A DNA stretch of 64,000 bases, from the NCBI GenBank assembly GCA_918797485.1, contig CAKKNE010000002.1, positions 710,501 to 774,500 of the forward strand. The letters are read 5' to 3'. Below, piece after piece: positions 1-64,000 of the stretch; positions within the stretch are counted from its first letter, which is position 1; each line of letters starts with the position of its first letter. Both the position numbers and the translations under genes were made by a program. Origin of the DNA: Pelagomonas calceolata. Its lineage: Eukaryota; Sar; Pelagophyceae; Pelagomonadales; Pelagomonadaceae. The notes below the pieces were generated by a model, which worked only from the letters and a program-made list of their open reading frames with translations, made no database searches and had not been told where the DNA came from.

Positions 1-1662
1 GCGGGCGACGAGTCCGACGACGACAGCGCGGAAGACACGAACAACGACGAGAGCGCCCTCAGTCTGCACACGTCCGACTTGGTCCCGCGCACCGAGCTCC
101 AGCTTCTCCTGAAGGACGCGGCGACGGCGCGCGAGTCGGAGGCGACGGCGCCCCTCGCGACGACGGCGCAATTATCGAGATACCAGTCCGACTTAGGTGG
201 AGATAAGAGAGCGATGGGCGCGCTGACGGAAGTCGTGCGACGACAACTCTCGCGACATTTGGAATTACTAGTGGAGACGCTCGCGCGGTCGGCCAACAAC
301 GAAAACGGCGACACGAGCGTCAGCGGCCCGCACGGGCGGTCCGCTTCTCTCTTATTGGCTTTGGGCGCCGCCGCGAGGTCACATCGCCGAGAAGCGGACG
401 CGCGCTGCGCTATCAGAGCAGTCATGGAGGACGCGACCGGCGGGTCGACGCGGCTGACTCGATTGGGTGCCCAGCAGGCCCAGGGCTCGTCGATACTAGA
501 TAGGGTGCGCGGGCTGGATCGGGTCGACGAGGTTTTAGAAAGGGTCTCCGAGGGACTCGATGCAAGGCGGGTATTGGAGGCGGTCGGCGTCTCCATCCAC
601 AGCCTGCCGCCGCAGGCGCAGCGCGGCGCTCCGTTATCGTTCACGGCGGGCGAGGACGCGTTGTTGTTGCGGGGTCTACAGCTCTACGGCGACGACGCTT
701 TTGATGATGTGAGGAAGCACCTCCTACCGGCGAAAACACGAGAGTTACTCGTATTCCGCGTCGCGTCTTTAACAAGACAGGGCGCGAACGACATCTCGCG
801 GTTCCGCGAACGTCGAAGTAGGCGCGGCGTCGTGTCCAAGAAGTGGTCGGGCTACGACGACAAGATCCTCGCCTTGGGCGCGGTCGTCCACGAGATCGGC
901 ACCGCGGCGCGCGTGAACTGGGAGGAGGTCGCTCCACTCTTACCGCATCGGGCCGCCGGCGAACTGCGCAAAAGGTGGGCCAAGATTTCGAGTAAATGGC
1001 TGGACGAGCTGAAAGATATGAAGCGAGCGGGCGTCGACCTGCTGAAGGAGCTCCAGGACGCCAAAAGGGTCCGAGATAAAGTCGCGCTCGTGGCCCAGGT
1101 TCGTGGTAGGGTAGTGGAGACGCCGGCGTTGTGGTACCCGGACGGCGGCGTGCGCACGATCGTCGACGCGTCGCACACGGCGCAGTCCTCGAACTACTCG
1201 TCGGTGTCGTCACCTCAACGCCCGGAGTCCGACGCGACAAGGGCAGCATTGGCCTTCGCGGAACCGTCCCAAAGACCTCAGTCCGAGAACACGATGGCCG
1301 CGCTCGCCTTCGCGGCGGCGGCACCGACGCAGCCTCCGAAACGACGACGTACACCACTCCCACCAGTCGAGGAAGACTCGTCGGCGGGCGACTCCGACGC
1401 CGACGAGGCGGGCCTGGAGGCGGCGCGCCAATTAGCTCGAGGTTTACCGGCGGATTTCGCGCCGGTCGGGGAAGCCGAGTTCTCGTTGATCGGGCGGCAA
1501 GAATTAGGCGACCTCGCGTCGCTGGCGGGGCTGCCGTCGCAGGGCTTCGAGGAGCCGCCGCCCAAGAAGCCTTCACGGAAAAAGGCGAAGAAGAAGAAGC
1601 CCGCGGCGGCGCCGGCGGGCTCGTTCTTCGGCGCGGTCATGCGCGAGGCGTCGCACGGGTAG
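1..1662 (+). CDS. SANT/Myb-like nuclear protein, 5' end cut by window
   Basis: The frame is open from base 1 (acidic D/E/S-rich residues), so the gene starts outside the window; 553 residues are visible. Two SANT/Myb-like helical units can be seen, a weak one around in-window residues 212-255 and a clearer one around 280-335 (WSGYDDKILALG, then W-EEVAPLLPHRAAGELRKRW). SANT units bind DNA or histone tails, so a chromatin or transcription role is inferred. The C-terminal third is low complexity and ends in a lysine-rich run resembling a nuclear localisation signal (KKPSRKKAKKKKP). The stop lies 45 bp from the tail of the opposite-strand gene. A GON4-like or other SANT regulator is possible; the family is not resolved. 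Confidence 0.75.
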   Translation, partial: AGDESDDDSAEDTNNDESALSLHTSDLVPRTELQLLLKDAATARESEATAPLATTAQLSRYQSDLGGDKRAMGALTEVVRRQLSRHLELLVETLARSANNENGDTSVSGPHGRSASLLLALGAAARSHRREADARCAIRAVMEDATGGSTRLTRLGAQQAQGSSILDRVRGLDRVDEVLERVSEGLDARRVLEAVGVSIHSLPPQAQRGAPLSFTAGEDALLLRGLQLYGDDAFDDVRKHLLPAKTRELLVFRVASLTRQGANDISRFRERRSRRGVVSKKWSGYDDKILALGAVVHEIGTAARVNWEEVAPLLPHRAAGELRKRWAKISSKWLDELKDMKRAGVDLLKELQDAKRVRDKVALVAQVRGRVVETPALWYPDGGVRTIVDASHTAQSSNYSSVSSPQRPESDATRAALAFAEPSQRPQSENTMAALAFAAAAPTQPPKRRRTPLPPVEEDSSAGDSDADEAGLEAARQLARGLPADFAPVGEAEFSLIGRQELGDLASLAGLPSQGFEEPPPKKPSRKKAKKKKPAAAPAGSFFGAVMREASHG

Positions 1663-1707
1663 TGCGCGCCGACTTCTTCTCTACTCTAAGTTTGTTTCAT
1701 GGTTATT

Positions 1708-2709
1708 TTAGGCGCTCCCCGGCGACGGCGTTTTGCGGCGGAGCGCCGCCCGGGACTCTTGCAGGCGCAACTCAACCCCAGTTGTGATCGGGTGCGCGCC
1801 GCCGAGCACGCGCCGCGTGACTCGTTCCAAATCCTCGAGCCTCGTCACGCTCTCGCGGAGATCATCAAGCGAGGCGCCCGTGTCCCGGTAGAGCGCCATC
1901 GCGTAAGTCAACTTCACCCTGAGCGTGATCTCATCATTCTCGCCGCAAACGCGTTGCGCCACGGGGACCGTTTTACGCAACAGCGACTTGGCTTCTTCTA
2001 CGCGCCGCAGGACACCAAGGGACGATGTGTAGTTGAGGGCTGCTATGATCGTGTCTCTGGATTCCTCGCCATTGAGCCTCACACGTCCAGAGTATATATC
2101 TCGAAGCATGTTTGAGGCCTGTTCGTTTCGTCCAAGCCTCAAATGCGAGTTCGCAAGACATGTCTGCACGATGAGAATGTTTCCTTCTGGTGCGTTAAGG
2201 CGCCGCCGCATAGACAACTCGGCCTCTTGCACGATCAACGCGTCCTCGTCGTGTTTTGCAGCGAATAAACCGTTCCCAAGCACGCTGATCGCCAATTGCC
2301 GAGTCTCGTCCACCTCCGGCCGGCCCACGTACATTTTCCAGCACGCCCACGCGAGCGCACACCGCACGACGCCGTGGTACTCTTGCTCGCACAGGCTACA
2401 CTTCCACCACCGTGGCCACCTCAGATTAAACGCCTTGTAGTCCAAATTGTTCTCCTCGGCCTCCGCGATCAAAATCTTCGCCTGCTCCGCCAAGCAAGAA
2501 ACATGAGCGAAACCCGCCGTCCCGCGGCACGCGCACCCACGCACGAGGCCCTCCTTCGTCTTCCAGTGGAGGGCTTGCGTGCAGATGTAGCACGTCTGGC
2601 CCTTCGTGTCGTCCGCGCATTCCTCGACGGCCTCCGCGACGGCCTCCTTGTATTTTTTGTCTGCATTATACTGTTCTGCGTTGCCGCCGCGGTGTATCTT
2701 CTTACACAT
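1708..2709 (-). CDS. RING-CH finger plus TPR-like protein, 5'-truncated duplicate
   Basis: The protein has a C4HC3 RING-CH (RINGv) finger at residues ~40-79 (CYICTQ, RGCACRG, AHVSC), followed by about 200 residues of helical repeats like the kinesin-light-chain type TPR (LNYTSSLG, LTYAMALYRD). RING-CH fingers act as E3 ubiquitin ligases; TPRs bind partners. The first 100 residues match the gene at 5401-6102, which starts with a complete MYND finger. Here the second half of that MYND finger is still encoded up to base 2759, but its first half and the start codon are gone; the first ATG is the internal one at 2709. It is either a shortened gene or a decaying duplicate with its own C-terminal module. 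I see no promoter motif next to its start. Confidence 0.6.
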   Translation of the reverse strand: MCKKIHRGGNAEQYNADKKYKEAVAEAVEECADDTKGQTCYICTQALHWKTKEGLVRGCACRGTAGFAHVSCLAEQAKILIAEAEENNLDYKAFNLRWPRWWKCSLCEQEYHGVVRCALAWACWKMYVGRPEVDETRQLAISVLGNGLFAAKHDEDALIVQEAELSMRRRLNAPEGNILIVQTCLANSHLRLGRNEQASNMLRDIYSGRVRLNGEESRDTIIAALNYTSSLGVLRRVEEAKSLLRKTVPVAQRVCGENDEITLRVKLTYAMALYRDTGASLDDLRESVTRLEDLERVTRRVLGGAHPITTGVELRLQESRAALRRKTPSPGSA

Positions 2710-2759
2710 CTGCTTGTGGCCGCGGCGCCAATGGTCATGCTGGCAAGTCGAGTCACAAT
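2452..2759. repeat. Duplicated MYND/RING-CH module, copy 1
   Basis: This block matches 5717-6023 in the same orientation. Identity is almost complete over the last 120 bases and lower further in. Similarity stops abruptly at 2759/6023, where the two copies read into unrelated DNA. The C-terminal sides also diverge sharply, one copy going to TPRs and the other to an unrelated tail, which indicates module shuffling. Confidence 0.8.
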
Positions 2760-3054
2760 GTCCTTCTCCGAAGAACCCTCGGCGCAGATCGAGGTCAAGC
2801 TCGCGAACGTCTTTTTGTTAGGGAACGCGGCGCCGAACAACGCGCGCAAGGGCATCGTCGGGTGGTTCCCGCTCGTGCCCAAGGACGTCGGTGGGTCCCG
2901 GTTGACGGGCGAGCTCAAGCTGCGGTTCCACCTGAAGCGCGCGCATCTGCTCGAGGGTTTAGATGAAGCGTGCCGCCAGGAGCTCATCGCGCACCCGGCG
3001 GCCTACATTCGCGTGTTAAATCGGCACACGTCGTACGAGCCGGCGGCGTGGTAG
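2758..3054 (+). CDS. C2-domain-like fragment (98 residues)
   Basis: The short open frame starts at an ATG that sits exactly on the duplication breakpoint. It encodes a beta-rich sequence with GWFPLVPKDVGG followed by TGELKLRFHLKRAH, resembling the last strands of a C2 domain, then a helical tail. C2 domains bind phospholipid or calcium. A real C2 domain needs about 120 residues, and the N-terminal strands are missing, so this is probably the 3' end of a gene whose front was removed when the MYND/RING-CH block arrived. It could still be translated from the new ATG. The next gene's promoter element lies 112 bp downstream. Confidence 0.4.
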   Translation: MSFSEEPSAQIEVKLANVFLLGNAAPNNARKGIVGWFPLVPKDVGGSRLTGELKLRFHLKRAHLLEGLDEACRQELIAHPAAYIRVLNRHTSYEPAAW

Positions 3055-3165
3055 TCTAGTCTGTTGTTCTTATAAAGCTTGTTTATCCTCCATCGTTGTC
3101 GATTGGGTACCAGCGGCCCCGAGTCCCATCGGGTCGAAGGTTGTTCGTGTTCCTCGGTTTTGGCA

Positions 3166-3190
3166 CCTAGCGGCCTGTAAGACACTAGCA
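3166..3190. promoter_or_regulatory. TGCTAGTGTCTTAC promoter element (reverse orientation)
   Basis: It reads CCTAGCGGC-CTGTAAGACACTAGCA and lies 66 bp before the ATG of the WD gene at 3256. Full core, as at 24729 and 55187. Confidence 0.6.
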
Positions 3191-3255
3191 AGCAGGCCGC
3201 ACAGCGCACGATTTTGGGGCAGCCCATTTGGCTCCTGCGTCCCAGACAAGCAGCC

Positions 3256-5265
3256 ATGGGGACCGACGAGGGCTCCTTCGTGCCCTCGGCCACCTACCAT
3301 CTCAAAGGCGACGGCGACGACCTCGACCGCTTCGACCCGGACACGGCGGCCCGCGCGCTGCCGCAGCCCGAGCGGCGCGTCGCGCGCGTGCTCAACGGCA
3401 TCGTCGGCGACGCCTGGGCCAAGATCGAGGAGCGCCACCCCGACGTCGTCGTGTCGCTGAGCGGCGCGCAGCAGAAGGGCCGCGAGCTCGAGACGGCGGC
3501 CGTGGCCACGGCCGTCGCGCGGCCATCATCAAACGTTACGGCGGCGCGCTGGGGCGGCGACGGGCCAGCTCCTGTGCTCATCGTGGGGACGGCCGCGGGC
3601 CAGGTTTTGTTGTACGAGCCCGTGGCGACGACCGGCTACGTCCAGGACGCCGAGTCGCAGGCGACGCTCGTGCCCTTCGAGGCCCTCGACGCGGAAGACG
3701 CCGCCGAAAACGAAGAGGACGAGGAAACCGAGCCCGCCGGGCCGGCGCCGATCGGCGCGGTGAGCGCCGTCAGCCAGCGCGAGCCGAACGCGCCGTGTCG
3801 GGTGGTCGTGGCCGCCGCCGACGACGCGCGCGTCGCCGTCGTCGAGGTCTACCCGTCGGACTGCGAGGAGGGCCCGCGGCTGCAGCTGCTCACGACGATC
3901 GAGGCTCAATCAACTGCGAGCGCGGTCGTCCTGTCCCGCGACGGCCGCTGGCTCGCCGTGGCCTCCGCCGAGAACATTACGCTGCACCGCCTCCCCGAAG
4001 CTCGGATGGAGGAGGAGCCGGCGGCCCTCGGGCAGATATCGGAGGAGGCGGCCCAGGAGGAGTTCGACGCGTCCGTGGCGGAGATCGCCAAGGTCGCCTT
4101 CGTGCTGCCCGCGTCGGGCGCCGTGCCGACGCTGCACTGGGTCTTCGCCACCCCAATGGAAGCGACGTCGCTGCTCGTCGTCAAACCCGACTCGCACGTC
4201 GTCGCGAAGTATGGCCTGCGGGCGGACGCGGAAGACGGCGGCGCGCCGCCCCTCTACGCGGCCTGGCAGATGGCGGCGAACGTGAGCGCGTCCTGCCTCC
4301 TGCAGGATTCAGATGGGACGAACTCGATCCTCGCGCTCGGCCTCGCGAGCGGCACCGTGCTCCTGTGGGATCTACAGATAGACATGTGCCGCGAGGTGCT
4401 CAAGCGCCACGAGAAGGCGGTGTCCGCGTTAGCGGTCCACCGCCACAAGTACCTCATCGCGGGCGCGGCCGACGGCCGCGTCCACATCTACGACCTGGCT
4501 GCGGGGCCCAATCTAAGTCCGCAGTTGATCGCGGTGCGCTCCGATCTGACGGCTCCGGTGCAGGACCTGGCCTGCCTCCGCGACGCGGCGCTCGCCGTGG
4601 CGCGGGACGGCAAGGGTATCCTAGCTCTGTACGACCTCGCGCGGAGCGCTTTATTAGGACGACTGGCCCTGGGCTCGGGCGACCGCGACGACCGCGCGCC
4701 GGCGGCGGCCGCGAGCACGGGCGCTGACGCCGTCGTCGCGTCGTCTGAGACGAACGACGCAGTGCACGTCTGGGCGGCCCACGGCATCGTGCTCCAGCTC
4801 TGCCCCGGCGTCAATGCGGCCGCCGGACCTGAATCGGATCCGTTGACCATCCTACGGCTCTTCGCGCGGCCCGACGAGCCGCTCCCGCCGCCGCTCACGC
4901 AGAACACCGTCGCGACGCGGACGTCCCTGCCGTCGCGGCCCGGAACCGGATCCCGGCTCGGCACCGCCTCGACGAAGCGGTCCGTGACGGCGTCGACGCG
5001 GAAGGGGTCGCCGACGGCGTCACGGCGCGCGTCGAGGTCCTCGCGCCGGCCGAGCCGCGAAGGGGACCTCTTCGGCGAGCTCACGCAGCAGAACGTCGAA
5101 ATTGCCGAACGGGAAGAACCAGGCTTGCGTGGCTCGGCCTTCGTGGACCCGCTCGACCTCGCCGCGGACGCGATCGCTGAGGCAGCTGAAGGGCGCGTCC
5201 GCCGCGAGGCGGCGCTCATGCACTCGCTCGCGGCCATGGCGAAGGCTCACGCGGCGGCGGAGTAA
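3256..5265 (+). CDS. WD40-repeat protein
   Basis: A 669-residue intronless protein with degenerate WD repeats. The best is in the middle (VSALAVHRHKYLIAGAADG then VHIYDL); others include APVLIVGTAAGQVLLYEP and ILALGLASGTVLLWDL. An acidic insert interrupts the propeller near residue 155, and a Ser/Arg/Thr-rich linker (~560-620) precedes a helical C-terminus. The arrangement recalls cilium-associated WD proteins such as WDR93, but I cannot assign it. The start is the first ATG after the promoter element, 66 bp downstream. The tail faces the MYND gene across 135 bp. Confidence 0.75.
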   Translation: MGTDEGSFVPSATYHLKGDGDDLDRFDPDTAARALPQPERRVARVLNGIVGDAWAKIEERHPDVVVSLSGAQQKGRELETAAVATAVARPSSNVTAARWGGDGPAPVLIVGTAAGQVLLYEPVATTGYVQDAESQATLVPFEALDAEDAAENEEDEETEPAGPAPIGAVSAVSQREPNAPCRVVVAAADDARVAVVEVYPSDCEEGPRLQLLTTIEAQSTASAVVLSRDGRWLAVASAENITLHRLPEARMEEEPAALGQISEEAAQEEFDASVAEIAKVAFVLPASGAVPTLHWVFATPMEATSLLVVKPDSHVVAKYGLRADAEDGGAPPLYAAWQMAANVSASCLLQDSDGTNSILALGLASGTVLLWDLQIDMCREVLKRHEKAVSALAVHRHKYLIAGAADGRVHIYDLAAGPNLSPQLIAVRSDLTAPVQDLACLRDAALAVARDGKGILALYDLARSALLGRLALGSGDRDDRAPAAAASTGADAVVASSETNDAVHVWAAHGIVLQLCPGVNAAAGPESDPLTILRLFARPDEPLPPPLTQNTVATRTSLPSRPGTGSRLGTASTKRSVTASTRKGSPTASRRASRSSRRPSREGDLFGELTQQNVEIAEREEPGLRGSAFVDPLDLAADAIAEAAEGRVRREAALMHSLAAMAKAHAAAE

Positions 5266-5400
5266 GTGTCTTCCTAGAGACGTCTCGATTGGATTGGATT
5301 TTTTGTTACGGGGAAGGAAGGAGGTTCGCGAGCGCCGGCCGGAGGTGCCGGGCGGCGGTCGCGACGAAGCGAGCGCGTCGCGGTCGCGTGCGCGGGGCGT

Positions 5401-6102
5401 CTACTCCCGCGCCTCGCGCGGGTCCGGCCCGCACCAGTCCGGCGCCGCGTCGAAGAAGTACTCGAGCTGGTCCGCGACGGGCACCTCGCGGCCCGCGAGG
5501 CGGTGGTGGAGCTCCGCCCACTCGACGCGGTTCATCGCGACCCAGTCCGCGGGCGCGTAGGACCCCCAAAAGTGCGCCGTGCGGTCGTCGACCTGGCGCT
5601 GCGCGATGGCTCGGACGTCACCGTGTTTCTTGATGAGCGTGCGCGCCGCACCGATGTACTGCGTCCATTTCCGGTCGTGGAGCGGGCTCGTCGCGACGTT
5701 CGCGCCCCACAGCTCGTCATCGGCCTCAGCGACCAAAATCTTCGCCTGCTCCGCCAGACACGACACGTGCGCAAACCCCGCCGTCCCGCGGCACGAGCAC
5801 CCGCGCACGAGGCCCTCCTTTGTTTTCCAGTGGAGAGCTTGGGTGCAGATGTAACACGTCTGGCCCTTCGTGTCCTCGGCGCACGCCTCGACCGCGACCG
5901 CGACGGCCTCCTTGTATTTTTTGTCTGCATTAAACTGTTCTGCGTTGCCGCCGCGGTGTATCTTCTTACACATCTGCTTGTGGCCGCGGCGCCAATGGTC
6001 ATGCTGGCAAGTCGAGTCACAATAGCGGGTCCAGCATCTAACACAACGCGGCGCGTCGTGGGCCAGTGGGGCGGCGCAGGCGGCGCAATTTGTGAGGATC
6101 AT
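5401..6102 (-). CDS. MYND finger plus RING-CH finger protein
   Basis: A 233-residue protein beginning with a MYND-type zinc finger (residues 6-45, CAACAAPL, RCVRC, CDSTCQHDHW, HKQMC), then a RING-CH finger at ~105-145 (CYICTQ, RGCSCRG, AHVSC). MYND recruits proline motifs and RING-CH suggests ubiquitin ligase activity; the target is unknown. The first 140 residues are shared with the gene at 1708-2709, while the C-terminal 90 (WDxxxW-like helical) are not. The start is supported by the intact MYND finger and by a promoter element 62 bp upstream (6164-6190), shared with RMT2. MYND/RING-CH combinations appear to be expanded in pelagophytes. Confidence 0.75.
   Translation of the reverse strand: MILTNCAACAAPLAHDAPRCVRCWTRYCDSTCQHDHWRRGHKQMCKKIHRGGNAEQFNADKKYKEAVAVAVEACAEDTKGQTCYICTQALHWKTKEGLVRGCSCRGTAGFAHVSCLAEQAKILVAEADDELWGANVATSPLHDRKWTQYIGAARTLIKKHGDVRAIAQRQVDDRTAHFWGSYAPADWVAMNRVEWAELHHRLAGREVPVADQLEYFFDAAPDWCGPDPREARE
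5717..6023. repeat. Duplicated MYND/RING-CH module, copy 2
   Basis: Partner of 2452-2759, same orientation, 3.3 kb away. This copy is in an intact gene and probably represents the older arrangement. Confidence 0.8.
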
Positions 6103-6163
6103 TTTGGCGTGGATGGGGCGTCGAGAGGTTCGTCGCGCGTCGACAGAGATTTGGGGAGCAGTT

Positions 6164-6190
6164 TGCTAGTGTCTCTTACGCTCGCTAGCT
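6164..6190. promoter_or_regulatory. TGCTAGTGTC(TC)TTAC promoter element
   Basis: Between divergent genes: 62 bp before the MYND gene and 172 bp before RMT2. It has two extra bases (TC) in the core and ends CGCTAGCT. Confidence 0.6.
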
Positions 6191-6361
6191 AAACAGACTC
6201 TCCGGCTAGATTGTGCGCGAGTAGACGGCAATCACACGCCGCATCACTCCGTAGACAAGCGCCAGAGTACGCATTCGTGCACGCCACCAGCTTGCACTTG
6301 AACAACACCATCAATTCGCATCGGTCTGGACAGAGAGCACAGTGCAGTGCAGAGCTGCAAG

Positions 6362-7417
6362 ATGGCTGAACTCGACGCCACCGCCGTTTCAATCGAGAAA
6401 ATTCTCGCCGCCTGCACCGCCGGCGATACCGCACGCGTGCGGGACCTCTTGGATGCCGGTGCACCCGCATCAGCGCAAGAAGAATCAACAGGCGAGAGCG
6501 CGCTCATGCGGGCGGCAGCAGCCGGCAGCGCCGAAATTGTAGCATTACTGCTGGAGCGCGGCGCGCCCTGGAACGCGCTCGATAGAAAAGGAAGGTGTGC
6601 CGGCGAGTTTGCGGTGGATGCGCAGTCGCAGGAATGCGTCGACCTCCTCGTGAACGCGGGCGTCCGCGCGCAGCTGCTGTTTGGCATATTGGACGGCGGC
6701 GCCTCCACGGAAGACCGATCCAGCGAAGAATATCTGGCGACGACGGCGTCGTTCAAGGACGCGGACACGCTCGTCGATGATAATGGAGACGCGGTCATGA
6801 TGGAGTGGGAAACACCCCTCATGGCCGCGCACGCCGACGTCTGCGTCGGGGCGTTTCCCCACGATGCTTGTGGTCACCTGAAGGATCGGAATGACTTAAG
6901 GGTGTTGAACGTGGGACACGGTTTAGGCATCGTCGACGGTTTTTTGCGGAATTACGCATCTCGAATCGCGGCGCATTGTGTCATCGAGCCGCACCCGGAC
7001 GTCCTGAAGCGTGTAGATTCTCAAACGGAGAAGTGGGCGGGCGTTACTTTTAGACGGGAGACGTGGCAGGAGTCTTTGAGGGATGAAAAATTCGGGCCCT
7101 TCGACGCGATCTTCTTCGACACGTACGCGGAGCGCTACGAGGACATGCGCCAGTTTTTTAGGGCGCTGCCGCGCATCCTCGCCAAGGGCGGCGTCTTCTC
7201 GTTCTTCAACGGCCTCGCGCCCTTCAACCCGTTCTTCCACGGCGTCGCCTGCGAGTTCGTCAAGTGCGAGCTCGATTCCATAGGATTGGACTGCGACTTC
7301 GTCCCGTTGCAAGTCGACCAATCCGCCCACGACGACAAAACGTGGGACGGCGTCAGGCGGCGCTACTGGCGCTTCGACGCCTACCACCTGCCCCTCGCGT
7401 CACATAAAACAACATAG
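6362..7417 (+). CDS. RMT2: Protein arginine N5-methyltransferase (RMT2 type) with ankyrin repeats
   Basis: A 351-residue protein with two ankyrin-like repeats at the N-terminus (residues ~15-95: GDTARVRDLLDAGAP, GESALMRAAAAG) followed by a class I SAM methyltransferase of the RMT2/guanidinoacetate-methyltransferase type. Motif I is RVLNVGHGLGIVDG (~180-195), the acidic loop is HCVIEPHPDVL, then FDAIFFDTYAE and RILAKGGVFSFFNG. In yeast RMT2 modifies the delta nitrogen of an arginine in ribosomal protein L12, and the same ankyrin-plus-methyltransferase layout is standard for the family. The start is the first ATG after the shared promoter element. Its stop codon touches the stop codon of the opposite-strand gene with no base between. 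Confidence 0.88.
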   Translation: MAELDATAVSIEKILAACTAGDTARVRDLLDAGAPASAQEESTGESALMRAAAAGSAEIVALLLERGAPWNALDRKGRCAGEFAVDAQSQECVDLLVNAGVRAQLLFGILDGGASTEDRSSEEYLATTASFKDADTLVDDNGDAVMMEWETPLMAAHADVCVGAFPHDACGHLKDRNDLRVLNVGHGLGIVDGFLRNYASRIAAHCVIEPHPDVLKRVDSQTEKWAGVTFRRETWQESLRDEKFGPFDAIFFDTYAERYEDMRQFFRALPRILAKGGVFSFFNGLAPFNPFFHGVACEFVKCELDSIGLDCDFVPLQVDQSAHDDKTWDGVRRRYWRFDAYHLPLASHKTT

Positions 7418-9220
7418 TTATCTCAATTGCAACTGCTTGCGCGCCTTCTCGGACGCGGCCAACATGGCCTCGAAGCCCTCCTTCGCCTCGACTGTCTCCT
7501 CTTCCGACGCCTCGCTCTCCGGATAATAATCCGCGAGGGACCAGGGCCCCGGCTCCGGCACGACCTTCCGCCGGCCCTCGTCGTCGGACGACTCCGCCTC
7601 CTCGCGGAACTCCTCGCAGGCGCCCCGCAGCAAGTCGGCGAGGGACGAGACGCCTGCCGGCTCGCGCGGATACGAAGAACCGCCGAGGACCCGTCTATAC
7701 TGAAAATCGCGGGCCGTTTCCGTCTCCCACTCTCGTAAATTTTCATCAGAGACGCTCAGGTCGTGCTCGCCGGCCAGCGCCGTGATGGGTATTTTGAGCG
7801 GCCAGTCGGCATCATGTACATGAGACTCGAGCAAGCGGTAGTCCCGCCTCACGCCCTTCGCCGCGACCCTTCGTAGTGCCGCGCTCTCTTTCAAAGGCCC
7901 GGGCAGATCTTGCAAACGGTACTGGTTCAAGGCGCGGCGTCTTCTTAATCTTTGAACTTCGGGCCACTGGACGGCCTGCCACTGCTCGAGATGCTCCGGA
8001 GGGGGTTCCTCGTCCCGGTCGTCATCTGATAAAGGCGGTTGTTCGTTCGGGTCGCGGCCCGCTCGCAGTCTACAAGCGTAGAAGAGGAGGGCGATGTCGT
8101 CGCGCTTGCCGAGCGGTAACGGTGGAGGCGCATTCGACTCTTGAGAAGGGTGGTCGGCGGGCGGCGGGCCCGGCGGGCCCCCGAACAAAGCTGGAGGCGG
8201 GCAGCCCGACACGACGAGCCGTCTGGGTAAGAGTGGCGAGCGCGGGTCCTCGTCGACGGCGATGATCCGCCGCACGAGCTCGTAGGCCAGCACCGCGCCG
8301 ACGCCGTGGCCATAGAGCATCCACGGCCTTTCATCATCGAAGAAACCTAGAGCATGTAACGCGTCGTGCGCGTCGCGCGCCCACTTTCGTAATTCACTCT
8401 GTTCTGGTTTGGGTTCGTTCGTGACGACCGAGAACCGTTGCAGCGGGTCTTCATCTTCCTTTTTCTCGTATTCCGGCTCGGGCCCGTCTCCGACATCTTC
8501 GTCGCCCCGATGCAACCGACCAGGCACGCACAATGCTGACACTTCAGCTAGATCATCCAACGCGCCCGCCAAATTCGCTGCTCCGGAAAAACCCATCCCT
8601 ACATCCGCGACACAAGCCACGATCCTCCAGGGGCAGTCCGGCCGCGGCCCGAGCGGCCGCGCGACCCACTTCTCCGCCCGTCTCAGTTGTATTTCCACCG
8701 AATCCTGCGTGAACCTCGTTTCCACACTCTTCTCCAACGTATCCACTTTGGTGGACATCTTGGTGGGGCTCATCAACGACTTTTCTAGTCTAGATTGCCA
8801 GGCGGGCTTCTCGTCCTCGACGAGTAATCTCTTCGCGAGTTCCTTGTGTTGCAAAGTGTCGTAGTGGTCCTGGTAGAAGTTGTGGGCCCTCTCATATTCC
8901 TCCTTCGTGTGTTTTGGTGGAACCGCCCCACTATGCATCGGGCTTCTATCCGGTATCCTCCCCATATGAACTGGGGTGGTTTGGTACGTGCCTCGAGCTT
9001 TCCTAAATAACTTCCCCAAATTCCTACGATCCCAGAGCTCCATGCGATTCTCGACGCCCGAGTGCACGTAAGCTAACGGGTCATTGGACTGTTTATTCTT
9101 CTTCTCCTGCTCCGCCAGCACGTTGGCCAACCTCTTATCAGCTTGCTCCGCGTTGATTTCGATAATGGCCTTGTCGTCGCGCCACTTGGCGTTGGAGAGG
9201 CCGCCGATCGGGGCTGCCAT
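7418..9220 (-). CDS. Type II thioesterase-like (alpha/beta hydrolase) protein, catalytic residues replaced
   Basis: A 600-residue protein starting at the ATG at 9220. The N-terminal ~190 residues are a charged helical region of unknown type. The C-terminal part follows the type II (TesA/GrsT) thioesterase fold: FSGAANLAGALDDL, then the nucleophile elbow LYGHGVGA near residue 303, RRLVVSGCPPP, ITALAGEHDLSVS and a W-x-x-x-T-x-x-F helix before GGSSYP. The family elbow is GHSMG and the last motif GGHFF. Here the nucleophilic Ser is Gly and the catalytic His is Ser, while the Asp is kept, so it probably does not hydrolyse thioesters. It shares a promoter region with GPN1, and its tail abuts RMT2. 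Confidence 0.75.
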   Translation of the reverse strand: MAAPIGGLSNAKWRDDKAIIEINAEQADKRLANVLAEQEKKNKQSNDPLAYVHSGVENRMELWDRRNLGKLFRKARGTYQTTPVHMGRIPDRSPMHSGAVPPKHTKEEYERAHNFYQDHYDTLQHKELAKRLLVEDEKPAWQSRLEKSLMSPTKMSTKVDTLEKSVETRFTQDSVEIQLRRAEKWVARPLGPRPDCPWRIVACVADVGMGFSGAANLAGALDDLAEVSALCVPGRLHRGDEDVGDGPEPEYEKKEDEDPLQRFSVVTNEPKPEQSELRKWARDAHDALHALGFFDDERPWMLYGHGVGAVLAYELVRRIIAVDEDPRSPLLPRRLVVSGCPPPALFGGPPGPPPADHPSQESNAPPPLPLGKRDDIALLFYACRLRAGRDPNEQPPLSDDDRDEEPPPEHLEQWQAVQWPEVQRLRRRRALNQYRLQDLPGPLKESAALRRVAAKGVRRDYRLLESHVHDADWPLKIPITALAGEHDLSVSDENLREWETETARDFQYRRVLGGSSYPREPAGVSSLADLLRGACEEFREEAESSDDEGRRKVVPEPGPWSLADYYPESEASEEETVEAKEGFEAMLAASEKARKQLQLR

Positions 9221-9624
9221 GGTTGTCTTTGGCCTGCCTGGGGCTGCTGCAGGTGTCACGAGTGCGCTATCCGGTTTTGGGCTGCCCGGTTCCCAGAGCT
9301 ATTTTTTAGACTGCCGACGGCTGGACGGCTGCGCGGCGGGGGAAACGCGAATCTGCCGAGCTATACGCGCTTCTCCGACCGACTTGCGCGCGAGGGCAGC
9401 CCTCCGTTGCGCTCACGGATTTTGCTAGTGCCTTACATGCCGCTAGCTAATTCCACGCGCCGCCTCGCGATTCTATAGAGCGCAGGCGCATTCACGAGCG
9501 CTACAGTAGCTCATTGCTGCATTCTTTTGCAGCCCAACAAGCGCGCTGCCTTTTGCCGCATTGCAAAGCGCGAGCTCTTCGCACCAAAAGCAGTCAACAC
9601 TCGCCGCCTCGACAGCAGCCAACC
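9221..9624. other. Divergent promoter region (404 bp)
   Basis: Gene-free stretch between the thioesterase-like gene and GPN1. It holds one promoter element and no supported coding sequence; short frames here start with non-ATG codons or are GC-driven. Confidence 0.6.
9423..9448. promoter_or_regulatory. TGCTAGTGCCTTAC promoter element
   Basis: Single substitution in the core (GCC for GTC), ending CCGCTAGCT. It lies 176 bp before GPN1 and 202 bp before the thioesterase-like gene. Confidence 0.6.
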
Positions 9625-10683
9625 ATGGCCGACTTCTCGCTCGGCCCGAGTCAAGCAGACGCCGATGCCTTCATGAGGGAAGCACAACAAAAACCAGAAA
9701 TCAACGACGACGACGAGACCGTCGCCCCCGACCATCGGTCCGAGGGCCCCGTCGTGACTATTTTAATAGGCATGGCTGGGTCTGGCAAGACTACTTTATT
9801 CCACAGATTACACTACGACGCCCAGGAGAAAGGCCGGAGGTGTTATTTCGTGAATCTAGATCCCGCGGTCCTCGAAGTACCCATCGAGCCCCAGATTGAT
9901 ATTAGGGATACCATAGATTATAAAGGAATCATGACGGAGTACAAGTTGGGACCGAACGGCGCCATCGTCACCGCATTGAATTTGTTTGCCACACAATTTG
10001 CGGACGTCATGACGATCCTCGAGAAACGTAAAAATGACTATGAGCACATTATCGTGGACACGCCGGGCCAGATCGAGGCCTTTACCTGGAGTGCGTCGGG
10101 GCAATTGATCGCCGAGTCGTTAGCTTCTACGTTCGCTACCAATGTGGTCTATGTGGTGGACACACCGCGAACAAGTGCACCAGCAACATTTATGTCGAAC
10201 ATGGTGTATGCTTGCTCTATATTACACAAGTACCGTTTACCGCTCACAGCGGCCTTCAACAAGTGCGACGTCGCGGACCACAAGCCCATGTTCGATTGGA
10301 TGGAGGACTTCGAGGCGTTCCACGAGGCTTTGGATCGGTCTTCCCAGGATTCTCCCGATGGGGCGGGGTATGTCACCTCATTACATCGGTCCATGTCGCT
10401 GGTGCTGGATGAATTTTATCGCGTGTTGGATCGGGTCGCGGTGTCGGCCGTCGACGGGAGCGGCATCGACGAGTTGTACGAGCGCATGACGTCGTCTCGC
10501 GCGAAATATGATGAGACGTACGGGCGGGAGCTGGAGCAGAGGATCGCGAAGAACAAAGCAAAAAGGGAGAAGATCGCCGCCGAGGACCTCGCTCGGTTGC
10601 AGCGCGACATGGCGTCGGACGATTCCGAGATAGTGCCGGGCGCCGCGTCGCAGGCCGCGAAGGAGGGGCGGCGGCTCCCGTAA
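9625..10683 (+). CDS. GPN1: GPN-loop GTPase 1
   Basis: A 352-residue GTPase needed for nuclear import and assembly of RNA polymerase II. The P-loop is GMAGSGKTT (~residues 47-55), followed by VNLDPA and the diagnostic GPN loop (LGPNGAIVTALNLF, ~108-121), DTPGQIE (G3) and FNKCDV (G4). The C-terminal basic/acidic helical tail is typical of GPN1 rather than the shorter GPN2/GPN3. The start is the first ATG in a good context (AACCATGG), after a 5' leader. Intronless. Its 3' end faces GT8 across 85 bp. Confidence 0.9.
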   Translation: MADFSLGPSQADADAFMREAQQKPEINDDDETVAPDHRSEGPVVTILIGMAGSGKTTLFHRLHYDAQEKGRRCYFVNLDPAVLEVPIEPQIDIRDTIDYKGIMTEYKLGPNGAIVTALNLFATQFADVMTILEKRKNDYEHIIVDTPGQIEAFTWSASGQLIAESLASTFATNVVYVVDTPRTSAPATFMSNMVYACSILHKYRLPLTAAFNKCDVADHKPMFDWMEDFEAFHEALDRSSQDSPDGAGYVTSLHRSMSLVLDEFYRVLDRVAVSAVDGSGIDELYERMTSSRAKYDETYGRELEQRIAKNKAKREKIAAEDLARLQRDMASDDSEIVPGAASQAAKEGRRLP

Positions 10684-10768
10684 GTAGTTTTTCCCTCGGA
10701 TACGCCGTCGCCGCGATACCTCGGGAAACAGTAACTCGATGGCGATGGTTACCGAAACTCACATTAGG

Positions 10769-12292
10769 TCACAAGTCGGCGACGCGCGCCGCCGCGGGCG
10801 ACACGTAGCCGTGCCAGAGCGACGCGCACGCCGCGACGCCGCGGCCCGCGGCGCAGAGCGGGAACCGCGCGAGGCAGGCCGACGCGAAGAGCGACGTCGT
10901 CGAGTTGAAGCGCGCGAAGCGCGCGTCGCCGCAGGGCGCCCGCTTCCGGCAATAGTAGATGCGCCGGTCCATGAGGCCCGAGAGCTGTTGGTCCAGTTCG
11001 CAGCCGCCGCTCACGTGCCCCGTAGGAGTTAACGCAGCACCATGCGTCGTCCACTGTTCTGCATATGACGCAGAAAGGCGCCAGGGCTTCAGCTCGCCCG
11101 TGAAGTGGAGGACGAACGCCTCGTCGGCGAGCGGAGCGACGAAGAGATGGAACTTTTGGCGGAAAGTGCCCACCCTCCGTAGTTCCTTCCTCAACATTTT
11201 ATGCGGCGCAACAAAGTTGACCGCCTCGAACTCCGACAGGCCGATGTCCACCCGGCCTAGTCCGCGGACATTAAACCTCAAATCCAATTTCGCATACCGC
11301 CCGCCCAGCGCCAGCAGAAACGGCGGCTGCGACACGCCGCCCCGCCACAGCCTCGCTCCACACTTCACGTAGGCCTCGACCAGCGATTCGATGGCCAGCG
11401 TCAAACCCAGAGCTCTCCAACGCTCCGGATCGATGAGCACCACGCCTCGGTTAAAGACACAGGTAGAAGCGTTGAAGTCGTAATGCCGGGACAGGCCGCC
11501 CATCGCCTTGCGCTTCAGTAATCTGTTGAGCAACTGAAAATTCACGTATTTCTCGAATTTCTGGGAACAATCTTCGACCGCCGCCACGGCCTTGCCTCCC
11601 AACTCGTAATGCTCCAACGCTCGCACGACGTCGCGCTGCACCAGGACATCCGTATCTAAGTACAAAATGCGTTTCGCTTCCAGCACGTGCGGCAAATAAA
11701 AGGCCGCGAAGTTGAAGGGCGACAGCAGCTCCCGCCGCCGCACGCGCGCCGCGGCCGCCGCGCCCACGGCTGAAGCGTTGCTCAACAACCTCAACTTCGC
11801 GAGGGCCGGCCGCTGCACCAAGAGCTGCGTGAAGCCGCCACAAACCCTAACTTTCTGTGCCAAACCCGGTGGCAGGTCTCTAGCGACGCGGGGGTGCCGC
11901 AGCAACCCGAGGAGCCTTCGCGGCCGCGTCGTAACCACCGCGAACTCCGGCAGTGTGGAGGCGTGGTGCGCCGTCGAATTCAACACAGCAAGGGTCGGAA
12001 GCGGGTCGGGCGTGTCGTAGGCCAAGGCGACGACGAAGCTGTCCCTCCTATGAAAGCGCTCGGCCGACGGCGCGGCGTACTCGCAGTGGCGCTCTTCGTT
12101 CCAGGTCATGTCCCTCGTTAAAGCATCATTGGAATACGTGTTCGAAGCTTCGCTCCGCGTCCACGACGGCGCGAAGCCCTGCTTGACCTTGAGGCTCTTC
12201 TGTTTCTGCCGCCGGAGCTGCCACTTCGTCAGGGGCTTTTGGGCGGCTGCCTGCCCGGCCGCCGCCGCCCACCACCACCAGGTGTGGCGCAT
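10769..12292 (-). CDS. GT8-family glycosyltransferase
   Basis: A 507-residue secretory-pathway glycosyltransferase. It opens with a short hydrophobic signal/anchor (WWWWAAAAGQAAA). The GT8 core is recognised by the metal-binding DxD in ILYLDTDVLVQRD (~residue 225), FNRGVVLIDPERW (~285) and the late LHFTGELKPW motif containing the conserved His and Lys-Pro-W. GT8 enzymes transfer glucose, galactose or galacturonic acid from UDP-sugars; the acceptor here is unknown. Several Asn-X-Ser/Thr sites fit luminal exposure. The C-terminal ~80 residues are Cys-rich and not part of the standard fold. The start ATG is 144 bp from a promoter element shared with the carrier gene. Confidence 0.82.
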   Translation of the reverse strand: MRHTWWWWAAAAGQAAAQKPLTKWQLRRQKQKSLKVKQGFAPSWTRSEASNTYSNDALTRDMTWNEERHCEYAAPSAERFHRRDSFVVALAYDTPDPLPTLAVLNSTAHHASTLPEFAVVTTRPRRLLGLLRHPRVARDLPPGLAQKVRVCGGFTQLLVQRPALAKLRLLSNASAVGAAAAARVRRRELLSPFNFAAFYLPHVLEAKRILYLDTDVLVQRDVVRALEHYELGGKAVAAVEDCSQKFEKYVNFQLLNRLLKRKAMGGLSRHYDFNASTCVFNRGVVLIDPERWRALGLTLAIESLVEAYVKCGARLWRGGVSQPPFLLALGGRYAKLDLRFNVRGLGRVDIGLSEFEAVNFVAPHKMLRKELRRVGTFRQKFHLFVAPLADEAFVLHFTGELKPWRLSASYAEQWTTHGAALTPTGHVSGGCELDQQLSGLMDRRIYYCRKRAPCGDARFARFNSTTSLFASACLARFPLCAAGRGVAACASLWHGYVSPAAARVADL

Positions 12293-12313
12293 GCTATGTG
12301 CAGCGCCCCGCTA

Positions 12314-12374
12314 CGATCAGTTTCGACGAATGTGCTGCCCCGTGCGGTGCCCCACGCGATCAGTTTCGACGAAT
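12314..12374. repeat. 18-bp direct repeat pair upstream of GT8
   Basis: CGATCAGTTTCGACGAAT occurs twice, 43 bp apart start to start, just upstream of the GT8 start codon. A paired regulatory site is possible. Confidence 0.6.
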
Positions 12375-12435
12375 TATCGATCTCTCACGCAGCCCTAGTG
12401 CAAATTTGGGCCATGCGGCCACGGCTTGCTGTTTT

Positions 12436-12460
12436 TGCTAGAGTCTTACGACCGCTAGCG
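12436..12460. promoter_or_regulatory. TGCTAGAGTCTTAC promoter element
   Basis: One substitution in the core (AGAG for AGTG), ending CCGCTAGCG. It lies 144 bp from GT8 and 202 bp from the carrier. Confidence 0.55.
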
Positions 12461-12662
12461 CGCCTTTTTCCCCGGCCGCTTTTATCGGGCATTCAAGCGC
12501 TGCAGAGCGTACGCATCATATAGCAGTAGCGCATCGCTGCCGCAATTGACGTACGGTCCTCAGCAACGAGGTGTCGTAAACTGTGCAGAGCTCTCTGGCT
12601 GCCACCGGTCGATTGCGCAAGCGTTTCGCGGTCCAAACGCATCGCTAACGGCTCACAAAAGG

Positions 12663-13594
12663 ATGTCCGCCACCACCGTAGCCTTGGACGTCGCCTGCGG
12701 CGGCGTCTCGACGGCCGTCGTCTCGGCGGTCCTGAATCCGACCGACGTCATCAAGACGCGGCGCCAGATCGTCGGGTTCTCCGGCGCGTCGCCGCTGGAC
12801 ATGGCGCGCGCCGTCGCCCGCGCCGACGGCTTAAAAGGACTATGGTTGCCGGGCCTGCAGGCGACGGTCCTGCGCGAGCTGCTGTACAGCGGCTGCACGA
12901 AGGGCCTCTACCCCTATGCGCGCGACGCGGTCGCTGGTGAAGAGGACGCGTCGCTCGCGCAGCGGGCGCTCGCGGCGGCGCTGACCGGCTTCGGGGGATC
13001 ACTCTGCGCGAACGCCGTCGACGTGGTTAAAGTAAAGCAGTTCGACAGCGGCAGCAACCGGAGCGTCGTCGCGGCGATGCGCGACGTCGCCCGTGCCGAG
13101 GGCGTCGTCCGCGGGCTGCTCGTGCGGGGCGTGTCGGCGTCGGCGCCGCGCGGCGCCGCCATCGCGATCGGTGAGGTGACTACCTACGACTACGCGAAGT
13201 CGCGGCTCGCCCGGCACCCGGCCTTCGCGCGCGACGAAGAAGGCGCCGAGCCCTTCTCGCTGCACATCGTGACCTCGGTGATCACACCAGTGCAGAAATC
13301 AAATTTTGCGGCGCTTCTCACGACGCGGCGCCTGCTCGACTGATTGATTGCGCACAGGTGATCACGGGCGTCGTGGCGACGACGGTTGCAGCCCCCTTCG
13401 ACACGATCAAGTCGCGGGTCATGGCGCGCGGCGGCAACGCGTGGACGGCGCTGCGGTCGCTCGTCGCGCGCGAGGGCGCCGCCGCGCTCCTCGCGGGCTG
13501 GTGGCCCGCCTACTGCCGCCTCGCGCCGCACGCGATCCTCACGTTCCCCCTGCTGGAGCAGCTGCGGCGGCTGGCGGGGCTGGAGAATTTTTAA
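12663..13594 (+). CDS. Mitochondrial carrier (SLC25) family protein
   Basis: The CDS is join(12663..13277, 13358..13594), 283 residues. Three SLC25 repeats are visible through their Px[D/E]xx[K/R] signatures: NPTDVIKTR (repeat 1), NAVDVVKVK (repeat 2, Pro lost) and APFDTIKSR (repeat 3), each followed by a helical pair with WLPG/LLVRGV-type second motifs. The carrier moves a solute across the inner mitochondrial membrane; substrate not assignable. The single 80-bp intron is an introner insertion with a perfect 8-bp duplication (GTGATCAC). Removing it rejoins the strongly conserved third repeat exactly in frame. Tail-to-tail with the coiled-coil gene. Confidence 0.85.
13286..13357 (+). mobile_element. 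Introner element in the mitochondrial carrier gene
   Basis: A 72-bp insertion flanked by identical 8-bp copies of GTGATCAC (13278-13285, 13358-13365). The ends pair as GTGCAGAAATCAA and TTGATTGCGCAC. The intron runs from the GT of the left copy to the element's terminal CAG. Confidence 0.9.
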
Positions 13595-13672
13595 ATATAG
13601 TGTCTTGTTACTCAAACCGCGTTGGACACGTCTAGATTAAGGAGGTAGTCGTTTTACATGGGAGCGCGGGAA

Positions 13673-15837
13673 CTACATGCTGATGCGGCTCCGGCCCGTC
13701 GACGGCGCCGCGCGCCGCGGCGTCCGCTTCCACGGCGTCGGCGTCGCGCCGTTGTGCAGGTCGCGGAAGGGCGACCGCGACGCGAGGGCCGCGCTGCCCG
13801 GCGGCGGCGTGTAGCCCGGCAAGCGCTCGCGCGACGCCTCGGCCGTCGCCAACTCCGTCCGGACGGGCTCCGACGGCGCGAGCCGCGCGGGCGCCGGCGT
13901 CTCCGCGCCGCGCGCGAGCGCCGCCATCCGCAGCCGCCGAAAGTCCTCGCGCAGCTTGAAGTGCTCCCGGCGCGAAGCCTCGAGCCGGAGCTCGGCGCGG
14001 TCCGCGGCCCGCCGCTGGGCGGCCTCGCGCGCGAGCGCGTCGCGGCAGGCCGCCTGGAGCCGCGCGACCTCGCCGGCGACCTCGCCGAGCTCGTGCTCCG
14101 CCGCGTCGAGGGCCGTGGCGCGTTCTCCTGTGTGGAAAAACCAGTGAATGAGGTTTTTTTGCGTCGACGGCGTGGGGCGGCCGAAATTTGTTTTCCACAC
14201 AGGGGCTTGCCGGCGGCGTCGAGCCGCCGCTGCGCGTCGGCGGCGGCGTCCCGCGCCCGCGCCGCCTGGTCCAGCGCGTCGTCGAGCTCGCGGCGCAGCG
14301 CCGCCGTCGTCGCCTCGGCCTCGGCGAGCGCCGCCCGCAGCGCGTCGCGCTCGGTGCGGTCCGCGCCCGCGGCCCGCGCGGCGTCGAAGGCCGCGCCCGC
14401 CGCCTCAACGGCAGCCGACCGCAGCGCCCGCTCGCGCGCGACGCGCCGGCGGCAGTCGAGCAGCGCGGCGTCGCTCCGCGCGCGGTCCTCGGCGACGGCG
14501 TCCGCGAGCCGCCGGGCCTCGGCCGCGACGCGCCGCCCCTGCGCGTCGGCCGCGGCCCGCGCGGCGCGCGCCGCCCCCTGGCACGCCAGGCGGCCCCGCG
14601 CCTCGGCGGCCGCGACGGCGCGCGCGAGCTGCGTCGCGACCTTGGAATTCGGCGTCGACCGCCGCGCGACCTGCTCGGCGGCCGCCCGCGCCGCCGTCGC
14701 CTCCCGGACCTCCGCCCGCGCCGCCTCCAGTGCCTGCTCCAGCTCGGCCGCGCGCGCCGCGTGGGTCGCTTCCGCGTCCTGCGCGAGCGCGTCGGCGCGC
14801 GCCTCGGCGGCCTCGACGGCGGCCACGAGCGCGTCGCGCTCCTGGCACGCCTCGTCGCGGCGCTCCTCCGCCGCCTCGACGGCCGTGACCAGCGCGTCGC
14901 GCGCCTGCTGCGCCTCGTCGCGCGCGCGCTCGGCCGCGGCCGCGCGCGCCTCGGCCTCCGCGGCCCGGGCATCCGTCTTCGCGTCGCGCGCGCGCTTCGA
15001 CGCCTCCCGCCGCAGGTCCGCCTCGAGCTGCGACACGTCGCCGCGCAGCGCGTCCCGCTCGCCCTCGACGGCCGCGAGGTCGCGCTTGAGGAGCGCGACC
15101 GCGTCGCCGACGTCCCGCTCGAGCGCCTCCTTGTGGCGCCGGCGGTGCTTCTCCTCGAGCTCCGAGTTCTTCCGGATCTGGGCCGCGACCTGGCGGCCGA
15201 GGGCCTCGGCCTGGCGGCGGGCCGCGTCGCGCTCCTCGACCAGCGCGTCGCGCGCCTCGTCGGCGCCGCCGCTCGACGCGCCGGCCTCGACGGCCGCGAG
15301 GCGCGCGCCCAGGGCCGCGCGCTCCGCCGCCGCCGCCGCGGCCTGCTCCCGGAGCGCCTCGCGCTCGGCCGCGGCGCGGTCCCGGTCCCGCTCGGCGCGC
15401 TCGCGCGCGGCCCGCTCCGCGTCGAGCTCGCCCGACGACGCCCGCAGCGCCGCCAGCTCGTGCTCGGCTTGCTCGCGCGCGGCCCGCTCCGACTCAAGAT
15501 CGCCCGACGACGCCCGCAGCGCCGCCAGCTCGTTCTCCGCGCGCTCCCGCGCGGCCTGTTCCGTCGCGAGCTCGCCCTCGAGGAGTTCGAGCGCGGCCTC
15601 GGCGTCCGAGTCCGGCGTCGGCGGGGGCGGCGCGCCTTGCCTCAGCTGGGCGTTCTCCTGGCAGAGGCGCGCGACGTCGTCCTCGCGCGCCGCGAGCAGC
15701 GCGGTGAGCTCCGCGGCGTCCGTGCCGCCCGCGACCAGCGCGAGCCGGCGCTTCAGCTGGTCGATCTCGAGCTTGTACGGGAGGCTGGGCGGCGGCGTGC
15801 GTTGCAGCGAGGTTCTCGTTGCCGGTGTTTCCGCCAT
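13673..15837 (-). CDS. Long coiled-coil protein (Ala/Glu/Arg-rich)
   Basis: The CDS is complement(13673..14127, 14211..15837), 693 residues. After a short Thr/Pro-rich head, almost the whole protein is a heptad-patterned alpha-helix rich in Ala, Glu, Arg and Asp, with internal near-repeats (ARERAE, ELAALRASSG) from residue ~35 to ~600; a short Pro/Arg tail follows. It should be a dimeric rod, perhaps cytoskeletal or scaffold; there is no family signature. The 83-bp intron is an introner with a GC donor. Without removing it the frame runs into unrelated sequence; with removal the heptads continue. Very long antisense frames over this gene are composition artefacts. Confidence 0.75.
14128..14202 (-). 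mobile_element. Introner element in the coiled-coil gene
   Basis: 75 bp with ends CTGTGTGGAAAA and TTTTCCACACAG, read on either strand. It contains the CGTCGACGGCGTGG core. The flanking 8-mers (14120-14127, 14203-14210) match only partly, so the insertion is older. The intron uses the GC of GCAAGCCC as donor and gives a phase-1 junction. Confidence 0.8.
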
Positions 15838-16335
15838 GGTCGCGACTAGGGACGTGTGTGGCACGTCTAGTGCCGTTCGCGTCTCGTCGGCAGCGTGCGC
15901 GGCGCCCCGGGCGCTTTTGTCGTTTTTGTCGCGCACAAGGCGTGCTGCCGTAAATACGCGGGCACACTAAGGCAAGGACGTTGCCAGTGTGCTTTGGAGT
16001 GCTTGCCTTGGCTCGATCGCGTCTGCGCGAGGAGACCGGGGCACGGTTGGGCTTTTTGATTGACGCTAGTGCCTCTATACGCTGGCGAGGTTTCTCAAGA
16101 ACCGATCATCTGCCTTGTAGTGCGTAAGGGATCGGCTAGGAACGCTCGCAGGTGCCTCCGAGCTTCGATGGCGGTGCAGAGGCTCAAGGCTGCAGTGCTT
16201 TTGCGGCGAGGCGAGAAGAGCGCCGCTGTCTCGCACAAGTGCACTCAGAGCACGAGTGACAGCACGAGTAATCGCACAGCTCGACCGCTGCAACGTTGCC
16301 GGCAGCTTTGCGCACCCTAGAGCACTGCACAGGTG
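15838..16335. other. Divergent promoter region (498 bp)
   Basis: Between the coiled-coil gene and PWP2. It holds one degenerate promoter element (16062-16087). No coding sequence is supported. Confidence 0.55.
16062..16087. promoter_or_regulatory. Degenerate copy of the promoter element
   Basis: GACGCTAGTGCCTCTATAC then GCTGGCG. The outer half sites are kept while the core is altered; 249 bp before PWP2. Confidence 0.35.
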
Positions 16336-18843
16336 ATGGACTACCAACTCAAGCGCGTCGCCGGCGCCGTGCACAGCGCGGGCAACGTTTTGTTTGATGG
16401 CGGCGACCGCCTTTTTAGTGCGATCGGAAATAGAATTGCTTGCGTCGATCTAAGAAGGCAGGCGGCGGATGCCGTCGGAGACTTCGAAACGCGAAGTGAT
16501 ATAGATAGACTGGCATTGACAAGTGACGGGTGCCTGCTGTGCGCTGTGGATGTTGAAGGCAGGTTGAGCTGCGTGCACACTTCTCGGAGGGTTGTGCTGC
16601 ACCGGTTGCATCTGGGCGGCCGCTGTGCGGACCTGACGTTCAGTCCCGACGACGGGCTGCTGGCCGTGGCCGTGAAGAACGGTGTCGTACTATGGCGCGC
16701 GCCGGCGCAACGGCGTAGAGATTTGGCGCCCTTTGCGCGCTTACGGCGCTTCGGGGGCTTTACACGACAAACAACGTGCCTGACCTGGTCCGCGGACGCG
16801 CATTTGTTAGCCTGCGGGTCGGAGGACAACTCCGTGCGCGTGTTTCGCGTGGAATTGGACGAGGACGAACGGATCAAGCCCTACGTCCTCGCCGCGCACA
16901 AGGCGTCGATCGTGCGATGCTTCTTCGTGGGCAGTACCATAGCGTCCTGCGCGCGGGACTGCGTCGTGGCCTTCTGGGAGCTTGACAATGGTGTCTCATT
17001 AGCCTCGAAGAAGTTCCTCTGGGAGGATGCCAATGATGGCGAGCAGCGAAGATATGATGGTCGACTCGTCGACGCGGCGGCATCGTCCACCTTATTAGCC
17101 TGCGCCTTTTCGACGGGCGTGTTTGCCGTGTATGATACTTCAGGGAAACACCGCTGTGCCTGCGTCCACCGACTGTCAGTCGCGAGGGGTTCCGTCGACG
17201 CCATATCGATCGACTCCACTGGCAGTAGAATAGCGCTGGCGTCCCAGCGGTTCGGCCAGTTGGTGGTCTGGGACTGGCGCGCCGAGACCTTTGTGCTCAA
17301 ACAGCAGGGCCACGACCACGCGGCGACGTGCTGCGCGTGGTCGCCGGACGGGCGGCTTTGTATCAGCGGCGCGGACGATCGAAGGGTCAAGGTCTGGAGC
17401 GACTCCAGCGGATTTTGCTTCGCGACGTTTTCCGACCACCAGGCGCCGGTCACGGCCGTGGCGTGTGCGAGGAACGTGGTGTTCTCGGCTTCGAGGGACG
17501 GGACCGTGCGAGCATATGATCTAAGAAGGTACCGCCAGTTCCGGGTCTTCAAGGCGCCGCCGCCTAGAGCCGCGTCCAACGTCTCGAGCACGTCGGAGCC
17601 GGGCGCGCCCCTCGTGTCATTGACCGTCGACGCGGACGCGGAACTGGTCTGCGCGGGCGGCGACGAGCCGTACGAGGTGTATGTCTGGTCCGTGCGGTCG
17701 GGCCAACTGCTCGACGCGCTCGCGGCGCACGAGGGGCCCGTCTGTGCGTTGGCGCTGGATCCGAGAGGAGGAGGTGGTTTAGCGTCGGGCAGCTGGGACA
17801 AGACTGTTAGATTGTGGCGCGTCTATCGGAATGAATTAGAAGAAACTTTAGAACACAACGCGGAGGTCTTATCGGTAGCGTATCGGAGGGACGGCGGCCA
17901 GTTAGTGGTGGCTTGTCTAGATGGTTCGTTGCGGATATGGAACTCGAAGACGGCAAAACTCTTATATACCATTGATGGGGCGCGTGATTTAGCGAAATCA
18001 GACCGATTCTTAGCAAAGCGTCCGAAGCAAGAAGCGCCGCACTTTACCTGTGTAACTTATTCAGCGGACGGCGAACGCGTATTGGCCGGCGGGTCGGGGC
18101 GGTTCGTCTGCTGCTACCAGGTCCAGCAACAGGTTTTGGTGGCCAAGTTCCGCGTGTCGCATCGCAGAGAAGATGCTGAGGATGATAGTGACGACGAGGG
18201 CGTCATGGAGCGCGTGAAAGGGGTGAGGCGCGAGTACGCGGACGACGACGACGACGATTTGGAGGCCTTGCCTGGTTCCACGACCCGAAAGGCGGGAAAC
18301 GCTTTATCCAGAGATGTCTCACGGGTCAACGCCGTGGCCTTCAGCCCGACCGGGAGTAGCTTCTGCGCGTGCACGCCGGGGGCTCTCCTGTTCTACCGCA
18401 AGGACGACGCGACGAATTTCGCGCCCTTTGATGTGGACGAGGCGGCCACCCCTGAAAGCGCGCGCCGGGCGCTGGCCGAGGGCCAGCCCGCGCGGGCGCT
18501 GGCGTTCGCGCTGGCTCTCGGCCACGCGCCGACGCTCGCCGAGGTCGTGGCGGGCATCTCCCTGGCGTCCGTCGACGTTTGTGTGAGGGGCCTGCCGCCG
18601 AACAAGCTGCCTCGATTACTACGGCACCTGTCGGCCTGTTTAGCCAACGACGAGAACTTCGAGTTCTACGCCATTTGGCTCCGGAGTCTGCTGCGGAGCG
18701 CGCCCGAGGAGGTCCTGCGCGACGAGGCGCCTGCTTTACGGGAAGCGACGCGGAGCTTGTTATTACACAAGCGGGCGCTGTCCTCGCTGGTGGACGACAA
18801 CGAGAACGCGCTCGCGTTCCTGCTGTCCGAGAATAATGTGTAG
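16336..18843 (+). CDS. PWP2: Periodic tryptophan protein 2 (U3 snoRNP/UTP-B subunit)
   Basis: An 835-residue protein of the tandem WD40 double-propeller type that builds the UTP-B complex of the small-subunit processome, acting in nucleolar 18S pre-rRNA maturation. WD repeats run from ~residue 15 to 620 (LACGSEDNSVRVFRV, LCISGADDRRVKVW, LASGSWDKTVRLWRV, VVACLDGSLRIWN). An acidic insert (DDDDDD) and a helical UTP12-type C-terminal domain (~690-835, ending LSSLVDDNENALAFLLSEN) follow. Order and length match PWP2. The first ATG lies just past a pyrimidine-poor leader. Intronless. Its stop is 22 bp from the tail of the opposite gene. Confidence 0.9.
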   Translation: MDYQLKRVAGAVHSAGNVLFDGGDRLFSAIGNRIACVDLRRQAADAVGDFETRSDIDRLALTSDGCLLCAVDVEGRLSCVHTSRRVVLHRLHLGGRCADLTFSPDDGLLAVAVKNGVVLWRAPAQRRRDLAPFARLRRFGGFTRQTTCLTWSADAHLLACGSEDNSVRVFRVELDEDERIKPYVLAAHKASIVRCFFVGSTIASCARDCVVAFWELDNGVSLASKKFLWEDANDGEQRRYDGRLVDAAASSTLLACAFSTGVFAVYDTSGKHRCACVHRLSVARGSVDAISIDSTGSRIALASQRFGQLVVWDWRAETFVLKQQGHDHAATCCAWSPDGRLCISGADDRRVKVWSDSSGFCFATFSDHQAPVTAVACARNVVFSASRDGTVRAYDLRRYRQFRVFKAPPPRAASNVSSTSEPGAPLVSLTVDADAELVCAGGDEPYEVYVWSVRSGQLLDALAAHEGPVCALALDPRGGGGLASGSWDKTVRLWRVYRNELEETLEHNAEVLSVAYRRDGGQLVVACLDGSLRIWNSKTAKLLYTIDGARDLAKSDRFLAKRPKQEAPHFTCVTYSADGERVLAGGSGRFVCCYQVQQQVLVAKFRVSHRREDAEDDSDDEGVMERVKGVRREYADDDDDDLEALPGSTTRKAGNALSRDVSRVNAVAFSPTGSSFCACTPGALLFYRKDDATNFAPFDVDEAATPESARRALAEGQPARALAFALALGHAPTLAEVVAGISLASVDVCVRGLPPNKLPRLLRHLSACLANDENFEFYAIWLRSLLRSAPEEVLRDEAPALREATRSLLLHKRALSSLVDDNENALAFLLSENNV

Positions 18844-18865
18844 TAATATTCACGAGCACATGACT

Positions 18866-19441
18866 TTACGCATCCTCCTTCTCCTCCGCCACGAAGCCAA
18901 AATCGAATTTCTTCTGCGACTTCTCGCGGAGCGTGAACGACAGGTTCCGCACGCGCGCCGCCTCGAGGAGCTGCTCCCGCGAGATGAAGCCCGGCGTTTG
19001 GGTGGCGAGCGCGTCGAAGTCCGTCGAGCAGAAGTGGCGCCCCGCGACGCGCTCCGCCGTGTCCTTGTCGATGCGCTCGGGCAGGGCCTGCGCGCTGCCC
19101 ATCACCCGGGCGCCGCCGTTGTGGAAGACGTAGCCTGCGCGCGCATCGACCGGTGAGTCGGGTGGCTTTGTGCGTCGCGGCGTTTGCTTTCTCGGCGAGA
19201 ACGCGGCCGCGCCGGCTGAATCGAACGGCGAGAGACCACGCCGCCACGCCATCGAGCTCATATCATGAAGATGGCGCGGAGACCATGATTCAGCTGTGGC
19301 GCGACGCGCCGCCATAATTTGATTCAGGCGCTGTGTGTCACCTTGATGGGGAGAAGCAGCCCGGGGCGACGACGCGACCGACGACTGCGCGCGCACGCAG
19401 CTCTTAAGCCCGTTCCGGAGTCCGGCCAGCCACCGCGTCAT
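18866..19441 (-). CDS. Hypothetical protein
   Basis: A 191-residue frame starting at ATG 19441. I recognise no family. The C-terminal ~90 residues (VFHNGGARVMGS, FCSTDFDALATQTPGF, KKFDFGFV) look like a genuine globular or helical segment; the N-terminal half is Arg/Ser/Pro-rich and could be an organelle leader or contain an unrecognised intron, since a CGATGGCGTGG core (shared with introners) and a GCGCGCAG acceptor-like site occur at ~19140-19250. The short N-terminal MTRWLAGLRNGLKS could be mitochondrial targeting. Existence is supported mainly by the open frame and its place in the alternating gene order. Confidence 0.45.
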   Translation of the reverse strand: MTRWLAGLRNGLKSCVRAQSSVASSPRAASPHQGDTQRLNQIMAARRATAESWSPRHLHDMSSMAWRRGLSPFDSAGAAAFSPRKQTPRRTKPPDSPVDARAGYVFHNGGARVMGSAQALPERIDKDTAERVAGRHFCSTDFDALATQTPGFISREQLLEAARVRNLSFTLREKSQKKFDFGFVAEEKEDA

Positions 19442-20027
19442 ATATACGCCCGGGCGTTTGGCGTCTCAAGTGCGTACGCTGTACGAGTTCGAACTTTGAG
19501 GCGCTCCACCGCCGCCGGTCGCGCGGAGGAGTCGTCCCGAAGAGCCGAGCATCCCTGGTACCTGCTTCCGGACACACTCTCTTCCGGATCCGAGGGATAG
19601 AGTGTGCGGGTTTTTCCCTCCGTTGCAACTTGCGAGCGTGTGTGCGAGTATTTCTGGTTCCACGAGCACTCTCAAAAACCACGCTTGCGACAGACACGGG
19701 CCATCCGTGCTTCCCCAGTGGGCGCCGCCGACGACGCGCCCGGGCCGCGTCCGCCGCGTCTGAGTGGGGACACGAGCTCAGAGCCACGAGAATACCCCAT
19801 GAACGGTACGGAGCAGACGGATCCGAGTGTGTTTTTTGGGCCACTCGCCCCTTCAATAGCCCCTTACTTCAGCTGCCTTATTTTCTCGCAGCCTCCGCCA
19901 ATTGTTCGTGGGGCCGACAAGCTGCCACCAGGCGACGAAGACCGCCCAAGGCACTATATATTTTTATTGGGAAGCCCTGGGGAGCCGCGGGCAGCGCGGA
20001 GACGCCAAGAGGAGCGAAGAAAGCGCC
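19442..20027. promoter_or_regulatory. Divergent upstream region of the NAT transporter (586 bp)
   Basis: It lacks the common promoter element. A TATA-like stretch (CACTATATATTTTTAT, 19952-19967) lies about 65 bp before the transporter ATG. An 8-bp inverted repeat, CACACTCT at 19573-19580 and AGAGTGTG at 19599-19606, surrounds a CCGGATCCG-type palindrome. Frames here look non-coding. Confidence 0.4.
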
Positions 20028-22855
20028 ATGATGGATGACATCGAGAAGACCAAACCGGTCGATGCGGCCCCGGCGGACGACGACGAGACCGGCGCGGGCT
20101 GCGACGTCTGCATGCCGCCCATCGCGCTGGTCGGCGCCGACGATTATGATTACAAGTACCTGTGCATGCCGTCGATGGTCCGCGCGCTGCGTAGAAATCA
20201 ATTGCAACGCGCTACACGCCATCGACGCGATGGACTCGATGGCGTGGGACTCACTGGTTTATTTTCTCACAGCCGTGGAGCAAGGGCGGCGTCGAGCCGC
20301 CGCAGTTCCTCGCCAAGGACGAGAAGCTGCCCCTGACGCTCTCGCTAATCATGGGCCTGCAGCACGCGCTGGCTATGGTTGCGGGTCGGCGACGGCGTCC
20401 GTTTCGTCGCTCGCGTACCGCGCTTCACCGGCGGTCGACGCCCGCGCAGGCATCGCCACGAGCGGCGGCATGCTCATCGCGGGCGACGCCTGCTTCGATT
20501 GGCAAAAGGACTCGGAGATGTGCGATAGCCGCGAGTACCTCGTGAGCGCCGCCTGGATCACGTCGGGCATCCTCACGATCATCCAGGTCTTCCGCGCGAA
20601 GATCATCGGCACGGGCTACTACCTCGGCACGGGCCTCATCTCCGTCATGGGCACGTCCTTCACGTTCCTGCCGATCGCGCGCGAGATGGTCATCCGCGCC
20701 ATCACGGACGCGCAGGCCGAGGGCAAGTGCGACTGCACGCCGGGCACGGCCGACGACGGCTCCGCGACGTGCGGCTACCCCTTCGACTGCAAGGGCTACG
20801 GCATGGAGGGCTACGGCCGGTTCCTCGGCACGGCCATGGTCGCGGCCTTCCTGGAGGTGGTCATTGCGCTCATGCCGTCAAAGATGCGCCAGAAGATGTT
20901 CCCGCCGGTGGTGACGGGCGTCGCGGTCATGCTCATCGGCGCGTCGCTCATCGCGGCGGGCATCAAGTACGTGGGCGGCGGCGTGTTCTGCGCCGAGAAC
21001 GACCTCGCCAAGTCGGCCGCGCTGCCGTTCGGGCCGCAGCTCTGCAACGAGAACGGCAACGTCATGTTACCATTCGGGAGCCCGGAGTACGTCGGCCTCG
21101 CGTTCAGTGCCGACGCGGCGTCCTCGATCGTGTCGATCGCGTCTCGGGGAGAAGCTTCAGCCTCGCGCCATCGAGCAAACTTGTCGCGCAGGCGTCATCT
21201 TCATGAGCGTCTTCCTCCAGTTCTTTGGGAGCCCCTTCCTCAAGTCGACGTTCCTCTTTTGGGGCCTGATGTTCGGCTGCTTCGTGGCCGGCATCAGCAC
21301 GTACGAGGGCAAGGGCTCGGTCTGGGACAAGTACGAGCGCACGTTCAGCTTCTCGAAGCCCGACGACAAGGTCATCGCGTCCGAGGTGCACATGAAGCAG
21401 GGGCGCCAGTACAAGTACTTCAACGACTACCGCATCCGCAACGCGCCCTGGTTCACGTTCCTCTGGGCCGAGACGTTTCCGCTGGGCTTCGCGCCGGAGT
21501 ACTTCCTCCCGATCCTGATCGGCTATTTCGTCTCGACCTGCGTGGAAATCAATCAGTGAGTTAGGTTATCCTGAGAAATATTGCGTGGACCTTCGTGAGC
21601 CTCCACGCCATCGAGCCGACGCGGTCGCGGAGAAAACGTCGCGTCGATGGCGTGGGGCGCCCGAAATTTGATTTCCACTCAGGTCTCGACGGCGGAGACG
21701 ATCGGCGACGTGACCATGTCTTGCAAGTACTCGAAGCTCGAGACGGAAGGGCCTGACTTCGAGAGCCGCGTGCAAGGCGGGTTGCTCGCGGACGGCGTCA
21801 ACTCGTTCCTCGCCTGCCTCTTCACGAGCCCGCCCAATACCACCTTCTCGCAGAACAACGGCGTCATCTCGCTCACGCAGTGCGCGTCGCGGTCCGCGGG
21901 CTTCTCGTGCGCGTTCTGGCTGATATTGTTCGGTGTGTTCGGGAAACTGGGCGCGGCGTTCACGTCGATCCCCATCTGCGTGGTCGGGGGCCTCGTGCTC
22001 CAGTGTTTCGCGAGCGTGTTCGTCTCGGGGATGTTCATCGCTACCAAACACGCGACTCGCCGCAACGCCTTCATCCTCATGCTGTCGCTGGCCCTCGGCA
22101 TCGGCGTCGCCATGGAGCCAAATCTTTTCGAGGGCGGCGGCGTGGCGTCCTTCCACGGGAAGAACCTCCGGCACAACACTGGGTTTTGGCCCCGCTACAA
22201 GACGTGCAAGACGTTCCCGGTCGACTCGGAGACGGGCGCGCAGGTGCGCACGTGCACGAACGACAACGGCGCGTGCTGTTCCGAGTACGACAAGGGCGAT
22301 GACCTGTGTGGAAATCAACCATAATTCTTCACTAAGTCATTTCTCGGCGATGACGTGGCCGCGCTGGTTCCGTCGAGCGGTGAGGAACCGACACCGCCAC
22401 GCCATCGAGCAGGCGTCGCGTCGATGGCGTGGAGATCGATGCGGCTATTCAGGACGAACGCGCCGTAAATTTGATTTCCGCACAGGCGAGGATTCCAATA
22501 GAACGACCGCGATCATCCTCCTCAAAACGCCGTACGCCATCGGCTTCGTACTGTGTGAAAATCAACCAGTGTGTCGGGTGCAAAATTTTTCACTAAGTCA
22601 TTTCTCGGCGATGACGCGGCCATCCTGGCTCGGTCGAGCGGTGAGGAACCGGCATCGCCACGCCATCGAGCAGGCGTCGCGTCGATGGCGTGGAGATCGA
22701 TGCGATGATTCAGCACGAACGCGCCGTAAAATTTTGATTTCCACACAGGCTTCATCGTCGCCCTCTTCCTGCACCTCCTGCTGCCCGAGGACAAGGAGGA
22801 AGAGGAGGAAGAGGAATCCGGCAAGGAAATGAAGGTCGACCCGGTCGAGGCGTGA
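20028..22855 (+). CDS. Nucleobase-ascorbate (xanthine/uric acid) transporter, seven exons
   Basis: The CDS is join(20028..20177, 20273..20384, 20450..21106, 21192..21529, 21683..22295, 22486..22542, 22749..22855), 677 residues, and every junction keeps frame. It is a multi-pass NAT/NCS2 permease: GLQHALAMVAG in TM1, ATSGGMLIAGD, a long loop, and the QxxxxT-equivalent FVSTAETIGD motif that meets exactly across intron 4. It imports xanthine, uric acid or related purines at the plasma or vacuolar membrane. The tail is acidic after the last hydrophobic helix (FIVALFLHLLLPED). Introns 4, 5 and 6 are clear introners, and intron 1 is a worn one. Introns 5 and 6 use GC donors. Two luminal/extracellular Cys-rich loops are unusually long for the family. 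Confidence 0.88.
20178..20272 (+). mobile_element. Worn introner forming intron 1 of the transporter
   Basis: Contains CTGCGTAGAAATCAATT near the 5' side, TTATTTTCTCACAG at the 3' side, and the inverted core ACGCCATCGACGCG / CTCGATGGCGTGG. The target duplication is no longer readable, so it is older than introns 4-6. Confidence 0.6.
21538..21682 (+). mobile_element. Introner element forming intron 4 of the transporter
   Basis: 145 bp, ends CTGCGTGGAAATCAA and TTGATTTCCACTCAG, flanked by perfect 8-bp copies of GTCTCGAC (21530-21537, 21683-21690). The left copy supplies the GT donor, the element the AG. Confidence 0.93.
22304..22485 (+). mobile_element. Introner element forming intron 5 of the transporter
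   Basis: 182 bp, ends CTGTGTGGAAATCAA and TTGATTTCCGCACAG. The target copies GCGATGAC/GCGAGGAT match 6 of 8, and the donor is GC. The interior is about 90 % identical to the element at 22551. Confidence 0.92.
22551..22748 (+). mobile_element. Introner element forming intron 6 of the transporter
   Basis: 198 bp, ends CTGTGTGAAAATCAA and TTGATTTCCACACAG. The target copies GCTTCGTA/GCTTCATC match 6 of 8, and the donor is GC. The exon left between this and the previous element is only 57 nt. Confidence 0.92.
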
Positions 22856-23288
22856 AGCAACCCCCCCGCTTGTCCATACGCACCCCGCCTCGAGCGATCC
22901 CCCCAAGGCCCACGCTCGGCATGGAAACAAGCTTCCAATTCGACGACTGACCCCGTGTTACATAAGTCCTACACATAATATCGACGCCTCCGCCGGGCGA
23001 CGCGTCGCCGCCGGCCCACCCCGCGGCCGCCGCCGTGCGTGAGGAGGGGCTGTAGTGGGCTGCTACAAGTCATTCGTAAGTTATTCGTATAATCAAAGCC
23101 TGGCTATTGTACCCTAGCGGTCAGTAGACATACTAGCGTTTTCCATGCTCCGCGGAGCCAACCAATCGGCGCAAGGGGATCGCGCGACGCAAGTGCGCAG
23201 CGCGTCGAGTATAGCTTTCGATTGCGGTGGGCCTTTGCCGTAAGCAGCGGCCGCCGGCTTAGCTAGCAGCGCTCACTCCTCCTGCAAC
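22856..23288. other. Intergenic region (433 bp) between the transporter and DLST
   Basis: Holds the transporter 3' flank and the DLST promoter, with a degenerate promoter element at 23114-23138. Nothing else recognised. Confidence 0.5.
23114..23138. promoter_or_regulatory. Degenerate promoter element upstream of DLST
   Basis: CTAGCGGTCAGTAGACATACTAGCG: both half sites are kept while the core is diverged; 151 bp before the DLST ATG. Confidence 0.4.
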
Positions 23289-24548
23289 ATGCTCCTGCGC
23301 GCTGTGGTGCAGCGCGCGCGCGGCGCGAGCCTTCGCGCCGCAAGGCCCGTTGCTGTGAGCAATGCCTCCCGGCAGTTCTCGCTCGCCCTCACCCAGAAAC
23401 CGCAGCAGCCGGCGCTCGGCCGGTTCGCGCGGTTGCTGAGCGTGGAAGACGTCCCCGTGCCGAGCATGGGCGACTCCATCACGGAGGGTACCGTCGTCGA
23501 GTGGACGGCGCAGGTCGGCGACGGCGTGGCCGTCGACGACGTCGTGGTCGTCATCGAGACGGACAAGGTGAGCGTCGAGGTGCGGACGCCGGTGGGCGGC
23601 GCGATCACGGAGCACCTCGCGGAGGTGGATGCTGTGGTCGAGGTCGGCCAGCCGCTCTTCAAGGTCGACACGGCCGCCGAGGGCGCCGCCAAGGCCGCGC
23701 CGGCGCCGGCGCCCGTCGCCGCGGCGCCCGAGGAGGCCACGCCGGCGCCGGCGGCGCCGGCGCCCGCCCCGACGCCGGCGCCGGCCCCGGCGCCGACGCC
23801 CGCCGCGCCGGCGCCGGCGCCCCCCGCCGCGGGCGAGGCCTCGCGCGCGGAGACGCGCGTCAAGATGAACCGCATGCGTTTGCGCATCGCCGAGCGCCTC
23901 AAGGAGGCCCAGAACACGGCGGCCTGCCTCACGACCTTCCAGGAGTGCGACATGGGCGCGTTGATGGAGCTCCGGAAGACGCACAAGGACGAGTTCGAGC
24001 AGGTGCATGGGGTGAAGCTCGGGTTTATGTCGGCCTTCGTCAAGGCCTCGACGGCGGCTTTATTGGAGACGCCGGCGGTGAACGCCTATATCGACGATGC
24101 GGCGAAGGAGATTGTCTATAGAGACTACTGCGACGTGAGTGTGGCGGTCGCGTCGCCCGCGGGGCTCGTGGTGCCCGTTTTGAGGAACACGGAGCAGATG
24201 TCCTTCGCTGATGTTGAAAAATCAATTCAAGCCTACGCCATGAAGGCCAGAGACGGTTCTTTATCGCTGGAGGAGATGTCGGGCGGGACGTTCACGATTT
24301 CCAACGGGGGCGTGTTTGGTTCTTTGATGGGCACGCCCATCCTCAACCCGCCGCAGTCGGCCATCCTGGGCATGCACGCGACGAAGATGCGCGCCGTGGT
24401 CAAGGACGGTGAAGTGCAAGCGCGGCCGATGATGTACCTCGCGCTCACGTACGACCACCGCATGATCGACGGCCGCGAGGCGGTCACGTTCCTCAAGTCC
24501 GTGGCGACCAAGATCGAGGACCCGGGGCGCTTCCTGCTCGGGCTCTAG
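23289..24548 (+). CDS. DLST: Dihydrolipoyl succinyltransferase, E2 of 2-oxoglutarate dehydrogenase
   Basis: A 419-residue mitochondrial enzyme of the TCA cycle that transfers succinyl groups from lipoamide to CoA. An N-terminal basic/Ala-rich presequence ([14 protein letters not shown]) is followed by a lipoyl domain (~residues 55-130, SMGDSITEG, lipoylated Lys in ETDKVSVEV near 94). A long Ala/Pro hinge (~135-190) leads to the catalytic domain with [19 protein letters not shown] and the active-site [12 protein letters not shown] (~388-399). As in other eukaryotic DLSTs, the E1/E3-binding domain is missing between hinge and catalytic domain. Intronless; ATG directly after the leader, as expected. 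Confidence 0.95.
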
Positions 24549-24913
24549 GGGGGCGCGTTCGTTGGGTAACGTCGTATACATCTCTCTCGCGTCGACGGCG
24601 TGGGGCGTGGCTTTCTGTTGCAGTGCTAGGACTAGTGGGCGGCGCCCCTGCACCACGCGCCGATTCATCGGCGCGCGCGAGAGAGAAAGAGTCGCTTATT
24701 GAACCCACCCCCAGGGGAGTACGCGCATGCTAGCGTCCTGTAAGACACTAGCAGCAAGCCAGGGTCATCTTTAAAAGCTTTGTGTCTTGGGTGCAAATTA
24801 CTGCGTGCGACCAAAAGAACAGGCGCATTAGTTGCGAGCCTCATCCGCTCAATTGTTGAGAGGCGGGCGCGAGGCCAACGCCAGGAGCAGCCCATTGGGG
24901 AGGGGGCAGCACG
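24549..24913. other. Intergenic region (365 bp) with an introner-like core
   Basis: The DLST 3' flank carries CGCGTCGACGGCGTGGGGCG (24589-24608) followed by a TTCTGTTGCAG acceptor-like end but no donor partner. The promoter element of the next gene follows at 24729. Confidence 0.5.
24729..24753. promoter_or_regulatory. TGCTAGTGTCTTAC promoter element (reverse orientation)
   Basis: GCTAGCGTC-CTGTAAGACACTAGCA: a full match to both halves, 161 bp before the ATG at 24914. Confidence 0.65.
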
Positions 24914-27900
24914 ATGCGGTCCCCGCGAAGAGAAGCGGCCTCAGCACGAAAGAAACGCCACCAGGAGCTCGCCGCGGAACGGCGGCAGCACAAGGAGCGC
25001 GCGGCGGAGGCGCGGAAGGCAACGGCCGGCGGCGGCGCCGGTGCCTTGGTCGCACGGTTCCAAAGCACCGTGGCGGCATTTCACTTAGGGGACGGTGGTC
25101 ATCTCGACGCCGCCGCGCGCGCCATCTTTACCGCGGCTGATTCTTCGGCGGCCGCCGCGCGGGCGCTCTCAGAAGCCCGCGCGCCGGAGGCGCTCGCCGC
25201 CGCGCTGGCCACCAAGCCCGCCGCGACCGGTCAATTGGGCTTGGCGTGCGGCGCCGTGTCCCGCCGCCTGCCGACCGTCGTGGCGATTCGTGCCGTCGCC
25301 GAGAATGAGAATGCGGCGACGTCCGCTCATTGGCTGAACGCGTGCGCGCGGGCGCTAGCCGTCCACTCGGCCGAGGACGGCGTCTGCGGCTCTACAATGG
25401 CCCGAGCGATCGCGTCCGCGGCACGGCAGAATCTAGACGAGCCCCACCTCGTCTTACCGTCGCTCCACGTCCTCGACCGTCTCTACAATGGTGTCGGAGA
25501 GCGACGCCCCTCGATCAACTGCGGGCGCCGCGCGTCGCTTCTGCAGCTCGGCATGAACGGGACGGGCCCGGCGCGGCTTCGTACCACGGACGACCGCCTC
25601 ATGTTCCAAATCGCGGCGGCGCTCGACCGCTTGGACGACGACGACGTCGCAACGCACGCGTTCGCGTCGCTCGTCGCGGCGGTGACACGCCATGTCCCTC
25701 GGACTGCCGCCGACGAAGCGCAACTCAAGTTAATTAGGGCGCTGGCAGCGACGCCGAACGACGACGACGAAAACGACCTGCTCGCCTCGGTCCCATCCAC
25801 AGAAATCGTCCGCCTCGCCAAGTCAGGCCGCCGCGCCGCCTGTGATACGCTCGCTTACTTGCTCCAAAACGGTGGCGCACGGACAGCAGCGGTGAGGCGC
25901 GCGCTGCGTCGCGCGGGCGACGATTCGCCCGAGCGCTGGCTGCGGGCCGCTGCGAGTCAAGTCGGTCGGAGCGCGCGGTCGTGTCTCCGGGTCGCTGGGG
26001 CCCTGGTCGCGATGAAGGGCTCGGCGTCGCTCACAACCTCGCAAGCAAATCGACGAACTGGTGACGTCGAGGAATGCCTGCAAGCGGCGCAGCTCACCCT
26101 ACAGACCGCCTCTTCGCTTATGGCGTCGCCGCAGAACGTTGCCGCTGCTTTGAACGTGTTTGCTTCCGCGGCCGATTCGGCGTGCCGCGCGGCGCGCGAC
26201 CGGGCTTTGGCGCTCGCGAGAGCCTTTGAAAATGAGTACGAAAATGACCGGGCGCCGGGCGCGCTCGGCGAGAAAGCTGCAGCTCTCGCGCTCGCGACGC
26301 TCTCGGCGCCGGAGGCGGCAGCCGATGCGTTGGAAGCCGCGCTCGGTCTGGGAGGCGGTGATGCCCAGGCCTGCTATGAGGCGCTTCGGCCCCGGAAAGC
26401 GGCCGAAGCGATCGCAACCGTCGTTGACAACGCCGCGGCGATTCTAGATCAGCGCCGCATCCAGAGCGACGACGGGGCGCCGCAGCTCGACTTCGCGGAC
26501 GAGGGCGCGCACGCGGCGGCAGCCCAGGTCCACGCCTGGTGCCGCCTCGCGGCGGCGCTGCACTCCCACGAAGCTCGAGCGCGCCCGGCAGACCCGCTAC
26601 TCCGCGAGGCGCTGCGGCCGGCAGTTTGTGCCGCGCGAGCGAGCCTCTCGGCCGCAACGCAGCTCGACCTCGACGCGTTGGATAGAGCGGTGGCCTTTGT
26701 GGCCGCCGCGACGGGCGTCGACGACGACTCTTCCTCTGACGGCGTCGTTGACAGCGCCACCGGGCGGGGCGGCTCCGGTCGAGCCGAGGATTTCCGACCG
26801 GAAGGTTCCGAACGTGCGCCAGCCTCGAATTCGGCACGCGAAGAAGAAGAGGCCTACGCGGCTGCGGCCTACGACGAAGACCGGAACGGACAGACAGACA
26901 CGATGGCGCTCCGCCGGTCGCTCGAGGGCAGCCAAGTCGCGCTACGGAGGCTCGCCGCGGACCTCGGATCGACCAACACGACGGTCGCGCCCGCGCCGCC
27001 GCCGCCGCCGCCACAGGACGCGCTCCGTCGCGCGCGTGCGCCGGACATCATCGCCGTCGACGATGCCGTACCGGCGGCGCGCGACGACGTCGCCTTCGAC
27101 GTGGCGCCGGCGGACCCGCGGTCGCCGCGGCCCGACCGGTCGCCGGCCTTCGCCGCATCCATCAAGCGACCGGCCTTCTTCGCCGACAGTGATGAAGCTG
27201 CTTTCCGTCCCGGCGGGCCCGTGCAGCACACGCCGCCCCGATCACCGGTCCAGCGCGAGGTCTTCGCTGACGACTACGACGAGGCTGAGGAGGCCGTTGA
27301 GACTGATGACGGTCAGACTGCGGACGACGAGGAGGACGACGATGTCTGTGCCGCTTGCGGTCAGCCGCCGACAATGCGTTGCCCGTGCCTCACAGCGTCC
27401 TACTGCTCACGCGAGTGCCAGCGCGCCCACTGGCGCACGCACAAACGCGCCTGCCCGCTGCGCCGGTCGCGAGCGTCCTCGCGGACCGCCTCCGAGGTAT
27501 CGGTCGCCGCTGAGCCTGTAGTAGCGGCGCAATCGACTCAAATCGGCGACCGTCGGAGCGCCGTCGAGGGAGAGGCCTACGCCGCGTCGACCGCGGCGAC
27601 TTATGATGGCTCGACCGCGTCGGGCGCCGATGCGGACACCGATGAATGGAGCAGAAGCCGGGCTTACTCGGCCGCGTCAGCACCATCGACCGCGGCGGTC
27701 TACGACGGCTCGGCCGCGTCGGGCGCCGGTGAAGACACCGACGAAGGGAGCCGCGAGGGACCCGCGCGCAGTCGCGAAAGCCCGACCCGCGACGACGTCA
27801 CGGCCGCGCGGCTCGCGGCCGCGCGCCAGGCCCAGGCCCCGGCCCCGGCCGACGGGAGCAGCACGCCGCGCGCCGAGTCGCCGCAGGAGAAGTTCGTCCG

Positions 27901-30900
27901 CGTCTGGTCTGCGGCCGACGAGGCGGCGGCGGCCGAGGTCTTCGACCTGACGACGCCGCACGAGGCCCGCGACTTCGACGCCGCTGTCGACGACGGCATC
28001 GAGGACGTGCGGCGGGACTTACGGGGGAGCATCCGGCTGGCGCCGAGCACGCCCGTCGACGACGCCGCTGGCTCGCCTGCAGCGTCGCGCGCGGCCGGCG
28101 ATCGCATCCGCGAGGCGTTTGAGTCTCGGTCGCGCGAGGCGCCAGTCCGGACGTCCGCCGAGGAGGGCCAGTCCCGGGAGGCGGCCGTCCGCGTCCGGGA
28201 GGCCTACACGGCGCGGTCGCGCGACGAGCCGGTCCTGATGGACGCGGGCGACCGCGAGGAGCCCGCCCTGACGGACGCGGCCCTCGACGCGCTGCTCCCG
28301 GCCGAGGGCTTCGCGACGCTGGCTCCTCCTTCGCCGCGGCGATCGTCGCCCCGCTTCGCCGACGAGTTCCCGATGGTCGCCGACGCCACGGCGGCAGTGT
28401 CGAGCTTCCTCTTCGGGGGGACGCCGCCGCGCGAGGGCCGCGCGGACCTCCGTCACGACGAGCGCCGCGCGGACGAGGCCGCGCCCGCACGGGTCGAGGA
28501 CGCCGACGAGTGGAGCCAGGCCGTCGACGACGCCGGCGTGCCGTACTTCGTCTCGGCGACCGGGGAGACGGCGCGCGCCGCCCCGGCGGCCTGGCTCCGG
28601 GCCGCGCGCGAAGAGCCGGGCGAGGGCGCGCAAATCCGGTCCCGGGGCAACTGGGTCGAGGCGCTTGACACATCGTCGGGCCGCGTCTACTACGCAAACG
28701 GCGCGGGCGCCGTGCAGTGGACGCGGCCGACAGTCTTTGATGACGACGACGACGAGGACGAGGACGCGCCGCAGTGGGTCTCGGCGGCGCGGCGATCGGA
28801 CGAGTTCGACGACGGCGACGGCGACGCGCGCCGCCGCGCGAGCCGCCGGTCGAGCACCGAGCTCGACTACCGCGGGCCCGCGCGTTCGACGCCGTCGGCG
28901 GCCGCGCGGCTCTTCCCCGGCGCCGGTGCCTCGTCGCCGCCGAGCGCGACGCGCGACGTGGGCGTCGGGGGCGCGTCGGCCTCGGTCCAGAGCGTCGGCA
29001 GCGGCGCTGCGGTGGTCGTGCAGAGCGTCGGAAGCGGGAACGCGTCTGCGGCGGTCCATAGTGTCGGCAGCGGCGGCGCATCGGCCTCTGTTCAGAGCGT
29101 CGGAAGCGGCGGCGCATCGGCCTCTGTTCAGAGCGTCGGGAGCGGCGTCGCATCGGCGGCGGTCCAGAGCGTCGGGAGCGGCGTCGCGGCGGCGACGACG
29201 GCGTCCGTCGGCACTGTGGCGTCGCCCGCGGTGCGCGACCAGAGCAGCGGCGGTCTTGCGTCGGCCCAGACGGCGTCCGTCGGCGTCGGCCGCGCGGCCC
29301 CGGCCGTGGCGTCGGTCGGCGTCGGGCGGCGCGCGTTCGCCGAGGTGTCGAGCGGCTCCGACGACGACGACGCCGCCGCGGCCCCGGCGCCGCCCCAGCG
29401 CGCCACCGCGGCGACCTCCACGGGCCCGCCGCCGCCGCGCACGCCGCCGCCGGCACGAGCGACCGCCAGCGCCGGCAATAGCACGCCGCGCGCGTGGGGC
29501 CGCGCGGACGCGTGGGTCGGCGACGACAGCGGCGACGACGACGGCCTCGAGGCGCTGCTCCAAGGGCACGAGGCCGGCCGCGGCACCGTGCCTCCGCCCA
29601 GGGTCGACGACGAGCCGGCGACGGACCCCCCATCCCGGAGCAGCTTCGCCGCCGCAACCGACGACGACCAAGAGGACATCTCCGTGCACGCGTGGCGGTC
29701 CGTGTCGTCGGGCAGCTCGCGGCCGTCCGCGGGGAGCCCCCGCGCGCCTGTCCGGGAGATCGCCTCAAAGAAGTCGCCGGACCACAGGCGCGGCTCGGCC
29801 GACCTCCAGGCGCGGCTCAGCAAGCTCCCGGGCTCTCCGACGAGTCCGGACCGCAAACAGGGCTCGGCCGACCTGCAGGCGCGCCTCCGCAAGCTCCCCG
29901 GCTCTCCGGCGGGACGTCCGGCGCACAAGCGGGGCTCGGCCAACCTGCAGGCGCGCCTCCGCAAGCTCCAGGCCGCGGCCCACAAGGTCGGGGCGCGCCC
30001 GGCGGCGGCGCGGTCGCCGACACGGCCGTCGCCACGCGCCGTCGAGGAGGCCGACGCGGCCTACGTGTCTCCGCGCTTCCTGCGGCGCGGCGACGGGCGG
30101 CGGTGTGCCGACGCGGCCGTGCTCGGCCAGGAGCTGCGGCGCCAGGACCAGCGCAACAAGACCGTCCTCCGGAGGCGAACGTCGATCTTCACGGCGGCCC
30201 TCGAGCTCAAGAAACTACGGGCCCAGGGCGGCGCGCTCCACTACCGCGTCTGGGACCCGCAGTCCGGGGTCGACACGTCGTGGCCGAAGAAGTACACCGG
30301 GCCCTTCGACTACGTGCCCGGGTCGGGCTCCAAGCCGCACGCGAAGCCAGCACCTACCTTCCGCTGGCGCCAGCGCGCCGACGACGAGGGCTTGCCCTAT
30401 TATGTTGATTCAAAGACGGGCGACACCGTCCGCGCCGCGCCCGAGGCCTGGGTCGCCTTTACGCGAGAGAGAGGAGACGATCTACCAACCGGCGTCGTCC
30501 GGCGCGTGGGGTCCATCTGCGAGTACCTCGACGAGAAGTCCGGTCGTGTGTACTACCACGATTCTGCGACGAGCTCGACGGCCTGGGCGCGGCCCGCCGC
30601 GTTTGCTGATGAGGAGGATCGGGCTCATGCAGTGGCGCCGCGGTCGCCGAACCGCCTCGGTGGGCTCAGAAACGCGCTGCGGCGGCGCGCGGACGTCCTT
30701 GCGATCATGGAGCGCCTCAAGGGGGCGTCGGTCAAGCTCGTGCCGCCCGAGAAGCGGAACCTCGTTGAAATGATCGACGCGCCGCCGGACTTCGCGGAGG
30801 CGCTCTCTGGCGTGCAGGCGGCGGTCGAAGCCGACGACGCGTCGGGCGTCCTTGCTGCCGTGCAGCGCCTGGTCGTCGCGTACGACAACCTGGCGGGACG

Positions 30901-30976
30901 CGTCGACGACGCCGCGGCGCGGGCTTTGCACGCGCTCGTGGAGCCGGTGTTGGGGTTGGTGCGGAGAGGGGTGTAA
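24914..30976 (+). CDS. Giant MYND-finger protein with WW-like units and short repeats (2,020 residues)
   Basis: An intronless 6-kb frame. The N-terminal ~650 residues are Ala-rich helical, perhaps ARM/HEAT-like, after a basic start. A MYND zinc finger lies at ~811-850 (CAACGQPP, CPCLTASYCSRECQRAHW, HKRAC). Two matching WW-like pairs follow: ~1199-1272 (GVPYFVSATGET, GRVYYANGAGAVQWTRP) and ~1817-1895 (GLPYYVDSKTGDT, GRVYYHDSATSSTAWARP). Between them are a VQSVGSG array (~1358-1435) and three copies of GSADLQARLRKLPG (~1627-1690). A helical domain ends the protein. It looks like a large scaffold or recruiter; catalytic residues are absent. No known protein has this arrangement as far as I can tell. 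The promoter element is 161 bp upstream. Confidence 0.75.
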   Translation: MRSPRREAASARKKRHQELAAERRQHKERAAEARKATAGGGAGALVARFQSTVAAFHLGDGGHLDAAARAIFTAADSSAAAARALSEARAPEALAAALATKPAATGQLGLACGAVSRRLPTVVAIRAVAENENAATSAHWLNACARALAVHSAEDGVCGSTMARAIASAARQNLDEPHLVLPSLHVLDRLYNGVGERRPSINCGRRASLLQLGMNGTGPARLRTTDDRLMFQIAAALDRLDDDDVATHAFASLVAAVTRHVPRTAADEAQLKLIRALAATPNDDDENDLLASVPSTEIVRLAKSGRRAACDTLAYLLQNGGARTAAVRRALRRAGDDSPERWLRAAASQVGRSARSCLRVAGALVAMKGSASLTTSQANRRTGDVEECLQAAQLTLQTASSLMASPQNVAAALNVFASAADSACRAARDRALALARAFENEYENDRAPGALGEKAAALALATLSAPEAAADALEAALGLGGGDAQACYEALRPRKAAEAIATVVDNAAAILDQRRIQSDDGAPQLDFADEGAHAAAAQVHAWCRLAAALHSHEARARPADPLLREALRPAVCAARASLSAATQLDLDALDRAVAFVAAATGVDDDSSSDGVVDSATGRGGSGRAEDFRPEGSERAPASNSAREEEEAYAAAAYDEDRNGQTDTMALRRSLEGSQVALRRLAADLGSTNTTVAPAPPPPPPQDALRRARAPDIIAVDDAVPAARDDVAFDVAPADPRSPRPDRSPAFAASIKRPAFFADSDEAAFRPGGPVQHTPPRSPVQREVFADDYDEAEEAVETDDGQTADDEEDDDVCAACGQPPTMRCPCLTASYCSRECQRAHWRTHKRACPLRRSRASSRTASEVSVAAEPVVAAQSTQIGDRRSAVEGEAYAASTAATYDGSTASGADADTDEWSRSRAYSAASAPSTAAVYDGSAASGAGEDTDEGSREGPARSRESPTRDDVTAARLAAARQAQAPAPADGSSTPRAESPQEKFVRVWSAADEAAAAEVFDLTTPHEARDFDAAVDDGIEDVRRDLRGSIRLAPSTPVDDAAGSPAASRAAGDRIREAFESRSREAPVRTSAEEGQSREAAVRVREAYTARSRDEPVLMDAGDREEPALTDAALDALLPAEGFATLAPPSPRRSSPRFADEFPMVADATAAVSSFLFGGTPPREGRADLRHDERRADEAAPARVEDADEWSQAVDDAGVPYFVSATGETARAAPAAWLRAAREEPGEGAQIRSRGNWVEALDTSSGRVYYANGAGAVQWTRPTVFDDDDDEDEDAPQWVSAARRSDEFDDGDGDARRRASRRSSTELDYRGPARSTPSAAARLFPGAGASSPPSATRDVGVGGASASVQSVGSGAAVVVQSVGSGNASAAVHSVGSGGASASVQSVGSGGASASVQSVGSGVASAAVQSVGSGVAAATTASVGTVASPAVRDQSSGGLASAQTASVGVGRAAPAVASVGVGRRAFAEVSSGSDDDDAAAAPAPPQRATAATSTGPPPPRTPPPARATASAGNSTPRAWGRADAWVGDDSGDDDGLEALLQGHEAGRGTVPPPRVDDEPATDPPSRSSFAAATDDDQEDISVHAWRSVSSGSSRPSAGSPRAPVREIASKKSPDHRRGSADLQARLSKLPGSPTSPDRKQGSADLQARLRKLPGSPAGRPAHKRGSANLQARLRKLQAAAHKVGARPAAARSPTRPSPRAVEEADAAYVSPRFLRRGDGRRCADAAVLGQELRRQDQRNKTVLRRRTSIFTAALELKKLRAQGGALHYRVWDPQSGVDTSWPKKYTGPFDYVPGSGSKPHAKPAPTFRWRQRADDEGLPYYVDSKTGDTVRAAPEAWVAFTRERGDDLPTGVVRRVGSICEYLDEKSGRVYYHDSATSSTAWARPAAFADEEDRAHAVAPRSPNRLGGLRNALRRRADVLAIMERLKGASVKLVPPEKRNLVEMIDAPPDFAEALSGVQAAVEADDASGVLAAVQRLVVAYDNLAGRVDDAAARALHALVEPVLGLVRRGV
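28970..29230 (+). repeat. Coding tandem repeat VQSVGSG
   Basis: About seven units of roughly 30-36 bases encode (S/A)VQSVGSG(G/V)AS. Some neighbouring units are almost identical at the DNA level, which indicates recent unit duplication. Confidence 0.75.
29780..29985 (+). repeat. Coding tandem repeat GSADLQARLRKLPG
   Basis: Three units of ~72-75 bases, each encoding a basic amphipathic helix RGSADLQARLRKLPGSP. Confidence 0.75.
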
Positions 30977-31068
30977 GTTGTTTCCTTTACTTGTCCGTAG
31001 CCGTCTAGAAAGACGCCACCGACACGTGCCCCTCGTATATTTGTAAATATGACCTTAATGGTAGTCTC

Positions 31069-31805
31069 CTACTCGTCACCGTTAGTCCGCGAGAAGTCTT
31101 CGACCGGTCCCGGCGGCGGCTTGAAGAACTCAACCGGTCCGTCGATCATATCGCCATCTAAAACCTTGTCCCATCCCGAGAGCGCCATACCGCTGATCGC
31201 GATCCGGCCCGGCTTAGGGCTGAAGACGACGATGCAGCTGTTGACAGTAATGCTAAAATGAGCGAGGCAGTTCGGCGCGAGAGGTTGGACCGTGCGGTGC
31301 AGGACGTGCTTCCAGCCCGCACACGCCGCCCCGGGCAGATCGATATGTTTATGGTGTTGCGTCCAATTCGTCACGAGACCGACGCGCGGCGGCGGCGCGT
31401 CGTCCGGGACTACGAGAGGAGGCGCCGTATCGTTCACTATTTTCCGAATGCCGGCCGGCGAGAATGACGGCGGGTCAACCTCCAACACTACTTGGTAATT
31501 GCCGCTCGCCGTGCCCTCGACGCCGGCGGCCTTAGGTTCGGCTGGCCGTCTACGGTCTTGAGGCGGCCGGCGAGCCACGGGTTCGCGCGGAGCATGTCGC
31601 CGGCGCGCTTCGTGAGGAATTCTACTGGCGGGTTCGTGCCTTCAAACATGTCGGCGACGCCGACGGCGGCCTCGCCGAGGTTGAACGTCTCTGTTGTCAT
31701 GAGCTCTACGGAGAATGTCGAGGGTGGTGCCGACGGCGGCGGCGTCGAGGGAGTCGGCGGCGGCGTAGAGGGCGGTGTCGTGGACGGCGTCGTGTTCTCA
31801 GACAT
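31069..31805 (-). CDS. Acyltransferase/condensation-like protein, probably two exons
   Basis: Two frames on the - strand must be joined. The first (from ATG 31805) has a Thr/Pro-rich head and then MLRANPWLAGRL, the usual early motif of wax-synthase/condensation-like acyltransferases. The second continues LEVDPPSFSPAG, TNWTQHHKHIDLPG and LAHFSITVNSCIVVFSPKPG. A 59-bp GC-AG intron at 31488-31546 joins them in frame (complement(31069..31487, 31547..31805), 225 residues). A frameshift is the alternative. The protein is only about half the family's length and the HHxxxDG catalytic motif is not seen, so function is doubtful; TQHHKHID is the nearest match. Confidence 0.45.
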
Positions 31806-32179
31806 GATGGCTGGCTGTGGATGGCTTAAGTTGGTGGCTGCTGTGTGCTGTATTGGTGAAATCGCTCTCGTCTGCGCGAGCGCGGTAGTTATTATTATTC
31901 GTTGGGGTAGTTGTCGATGGGCTTTGTCCTTCGACGCGTAAATCTGATGTTTTGATGTGAGCGATGGCTAGATGGCTCGAGAAGCTTGTGAAAAGCGGCT
32001 GCTTTGCGGGCTCCTAGAGCAGTCTCCTAGAGACCTCGGGCATCGCCGCAAAAAGAACGGAGACCTGGTCTTAAATGCAATTAATATGTAAGAGAAGCGT
32101 AAGCGGGCGGGAATAGAAAGCGAAGACTCCTCACCTCCGCCGCGGCACGACGGCGGCCGCGTGCGCCACGAGCGACTAA
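31806..32179. other. Intergenic region (374 bp)
   Basis: Upstream of the acyltransferase-like gene and downstream of the membrane-protein gene. It lacks the common promoter element and is slightly AT-richer at 32040-32100. Nothing else recognised. Confidence 0.4.
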
Positions 32180-32938
32180 TCACCCGCGCTTCGCCTTCGG
32201 CTCGGCCGCCGCGACGACCGCCGCGGCGTACGCGACGAGCAACCCGCCACCTACCAAAACGACCTGCGACAAGCCACCAAGCCCGTGCAGCGCCTCGGCC
32301 ATGCTCCCGCCGATCATGCCCGCGGGCGGCGCCTCGTGCCAGCCGAGGCCGATCGCGTTGCCCGAGAACAAGCACGCCGAGCCGATCACCTTCAGGGCCT
32401 GGCCCTGGCGCGACTGGATCGGGGCCGCGTGCATCGCCACCAACACAAGCGAATTGGCCACGAGGAAGCACACGGAAGCCACCTGCGCCAGGGCACCCCT
32501 GCCCGTCGCCCCTACAACCACAAGAGTCGCGCAGCCGCAGCAGCCCGTGGCGATGGCAATTCTAAGGACCAGCCGCGTCTGCCGCGTGCAGCCCGCGGCC
32601 AGGTCGGCGAACGTGACGCCCAGGCTCAGGCCCGCGAGCGCGGCTACGGTAATCGGCACCTTGACCCCTATGCAGCCGCCGGCGAAGAGCGCGAAGAGGC
32701 AGGTGACGCCGGCGAGGTAGCACTTGTCCCCGCGCGCGAGCGCCGGCTTCTTGAACGAGAGGCTGCAGTGGCCCGCGAAGAGGCTCGCGGCGCCCAACGC
32801 CTTGAGCACGGCCGGGAGCGGCGCGCCGCCCGCGTAGGCCTCGTTCAGGAGCTTCAATAAGCCTAAAAAGCAGGGCGCCGCCAGGCTCGCGGCCGTCAGG
32901 ACGCCGGGCAGGAGGACGGCTGCATTCATGCTTGCCAT
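32180..32938 (-). CDS. Multi-pass membrane protein, unknown
   Basis: A 252-residue hydrophobic protein starting at ATG 32938 with about seven predicted membrane segments (for example VLTAASLAAPCFLGLLKLL, AGVTCLFALFAGGCIGV, VVLVGGGLLVAYAAAVV). Repeating SLFAGHCSLSFKK and CLFSGNAIGLGWHE segments suggest an internal duplication of a roughly four-helix unit. The short C-terminal tail is basic. I do not recognise the family. The ATG chosen is the first in frame; codons upstream are non-ATG. A well-kept promoter element lies 119 bp upstream (33057-33083). Confidence 0.6.
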   Translation of the reverse strand: MASMNAAVLLPGVLTAASLAAPCFLGLLKLLNEAYAGGAPLPAVLKALGAASLFAGHCSLSFKKPALARGDKCYLAGVTCLFALFAGGCIGVKVPITVAALAGLSLGVTFADLAAGCTRQTRLVLRIAIATGCCGCATLVVVGATGRGALAQVASVCFLVANSLVLVAMHAAPIQSRQGQALKVIGSACLFSGNAIGLGWHEAPPAGMIGGSMAEALHGLGGLSQVVLVGGGLLVAYAAAVVAAAEPKAKRG

Positions 32939-33056
32939 CGCTGCGATAGCGTGATTTGTGACAGGTGCTGGGAGTGCGGCTATGAAACTGCAGCTTCTTT
33001 GCAACTTGTGCTATTAATGCGGCAAGACAAGCAGGTTTGCACGAAACGCGAGTCGA

Positions 33057-33083
33057 GCTAGCGGCAGGTAAGACATACTAGCA
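33057..33083. promoter_or_regulatory. TGCTAGTATGTCTTAC promoter element (reverse orientation)
   Basis: GCTAGCGGCAGGTAAGACAT then ACTAGCA. The core has an extra AT; 119 bp before the membrane-protein ATG at 32938. Confidence 0.6.
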
Positions 33084-33301
33084 AGCAAACTCGGAACGCG
33101 TATGCAGCCGTTTGAGTACCGTTCCGTTCGCTACTAGTCCAAAGAGATCAATGGGACACTTCCTGGGGGGCCGAAAAAATAATTTTTTTAATTCGCGATA
33201 TTGACGGTCCCACCATGGCGGGCCGCGTCGGTGGAATCCTGTCGATTCGTGGTCCTGAGGTCTCCCCGAGGTCGTCTAGGATCATACTCGACGTGGGCAA
33301 T

Positions 33302-33448
33302 CGCCTACGCCGCATGCGCGGGCGCTTCCCGCTTCAGATACATCTGCCAAGATGCATCTCAAGCCAGATGTCTCCAACACAAAATGCCAAGGTTTTGGAT
33401 CCAGAGCTCTCTGGGGAGCTCCAAGTACGGGCGCATGCGGCGTAGGCG
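33302..33448. repeat. 18-bp perfect inverted repeat, 111-bp spacer
   Basis: CGCCTACGCCGCATGCGC at 33302-33319 pairs with GCGCATGCGGCGTAGGCG at 33431-33448, and five of seven outer bases also pair. A cruciform, a structured RNA or the remains of a small inverted-repeat transposon are all possible. Confidence 0.7.
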
Positions 33449-33599
33449 ACTACCCGACCCCAGACCTATCCCAGAGGGAGCCCGAGAGCCGATCTACATG
33501 CGAAAAAAGTAAACAATTTGGGCCCGATGGCGCCCCGTTCCCGGTGAAAACGTCAATTACCCGAGGGCCCCCAGGAACTGTAATAGCGGTCTCGTCGGA

Positions 33600-34470
33600 C
33601 CCTATACTACCCCACCGATAGTCAATTACAAGTATAGGACATCTACATCATAAGAAGGGTACTTTTGGCTGCCCACGCACGGGACGTGAACATCTGCATC
33701 TGGACCTCGCGGAAGTCGGTCGATCATGGAACAAATGATTGCGTCATGGTCCATGCTGATGGTACACGGGCTGATGGTCGCAGGCCCATGTTTTATGCCC
33801 ATTTGTAGAAGATGCTGGGCTCGCGAGACCGAGCAACCGCGGGTGGTAAACTGGACCTTTCATCCAATGTAGCTGTCACTCAGGCCGGTTATCTGGCCTT
33901 TCCTACAACTAAGGCGCCTGAAACGCAAATTTATTGTACAAACCACCGGTCTGGGGCCTTTCTGGTGTTCCGTCAACGCACCGTCGTTCGCGGAGAACGG
34001 GCAAGTCGGTCGATTGTGAATAGAACAACGGGATTATGGTCCACCTGGATAGTGGCGTCGCTGATACTCGCAGGTTTAGGTTCTGATGTCGTTTTCGCAA
34101 AAACTTGGGGGCGCCGAGTCGCAGTTTCGCGAGGCTTTGACGGGTCATCTAAAATAGCTCAGTAGCCGCTGATTCGGCCTAAATGGACTCTACCACTAAC
34201 AAACGGATGGAAACGAACATAAACTCGGGAGTTGTCTAGTAGAATTCTTTTCCCGCCCTCCGAGCGCGGGCCGTCGGCTCCGGTTCCGTCGGATATGTAT
34301 GAAAACTGGGCTGGAGTTGATATAATGTCCCATTTGGACGGTAGATGGCGGCGTCAATCGCTGGTGTACTTTGGCAAGCCGTAAGCCTTATACGTGAATG
34401 TCGCGGGCGGTGCCTTCCGGGAGGCGCGAGGGTATGTTCCCGGGCCGCTACTCTGAAATCTTTGGTCGCG
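33600..34470. repeat. Three degenerate tandem units of about 290 bp
   Basis: AAGTCGGTCGAT occurs at 33713 and 34003. TCATGGTCCA (33744), TTATGGTCCA (34034) and ATAATGTCCC (34322) stay in the same register at 288-290 bp, with further weak matches such as CTACCACTAAC/CTACAACTAAG. Identity is low, so the array is old. Confidence 0.5.
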
Positions 34471-34538
34471 GCGAACGACTAGGATGTGTTCTGAATTTTG
34501 GTCATTCTTTTGACACTATCGAGGCGTATCTTTCAATT

Positions 34539-34563
34539 TGCTAGTGTGTCGATTACGCTAGCT
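34539..34563. promoter_or_regulatory. Promoter element without an assigned gene
   Basis: TGCTAGTGTGTCGATTAC then GCTAGCT. Downstream there is only a 46-codon frame from ATG 34637 and the tail of the opposite gene, so a short or non-coding transcript is possible. Confidence 0.5.
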
Positions 34564-34795
34564 CCGTTACTCGCGCCTTGCATCTTTCGCAGCCGGCAAA
34601 CGCCTTCGAAGACAGACAGGAGTACGTAGAAGGCAGAATGGAGTACATGGAAATATATTCCGGGCGCTCGCACTCAGCCACGGTGGGAATCTTGGAGTCA
34701 CTCGACGCCATCGACGCGAAGATATATATCATATACTTACCGGGCCGGGAACGCGCGCGAGGGATTTTTATATAAACTACAGAACAGGGGGTCGA

Positions 34796-36463
34796 TCACT
34801 CGGACGCCATCTTCGCCTCGAATTGCCCCGCGAGCGACCGCGCCGCGCGCAGCCAGAGGAAGATGACGCCGAAGAGGATCGTGGCCAGGTACGGCGTGCA
34901 CGCCGCGAGCGACCCGAGCGACAAAATGAGCATCTGCTGCACGAGCGCGCCGCCGCTCTTCCCGAGCGGGTTCCCAATCACGTCGACCGCGGCCTTGCCC
35001 TTGGTTTTTTGTTCGGCATCTAACGGTATGTAGGCCATCTCCTTGCACGGGTCGAACAACGCGTACTTTGTGGATTTCGACGCGATGTTTTGGGCTGCTC
35101 CTACTAGTACCGCGAGCATCAGCGGCGTCGTACCGAGCGCCCCACAGAGCGGCGCCCAGACGCCCGGCTTTAGTACGAGTGAGAAGAACACGCAACCGGT
35201 AGCTAACAACGTGACAGGCGTCACGGCCGCGGCGACGCCCCACCCAAACTTCTTCAGTATTCTTTGCCCCGCCAACATCATGAACAACGTCACGCCGCCC
35301 GTAGTAGAAGAAAAAGCCCCCATAAATGCCGAATAGGCCGCGGGGTCCGGGAAGCGCCTCTTGAGATTCGCCTTCCACGTCACCTCGACGATGTTGATGG
35401 CCATGCCGTAGCCGATCACTAACGTAGCCAGATCCCGGATGTACTTCGACTGCGCTAGGTATTTAGCAGAATCCCTCATGGACATCTTCGTTTTGGTCTT
35501 CGACTTTTTTAGAGTACTGGGATCGACACACCTCGGGTCAGTAACTACTTGCCGCTGCATGTACTCATAAGCTCCTAAGAGCACACCACCACTTGCGACA
35601 ACACCGCCCATCAATAGCTTGAGAGATAGGCCCCACGCCGCGGCTGGGTCGGCCGCCCCAGCTCTCAACTTGGACACGATCCTCACAAACTGCCCACTAA
35701 ACACCAACGCGACGTTCGCGAACAGACCGAAGAGGGGGTAGTACTTTTTCGCTTCGTTGACACTGACGACGGAATTCGCAAAGCCCCAGAACAACAGCGA
35801 AGCGACCACGGACCCCCAGAGCTCCGCCGCCAGGTAGAAGAGCGAGAAGGTCCAGTTTCTTATCACGGCTATCGGTGCCTGGAAGGAGCCTGGTAGGATC
35901 TTTTGAGCCGCGTCAGCTAGGCCGTGCGGATGTAATGAGCCAATGTTCGGGTACAAAAGCCAAGCAAACGCTGCGAAGAACCCTAAAAACGTCGACACGA
36001 CGCCCCGAAACACCTGGGGCTGGCTGAAGCGGTTCGATAACGAGCCGTAGAGTACGGTAAACGCAATGGCCCCCGGTAAATTCACATACGTCTTGAGAAA
36101 CGGGATGATCTCGGCTCCTGATTTGGGGGCTGTGACTACTAACACATCTTTCGTATCTCTCAGGATCGTGTAGTTAAATAAAATACAAAAGAAGATGAGC
36201 GCGAGCGGGACGACCTTCTTCGTCTCTGGGCTTGCCAAGATGGCCTTGAGGCCGCGCTGTTGCGGCTCGGGCTCGACCGCGGCGGCGGCCGCGTCGGTAG
36301 CGTAGAGCGTGCTGTGCGACGTGCGCAGCGCGTACGGAATTGCAGGGCCCCTTGGGTTCATCATCGCCCGTGCGCGCCCTGCAACGCGCAGCTGCGGGCG
36401 CGGGACGCGGAGCGCCTGGGCATGGCCACTGAGGATGAGCACGGCTGCGAAATGCCGTGCCAT
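34796..36463 (-). CDS. Plastid-type ATP/ADP translocase (NTT family)
   Basis: A 555-residue transporter exchanging ATP, ADP or other nucleotides across the plastid envelope, of the bacterial-like TlcA/NTT family. Around 11-12 membrane helices follow the family pattern: LALIFFCILFNYTILRDTKD, then FWGFANSVVSVNEAKKYYPLFG, DLATLVIGYGMAINIVEVTWK and the SKYALFDPCKEMAYIPLD loop (all strongly conserved), and KSGGALVQQ near the end. The N-terminus (LILSGHAQALRVPRP) reads as a signal peptide followed by an ALRVP-type transit sequence, as expected for a complex plastid of red-algal origin. Intronless. No good promoter element within 230 bp upstream. Confidence 0.92.
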   Translation of the reverse strand: MARHFAAVLILSGHAQALRVPRPQLRVAGRARAMMNPRGPAIPYALRTSHSTLYATDAAAAAVEPEPQQRGLKAILASPETKKVVPLALIFFCILFNYTILRDTKDVLVVTAPKSGAEIIPFLKTYVNLPGAIAFTVLYGSLSNRFSQPQVFRGVVSTFLGFFAAFAWLLYPNIGSLHPHGLADAAQKILPGSFQAPIAVIRNWTFSLFYLAAELWGSVVASLLFWGFANSVVSVNEAKKYYPLFGLFANVALVFSGQFVRIVSKLRAGAADPAAAWGLSLKLLMGGVVASGGVLLGAYEYMQRQVVTDPRCVDPSTLKKSKTKTKMSMRDSAKYLAQSKYIRDLATLVIGYGMAINIVEVTWKANLKRRFPDPAAYSAFMGAFSSTTGGVTLFMMLAGQRILKKFGWGVAAAVTPVTLLATGCVFFSLVLKPGVWAPLCGALGTTPLMLAVLVGAAQNIASKSTKYALFDPCKEMAYIPLDAEQKTKGKAAVDVIGNPLGKSGGALVQQMLILSLGSLAACTPYLATILFGVIFLWLRAARSLAGQFEAKMASE

Positions 36464-36692
36464 CTTTATTTATTTGGCCGTAAAGAGGCCGGTTTCACTC
36501 GAAGTGCGTCTTCTTATTTTGTTTTGAGGAGTAGACCCCGCACCGTTTTAAGTGGCGCTTTGGAGGGTTGATACTGGGCCTTCGAGCCGTCCTGGGACGG
36601 CTCAGACGAGACCCAGCCGATTTGCCAATGTCATAGTGAGCTTTTGCATCTCAGGCACTGCGAGGTGCTTGTACTCCTGCGCAAGTGGCAAA

Positions 36693-38147
36693 ATGCGTGC
36701 ACTCCGACGAGTGTTGCTCGGAGCGCTGCTAAAATGTGCGACTGCTGATGTTCGGCGGCGAAACCAATCGCCGCTCAGCCTGCCAAAGCGCAGCCATGCA
36801 CTGCAGCTGCGAGGCGGCACCAGCGCCGCCGCACCAACCACTTCGACGGCACCCGCCACGACACCTACATCAGTCAAGAAGAAGCACGCCTACATCACGC
36901 CTCGGGAACTGACGCAGATCATGGTCGCGGACCTCGCGCCGCACGGCATGCTCCCCTTGGCGTGGGCGGCGACGCGCGGCGCGGGCACGGGCGTCGTGCC
37001 CGCCGTGTTGCTCTTGGCGGTCTTCGCGTCGTCTTCTGCGTATACGTTGTATTTGGCGGCGCAGCTCGCCGAGGCCGGCCGGGAGGCGCGGCGGGCCGCG
37101 CCGGCTCTCTCGGAGCTGTGGCGCGGGGCAAAATTACCCTTGCCAAAGGCCGTGGACGCCATGGTCGCGTTGCTCTGTGGCGGGTGTTGCGTCTTCTACG
37201 CCGCGTTCGCCGCGGACCTGTTCTACGCTTTGGCGAAGCGCCTAGGTCTAGGCACGTCCAGAGAAATGGTTTTAGGTGTATTGACGTGCATACCACTAGC
37301 GCCACTTTGCCTAGGAGACGACCTGAGCGTGCTCAAGTACTCGTCGCTCGCCGGGTTGCTGGGAATTGCCTATACGGCGTCATTTATTGGTAAAAACGGC
37401 GTCACAACAGACGTCGCGCCCATCCCAGCCACACAAACGTGCTCCGGGACGCTCGTCCTGGCCAACACGTTGGTGGTGGCCTTCCTCTGCCACTACAACG
37501 CGGTCCAGTACTACCGCGAGCTTTCGCCAAGAAGGCGGACGCCCGACAAGTTTAGGAGGGCGGTCCGGGGCGGCGTCCGTTTTTTTTGACCTTCGCTCTG
37601 CTCGACGGCGTGCGCGTCGCCCCCTACGCCGTCGACGCGACGTCTACGCACACAGGTCGTCCGGGGCGCCGCGCTCACGGCCCTCGTCTTCGCCGCGACG
37701 CTCTTCGGCGGCGCGCGGGCGTTTGGATCAAACGCGCTGCCGAACGTGCTGAACAACTACGACGCCGACTCGCTCGGCGCGACGGTCGCGCGGCTGGGCA
37801 CGGGCGTGGCCATCCTGAGCGGCTTCCCGCTCATGTTTGCCGGGTTGAAGGCCGCGCTCGACGGCTGCTTCAAGCTCCGGGGCCCCGCGCGGCCGGCGAC
37901 GCACGGCGCGCTGCTCGCGGCGATCGCGTCCGTCGCGGCGACGTCGTCCGAGGACGACATCGGCCTCATCATCGAGCTGCTGGGGTCGACGCTCGGCGTC
38001 GCGGCGGCGTACGTCGTGCCCGGGCTCTGCGCCGCGCGGTCGAGTGCTCTCGAGAAGAAGCACCGGCGCTCGGGCGCTTTGATCGCGGTGGGCGGGATGG
38101 GGCTCTGCGTCGGCGGGACGTACCTCACGCTGAAGACCCACGCCTAG
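36693..38147 (+). CDS. AAAP/SLC38-type amino-acid transporter
   Basis: The CDS is join(36693..37562, 37656..38147), 453 residues. An N-terminal leader (RVLLGALLKCATADV) is followed by about ten membrane helices of the amino acid/auxin permease kind: MLPLAWAATRGAG, DLSVLKYSSLAGLLGIAY, ANTLVVAFLCHYNAVQYYREL, then after the intron LTALVFAATLFGG. It should move amino acids with protons or sodium; location uncertain (the leader may indicate plastid or ER). The 93-bp intron (GTCCGGGG...CACACAG) resembles a worn introner with a CGACGGCGTG / CGCCGTCGACGCG pair. The fit is phase 0. Confidence 0.8.
37563..37655 (+). mobile_element. Probable worn introner in the amino-acid transporter gene
   Basis: 93-bp GT-AG intron ending CGCACACAG, with the inverted GGCGTGCGCGTCG / CTACGCCGTCGACGCG core. 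The left TIR is lost. Confidence 0.45.
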
Positions 38148-38420
38148 CTGAGGGGGGCTCGTAAAACTAAATCGTAGTATCAGCCCGTGCGTCGCGCGTC
38201 GCGGTGCCCAGACCTGCGCCGTGTCGATGGCGTAGAGGTCCAAGCGACCAAGCGCACCGAGGTCGCGTCAATGACGGGGTCAAACGAGGCCTGTACACCT
38301 GATGCTTTGCCCCAGCTTTAGCAAATTAAGTGGGATGGCACTAGGCTTTTAGGCTTATTTTTGGTGAAGGCAAGGCAGCGATCGCCTTTGCGCCCGGCTT
38401 TGTGAGGCTGCTTGGGCATC

Positions 38421-38979
38421 ATGGTTCGTTTCAGTGCTTGATTTGACATTTCAGGACCACCACCTACACACGAGCCGAGCGATTTTGGCTGGCGCGCGCT
38501 GTCGCCAGCGATTGGGCCGCCAAAAGAGCTGCTTGCAAACGCCCCTCAAAAGGCCGCCGCGAGCGACCGCAGCACTCCCACGCCGCCCAAGTGCTTTGCC
38601 TAAGCACGCACGCTCACTCGCGCGCCCGCAAACACCTCGCGCCGCCCCAATCCCTCTCCCGCTACCGTCTCGTCTCACCCTCGAACCCCTCGCGCAGACG
38701 AAAGGTACCTCGTCGTTCGGAAAGCGGCACTCGAAGACGCACACGACCTGCCGGCGATGCGGCAAGGTCTCCTTCCACCTTCAGAAGAAGGTGTGCGCCT
38801 CGTGCGGCTACCCGGGCGCCAAGATGCGCCGGTTTAACTGGTCCGAGAAAGCGCTGCGGAGGCGCACGAACGGCACGGGCCGCATGCGCCACATGAGACA
38901 CATGCCGCGCCGCTTCAAGAACGGCTTCCGCGAGGGTACGCAGGCGAAGGCGGCGAAGAGCGTCGCCGCGTCGGCATAA
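38421..38979 (+). CDS. RPL37: Ribosomal protein eL37
   Basis: The CDS is join(38421..38423, 38698..38979), 94 residues. The body [16 protein letters not shown] and the zinc-binding CRRCG-x-CASCGYP are diagnostic for eL37 of the large subunit. The frame upstream of the Thr shows no ATG; an AG acceptor (CGCGCAG) precedes it exactly, and the only sensible start is the ATG at 38421 followed at once by a GT donor. The first coding exon is therefore just the ATG, a known pattern in ribosomal protein genes. The 274-bp intron is the longest in the window and does not look like an introner. Confidence 0.9.
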
Positions 38980-39071
38980 ATATTCTCTCGTGTAATGGTT
39001 CGTTATCTAATCCCTACTACGCGGCACGCCATCGCCGCGACCTATCATATATACGACCTAATTTACACGAG

Positions 39072-39659
39072 CTACTGCTTCGCCGCCGCGTACCGCTCAG
39101 AAACATCGCTCCAATTGGCGATGTCCCAGATGGCGCTCACGTAGTCGGGCCGCACGTTCTTGTAGTCGAGGTAGTAGGCGTGCTCCCAGACGTCGATGCC
39201 AAAGAGGGGGATGAGGCCTGTGGTGGCTTCGAGGGGGTCCTGGTTGGCACAAGTGGCCAGCTGCAAGGCGTCGGTCGCCTTGTTGTAGCCGAGCCAGCCC
39301 CAGCCACTCCCTTGCACGGCGACGGTCATCTGAGACAGTTTCGTTTTCATCGCGTCGAAGCTGCCGAAGTCGGCATCAATAGCTGCAGATAGGGCACCGG
39401 TCGGCGGCGCGCCGCCTCCTTCACTGGGAGGAGCAAGGTTCTGCCAGAAGATGCTATGATTTAAGTGGCCGCCTCCATTGAATTTGATCGCGGCTTGCGC
39501 GGCGACGATGCCCGTGACGTCGTCGTCGGCGACGGCTGTGGCGAGCTTCTCCGTGGCGGCGTTGAAGTTTGTGACATACGTGTTGTGGTGCTTCGAGTGG
39601 TGGAGCTCCATGATCGTGCCGCTGATGACGGGCTCGAGCGCCGAGTACTCGTAGCCCAA
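39072..39659 (-). CDS. SOD2: Mn/Fe superoxide dismutase
   Basis: A mature dismutase of ~195 residues converting superoxide to hydrogen peroxide. Metal ligands are seen in [10 protein letters not shown] (two His), and [11 protein letters not shown] (Asp and His); [15 protein letters not shown] and [10 protein letters not shown] are also present. The pattern [13 protein letters not shown] with WxQ-type residues favours Mn. The frame stays open upstream ([12 protein letters not shown]) but no ATG in that frame is certain; an ATG at 39829 in another frame (LRRRAAADD..., transit-like) may be a first exon joined by a short intron. The real start is therefore unresolved. A promoter element lies at 39943. 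Confidence 0.88.
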
Positions 39660-40038
39660 CGCGGGCAGCGTCGCTTTCGTGCGCGCATGCGCTTGGAGGG
39701 CGCGCGTGGTCCTGTGCGTTTCATGCGTTGGCGCGCGCGCTTCTCTCGACGACGACGACGGCGTGCGCGAGCGCTGCTCTCAGTGGCTGCCACAGCCAGA
39801 TCGTCTGCAGCGGCTCGGCGACGCAGCATTTATGGCATGCGGCCGGCGGGCGACGGCGGGGGAGGCGTGGCGACGCGTAACGTACCGCCGTAGGCCGATC
39901 ATGGTGGATTTTTTGGGCTTGGAAGCTGGCTCTCTGGCTGCTTGCTAGTGTCTTAATGCGCTAGCCCACAGCCAAGGAATCCGCGATAGGAGCACTGACC
40001 GGGCAGCACGCGTCGCCCAGCGGTAGGCCGGAGTAATT
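39660..40038. other. SOD upstream region (379 bp)
   Basis: Contains the probable 5' exon/transit region of SOD and the promoter element at 39943-39966; the tail of the next gene is at 40039. Nothing else recognised. Confidence 0.5.
39943..39966. promoter_or_regulatory. TGCTAGTGTCTTAA promoter element
   Basis: TGCTAGTGTCTTAATGCGCTAGC, one base from consensus, upstream of the SOD gene on the - strand (114 bp from the possible ATG at 39829). Confidence 0.6.
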
Positions 40039-40728
40039 TTACAATAAGGTTACACTTCGAAGGGGCGCAAGGAAGAAAATTGCACGCCGCACGTGGATTG
40101 CGAGGCGGACGGCAAGCCGGCGAAGAACAGGAGGCGGACTCGACCCATCATGACCGGGCTCTCCGAAATTGGGATAGCAGACCACACCCCCTAGTCCTTT
40201 CTGAAGGATGGCTTCCCTAAACAGTTCGACGGTGAAGAGCCTCTTCTCTACCAGTTTTATCATGAATTGCTCAGGGGGCGTCACCACCCCACGATGCTGG
40301 CTCTCCATGATCCTTTTGTCTGGCGGTTGGCCGTTCATGAGCGCCTCGCTCGGTATCACCCAGGAGGGGGCGTGGCGGCCTTTGACGAAAACGTAGACGT
40401 CGTGTGGGACGAGAGGTGGTCCGCCGACGTGGAAGCAGATGCGCGTCACATCTTCCCACGCGACGTCCGCCGTCCAGGGATTCTCCTTATTATAGTTGGG
40501 CCGCACGTCCATGGTGAAGCCTCGGTCGTCGTAGTCGATTCGATACCACTCATGCATGGTCTCCACGTCACCGTCCCACGATGGCAGGCTGTCCGCGTTC
40601 TTGGCCCAGGCGGTGTACTCGCTCGCATCAGCCTTGCCGCTCATTTGGACGGCCGCGCGCCGAAGCATCACGCCGCGGCGATGCCTCGCGACGACGCCGG
40701 CGACGCGAGCGGCCTTGACCGTTATCAT
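40039..40728 (-). CDS. Hypothetical protein
   Basis: A 229-residue frame from ATG 40728. The N-terminal ~30 residues are basic with Arg/Val/Ala (VAGVVARHRRGVMLRRAA), reminiscent of an organelle presequence. The middle (ADVAWEDVTRICFHVGG, DVYVFVKGRHAPSWVIPSEA, FREAILQKGLGGVV) looks like a genuine compact beta/alpha domain, possibly an immunity- or SMI1-like fold, but I cannot assign it. The last 40 residues are Arg-rich and of lower quality, so the true end may lie at an unseen intron. Confidence 0.5.
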   Translation of the reverse strand: MITVKAARVAGVVARHRRGVMLRRAAVQMSGKADASEYTAWAKNADSLPSWDGDVETMHEWYRIDYDDRGFTMDVRPNYNKENPWTADVAWEDVTRICFHVGGPPLVPHDVYVFVKGRHAPSWVIPSEALMNGQPPDKRIMESQHRGVVTPPEQFMIKLVEKRLFTVELFREAILQKGLGGVVCYPNFGEPGHDGSSPPPVLRRLAVRLAIHVRRAIFFLAPLRSVTLL

Positions 40729-41446
40729 GTTGCGCTACTCATTTGTGCGTGCCCTTTGATGCGTGCCGCGCGGACGAGGCGCGTGCACCTCGCTTGAGGC
40801 TGGTCTGCTGCCCCAATGGCACCAGCAGCCCCTCGAGGCTGCAGATGGTGCACCAAATGTAGGCTGCCGTGCGCCTGGAGCATGCGCACGTCGCGTGCGC
40901 GCACGGTCACGGTGACGCTTGCCTTTTATCCCGAATGTGTTCTTTTCTTGGATTCGATGCCAGCGGCGACCAATTGCCTGAGGCTTGCGCGGAGGGAGTT
41001 ATTGGTGCGGACGAAGTTTACCGTGGCAGGATCACTCTAGATTCGCGAGGGCGTACCCTCATTGAGCGCGAGCGAGGTGGAGCCGGTGCCTCGGCTCGGT
41101 GCATGCTTTGAGGCTCTGCACGCGACGCACAAGACGCGCTGGGATTATCGCCCACGCGCGGACAGCACAGCGAGCCGTAGGCAAGGCTGTGCGCACGTCT
41201 CGGCCCTGCAAGACCGCGGTTCTGCATTTTCATCCACCTCCCTCAAAAAGAGCCACATCCGGCTGAGCGCCGCTAGCCAGCGCGGCGCGTAGAAAGTCCC
41301 GCCGGCGAGGCGAGGCACCCCCAGGAAGCGCCGCGGAGCAGCGGCGAGCCGGTCCCCCGTCGCGCGGTCTCAAACCGCGCGCGCGGCCGACCACACCCCT
41401 AACAATCGTGAAGCGCCCCAGCGGCGGCGGGGGGTCGCCGTCGAAG
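40729..41446. other. Divergent intergenic region (718 bp)
   Basis: Between the hypothetical gene and the kinase. It has no convincing promoter element and no convincing gene. A 74-codon frame at 40816 starts with ATG but has no recognisable features. The kinase 5' end could reach into this region. Confidence 0.4.
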
Positions 41447-42611
41447 ATGAAGCTGCGGGAGATGAACGACTGGAAGATCTCCAACGACACGCTCAAGCTG
41501 GGCGTCGAGTTGGGGCGAGGTAGCTTTGGGATCGTTATGGCGGCCGAGTGGAGACATACACCTGTAGCATTGAAAATTCTATTCGCGGACGCCCAAGCCG
41601 ACGATAAAGTACTATTTGAGAAGGAGGTGCGCATGATGGCTACTTTACATCATCCCAATATAGTACAATTTCTCGGGTATGCGAGGACGCCAGCTTTGAC
41701 TTTGGTGATTGAGTTGTTCCCGGAGGGCTCTGTCGAAAGGTTCGTCCCGAGAGAGAAGCCGGGCCAGAAGACATCCCTGAGATTCTGCATCGACATGGCT
41801 TTAGCGATAGAGTACCTGCATAGCAGGCAGCCGTCGATCGTGATCCATAGGTGCTGACTCAGCGTCTGTTTCCGGATCGATGGCGTTGTCACGAGGCCGC
41901 GTCGCCTCGACGTCGTCGACGCGGCCGCATGAGAGTCTACGCCCGCGGCAATTTCGCGACGGCGTCGTTCCGCGCAGGGACATAAAACCCGCGAACTTCC
42001 TCCTGACGGCGTCGCTACGCGTGAAGCTCGGCGACTTCGGCATCGCGCGCACGCGCAAAGGCAAAGGCGTGGATCGGACGCGGTCGTGCGAGAGCCTGGC
42101 CACGATGCTAGATTCGAGCATGCACGGCGTGTCGTCGCTGGGCTCCATGGAGGACCACGCCCAGGCCGACGCCGAGCTTAGGGTGTCCGGTGACGACCTC
42201 ACGTCGAACTGCGGGACCGTGCGCTTCATGGCTCCGGAAGTCGCGGCCGTCGACGGCGCGCGCACGCAAGCCTACGACTCCAAGGCGGACATCTTCTCGC
42301 TAGCCATGGTCTACTACTTCGTCTGGGAGCGCGCGCTACCCGGCATCCCCGAGTGCAACAAGCCTCCTTTGCATCTGGCGGCTTTGAGGCAAGGGCGGCG
42401 GCCGTCGTACGGCCGGACGCCAAAGCCCATAAGAGAGCTCGTCAACCACATGTGGCGCCTGGAACCACAGGATCGCCCGTCGGCGGCCGACGTCCTCGAC
42501 TACCTCTACAACGTCAAGCACAAGCCGACCTTCGGTGGTGGTGTTTTGAAGGTGACGCCGCCCGCCACCGGTGGTTTGTTCGCCGCGGTGCCGCCGGCGC
42601 CGGGCCACTGA
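41447..42611 (+). CDS. TKL-type protein kinase
   Basis: The CDS is join(41447..41850, 41978..42611), at least 345 residues. All kinase landmarks are present: Gly loop LGRGSFGIV (~25-33), VALK, HRDIKPANF formed only after splicing (HR at the junction), DFGIAR, and FMAPEV. It belongs with tyrosine-kinase-like or DICTY-type Ser/Thr kinases. A ~45-residue Ser/Asp-rich insert follows the activation segment start (KGKGVDRTRSCES). The 127-bp intron starts GTGCTGAC and ends CGCGCAG, and carries a CGATGGCGTTG core. The upstream frame is open without another ATG, so the 5' end may be incomplete. Confidence 0.85.
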
Positions 42612-42733
42612 CGTTCAATTCCCCTCCCTACACAAAAACCTTGTGTTGTACTCGTCATCTAAACCAGAAACATCGATTGAGTCTCTTCTTCTACTAGAAG
42701 TATGTACAGCGGTGACTGAGCGGTCCGAGTCGC

Positions 42734-42768
42734 GGCGATGGCGTACAGCGCCCGCGGGAGCCATCGCC
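42734..42768. terminator. Hairpin between convergent 3' ends
   Basis: GGCGATGGC (42734-42742) and GCCATCGCC (42760-42768) form a perfect 9-bp stem with a 17-base loop, between the kinase and the PRMT-like gene tails. A 3'-end or processing role is inferred only. Confidence 0.35.
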
Positions 42769-42811
42769 GACACCGCCGATGCGGGGACCATAGGATTTCA
42801 CTAAGTGTAAG

Positions 42812-44116
42812 TTACCCGCGCTGGACCCCGCCCCCAAGCTTATAAGTCGTCGCCTTCGTGACGGCCTTCTCCGGCTTTGCCTCGAAGTCGAAGCTAATAG
42901 AGTCGCCCGCACCGATGGAGAGGGGCTCGTCACTCATCAACTGCAGGACCGTCTGCCAGTGCGACTTCTGGGCCTCGCCGTTTTTTCCCCTCGACACAAT
43001 GAGCGTCCCCTCGCTCCCGTCGCAGACGAGCGTCGGCCACATGGCCAGGCCGCTCAGCTTCGCTCCTATAACAGAAGCCGTCGCCGCGGCGTCCATTTTT
43101 TTACCTTGTTCATCTAACAACAGCGACTGGAGCTGCCTTTCCTCCGCGAAGGCGCGCTCGAAGCCCTTCTGGGCGTTTGCTATCGATGCAGTGGTCACGG
43201 GGAAGGTCAGCGATGTCTTCACGGAAGCCGGTAGGGATGGGAGCGGCTTGCTGAAGTCCACATCCTCCAGCAGCTGCGGCTCGGCGAGCACTTGTAAAGC
43301 TTCATCTCTACAATTGAACCGAATAGGGTCCTTGCCCACGATCTTGGACCAGTCGTAGGACGGCGGCGTCAGCAAATTGTGCAGCGCGTACGAGACGGGA
43401 GCGGCGTAGGTCTGGCACCTTCGCGGGATGTACGTGGCCGGGTCGTCCGGGCGCTTGACGTGCCTCTCCCTAGCGTCCTTCATCGTCGCGTACAAACCCT
43501 CCTCGGACGCGAGACTCCCACAGATCTCGAAGACGCAGAGGTCGACTTTTTCGGGAAGCGTGAGCTCGGTCGAGAAGCCCTCGATCACTTCAATTGCACC
43601 AGGCTTCAGAGGGACCAAACCATCAACATCTCGACGGGAAGCATTGGGGTCCTCGCACTTCGCAATAAAAGCCTTGGCCCGCCGCGCTGCCTCGGGATTT
43701 GCCTCCACAGCATACACTTTTTTGGCCCCTGCCGTTGCTGCTATGAGCGCGAGCACGCAGAAGGGCCCCGTGCCCAGATCCAATACGACGGCGTCTTGCA
43801 GTTCCGCGAGGCGGCTGCGAATCGCCTTGGCGAACTTCGGCGTCCTTCTAGGATCATCCCTCATAGCCCGATAGGCCTTCTCGTCGAACTCGATGAAGTT
43901 GATCTGCGACGGGAAGTCGCTGTCGAAACCGTCCGTGGCCGACCAGCTCACGGTCTTCAAAGCTGCTGCTGCTGCCGCGGCGGCGCTCGCGGGCGGCAGC
44001 GGGATCAAGGTGGTGGTCGTCGCCGCGGCGAAGCCTTGCAGTGTTGCGCGGCGGTCCAGGGGCTGCAGCGCGCTGGCGACCGTTAGCAGCACTGCTGCTG
44101 CTGCGAGGTGCCTCAT
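42812..44116 (-). CDS. PRMT-like methyltransferase with a plastid/thylakoid-type leader
   Basis: A 434-residue protein. The leader has two parts: a signal peptide ending VASALQP (an ASAF-like site) and then DRRATLQGFAAATTT...PPASA, which looks like a twin-arginine thylakoid signal. The body has SAM motif I VVLDLGTGPFCVLAL (~108-122), AVEANPEAARRA, and FEICGSLASEE in the place of the PRMT double-E loop, then a beta-barrel-like C-terminus. Protein arginine methylation is the likely class activity; both loop acids seem present though the spacing is not standard. Promoter-like element at 44283. Confidence 0.75.
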   Translation of the reverse strand: MRHLAAAAVLLTVASALQPLDRRATLQGFAAATTTTLIPLPPASAAAAAAAALKTVSWSATDGFDSDFPSQINFIEFDEKAYRAMRDDPRRTPKFAKAIRSRLAELQDAVVLDLGTGPFCVLALIAATAGAKKVYAVEANPEAARRAKAFIAKCEDPNASRRDVDGLVPLKPGAIEVIEGFSTELTLPEKVDLCVFEICGSLASEEGLYATMKDARERHVKRPDDPATYIPRRCQTYAAPVSYALHNLLTPPSYDWSKIVGKDPIRFNCRDEALQVLAEPQLLEDVDFSKPLPSLPASVKTSLTFPVTTASIANAQKGFERAFAEERQLQSLLLDEQGKKMDAAATASVIGAKLSGLAMWPTLVCDGSEGTLIVSRGKNGEAQKSHWQTVLQLMSDEPLSIGAGDSISFDFEAKPEKAVTKATTYKLGGGVQRG

Positions 44117-44448
44117 GTTTGCTACCAGACTGCAGTGTTGTGTTTTGCAGTACCAGTGCTACCACGAGTCGATCTACGTGCAAACGCAGCTCGGCGTTGC
44201 AGCGTGCACAACTATCTGCAGGGCAAAATGAGCACTACTTGCACCGCTCTGACTCAAGCAGCCGATGCAGACTCGAGCGCGCTCTAGCGTTCACAGACAC
44301 ACTAGTCGCGAAGTTGAACCCCAACCCTAAAAAACAGTCGCTGCTGCGCGGATTCAACGGCTGCCGTGTCTCGATTGAGCCTTCTTACTCAATAGAATGG
44401 AAGGAGGTGGAAAGGAGACGGGACGGGGAAAGGTAAGATGTCTTGTGA
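44117..44448. other. PRMT-like upstream region and ShK-like 3' flank (332 bp)
   Basis: Holds a diverged promoter element at 44283-44307. Nothing else recognised. Confidence 0.45.
44283..44307. promoter_or_regulatory. Diverged promoter element
   Basis: TCTAGCGTTCACAGACACACTAGTC, 167 bp before the PRMT-like ATG. It closely matches the diverged copy at 48645. Confidence 0.4.
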
Positions 44449-44969
44449 TCACTCGCACGTGCCGCACGCCTTGCCGCACGCGCGGAACGCGTAGGCCTCG
44501 ACGGGACCGGGCTTGTTCGGGTCCTCGTCGTCCTCGGACTCCTCGAACTCCTCCATGAGGATGCCGGACTCCGTGCAGCGCTCCCGCTTCTCCGCGACCC
44601 AGTCGCAGTTCAGGCGCTTCACGCCCTCGAAGGACCAGTTAGAAGTACTCTTGCAGACGGCGTCGGAGCCGGGGCACCTGTGTGGAAATCAATCAGTGTG
44701 TCGGGTGCACCACTGCACCGCGCCGTAAAATTTGATTTTCACACAGCGAGGTACGTCGAACACGAACGGCGACACGCCTCGTAGCCGTACTTGCCGTTCG
44801 TCCCGCGCGCCGCGCACGCCTTCTCGCGCGACGTCAGCACGAAGCCGTCGCCCTCGGCCGTCGAGCCCGTCTCGTAGGTCGTAGACATCTTGGCGATGGC
44901 CGCGCATGTCCCGGCGTCCGACTTCCACGAGGCGTCGTCCGCGCACGAGTCCGTGACCATGCGGCAGAC
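44449..44969 (-). CDS. Cys-rich ShK-like secreted protein (3' exons)
   Basis: The visible exons are complement(44449..44677, 44755..44969). Together they encode about 147 residues with regularly spaced Cys: CRMVTDSCADD, GYEACRRSCSTC (formed across the junction), RLNCDWVAEKRERC, RACGKACGTCE then stop. Two ShK-like modules of the algal kind (C-W-V, RC, C-x-x-x-C-x-x-C) are indicated; such modules usually face outside the cell or ride on hydroxylases. The 77-bp intron is a miniature introner with a GT donor. The 5' exon with the expected signal peptide was not found; the exon at 44969 begins right after the acceptor of a half introner. Confidence 0.65.
44678..44746 (-). mobile_element. Miniature introner element (69 bp) in the ShK-like gene
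   Basis: Ends CTGTGTGGAAATCAA and GATTTTCACACAG. The target copies match 6 of 8 (44670-44677, 44747-44754). It consists almost entirely of the two ends of the 198-bp element at 22551 with the middle deleted, and is inverted relative to its host gene. Confidence 0.88.
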
Positions 44970-45035
44970 CTGTGTGGAAATCAAAATTTTACGGCGCGTT
45001 CGTCCTGAATCGTCGCTTCGTCCTCCAGCGCTTTG
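44970..45035 (-). mobile_element. Half introner element
   Basis: CTGTGTGGAAATCAAAATTT and the next ~50 bases match the 3' half of the elements at 22304 and 22551; then similarity stops and no opposite end is found before the next gene. It supplies the acceptor CAG of an exon at 44969. Confidence 0.7.
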
Positions 45036-45265
45036 CTCTCGCATCGGCTGCAAGAAGCCGCGAGGTGCGTTCCCAACCCTACGCGGGGCGTCCCGACGGA
45101 CAACACAAGCTCGAGAGCGCTCCCCGTACGGATAAGCACGGCCGCAGGCGCGAACTCGGGACCGCGAACGGCGCGGGACGACGCGGGACGACAAGAACAA
45201 CCGTTACACAATCACCACCCCAACGGCGCGGAATAACAAGAACAACCGTTACACAAGAAGCAAAA

Positions 45266-45889
45266 TCACCACTCCACGACCTCCTTGACGACCATGTCCG
45301 GGTGCAGCGGCCGCTGTTGCAAATTGACGGCCTCCTCCGTCGTGGCGACGATGGACGACACGCGCGCGAGGTCGTTCCGCGTCGCCTCGCTGACCTTGTC
45401 GGCGGCGTCGGGCGGCCACTGGACGTCCCAGGGGTACGAGGAATGCACTTTCTCGAGGGGCGCGAGGGCTTGCACCGGCGGCGCCTCGGCGAAGCGCCGA
45501 GCTTCCCGCTCCGGTGGTAAATCAGAGGCCTGGTTGAAGCGTCTTTCTAAACGCGCCCTCCTTTTCCGCCGCGCGCCGACCGCCAACAAGACGTTGCCGC
45601 CGCCGGCATCGTCGAGGAAATCGTCCGACGTCAAGGTGTTCGCCTCGCCCAGTCTAGCTTTGGCCCGGCCCAGCCGCCCGTACGCTTTGAGTGCTTTGAG
45701 CTCGTCCCGCACGTGATCGACGCGCGTCGCCATGTGTCGCTCCTTGGCCGTCCTCGTCCTCTGCTCCGTCAGGAGCACACTCAGTGTACATCCCTTCTCG
45801 ATCTCCTTCTCATTCAGGCCCGAGCCCGCGACCGCGCGCGCGGCGGCCGTGCGCCGCCTTTCGGTCCGCGTGCCGAAGATGGACGCCAT
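45266..45889 (-). CDS. Hypothetical charged helical protein
   Basis: A 207-residue protein if started at ATG 45889 (MASIFGTRTERRR); an upstream ATG at 45966 overlaps the next gene's stop region. It is rich in Arg, Glu, Ala and Leu with long helices (LKALKAYGRLGRAKARLGEAN; ARRKRRARLERRF) and a C-terminal LQQRPLHPDMVVKEVVEW that looks conserved. I do not recognise the family. Genes on both sides run the same way: 77 bp separate it from the ankyrin gene's stop. Confidence 0.5.
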   Translation of the reverse strand: MASIFGTRTERRRTAAARAVAGSGLNEKEIEKGCTLSVLLTEQRTRTAKERHMATRVDHVRDELKALKAYGRLGRAKARLGEANTLTSDDFLDDAGGGNVLLAVGARRKRRARLERRFNQASDLPPEREARRFAEAPPVQALAPLEKVHSSYPWDVQWPPDAADKVSEATRNDLARVSSIVATTEEAVNLQQRPLHPDMVVKEVVEW

Positions 45890-45966
45890 GTTCGCGGTCT
45901 TCCCCGAGACGCGCGTTAGATTCTTCTGGGCCTGCGTTGGGACGCGGTAACGGTGGCGGTGGCACA

Positions 45967-47829
45967 TCAGGACGCGGGCCAAAGGACCTCGGCCATGAGC
46001 GACGAGCGCTCGGCCTCCTTGGTCGCCTTGGCTTCCTCGAGGGCCCGCTGGCGCGCGCGGTGGCGGTCGTCGGCCCGCTTCGCCAACAGCCGCTCGCGCT
46101 GGCGATTCAAAGCTTCCTGGCGCGCCTGCTCCTCGGGCGTGCTCTTGTCGCGCACCTCGAGGAAGCCCGCGTCGCGCGCCGTCGCCTCCCGCAGCAAATA
46201 CTTGTCGAGCGGCACGGCCAGCGGTAGTAGGGCCGACGCGCCGCGATTTGCCGGCAGGCCCTTGCCGCGCGTGTAGTCGCCCGACGCGCGTCTTTTGTCA
46301 AGCTGCGGCGGCGCCGCGGCGTGCGCGCGCGCCAGGGCCGTCGTCCCCTCGTCGAACCGGGCAGACATGGCCGCGCGCTCGTCCCTTTCTCGTTTGGTAT
46401 AAGGACCGCAGCACAGCGTCCTCCTAACAGGATCGTAGGCCCAGAACGGCGTGCCGAAGGCCCGGACCTTCTGCGACGTCGCGAGCTGGCGATGACACAC
46501 ATCTAACGCCGCGTCCTCGGCGACGCGCTGCGCCGACGCCGACTCCCTCAAATCCCGCGGCACGGCCCGCAGCTTCTTGTCCACTTCTTCCACTCTCTTG
46601 AGCCACGTGTCCCAGGTGCCGAAGAACTCGTCGTCGCGCTGCTCTTTTTGGAGCGACGGCCAGCTCTTCAGGATGCGCAGGATTTCTTTGCGTTCCGGGT
46701 TGACGCGGCGCCACTTCGCTCGTTCCGGCCCCAGCAACGCGGCGTTGACCCGGTCCGCGCTTACTTGATCTTGCGCGACCGTCAGGGGACTCACCCTATT
46801 AATATCCGGTAAGCTTTCGTCAGCACCGTACTGCAACAACGCGCAGACGGCCTGGACGGGCCCCCTTTTGACCGCTTCCATCAACACACATTTCCGGTTT
46901 TCGGGCGACAACGTGTTCGCGTCGGCACCCGACGCCAGGAGCATCACGAGCATGTCCACGGTCCGCCGCTCATCGGCCAAAGCGCTAAGCCTCCTACCCT
47001 CGTCGCGCTGCGTCATCCTATCGGCGGCGTGCGTCGGGCCCCAGAACTGCCACGACGACTGGATGGGCCCGAAGCCGCCCGCGTTTTTTTTGTTCGGGTC
47101 GGCGCCGAACTCCAAGAGGAGCTCGACCATGGCCGCGTCGCCGCGCCTTACAGCTAACTCGAGGGCGACGGTCTGAATCGCGGGCTCCAACGGGTCCCAT
47201 TGATCGGGCCGCGTGAAGCCCGCCAAGAACAGGATCCGCAGCCGCTCGCTATCGCCCGCCCTCACGGCATCCCACCAGTCATGCAACTCCTTGCGGTCCT
47301 TGAGAAACTCCTGCGTTTTACATGAGACGTTCCAGGCGATCTCGCCCTCCGTCGTTCCGGCCAGCTCCCCGTCGTCGTCGAACTCGCCGTCTCCTGCTGG
47401 TGGTTTGGGCGGCTCGATCACGGCCTCCTCGATGTATTTAGCTATCCGCGACCGCCCCTGCTCGGCGTCAAAGGCTTCTACCTCTCTATCGATCTCCTCC
47501 AACGTGGCCCCGACGCGATCTAACGTACTACCGACGCGCTTCTGGATCAGCGCCTTCAATGCAAAAGTCTCGTGCCGCACCTTCTCCTGCACGCTCTCGC
47601 CCTTCCTCGCTTGGATACCATTTACTCGGTCCCTTATTCCATCAATACGCCCTTTATACTGAGCTTCTCTCAGCTCGTCCCTGGAGACAGCGCTTCCAGG
47701 AACAGGGAAGTCCGACGCGATGGCGTGCTTGTGGTACCGGCCCAGGAAGTCGACCAAACCCCACTGGAGCGTTTTATCATCATCCTCGGGCACGGCCGCC
47801 ATGCGCTGGGAGGGCGGGGCGCGGGCCAT
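45967..47829 (-). CDS. Ankyrin-repeat protein
   Basis: A 620-residue protein starting at ATG 47829 (another ATG at 47802). A long helical N-terminus with coiled-coil character (residues ~60-150) is followed by ankyrin repeats (~210-370: AGDSERLRILFLAGF, RGDAAMVELLLEFGADPN, MLVMLLASGADANTL, GPVQAVCALLQYGAD). Then come charged helices to the end, Arg/Glu/Ala-rich (ARQEALNRQRERLLAK). It is probably an adaptor; no enzymatic motif is seen. The promoter element at 48071 lies 242 bp upstream and is shared with NDUFS5. Confidence 0.7.
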   Translation of the reverse strand: MARAPPSQRMAAVPEDDDKTLQWGLVDFLGRYHKHAIASDFPVPGSAVSRDELREAQYKGRIDGIRDRVNGIQARKGESVQEKVRHETFALKALIQKRVGSTLDRVGATLEEIDREVEAFDAEQGRSRIAKYIEEAVIEPPKPPAGDGEFDDDGELAGTTEGEIAWNVSCKTQEFLKDRKELHDWWDAVRAGDSERLRILFLAGFTRPDQWDPLEPAIQTVALELAVRRGDAAMVELLLEFGADPNKKNAGGFGPIQSSWQFWGPTHAADRMTQRDEGRRLSALADERRTVDMLVMLLASGADANTLSPENRKCVLMEAVKRGPVQAVCALLQYGADESLPDINRVSPLTVAQDQVSADRVNAALLGPERAKWRRVNPERKEILRILKSWPSLQKEQRDDEFFGTWDTWLKRVEEVDKKLRAVPRDLRESASAQRVAEDAALDVCHRQLATSQKVRAFGTPFWAYDPVRRTLCCGPYTKRERDERAAMSARFDEGTTALARAHAAAPPQLDKRRASGDYTRGKGLPANRGASALLPLAVPLDKYLLREATARDAGFLEVRDKSTPEEQARQEALNRQRERLLAKRADDRHRARQRALEEAKATKEAERSSLMAEVLWPAS

Positions 47830-48234
47830 GGCGGTGTGCTTGGTTGCCGGGGCTGCCGCGGCGCACGCGTCGGAGGGTGCTGCGCGCGCGAGACACCTCG
47901 CTTGGTACTGCACAGTGCTACCTCGAGAGACGCTACCCCTCTCGGCACAAGCTCGTAGCACCAGGAGGCTGGGGCGCTGGGGCACAGAGCCAGTGATTCT
48001 ACGCGAGCACTGAGGAGTCTCCGTACGGCGTGCCGAGCTGTGGCTGTGGCACCCGGGGAGAAGTCCGGCTTGCTAGTGTCTTACGCCGCTAGCTATCGAG
48101 CAGAGGCTCGCGTCAAATCGGCGCAGCCTTCCCAGACGTGTGCTTGTTGGCCGCATCGCTGCACACCACGCAGTGCGCATCGCTGCGGCGACTCCACGCG
48201 CGCGTCCCAGCGAGCGGCCTGCGCTTTGCGAGGG
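47830..48234. other. Divergent promoter region (405 bp)
   Basis: Between the ankyrin gene and NDUFS5; holds one consensus promoter element. Nothing else recognised. Confidence 0.55.
48071..48093. promoter_or_regulatory. TGCTAGTGTCTTAC promoter element (best match)
   Basis: TGCTAGTGTCTTACGCCGCT then AGCT. It lies 142 bp before NDUFS5 and 242 bp before the ankyrin gene. Confidence 0.65.
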
Positions 48235-48526
48235 ATGGCGTCTGGGTTCGGGGCATTCGGCGGAGAAGGCCGCTGCTACAAGTTCTTCCAGACCTTCAAG
48301 GAGTGCATGAAGAACACCGACGACAAATTTACCTGTGTGCCCGCACGCCGCCGCGTCCTCGCCCTTCGCGGTCCTTCGCGCCGACTCTCGCCGCCCTCGA
48401 CGCCATCGCCGCGCGCAGGCCCAGGAGGATTACTACGAGTGCCTGCACCACAAGAAGGAGTTCACGCGACGGAACGAGGTCGAGGCGCACCGCGCCGCCG
48501 CGGGCAAGGGAGGCGGGCACGGATGA
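48235..48526 (+). CDS. NDUFS5: NADH:ubiquinone oxidoreductase subunit NDUFS5 (15 kDa)
   Basis: The CDS is join(48235..48342, 48419..48526), 71 residues, a complex I subunit of the intermembrane-space side. [10 protein letters not shown]-x-GRCYKFF followed by [19 protein letters not shown] strongly matches plant NDUFS5. Twin CX9C motifs hold it together: [11 protein letters not shown], and [11 protein letters not shown], which is made only if the intron uses a GC donor at 48343. A GT donor six bases earlier would leave CX7C. The 76-bp intron carries a CGACGCCATCGCCGCG core like the introners. Confidence 0.9.
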
Positions 48527-48918
48527 TGCCCCGAGCGCGGCTTGCTTATTAAAAATAGATGTACTTTAGTCGTCCGATTTCTGTTTTCATATATACGAAG
48601 GTCGAGGCGGGCGGGCGCGCGTGCGATGTGTGGAAGGACTCGCATCGCTAGTGCATCGACACACTAGTTGAGATGCCACTGCCACGCTTGCGCTCTCTTT
48701 GCAGTGCGTGCGTACGAGCCCGCTGATTGCATACAGCCGTGATCGGTGTTCAGTAGCCGGCTGCATTGATTCGTCGCTGCGAAAAAGCAGAGCGAAGCGC
48801 GCACCGCAAAGTTGAGCACCCAAAAGTTGACAGTGACTGCAGTGCCACTGCACCGTCCACGCCGCCGCTTCAATCAATTCCCTCAGCAGCCCGCGCCAGC
48901 TCTAGACAGGCCAGCACA
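48527..48918. other. Intergenic region (392 bp) with a diverged promoter element
   Basis: NDUFS5 3' flank and STI1-gene promoter. Holds the diverged element at 48645-48669; nothing else recognised. Confidence 0.5.
48645..48669. promoter_or_regulatory. Diverged promoter element
   Basis: TCGCTAGTGCATCGACACACTAGTT, 250 bp before the STI1-domain gene. The core is different from the consensus but similar to 44283. Confidence 0.4.
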
Positions 48919-49953
48919 ATGCGCGTAACACTCGCATTCGCGGCATGCGCGGTCGCGTTCCGCGCGCCGACGCCGCCGCTGCGGCAACGTGTAACACTGC
49001 GCGCCGCGGACCTCGACGAGATCCGCAAAATGCGCGCGTCCGCGATCCAGCAGGAGCTGCGCGCGGCGGGCGTGCGTTATGATGATTGCTTCGAGAAGGA
49101 CGAGCTCGCGAAGCGCCTGCTGGCGTTCCAGAACGGCGAGGACGTGCCGAAGAGCGCGCCGGCGCCGGCGCCCGCGCCGACGCCGCGCCCGGCGCCCGCG
49201 CCGAAGACGCGACGGCGGCCGGAGGACGAGGACGTCATCGACGTCTCCTCCTACAAGGCGCCGCCGTCGCAAAAAACGGCGCCGCCTCCAGCAGATTTCG
49301 ACGCCGAGGCCGAAATGGCCAACGCGTCGAAGATGCGCATCAAGGAGCTCCAGGCGGCGCTGGGGCGGATGGGCGTGTCGACGCGCGGCATGCTCGAGAA
49401 GGCGGAGCTCGTCGACGCGTACGTCGGCGCGCTCCGGGACGGCAAGCGGCCCGACGCGGCCGCGGCGGGCGACGACGTCTTCGACGACGACGTGGTCGAG
49501 CTCAAGACCTCGAAGATGCCCAAGGCGGGCGGCGGGCCCCAGCAGCCGCCGGCGGGCGGCTCGCCCTTCGGCGGCGGCGCGCCCGGCGGGAGCCCGTTCG
49601 GGGGCGGCGCGCCCGGCGGCTCGCCCTTTGGAGGGGGCGGCGGGAACCCGTTCGGCGGCGGCGCGGGCGGCATGCCGAACATCGCCGACATCTTCTCGGG
49701 CATGGGCGGCGGCGGCATGGGCGGCAACCCCTTCGGGGGCATGGGCGGCGGCGGTATGGGCGGCGTCCAGGAGCTCTTGCAGAAGGCCATGGGCAACCCC
49801 AAGGTCATGGCCGCCGTCCAAAAGGCGGCGGGCAACCCGAAGGTCATGGCCGCGGTCCAGGACGTCATGCAAAATGGACCGGGCGCGATGAAGAAGTACG
49901 AGAACGACCGCGAGGTCAAGGCGATCCTCGACGAGTTGAAGGGGATTCTCTGA
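48919..49953 (+). CDS. Plastid-targeted STI1-domain (Tic40/Hip-like) protein
   Basis: A 344-residue protein. The leader LAFAACAVAFRAPTPP has an AFRAP motif at the expected cleavage site of complex-plastid preproteins. Two SAP/HeH-like helix pairs follow (IRKMRASAIQQELRAAG at ~35, MRIKELQAALGRMG at ~145), then a Gly/Phe/Pro-rich GGSPFGGGAPG array (~215-300) and a C-terminal STI1 domain with two NPKVMAAVQKA copies, ending LDELKGIL. STI1/Hop-type ends bind chaperones; Tic40 of the plastid import machinery has the same end. Role in plastid protein import or folding is inferred. Confidence 0.75.
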   Translation: MRVTLAFAACAVAFRAPTPPLRQRVTLRAADLDEIRKMRASAIQQELRAAGVRYDDCFEKDELAKRLLAFQNGEDVPKSAPAPAPAPTPRPAPAPKTRRRPEDEDVIDVSSYKAPPSQKTAPPPADFDAEAEMANASKMRIKELQAALGRMGVSTRGMLEKAELVDAYVGALRDGKRPDAAAAGDDVFDDDVVELKTSKMPKAGGGPQQPPAGGSPFGGGAPGGSPFGGGAPGGSPFGGGGGNPFGGGAGGMPNIADIFSGMGGGGMGGNPFGGMGGGGMGGVQELLQKAMGNPKVMAAVQKAAGNPKVMAAVQDVMQNGPGAMKKYENDREVKAILDELKGIL

Positions 49954-50075
49954 TAAGCTATTTAATGTATACGCAGTCTTTAGCCCGGTCGCGGCGGTCA
50001 CCATGGAATAATAGTGTGAAAAGAAATCTAGACCCGAGGCGCGAGCGCCTGAAGTGCACCGACGACATCCTAGAG

Positions 50076-51647
50076 TTACGACGACCCCGCAGCGTCCTTC
50101 CACACGTCGCACGCGCGCCGGCCCGCCTCGACCTTCGTGTATTGGATCTGGCCGTCTACTTTTTTTGGTTGTACAAGTACTTCCATGAATGCGTCGCAGG
50201 CGCCGTCGACCTGTGCGCAAATCGAGCCGGCGTCGCGTCGATGGCGTGGAGGTCACGAGTGCGCGCGCCACGACATTGATTTATGCGCTGCCGTCGACCG
50301 ACGCCGCCACGGCCGCGAGCTTCCCGGCGTCGTCGAGCAAGTCCCCGAAGCACCGCCGCGTGACTGCCGCCGCGACCTGTGTAGAATTTAAACTTCAGGC
50401 GCCCCCCACGCCATCGACGCGATGTCTTGATTTCCGCACGGACCGTGACCCTACGTAAATACGACGCGATGCAGTCGGGACAGACCAGCTCCCGGTCGAC
50501 GACGCGCGCTCCCAGCGCGAGCTGCGCGCGCGCCTTCGAGTAGCGCGGGTCGTTGAGGCCCTCGACGACCTTGATCGCGTTCGCGGTATCCACGATGCCT
50601 ACGTTCTGCAGATGTGCCAGCGCCGGGTAGTACCACTCAACCAAGCGCGCGTTCCAGAGGAGCACGACGGCGCCCGTCGCCCACCTGCGGTCGGTCGCGT
50701 CGCCGGCGTCGATCACCCCTAAGGACGCCGCCGCCGCGCAGGTGGTTCAGGTTCCTGCTATAGCTCCCGCTCGTCTCGCCCGGCAGGTTTAACAAGTACT
50801 GGTACCGCGCGTAGTCCTCGGGCTCGACCCACGCGTCGTCCAGGACCTTCGCCGGGTTCCGGACCACGCTGGACCGGGCCTGGTCGTGCTCCCATCGCTC
50901 CTGGCCGGAGACGCAACTAAAGTCCGACGGCGGCGCGCTCCGCGAGCACTTGACATCAAACAGATCGGGCCGCCGCACGGACAGCGCCGCCCCAAGCATG
51001 CGCGCGCGGTTGCCCCGGTCGCGCGAGCACGTCGTCTCGCCCCACTTCTCCTCCTGGGTGAGCGTCTCGTCTTTCCCGGGGTGGTTCGTCGCCAATCGAC
51101 CCTCGCGGTTCTCGTGGTTCAAACACGAGCCCCTCCAAAACACGCGCGGGTCCGTGCCATTTAACTGGATGGATTTTTGTCTGATATGGTCCTGCTGCCG
51201 GGCCCACGCACCGTGGAGGTCGCCCCGCCCGAAGTAGGGGTTCGGCACCAAGATGCCGCACTGCGCGTAGCCGCTCCGCTTCGCTATGACGGTCGTAGGG
51301 ACTTCATACCCGGTGCCGTTGATGCAGGGCGGCCCCGTCGCCCCGCCGTCGGCCCCTGAAATATGAGCGTAGGCCGTATTTGTCAAACCGCCGTTCCTTA
51401 TTGTAGATGCCAGCATGATCGCGTGGCCGCGCTTCTTTGAAGAGGCCATAAACTTCTCCGTGGCGAAGAGGCGGCCGTCAACTACAAAAATGGCCGAATC
51501 GCGGAGCTCCGCCCCGAACAACTTTCGCGCGACGGCGCGCCCGTCTTCATTGGCCACGAACTCGCCGACGCTCCGCTCCAGTTCGCTTTGGATGTGCTGG
51601 TGCCGCGCCCTCCGCGCGCGCACGTGGTTGCCCCCTACGTGCACCAT
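50076..51647 (-). CDS. GT90 (CAP10/POGLUT-like) glycosyltransferase, four exons
   Basis: The CDS is complement(50076..50210, 50299..50376, 50450..50684, 50740..51647), 451 residues, all junctions in frame. GT90 markers are DPRVFWRGSC (~165), YQYLLNLPGETSGSYSRN and, across the first intron, HLWATGAVVLLWNARLVEWYYPAL. These enzymes move glucose or xylose to proteins or glycans in the ER/Golgi. Exon 1 joins exon 2 through a 55-bp GC-AG intron; the other two introns (50377-50449 and 50211-50298) are introners. The start (ATG 51647) is uncertain because a CTACACAG acceptor-like site lies upstream near 51690. Confidence 0.82.
50211..50290 (-). mobile_element. Introner element forming the last intron of the GT90 gene
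   Basis: 80 bp, flanked by perfect 8-bp copies of CCGTCGAC (GTCGACGG on the gene strand) at 50203-50210 and 50291-50298. Ends CTGTGCGCAAATC and TTGATTTATGCGCTG. Confidence 0.9.
50377..50441 (-). mobile_element. Introner element forming the third intron-side junction of the GT90 gene
   Basis: 65 bp. Ends CTGTGTAGAA on one side, CTTGATTTCCGCACG on the other; target copies GTCACGGT/GTCGCGGC match 6 of 8. Contains CCACGCCATCGACGCG. Confidence 0.85.
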
Positions 51648-51751
51648 GGAGTGGGCCCTTTTATGAAGCCGCTTCGCCTCGCTCGTGACCTGTGTAGAGG
51701 CGCCGCGGGCCACGACCCCCTCGCCTAACTAACGAACGAGCCACTTAAGTA

Positions 51752-52960
51752 CTAAACCGCCCGGAAGCTCGACCCCCCCCTCAAAACGCCGACGTCCTCC
51801 AACAAATCCGTCTTCGCCGCGTCCGTCACGGGTTGTAAGTCGGGCACTTTGGCAGCGATGGCATCCAAACATCTAGCGATGTCCGCCGACGCCTGGGCCC
51901 GCAAAGTCACGAGGCGCGTGTCCTTCAACGCGTGCTGCTTGCTCGCGACCTCGACGAAGACCTGGGGGCACGCCTCGCGAATCTTGGCGAGGGTCGCGCC
52001 CTTCTTGCCGATGACGCGACCGACCATCCTTTCTGGTATTTCTACTCTACATTTTTGGCGGTCGTCCGCGGCGAGGAGTGGCGCCGGCGCGAAGGCCGGG
52101 CCAATCTCAAGACCCTGTGTAAGGCGCTTCACGTCAAAGAAGGCCACAGCCACAGTAGCGGCGACGTCGGCCGCGGCGTCGTGCGCCTCACCTACACTTT
52201 GTGGCGCGTCGACCTGCTTGAGTAATTGGCGCACGCCCGGCGCGCTGGCGCGAGGCCCCCAGTGCAGGAGCATCGTGTCGATACTGCGCCTTCGTAGGGC
52301 CGCGCCGTGAATTCGGAGAACTCGCAAATCGCTGCACAGCTTGTGGCCGACCAAAAAACACGTGTCGTCGAATCGCGACAATATAACCCGCTGCACGTCT
52401 TGGACGGATGCCAACGACCCCCGCGCGGCGACGTGGGCCTGCCTAGATAGCCCATGGACGGAATCCTTCCAGTCTATCAATTGCGCTTGATGGTCGTCCC
52501 ACCAGTGGAGCTCGTCTCCGGGGTTAATTTTATCGTTGAACAACGTTTCTTGCGACGCGCGGACGCCATCTACACTTGATTCCCACCTCGTGCGCGTGAC
52601 GCAGGCCGACACGGGGAAGCGCTCGCCGTCCCGCCGCCGCTCGCACATCTCCACGTCGAGACAAAGCCACGTCACGGCCTCGCCGCCGGACGGCGGTTTT
52701 GAATCTAAACGCGCCCAGCCCTCGGCTTGCTCCATCGCGACGAGGGGGCCGTACAACTCGGACGCCATGAACTTGCCGTGGCGCGCCGTCGCCGCGGCCA
52801 TCGCTCCCACGTCGGCCGCGAGTCTCGCGAGCGACGTGCCGCGGAGGGGCAGGACGTACGGTTGTTGTGAAGTGGCGGGCGTCGGCGACGACTCGGCCGT
52901 CCTGCGGCGCTTCGAGGGCGTGAGGTCGCTGGCGTCCATGGTCGGGTCCGAGTCGGTCAT
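51752..52960 (-). CDS. DEDDh 3'-5' exonuclease fused to a KH domain
   Basis: A 402-residue protein starting at ATG 52960. The exonuclease part has CLDVEMCE (DxE, ~108), LVGHKLCSDLRVL (D, ~225) and EAHDAAADVAAT (His and Asp, ~280), the pattern of REX4/ISG20-type RNases acting on rRNA or snRNA precursors. A C-terminal KH RNA-binding domain follows (~320-375) with VEIPERMVGRVIGKKGATLAKI, including the GxxG loop. The N-terminal 35 residues contain a basic KRRR nuclear-type signal. The fusion fits an RNA-processing exonuclease guided by KH; substrate unknown. Confidence 0.85.
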   Translation of the reverse strand: MTDSDPTMDASDLTPSKRRRTAESSPTPATSQQPYVLPLRGTSLARLAADVGAMAAATARHGKFMASELYGPLVAMEQAEGWARLDSKPPSGGEAVTWLCLDVEMCERRRDGERFPVSACVTRTRWESSVDGVRASQETLFNDKINPGDELHWWDDHQAQLIDWKDSVHGLSRQAHVAARGSLASVQDVQRVILSRFDDTCFLVGHKLCSDLRVLRIHGAALRRRSIDTMLLHWGPRASAPGVRQLLKQVDAPQSVGEAHDAAADVAATVAVAFFDVKRLTQGLEIGPAFAPAPLLAADDRQKCRVEIPERMVGRVIGKKGATLAKIREACPQVFVEVASKQHALKDTRLVTLRAQASADIARCLDAIAAKVPDLQPVTDAAKTDLLEDVGVLRGGSSFRAV

Positions 52961-53071
52961 CGTCGGCTGCGTTGCGCGCTGGCGTCCCTCGTCGCAGCGA
53001 TGCGGCAATGCCTGACAGCCTTAACAGGTTGATGGAGCAGCTGACGGCGAGCGCGCGGTGGCCCAGCCGAA

Positions 53072-53095
53072 ACTAGTGCGTTTCTTTATCTAGCT
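53072..53095. promoter_or_regulatory. Weak promoter-element-like site
   Basis: ACTAGTGCGTTTCTTTAT then CTAGCTC: only half sites are kept. It lies 122 bp before the gene at 53218 and 111 bp before the exonuclease gene. Confidence 0.25.
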
Positions 53096-53217
53096 CGGAG
53101 AGCAGCGCACAAAAAAAGGCCCGTCGTGCGCAAAGCACCAAAGGCGTCACCGCTGCCTTCGTTTGGTCGATAACGGCCGATGCCGGCCGCGCGGCCGGCG
53201 CGCCGCCTCGCCGCGCT

Positions 53218-54252
53218 ATGCGCGTGGGCGCTGGGAGGTTTGGAAGTGAAGCCGCCGGCGGGGCGGCGCCCGCGCCGAGCGTCGACCACCACGACGTCGT
53301 CGACTACGGCGATTGGCCGTGCCCGGCGAATCGCCCCGCGTGCGCCGGCGCGCCCCCCCGCGTGGCGTTCCTGATCGCGGGCGAGGCGCGCGGATTCGCC
53401 GAGCGCTACGCGGCGTCGCTGAAGAAGTACGTACTCGACGACTTTGGGGCGCATCCGGACTCGGCGTTACTCCTCGTGCTGACGGGCGCGGAGCGTCGGA
53501 ACGAGACGACGTGGGCGTCTCTCAAGAGGGCGCTGCGGCCCGCGCTCGTCGAATTCGTCCCGGACGCCGCGCGGCCGGGCCTCCCCTTGGAAGGTCCCGA
53601 CGCGCGCCTCCGTCAAAATGTGTCCCTACCCGGGTGGCCCTCCCAGAATGCCACCGGCCTCCACCACAAGGCGTCGCGCGGCTTCTACGAGTGCGTGAAC
53701 GGAACGCGCTGGGCCGACGCGGCGTACGCGGCGGCTGTCGACCGGTGGTGGGGGACCATGAGGCTCGCTCTGAATCTTCTCGAGGCCCGGGAACGCGCGA
53801 TTGGCCGCCCGTACGATTTCGTCTTCTTCGCGCGGCCGGACGTCCGGTACCTCAGCGGCTTCGGGCCCTGGTGCGGCTACGACGCGACGACGTGGTACTC
53901 CGGGGGCCACGGCGCGCCGGACATGCTCTGGTACATGCCGCGCGGCGTCGCCGCCGACGTCCTGAATTCCTTAGACGCGCTGTACGGCTGCGCCGGCCCC
54001 GGCCACCTCTGTTGTATCAAAGAGTACTCGTCCCGCGAGGTCGAGCTCCTCAAGTCGTACTGGGCCCTCTGGTACTGGCGGGCAGCGAAGGGTTACGCGC
54101 TCTCTACGCGACTTCGGGGCAACGCGTCCGTCGTCGGCCACCACACGCGCGTGGGCGGACGCGGCATCTACATTGGCTGCGGCCACAGGAGCCGCGCCGG
54201 CGCGGGCGTCGTCGAGGAACTGTTCGGGCCCGACGTCTGGCCTGCTCCATAA
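53218..54252 (+). CDS. Putative secretory glycosyltransferase
   Basis: A 344-residue protein from ATG 53218. VAFLIAGEARGFAERY opens a Rossmann-like region. Markers include LLLVLTGAERRNETTW, YDFVFFARPDVRY (~205, a RPD variant of the metal-binding site seen in uncharacterised algal/plant glycosyltransferases), and Cys pairs (PCPANRPACAG, CAGPGHLCC). Several Asn-Xaa-Ser/Thr sites suggest a luminal location. A clear N-terminal anchor is lacking in this frame; an upstream ATG (53180) in another frame encodes a hydrophobic RRLAALCAWALGGL, so a missed exon or frame change at the 5' end is possible. Confidence 0.6.
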   Translation: MRVGAGRFGSEAAGGAAPAPSVDHHDVVDYGDWPCPANRPACAGAPPRVAFLIAGEARGFAERYAASLKKYVLDDFGAHPDSALLLVLTGAERRNETTWASLKRALRPALVEFVPDAARPGLPLEGPDARLRQNVSLPGWPSQNATGLHHKASRGFYECVNGTRWADAAYAAAVDRWWGTMRLALNLLEARERAIGRPYDFVFFARPDVRYLSGFGPWCGYDATTWYSGGHGAPDMLWYMPRGVAADVLNSLDALYGCAGPGHLCCIKEYSSREVELLKSYWALWYWRAAKGYALSTRLRGNASVVGHHTRVGGRGIYIGCGHRSRAGAGVVEELFGPDVWPAP

Positions 54253-54306
54253 TGTTTGTGGTATGTAAGTGGATTGTATAATTGCAACAACGGTCGAAAG
54301 CTAGAC

Positions 54307-54960
54307 TTAGTCCTCGGACGACGCATCAGGAGGCGGGTCGTCGCCGCACCACGGGTCCGCCGCGAGCGGCTCGTAGACGTCCGGGTCCGCCATGCCGTAG
54401 TCCTTGACGCGCTCATTAAATGACGGTTCGGTGAAGTTGTCGTCGTCCAGCGAGTACGTTGTGGCCGCGGCCTCCTTCAGCGTTTGTACGTCGACGTCGG
54501 CCGGGTCCAGGCCCCGCTCTCTCATTATAGCCTCGACGCGCTCCTCGGAAATCTCGTCGGGGTTCAGCCACCACACGGAACCAGGTAACGCGTCCACCAC
54601 GGCCTTGGGCCCGCCGCTCTCCTTCGTGGCCTCCATCCACGAAAACTGGTTCGGCCTTCTTCTATTTTTGGAGGGCGGCTTCGGGTTCGCGAAGCCGCAC
54701 CGAAAACACTGCCGCCGACTCGCGAAGTTCATGGCCCGGCACTTCGGGCAGTCCCAGTCCCCAGGGCGCTTCTCGAAGTCTCCTCGGCCCCGGCCCCGTC
54801 CCCGGCCGCGTCCTCGGCCTCGCCCGCGCCCGCCGCCGCGGCCGCGCTCGGAGTACTGGTAGTCCGCGTCTCGGATCGTCAGCGCGCGGCGCGGTCGTGG
54901 TGAAGCGCTGAAGCCGCGGCAGCCCTGCAGCAGCGCCGCGGCGACGGCGAGGCGCAGCAT
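54307..54960 (-). CDS. RanBP2-type zinc-finger, Arg-Gly-rich protein
   Basis: A 217-residue protein from ATG 54960. The leader LAVAAALLQGCRGFSASP has the GFSASP site of plastid preproteins. Next is an RGRGRGRG array (~45-60), then a RanBP2-type zinc finger (~68-95, GDWDCPKCRAMNFASRRQC then RCG), which binds single-stranded RNA in related proteins, and an acidic helical C-terminus. It is probably a plastid RNA-binding or editing factor; that is inferred. It shares the 55187 promoter element with the next gene. Confidence 0.75.
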   Translation of the reverse strand: MLRLAVAAALLQGCRGFSASPRPRRALTIRDADYQYSERGRGGGRGRGRGRGRGRGRGRGDFEKRPGDWDCPKCRAMNFASRRQCFRCGFANPKPPSKNRRRPNQFSWMEATKESGGPKAVVDALPGSVWWLNPDEISEERVEAIMRERGLDPADVDVQTLKEAAATTYSLDDDNFTEPSFNERVKDYGMADPDVYEPLAADPWCGDDPPPDASSED

Positions 54961-55469
54961 TTGCTTGCGCAGCAGTGTGGTGTTGTTACTGCGCCGAGCG
55001 CGCAGCCGTTGCGCCTGCGTGCAGCTTGCAGCGCGGCAGTGAATCGCTCGCAGCGGCGCGCAAAACGCACGCAGCAGTTTGCGTTCGAGCGATGCGGTAC
55101 TGGAGAGCGACAGGGCACGCTGTATTCGCTGATTAGCCAGTTCTATGAGCCACAATAGCCGCCAGAGCGGAGGCAGGCTGAAGAGACCTAGCGCCTGTAA
55201 GACACTAGCAGCCCGCCCGCAGCGGAGTGGTCCGAAGCGTAGAGCCTCGGCCGCCGAGGGATGCCTGCGCCGCTATAACATTGGCTTCCAGAAGTCAAGT
55301 ATCTCCAACCCCTGGCTGATGGGCAGCGCTGCGCATTGGGCAGCCTCGTGCAGAGTCCTGCATCATCAATTTACATTGGTTTTGGGCTGCGACCAAGCAA
55401 TGCGCAGCCGCCTAAGCTGTCGAAACTGCAGCTGGTGAGAGCCTGCCCCCTTAGCCAGCCGCGGCCGCG
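54961..55469. other. Divergent promoter region (509 bp)
   Basis: Between the RanBP2-type protein and the two-TM protein. It contains a full promoter element at 55187-55210 and no supported gene. Confidence 0.55.
55187..55210. promoter_or_regulatory. TGCTAGTGTCTTAC promoter element (reverse orientation)
   Basis: CCTAGCGCC-TGTAAGACACTAGCA, 226 bp before the RanBP2-type gene and 259 bp before the two-TM gene. Confidence 0.6.
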
Positions 55470-57296
55470 ATGGGGGATGGAAAGAAAAAGGAGCGTACCA
55501 AGTACAGCCTACACCGCAATATCCCGGTGGAAATTCCTGCGGGTTTCGACCAATTGTGCGATCCTGAAGGGGCGCGTATTATCAACGCCGCCGGGGAGCC
55601 GACTGTCGACGGCGTCGTCGGCCCGAGCCCATCGACGCTGTTCAGTGCGGTCGGCTCGCTCTTCGTGTGGGTGATTTTCGTTGTCTTGGCACACATGATC
55701 TTCACTGCGTACCAGACCGACCCGCCCCAAATCAACGAGCTGACGCTGGACACCCCCAAAGGCTTCGAGGCGCCGTTCCCCGACTTCGCGGTGACTTTAT
55801 CACTCACCGGCTGGGACATCTACATCGCCACTCAAATTAGGCAAATCAAAGCCGCCCACGGGTCCAGCATGACGTGGAAAGAAGCTGAGAAGGAGGCAGG
55901 AAATCAGTGGAACCTGCTATCGGAGGACGAGCGGAACTTGCTTACTTGCGAGAAAGGCAAGTGTGACAATCGGACCCTGGAGTACCTGTGGCCCGTTTTC
56001 CGGTGGGAGTCCACCAGCGGCGGCTTCGTAAAGAAAACGGACGTCCATACGTTGCTCGGGCCGGAGGACGGCGTCCACTTCGGGGACAAATGTGGCCTGA
56101 GCGTCAGCACAAACCTCAAATACGGCCGCTGGCCCGTCTTCTGCTTCCTCAACAGAGAGCTTCCGCCGGAGAGGCAGAGAATGCTCCGCGGGCGCGACTT
56201 TGGCGACCCGCTTTGGAGTTACCTAGACGTACGCATCGTCCGGTGCACCAACATGTCCGCTGCCGCGGTGGAATATGAAAAGGGGTATACCAACACCAGC
56301 GTACCCTTCCCTGCGGCTTGGTCGGGAACTTGCGCGCCGCACGACGACATCGACGCCCTCGTGGACGCGGGACAAGGCCTCGGCGTCAACCTGTTCTTCA
56401 AGTCCCCCCAGGAGCCTGACTGGACAGAATCGAGCTGGAACCAGCACGCTGGTGACCCGGCAGACAATAGCATGGAGAACGGTTGGACCATGCACGAGTA
56501 CCAGAAGCTGTCGAGTACTTCCCATGTGGAATGCGATCTGTACCTGAAGCACACTTCAGCGTACGTCAACCGGCCGCAAAGCTCTGGCTTCGAGGAGGAG
56601 GACTTCTTCAAGATTTACAAGTGGTGGTTCGACTTCGACCGCTCGCAGTGCTCCCGCAGTTACGCCGACGATTCGCGTTTCGAGGAGTACAGCACGTCGT
56701 ACCGATATGATTGGTCTGACCACGCGATGGGTGAGACTCAGGGCGAGAATCGGACGCGGTTCTTCGATATCAGCGTCCGCATGAACCACAAACGTCGCAA
56801 GATCGAAGTGCGGCGCCAGAACATTCTCGAGATGCTCTCCGATATCGGCGGCAGCTGGGAGCCCTCCTTCTTCCTCGGCTGGCTGGTCGTCGTCGTCATC
56901 AACCGCGCGCTCATGGCCGCGAGCGCCTGCCCGCGGTCGCGCAAAGAAGCGAAAGACGTGTGGGCAGGATTGTGCGGTCGGGGCGCTCCTGGCGCCGCTC
57001 CAAAAGTTGCCCCGGCCAAGGCGCCGGCGCCGGCGCCAGCGGCCGACGCTGCGCCGGCGCCGGCACCAGCGGCCGAGGCGCCGTTATCTCCCGCCGCGAA
57101 GAGGTGGAAGTCCCTGGCGATGAACTGGAAGCGCCTGAAACGCCAAATGCAATCGGCCAATTATTTTCAGTTATTGAACAGCGGCCCCCCGGAGGCGCCG
57201 GCACCGCCGCCCCTCGACCCGCGCAAGTTCGCCGAGCTCCTGGAGCGGGTCGAGCAGCTCGAGAAGCGCCTCGAGGAGCAGCCCCGAAGGTCCTAG
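55470..57296 (+). CDS. Two-TM channel-like membrane protein
   Basis: A 608-residue protein. A cytoplasmic basic head is followed by TM1 (~58-80, FVWVIFVVLAHMIF), a large extracellular domain of ~380 residues with at least ten Cys and several glycosylation sites (NMSAAA, NTSVPF, NRTRFF), then LEMLSDIGGSWEPSFFLGW before TM2 (~464-484). The tail is Ala/Pro-rich and ends in a coiled coil (LLERVEQLEKRLEEQ). The topology and the DIGG-before-TM2 motif recall DEG/ENaC/ASIC or P2X channels, which are trimers of just such subunits. Direct homology is unproven; the function, an ion channel, is inferred. Confidence 0.6.
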   Translation: MGDGKKKERTKYSLHRNIPVEIPAGFDQLCDPEGARIINAAGEPTVDGVVGPSPSTLFSAVGSLFVWVIFVVLAHMIFTAYQTDPPQINELTLDTPKGFEAPFPDFAVTLSLTGWDIYIATQIRQIKAAHGSSMTWKEAEKEAGNQWNLLSEDERNLLTCEKGKCDNRTLEYLWPVFRWESTSGGFVKKTDVHTLLGPEDGVHFGDKCGLSVSTNLKYGRWPVFCFLNRELPPERQRMLRGRDFGDPLWSYLDVRIVRCTNMSAAAVEYEKGYTNTSVPFPAAWSGTCAPHDDIDALVDAGQGLGVNLFFKSPQEPDWTESSWNQHAGDPADNSMENGWTMHEYQKLSSTSHVECDLYLKHTSAYVNRPQSSGFEEEDFFKIYKWWFDFDRSQCSRSYADDSRFEEYSTSYRYDWSDHAMGETQGENRTRFFDISVRMNHKRRKIEVRRQNILEMLSDIGGSWEPSFFLGWLVVVVINRALMAASACPRSRKEAKDVWAGLCGRGAPGAAPKVAPAKAPAPAPAADAAPAPAPAAEAPLSPAAKRWKSLAMNWKRLKRQMQSANYFQLLNSGPPEAPAPPPLDPRKFAELLERVEQLEKRLEEQPRRS

Positions 57297-57479
57297 TCCG
57301 CCTCCGTTCCAAGGCAATTCCCCCCATTTCAGATCATTCCCCTCTGCGAGCCCTCCTAATAGATAAATTACTAGTACTACTAGCCCCGCTGCCAGCCGAG
57401 CTCCGAGGCAACGCCCGGGCGGCTCCAGGCACCCTTAGTCGAAACGCGGGGTATCGTTACACGAAGGTAAAGGGAGGGA

Positions 57480-59032
57480 TCAGAGGCGAGTGGCTTTGGC
57501 GATCGCGTTCTTGAGGTCCAGGCCGGTGAGGCCCTCGACGGCATCCGGTAAAGTCGCGATGGTCTTGATGATGTCCTTCGTGACCTTGGAGCCCGTCGCG
57601 TCGTCCTGGCTGATGAAGACCATCTTCTCCGTTTTTGAGAGCGGCGCGGCGATCGCGCCGGCGATTTCCGGCATCTTGTTCATCACAATATCCGTGATGC
57701 CGGCCTCGCCCATGTACTGGTAGGTCTGGTTCTTCTCCTTTAGGACTAGCGCTTCGGCCTGGCCCTTGGCCTGGATCGCGGACGCTTCCGCCGCGCCGAC
57801 GGCGGCGATCTCCTCCGCGCGAGCTTTTGCTTTCGCTAACTGCGCATCAGCCTCGGCCTGGGCCTCCACCAACATAGCCTTGGACGCGTTCTGCTTCTCG
57901 ACGAGTTCAGCTAGAGACGTACCTTCAGCCTCTTTTTGCGCGGTCAAGGCTTGTTGTTCTGCCACTTGCAACAAAACTTTCGCCTCCTCGACCTGCTGCT
58001 GGGTCCGCTCCTTCATGACCTTCTGCTCTTCCACCGCTCGTTGGATCAAGGCCGCGGCCCGCGCCTCCTCTTCTCTTTTCCCGACCTCGGTCTGGATCTC
58101 GGCCTCGCGTAACTTGACGGTCCGTTCATTGTCGGCCATTTTCAACTTCAAGGCCGTCTTCGAGTCCTCTTCCGCCTGGCGTTTCTTGTTGATATCGACC
58201 TCGGCCTCCGTTTGGTGGGCGTTGACGGTCATGCGACTACTTTGTCGCTTCTTCGCTTCCGCGACGTCGGCCTCGGCCTTGCACTGCGCTACTACTTTCC
58301 TTTGTTCAGCTTCATGCATCGCCACACCTTCCGCGGCGTCGCGCTTGACCTGCGCGGAGCATTTCCGTCAAATCGGTCCGAATGGCCTCAAAATCAAAAA
58401 AGAAACTACCCACGGCCTCGTCTGATGGACACGAGTCGCCTCGATGGCGTGAAGGCGTCTCTACACAACGGGACGCCGAGATTGACTTTCGCGGTCTGAG
58501 TTTCTCCCAAGGCGTCCATGTACCCATTATCATCACTCACGTCCGTGACGACGTAGGACACGATCTCGTAGCCCATGTTCTTCATGTCATCGAGGACACC
58601 TTCCTTGACCGTGTTCGCGAAGGCCTCGCGGTCCTTGTAGATCTTTTCTACGGTCAGCGTACCTAACACCTGGCGCTGGTGGCCCTCCATCGTCGCCGTC
58701 AGCGATTCTTGCACGGCTTTGGTTTTTTCGCCCAGGAAGTGCTGGCAGGCCAGCTTCAAATTGCCCTTATCTAACATGCGCTCCATGCCTTCATGATTGG
58801 GCGGAAAGCAGGCCACTTTCACTTGCGTGACCGCATCAACATTGAGTTTGACGCCCTCGCCCGTCTCGACCTGTCTGCTACTCACGTTGAGCTGCATCAA
58901 TTCTAGGTCGAGGTAGTCGACGTTGTTGCAGCACCACCACGCCCAGCCGCACTCGCCAATCAAAAACTTCGTGCCGCCGACCCCCGAGATGACGGCGGCC
59001 TTATTGGGCGGGACGACGACCACGTTGCCCAT
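57480..59032 (-). CDS. Flotillin
   Basis: The CDS is complement(57480..58349, 58487..59032), 471 residues. MGNVVVVPPNKAAVISG starts an SPFH/prohibitin-homology domain (~1-190) with a Gly at position 2 that could be acylated; the long helical half is Glu/Ala/Lys-rich (AEAKKR, EEARAAALIQRA, QQALTAQKEAEG) and ends ITDIVMNKMPEIAGAI as flotillins do. It organises lipid-raft-like membrane patches. The 137-bp intron (GTCAATCT to GTCAAGCG, 6 of 8 match) is a degraded introner; splicing restores TAKVKRDAAEG exactly. The promoter is shared with the chromatin gene. Confidence 0.9.
58350..58478 (-). mobile_element. Degraded introner in the flotillin gene
   Basis: 129 bp between target copies at 58342-58349 and 58479-58486 that agree in 6 of 8 bases. 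The terminal repeats are worn; it contains a CTCGATGGCGTGAAG core. Confidence 0.6.
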
Positions 59033-59655
59033 GGTGCCTGCGCGCGGGGGCGGCGGTCGTCTCGGCCGCGCGCGTGTGGGCGGACCTGCTGGCGGCGCGC
59101 GGTTGCGGTCGTGGGGCTGGCCGTGCGGTCGCGCCGCGGCCGAGCCGCGCGCTCGCAACCGCAGCGCAGCCGGGCGCCGCTCTCAGGGCTGTGGAAGGAT
59201 TTTGCTGTCACCGTGACTGCGTTATTTGTGCTTCCGGGGCAGCGTTTTACTGATTCCCGTGGTCACGTGGGGCAGCCCCGGGACCGGGGATTGCAAGGGA
59301 GTGGCATGCACCTCTTGTTTTAGCGTCACTCTTCGGCAGGACGCCTCTGCTGGAATTGGAAACAGGATCGACACGCGCGTGCGGAGCTGTCCCTTGTCCC
59401 CACGCGTCGTCAGCGTCGAGGGACGACCTCTACCAGAGGGCGTCCTGCGCGCTCGGTTCGCTAGTGTCTTACACGCCGCTAGCTCGCGCCGCTGCGCAAC
59501 TTTAAAAGTCTGTAATTGGGCGTACTCGTGGACGGCAGCATCGCATAGCTCGCTCAGCCAACCGCCAGTGGGCGCTGCTGCGCTGCGGCAACGAATTACT
59601 CGCTCCCAGAGGGTAGCACAGCAAGCATTTCAAACAGAGACGCAGAGCGTCGAGC
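59033..59655. other. Divergent promoter region (623 bp)
   Basis: Between flotillin and the chromatin protein. Has one consensus promoter element at 59458 and GC-rich leader sequence; no gene supported. Confidence 0.5.
59458..59483. promoter_or_regulatory. TGCTAGTGTCTTAC promoter element
   Basis: TCGCTAGTGTCTTACACGCC then GCTAGCT: complete core. 172 bp before the + gene, 425 bp before flotillin. Confidence 0.62.
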
Positions 59656-61836
59656 ATGGACTTCGCCGACAAGCGCCCGCCGCCGAAGACGACGGCCCAG
59701 GCCTTTGAATTGGCCTTCGACCCGGAGGGCGACAACGTCTTCGTGCTCTCCGCTTTGTTTCCGCAGGCGTTCGGGCGCAAGCAAAAGAAAAAACCAGAGG
59801 AAGAAAAGCCCCAAGAGGAGGACGACGACGGCACGGAGTCCGACGAAGATGTTGAAAGGGAAGTCGTCTTGACGGAGAAGGACCAGCCGCGGCAACGCTA
59901 CGACGTCATTGCTCGATTGGAGCGGTTATTTGGCGGTGGGGAATTAGCAACAGGTTTGAACCACGACTCGGACTCGGACGTCGCCGAAGACTATTATGCG
60001 AGTGACGACTCGTTCATCGACGACTCCGAGGCCTTCGAGGCCGCCGAAAAGCGAGATCAGGAACAAAGGACCGCCCCGGCCGACCACGACGGCTTCTTCG
60101 CCGTGTCCGGGGACTTGGCGACGGTGGAAGCCCCGAAGCCTCCCGAGAAGCCGCGCAAGAAGAAGCCTCGTAAATTACTTGATGGCGGTCCGACGGCCGC
60201 ACATGTCAATGCTTTGTTAGATAAAGATGCTGAAGTAACCTGCCAGCAGCTGAATCCCAAACGAGGCGAAAGCGCCTTGCGGTACGACAAGTACAAGGCC
60301 GCGACGTCGGCGAAGCAGTTATTAGCTTTGGGTGCTACAAGAGCTGATATCAAGAATGATTTGGCGAAGGGGTATGTTACTTTAAAGGAGCCCCTCGCCG
60401 GTTTAGTCATACAGCCCTACACAGCACGCTCGTCGAAGCGGTGTGGGACGTGCGAGGGCTGTACGGCGGAAGAGTGCGGCGCGTGCAAGTATTGTCTCGA
60501 TATGAGCAAGCGCGGAGGCCCGAACACGTTGCGGCGGCCCTGCGTGAAGCGGGCGTGTCTGAGACCGCTCGACGGGTCACAACCTCCCGCGGCGGCAGCG
60601 ACGCCGCGGTCGTCGCCGCCGCGGTCGCCGCGCGTCACGTCGAATTGGACGCGTTATGTGGACGAGACGTCAGGTAAGCCCTACTGGCACGACGCTACTA
60701 CCCAAAAGACGACGTGGGACGACCCCACTACTTCCAAAAAACGGCCCGCGCCTGATGCCGAGCAACCACCAGTAAAGATGCGCAAGCAGAGCGGCTACGT
60801 CTACTTCCAGTCGCAGCACCGGGAGGCGGCGTCGGCCGCCGTGGACATCGACCCTGATACTAATCAACTGGGCGCGCGCGAGCGGAACCAGGCTGTGATG
60901 AGGAAGCTCGCGGAGATGTGGGGCGCGTTGGACGACGCTGCGAAGCAGAAGTGGAGCGACGACGCGCCGCGCGTGCCGGTCAAGGAGCGCAAGCCCAAGG
61001 CCAAGGCGCCGGCGGCCGCCAAGCCGGCGGCGAAGCCGAAGGAAGCCAGCCCGCGCAAGGTTTTTGGGTCAAGCATCCCCTTCGCGACGGCGCCGGCGAT
61101 CCCGGCGGTCCCGCCGCGGAAGCCGTCCGCGCGCGCCCGGAAGGTGGCGCCTGTTCCTGAGCCGGGCGTGCTCGAGTCGGAGCCGGAGTCTGAGGAGGAG
61201 GAGGAGGCGGCGCCGTCCGCGGCGCCCGCGGAGACGCCCGCGCCAGCTGCCGAGCCGGCAGTCAAACCGGCGGCGAAGCCGAAGGCGAAGCCCAAACCGG
61301 CGGCAAAGAAGCCGACGGCGAAGAAGCCGGCCGCGCGCGCGAAGAAGGCTGCGCCCACGCCCGCGCCGGCCGCGCCGGTCGCCGCGCCGGCCACCGCGCC
61401 GCCGGCCGCCGCCGCCGAGGAGCCGCTCTTTAAGGTCGGCGACACCGTGGACGTCGCGCCGCGCACGTTCCCGGGCATCAACAAGGCCGGCGGGACGGGC
61501 AGGATCACGAAGGTGAACGACGAGCGTAGCAAGGACGGCGGCCCGATGAAGGACGGGTCCGAGCGGAGGACCACGGGCTTCACATACGCCGTAAAGTACG
61601 CCCTGAGCGGGTCCGAGAAGCGCGTCGACGCGCAGTGGATCGCGCGCATCGACGAGGAGGAGGAGGACGCCTCCGACGGCGGCGCGGCCGAGACGCTGCG
61701 GACGCCCGGCGGCCGCATCGCGACAGTCATTGAGCGGCGCGCAAGGGGTTGGATCTATGTGGAACTCGACGGGAACGCGAACGACGAGGGCGGCGCGCAC
61801 GAGCGGAAGTCCTTCCGGAATAGCCAGTTATCGTAA
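59656..61836 (+). CDS. HPC2/ubinuclein-like, CXXC, WW and HMG-box chromatin protein
   Basis: A 726-residue nuclear protein. An acidic N-terminus contains DYYASDDSFIDDSEAF (~115-130), the HPC2/ubinuclein signature that in yeast and animals binds HIRA and H3.3. A CXXC zinc finger follows (~255-300, RCGTCEGCTAEECGACKYC), which binds unmethylated CpG; next a WW domain (~330-358, WTRYVDETSGKPYWHD), then an HMG-like helix set (~375-440, GYVYFQSQHREA). A Lys/Pro/Ala linker leads to a tudor-like barrel (~590-660, FKVGDTVDVAPR). Intronless. Confidence 0.78.
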   Translation: MDFADKRPPPKTTAQAFELAFDPEGDNVFVLSALFPQAFGRKQKKKPEEEKPQEEDDDGTESDEDVEREVVLTEKDQPRQRYDVIARLERLFGGGELATGLNHDSDSDVAEDYYASDDSFIDDSEAFEAAEKRDQEQRTAPADHDGFFAVSGDLATVEAPKPPEKPRKKKPRKLLDGGPTAAHVNALLDKDAEVTCQQLNPKRGESALRYDKYKAATSAKQLLALGATRADIKNDLAKGYVTLKEPLAGLVIQPYTARSSKRCGTCEGCTAEECGACKYCLDMSKRGGPNTLRRPCVKRACLRPLDGSQPPAAAATPRSSPPRSPRVTSNWTRYVDETSGKPYWHDATTQKTTWDDPTTSKKRPAPDAEQPPVKMRKQSGYVYFQSQHREAASAAVDIDPDTNQLGARERNQAVMRKLAEMWGALDDAAKQKWSDDAPRVPVKERKPKAKAPAAAKPAAKPKEASPRKVFGSSIPFATAPAIPAVPPRKPSARARKVAPVPEPGVLESEPESEEEEEAAPSAAPAETPAPAAEPAVKPAAKPKAKPKPAAKKPTAKKPAARAKKAAPTPAPAAPVAAPATAPPAAAAEEPLFKVGDTVDVAPRTFPGINKAGGTGRITKVNDERSKDGGPMKDGSERRTTGFTYAVKYALSGSEKRVDAQWIARIDEEEEDASDGGAAETLRTPGGRIATVIERRARGWIYVELDGNANDEGGAHERKSFRNSQLS

Positions 61837-61968
61837 TGTAGTAGTACCGTATCCGTATGAGGGCCGGGGGCGGGACGGGCGTGCGGTACGGGGAGGCTAG
61901 GCCCGCCGGGAGGACGTCCGGGCAGATGTCCGGGCGGCCTCAGGCTCAGTAGTACCAAACAAGGCTCA

Positions 61969-64000
61969 TTACTTTCTGTATAGTGGACGCGAGGCCACGA
62001 AGGCCGACGGGAACGCGGGACTCGGTGGCGGCATCGGCGGCCGCATCGGCGGAGACCGCGCCTTCGCCGCCGACATCTCCAGGCGCCGCGCCGGGGGCGG
62101 CCCCGGCAGGTCGTACTCCTCGCTGTCGTCGTCGGACGACTGGTCGTAGTCCGACACGCGGTTCACGGGCCCGCCGAAGCGCCGCCGCCGCGACCGGCCG
62201 CGCGCGCGCTCGAGGTCGTCGTCGTCCTCATCGTCGTCGTCCGACGAGTAGGCCGGCGGCCGCGGCGCGCCGAAGATCGACGGCGGCTTGTCGACGGGCC
62301 GCCGCCGCGTCGTGTGGTCGACGAGGCGCCCGGCGAAGCGGTCGTCATCATCATCATCATCGTCGTCGTCGAGGCGCCGTCGCCGGCGCGTCGACTTTCT
62401 AGGAGACCGCCGCGGCGTCTTCCGCGCCGAGCGGCGCGTCGCGCGCGGCGCCTCCTCAGACGAACGGTCCTCCTCGGACGACGAGGGCGGCGGCGGCCGG
62501 CGCGCGCGGTCCGGCCGCGCGGACGGGACCGGCGCCGTCTTTACTTTAGGCTTCGTCTTCGAGCTGCTCGAGGACCATGGCTTCTTGCGGGCCGGCGTGG
62601 GCGTCGCGCCGGGCTTGACCTTGGGGGCCTTCGAACGCTTGCGCCACTTCGCGCAGTTTTCCTCGACCGTGCCGCGCAGCACCCTGTACGTACAAGCAAG
62701 GAAACATAAGCCGGCGAGCGCCACGAGGATCCACTGCACGATAACGAACCAGAGCTTGTCCTTGTTGCGGCGGATCCACCGTCCCAAGGACCACTCAGCT
62801 TTCTTCTTCTTCGACTTGGCGGGGGGCGCCTCGGCGTCCGTTGCAAAGCTCTCCGTCTTCACGTCCGCGAAGAGCGCCTCCTCGCCTGCGTCCGCGGCGG
62901 CCGCTTGTAATGCAGTATCCATCAACGCCGGGTCCGCCTCGGCTCGCAACAGGTTCGCATCCACAGAAGCTCTTTCCTCGGCCGTCGCGCGGACCTCGAA
63001 CTCGACGATAATCGTATCCGTGAGGCGCCGCCGCGCTGCCGCGGACACGCTCAGGATCGTCACTCTATCGACGCTGACGCCAGCCACGCGCGCGATGGCG
63101 TCCTGGAAGACCGCCTGAGCCGATTGTGCCTCTTCGAGCGTCAGGCCGGAAAAGGAAGCGCTACCAGCAATCACGTCGTAGGCCACGTAGAGCTCGCATC
63201 CATTATTATTCGTGCCGCCGACGACGAGCGGGAACGCCGTCAGGCAGGCCGCCGTCGGCGCGGCCGTCGAGGGCGCCGGCGACGGAATCGGCGTCGGCAT
63301 CCGCGTCGGTCTTAATGACGGCCGGCCGGCGGTTGTCGGGGCGAAGCTCGTCGATGGTAACGGTGAGGGCGCCGGATAGGGCAAGGAAGAGGGTGTTGTG
63401 GTCGGCACTTTCGTCGGCGCGAAGCTTTCCGTGGGCCGCGGCGTCGGGATTTGTGAAGGTGCTGATGAAGGGACGCGCGACGGCGTCGATGACGGCGTCT
63501 GGGGCGCGGGCGTCGGCGCCGGAAAGGGTACTGGCGAGGGCATGGACGAAGGCGTGCTCGTCGGCGCTTTTGTTGGTGGCAGCGAGGGTAATGACGACGG
63601 CCTTGAGGATGGCACGCGCGACGGCATAAATGAAGGTGCTGCACTAGGCCCCGGCGTCGGCATTGATGAGGGCGAGAAGCAGCAGTAGCGCGCATTAAGG
63701 GTCGCGCGCGCGAATGCCGGGCACCCGTCGACGGACGCCGACGCCGAGATCGTTGCTGCGAGGACGCCGTCTTGAACAGTAACGGGCACGTCCAGGAACG
63801 GCGCGCAGGTCTCGTAGCCCGCGCTCCGGAAGCCGAACGTCTGCCCTCCGGAAGAGTCGAGGCACTCGGTCGGCACCGTGCACCGGGCCGTCTCCAGACT
63901 ATTCCCGTTGACCGCTAAAAAGGCCTCCTCCCGCACGCCATCCTCGGTCCCGTTGTTGAAGTCGCCCGAGAGCCCCACGGTCAAATTTGCGACCGCGACT
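61969..64000 (-). CDS. Single-TM surface protein with Pro/Ser repeats, 5' end outside window
   Basis: The frame is open at base 64000, so the start lies beyond. In-window order: a beta-rich Cys-containing domain, a long array of PSxxPTxxPS repeats (~140 residues) typical of stramenopile wall and surface proteins, a second domain (TAFPLVVGGTNNNGCELYVAYDVI, ending RRRLTDTIIVEFEV, which resembles a SEA-like module), one TM helix (LWFVIVQWILVALAGLCFLA), and a highly charged tail with poly-Asp, RS and KTPRRSPRKS runs. The extracellular repeats and a single TM indicate a surface sensor or wall anchor; inferred. Confidence 0.75.
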   Translation of the reverse strand, partial: VAVANLTVGLSGDFNNGTEDGVREEAFLAVNGNSLETARCTVPTECLDSSGGQTFGFRSAGYETCAPFLDVPVTVQDGVLAATISASASVDGCPAFARATLNARYCCFSPSSMPTPGPSAAPSFMPSRVPSSRPSSLPSLPPTKAPTSTPSSMPSPVPFPAPTPAPQTPSSTPSRVPSSAPSQIPTPRPTESFAPTKVPTTTPSSLPYPAPSPLPSTSFAPTTAGRPSLRPTRMPTPIPSPAPSTAAPTAACLTAFPLVVGGTNNNGCELYVAYDVIAGSASFSGLTLEEAQSAQAVFQDAIARVAGVSVDRVTILSVSAAARRRLTDTIIVEFEVRATAEERASVDANLLRAEADPALMDTALQAAAADAGEEALFADVKTESFATDAEAPPAKSKKKKAEWSLGRWIRRNKDKLWFVIVQWILVALAGLCFLACTYRVLRGTVEENCAKWRKRSKAPKVKPGATPTPARKKPWSSSSSKTKPKVKTAPVPSARPDRARRPPPPSSSEEDRSSEEAPRATRRSARKTPRRSPRKSTRRRRRLDDDDDDDDDDRFAGRLVDHTTRRRPVDKPPSIFGAPRPPAYSSDDDDEDDDDLERARGRSRRRRFGGPVNRVSDYDQSSDDDSEEYDLPGPPPARRLEMSAAKARSPPMRPPMPPPSPAFPSAFVASRPLYRK

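Follow-up and report, generated by a model that had tools for sequence, protein, structure and literature searches.

Probable introners in a permease gene of Pelagomonas calceolata: inverted ends, 8-bp target duplications and the proposed origin of splice sites

Background

The origin of new introns is a long-standing question. In Aureococcus anophagefferens and Micromonas pusilla, introners are reportedly short non-autonomous DNA transposons, and are said to carry one splice site and co-opt the other from the target duplication. A study of introners in which methods allow for opposite-orientation copies described those of an Aureococcus sp. as carrying both splice sites and adding 12 nt (PMC9860276). 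In Pelagomonas calceolata, for which an assembly of six nuclear contigs (32.4 Mb), a 90 kb plastid and a 39 kb mitochondrion has been described, a peak in intron length near 210 bp was likened to the introners of Aureococcus (PMC9481584); this was the only paper on introners in Pelagomonas found in our literature search. Introners and their mechanism are thus already known elsewhere, and their presence in P. calceolata has already been inferred. Here we analyzed a window of 64,000 nt from this species (C2:710501-774500), in which one gene is interrupted by several such elements.

Results

An NCS2, or nucleobase-ascorbate, permease gene (Xan_ur_permease) with seven exons was located on the + strand at 20028..22855. 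Once all six introns were excised in the gene model, there was an open frame of 677 codons (677 aa), and the predicted protein matched PF00860 in a profile search (E 4.3e-58), so the transporter gene proposed in the initial annotation was confirmed. Relatives of the permease included the pelagophytes Aureococcus and Chrysophaeum, and the closest near-full-length relatives among the 120 of 1990 that were listed were 67% identical. Counting only those of the 120 listed relatives that spanned a given junction, the alignment was ungapped across the junctions of intron 3 in 116 of 118, intron 4 in 116 of 119, intron 5 in 89 of 106, and intron 6 in 104 of 105. Continuity was weaker at intron 1, where 41 of 98 spanning relatives aligned without a gap, and at intron 2, where 69 of 108 did. 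Two close relatives were continuous through some of the intron sites: P0007 (94% over 67%) through those of introns 2-4, and P0058 (96% over 45%) through those of introns 1-2, after which it read into intron 3. These may derive either from DNA with empty sites or from RNA, and were not counted as empty sites. P0007, an environmental relative with 123 member sequences, also departed, from approximately its residue 450, from the frame near query residue 528, ran through approximately 33 foreign residues, and resumed in a different frame, as though an unspliced intron lay at a position where the permease gene has none.

Three of the six introns, all on the + strand, consisted of one copy of a duplicated 8-bp target followed by an element with inverted ends, and in each of them the first base was the G of the first target copy and the last two bases were the AG of the element. 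Intron 4 (21530..21682) began with the target copy GTCTCGAC (21530..21537), which contained the 5' splice site with its GT, and continued as a 145-nt element with 15-nt inverted ends, CTGCGTGGAAATCAA and TTGATTTCCACTCAG (21538..21682); the second target copy (21683..21690) was identical (8/8), exonic, and encoded part of the motif FVSTAETIGD. Intron 5 (22296..22485) had a GC donor from its first target copy, GCGATGAC (22296..22303), then an element of 182 nt that differed by 3.4% from the family consensus and ended in CTGTGTGGAAATCAA and TTGATTTCCGCACAG (22304..22485), and was followed by the exonic copy GCGAGGAT (22486..22493), which matched the first at 6/8 bases. Intron 6 (22543..22748) likewise had a GC donor from its first target copy, GCTTCGTA (22543..22550), and a 198-nt element, 5.7% from consensus, with the ends CTGTGTGAAAATCAA and TTGATTTCCACACAG (22551..22748); its exonic second copy was GCTTCATC (22749..22756), again with 6/8 agreement. 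The inverted ends and 8-bp duplications that had been proposed for introns 4-6 were therefore reproduced at every coordinate.

The count of three insertions that accompanied them was too low, since intron 1 (20178..20272, + strand) was a fourth, eroded introner. It contained element ends at 20187-20201 and 20258-20272 with 2 and 3 mismatches and matched the element body at 84% over 38 nt (E 2e-5), and its target copies were eroded beyond recognition, agreeing at 3/8. Introns 2 (20385..20449, + strand, 65 nt) and 3 (21107..21191, + strand, 85 nt) had no element ends at ≤3 mismatches in the 15-mer end search, and intron 3 shared a stretch of 12 nt with the element body. By the reading of targets and ends together with the body match, element sequence was present in four of the six introns of the permease gene. 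Across the window, the 15-mer end had 19 matches at ≤3 mismatches versus a mean of 0.59 in shuffles, and further introner copies, whole, short or fragmentary, were seen at 14128-14202, 19188-19257, 37613-37645, 38216-38246, 44678-44746, 44970-45027, and 50377-50441.

Within a single frame of 383 codons, a paralog at C2:3171315-3172307 matched residues 10-172 and 605-665 of the permease. It was intronless where the permease gene has introns 1, 2, 5, and 6, and the empty-site comparison covers these four sites; the stretch that holds site 4 lies outside the match. At site 5 the paralog had the 8-mer GCGAGGAC, which was one change away from each of the window copies, intronic and exonic; the two copies of intron 5 agree at only 6/8 because each has one private change relative to this paralogous 8-mer. 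The paralog sequence at site 6, GCACGATC, had only a few bases in common with either window copy and was too far from both of them to be of use for the intron 6 target. The paralog, examined as locus L118 (C2:3170900-3172800), was shortened, with roughly 430 codons of the permease without a match, and it had an introner of its own at another place. That introner seemed to be truncated on the 3' side, with one edge of the gap apparently inside it, which suggests that introners may be able to seed exon deletions.

The whole genome was searched for further copies. Its assembly totals 32,445,274 bases and comprises 8 contigs, of which six measure 3.9-6.3 Mb and the other two 90,574 and 39,373 bases. 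The 15-mer element end had 1562 exact occurrences, and at ≤2 mismatches there were 3250 occurrences versus 22 for the reversed pattern, which would correspond to perhaps 1,600 elements. The eight bases outside the 1562 exact ends began with GT at 645 and with GC at 342, where the background frequencies are 5.3% and 11.7%. A search with the intron 5 element gave 839 first-look candidates, 40 of which were scored and yielded 43 match rows.

A pool of 76 pairs of element ends was drawn from 61 loci, which comprised the window, 19 ten-kb loci, three 3-kb loci (L002, L007, and L008; L001 and L003-L006 fall inside ten-kb loci), and 38 pieces (L078-L115) flanking matches to the intron 5 element. L013 was excluded as a duplicate of L009. 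Eight of the 61 loci, namely L028, L085, both organelle loci, and four chromosome ends, contributed no pairs. Several of the ten-kb loci were chosen for their exact ends, so that the sample is non-random for the element and blind to target copies and genes. The target copies agreed at 8/8 bases in 43 of the 76 pairs, 7/8 in 16, and 6/8 in 7. When target copies were swapped between elements (approximately 20,000 draws), agreement of at least 6/8 was reached in 3.3% and of 8/8 in 0.07%. The 10 pairs with agreement below 6/8 were excluded and 66 were retained. Every one of the 66 had GT or GC at an end, compared to 31% expected by chance, and 54 of them had GT at an end, compared to 10.4%. Seven of the 10 excluded pairs also had GT or GC at an end; the other three, intron 1 included, had neither at the exact place.

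Fifty-one full-length elements had a median pairwise identity of 92%, and in the family consensus the same 15 nt, inverted, stood at both ends. Repeats at many positions, inverted ends, target duplication, split origin of the splice sites, and the empty paralogous site together support the reading of these sequences as a DNA-transposon introner. Two loci in the sample had unusual target arrangements. At L094:301-714 two introners lay exactly 8 bp apart and the 8-mer TCCGCGAC was present three times; one introner has apparently inserted into a target copy that belonged to the other, which would leave either two introns without an exon between them or one composite intron. The introner at L017:4210-4346 was flanked by the 8-mers TCCTTCGC and GCGAAGGA, an exact inverted rather than direct repeat, as though the sequence on one side had been inverted.

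If the elements are introns in coding exons, the sequence on either side should belong to one reading frame. A codon model was trained on 59 long ORFs, and the left and right flanks of each element were scored separately. In 52 of the 66 elements the two flanks agreed on strand and frame across the empty site, while shifted controls, in which the right flank was moved one or two bases, did so in 1 of 66 each. This result bears on whether the elements could be unspliced insertions and the permease gene a broken copy. Such a gene would run into a stop on in-frame reading of intron 4 and be shifted in frame by introns 5 and 6 (190 and 206 nt); nonetheless its seven exons hold the conserved permease frame, and frame is kept just as it is in most of the sampled elements, so that this alternative is very improbable.

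A second version of the coding test, with slightly different flanks, was passed by 49 of the 66 elements and not by 17. On the coding strand, the dinucleotide at the donor place in the 49 passing elements was GT in 35, GC in 14, and anything else in none, with intron phases 0, 1, and 2 in 24, 9, and 16. Relative to background (5.3% and 11.7%), GT was by hand calculation approximately 5.5 times as successful as GC. In the first version of the test, there were 46 elements in which the target copies marked one end alone as the donor; the end so marked fitted the coding strand in 42 of them, and the four exceptions had GC on the coding strand. With the permease gene and its empty-site paralog, the 66 sampled elements thus support at the sequence level the earlier proposal that the target copy gives GT or GC and the element gives AG, with the original codons restored.

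Target bias is common among transposases, and hAT enzymes favor nTnnnnAn. The excess of GT and GC could then reflect a target preference of the transposase rather than selection for splicing, and 8-mers that begin with GT do have T at position 2. A preference that acts on DNA only, though, could not know the coding strand, and the dinucleotide was at the coding-strand donor place in every one of the 49 coding-confident elements. Nor did the GT donor depend on the orientation of the element: body and GT donor were in the same orientation in 15 elements and opposite in 24 (p 0.20), compared to 5 and 4 for GC donors. Furthermore, if the target were palindromic, GT should appear at each end of the element, and this was found in only 5 of the 66 elements. 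Target preference as the source of the bias is therefore unlikely, if slightly less so than a broken gene copy, and selection for splicing is the preferred reading. The lack of any element with good target copies and neither GT nor GC (0 of 66) suggests that copies rarely survive outside coding exons.

The orientation of each element body was set by its match to intron 5 and the strand of the gene from coding potential alone. In the 37 of the 49 elements that had a strong body match, body and gene had the same orientation in 17 and opposite orientations in 20. Had the elements spread through RNA, with spliced intron RNA reverse-splicing into other transcripts and returning to DNA by reverse transcription, the body would always have been inserted in the sense orientation. 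Elements that are intron-like and lie in coding exons fit such a route, and intron transposition has been proposed for Micromonas, where introners are sense-only (PMC3879977). The presence of the body in both orientations, along with inverted ends that bear the AG, argues against reverse splicing, as do the 8-bp target duplications, and we regard RNA-mediated spread as having very little chance of being correct. This orientation result, which helps distinguish DNA transposition from reverse splicing, may already be covered in existing literature.

The ends on the acceptor and donor sides were equally conserved, with no difference detected among 60 elements (28 versus 27 mismatches), and the ends therefore give no visible sign of selection for splice-acceptor function.

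The insertions had been described as datable in the initial annotation, an expectation that failed: among the 51 full-length copies the identity of the target copies was not correlated with divergence of the element body (Spearman -0.03, p 0.81, n=51), and dating by target-copy mismatch was rejected. In divergence from consensus, intron 5 ranked 18th and intron 6 41st of these 51 copies; the body of intron 4 was too different for it to be included in the ranking. Beyond the paralog being empty at sites 5 and 6, the ends give no date for the insertions. Near-identical chromosome ends offered a second comparison, which covered the first 10 kb of C1 and C5, and C1 near 290-321 kb with its copy in C5. 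Four introners were common to both members of L024/L025 versus L116/L117 (99.7-99.8% identical), and a fifth was common to C1:1-10000 and C5:1-10000 (99.4% identical). No empty site that would mark a young polymorphic insertion was seen among these five introners, and since all are common to the duplicated ends, the insertions look older than the duplication.

Transposase profile searches of the genome did not find an autonomous partner or any transposon with the introner ends. There was no match to MULE (PF10551) or Merlin-type (PF12762) profiles in the genome, and none to P-element type (PF21787) or DUF4371 (PF14291) profiles, for which the control genomes also gave no match, so that absence of the latter two was not shown. 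Two hAT-like elements were found: one at C5:1220521-1223389 (L030-L032), with ends CTAGGTTGCCA and a perfect 8-bp duplication, ACACTCGG, and one at C4:4499549-4503199 (L029, L033, and L034), with ends CAGGGCAGCAG and a perfect 8-bp duplication, TTGCTCGC. Both looked complete, their open frames being 832 and 721 codons long, and were possibly inserted recently. PF05699 exceeded its cut-off at each of the two loci, with 26.1 bits at C4 and 23.6 bits at C5, the one PF04937 locus in the genome was that at C5, and DUF659 at C5 scored below cut-off; the family evidence for a hAT assignment of the two elements is thin. Their ends were unlike those of the introner, so neither was shown to move it. The introner elements themselves have the 8-bp target duplication expected of hAT MITEs, and from the length of this duplication it would be a guess that the introner belongs to hAT.

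Viruses were also considered as carriers. The exact 15-mer was present in 43 stretches of viral contigs, 17 of which had some partner end within 8 kb (≤4 mismatches in all). Only one stretch, L063, had a partner end within 320 nt, and its 8-mers agreed at 3/8; among the 43 stretches, no pair in which both 8-mers were readable matched at 5 or more bases. Viruses were rejected as introner carriers and the 15-mer matches were taken as chance.

Discussion

The explanation that best accounts for these data, and that we consider highly likely, is that the introner is a non-autonomous DNA transposon which is spliced as an intron, with a target copy as the donor and the AG supplied by the element. An element of approximately 200 nt with 15-nt inverted ends (CTGTGTGGAAATCAA ... 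TTGATTTCCACACAG) would have inserted in coding exons, presumably by cut-and-paste movement, with the duplication of 8 bp that is seen in the flanking sequence. The 5' splice site would then come from the upstream 8-bp copy, as GT or, more rarely, as GC, and the downstream element end would provide AG, with the exon resuming in the downstream 8-bp copy. Excision of copy and element together, probably by splicing, would restore the original codons, as the reading frame and homology indicate. The transposase may perhaps have been of the hAT kind, as the 8-bp duplications would suggest.

Because both ends are the same sequence inverted, with each strand ending in ...TTGATTTCCACACAG, the element could function as an intron in either orientation, provided that the sense-strand 8-mer began with GT or GC; insertions without one of these would presumably have been lost by selection. 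It seems probable, in other words, that the introner is strand-blind: each inverted end would in itself hold all parts of a short 3' splice site, with AG, pyrimidines, and a possible branch point, on both strands, and a sense-strand target 8-mer starting with GT or GC would be the sole requirement. TTGAT may act as the branch point, an idea that the equal conservation of the donor-side and acceptor-side ends leaves unproven. If the strand-blind reading is true, the copies are a natural assay of donor choice, and the counts of GT versus GC make donor-site selection measurable. One abundant marine alga offers a large set of intron-making insertions with readable ends, targets, and strands, together with a paralog that has empty sites.

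The introners of A. anophagefferens and M. pusilla are reportedly alike in the split origin of their splice sites, a likeness that concerns the mechanism. The logic for which this gene had been matched to Aureococcus and Micromonas is the one given for Symbiodinium in PMC9860276, and the same paper gives a different one for an Aureococcus sp., in which both splice sites are carried. The introners of Symbiodinium microadriaticum resemble those described here in having inverted ends, a carried 3' splice site, and a 5' splice site from the duplication (PMC9860276, Fig. 2B), and differ in that the duplication is 4 bp rather than 8 bp. Micromonas introner elements are similar as repeated intron sequences at new gene positions, whereas they are sense-only (PMC3879977) and the elements here occur in both orientations. 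The closest likeness is within the species itself: an element plus 8 bp measures approximately 210 nt, as in the length peak of P. calceolata, and the elements in the permease gene are very probably the introners inferred in PMC9481584. The main text of that paper gives the length peak only, and the ends, target duplication, donor use, and orientation of these introners were worked out here.
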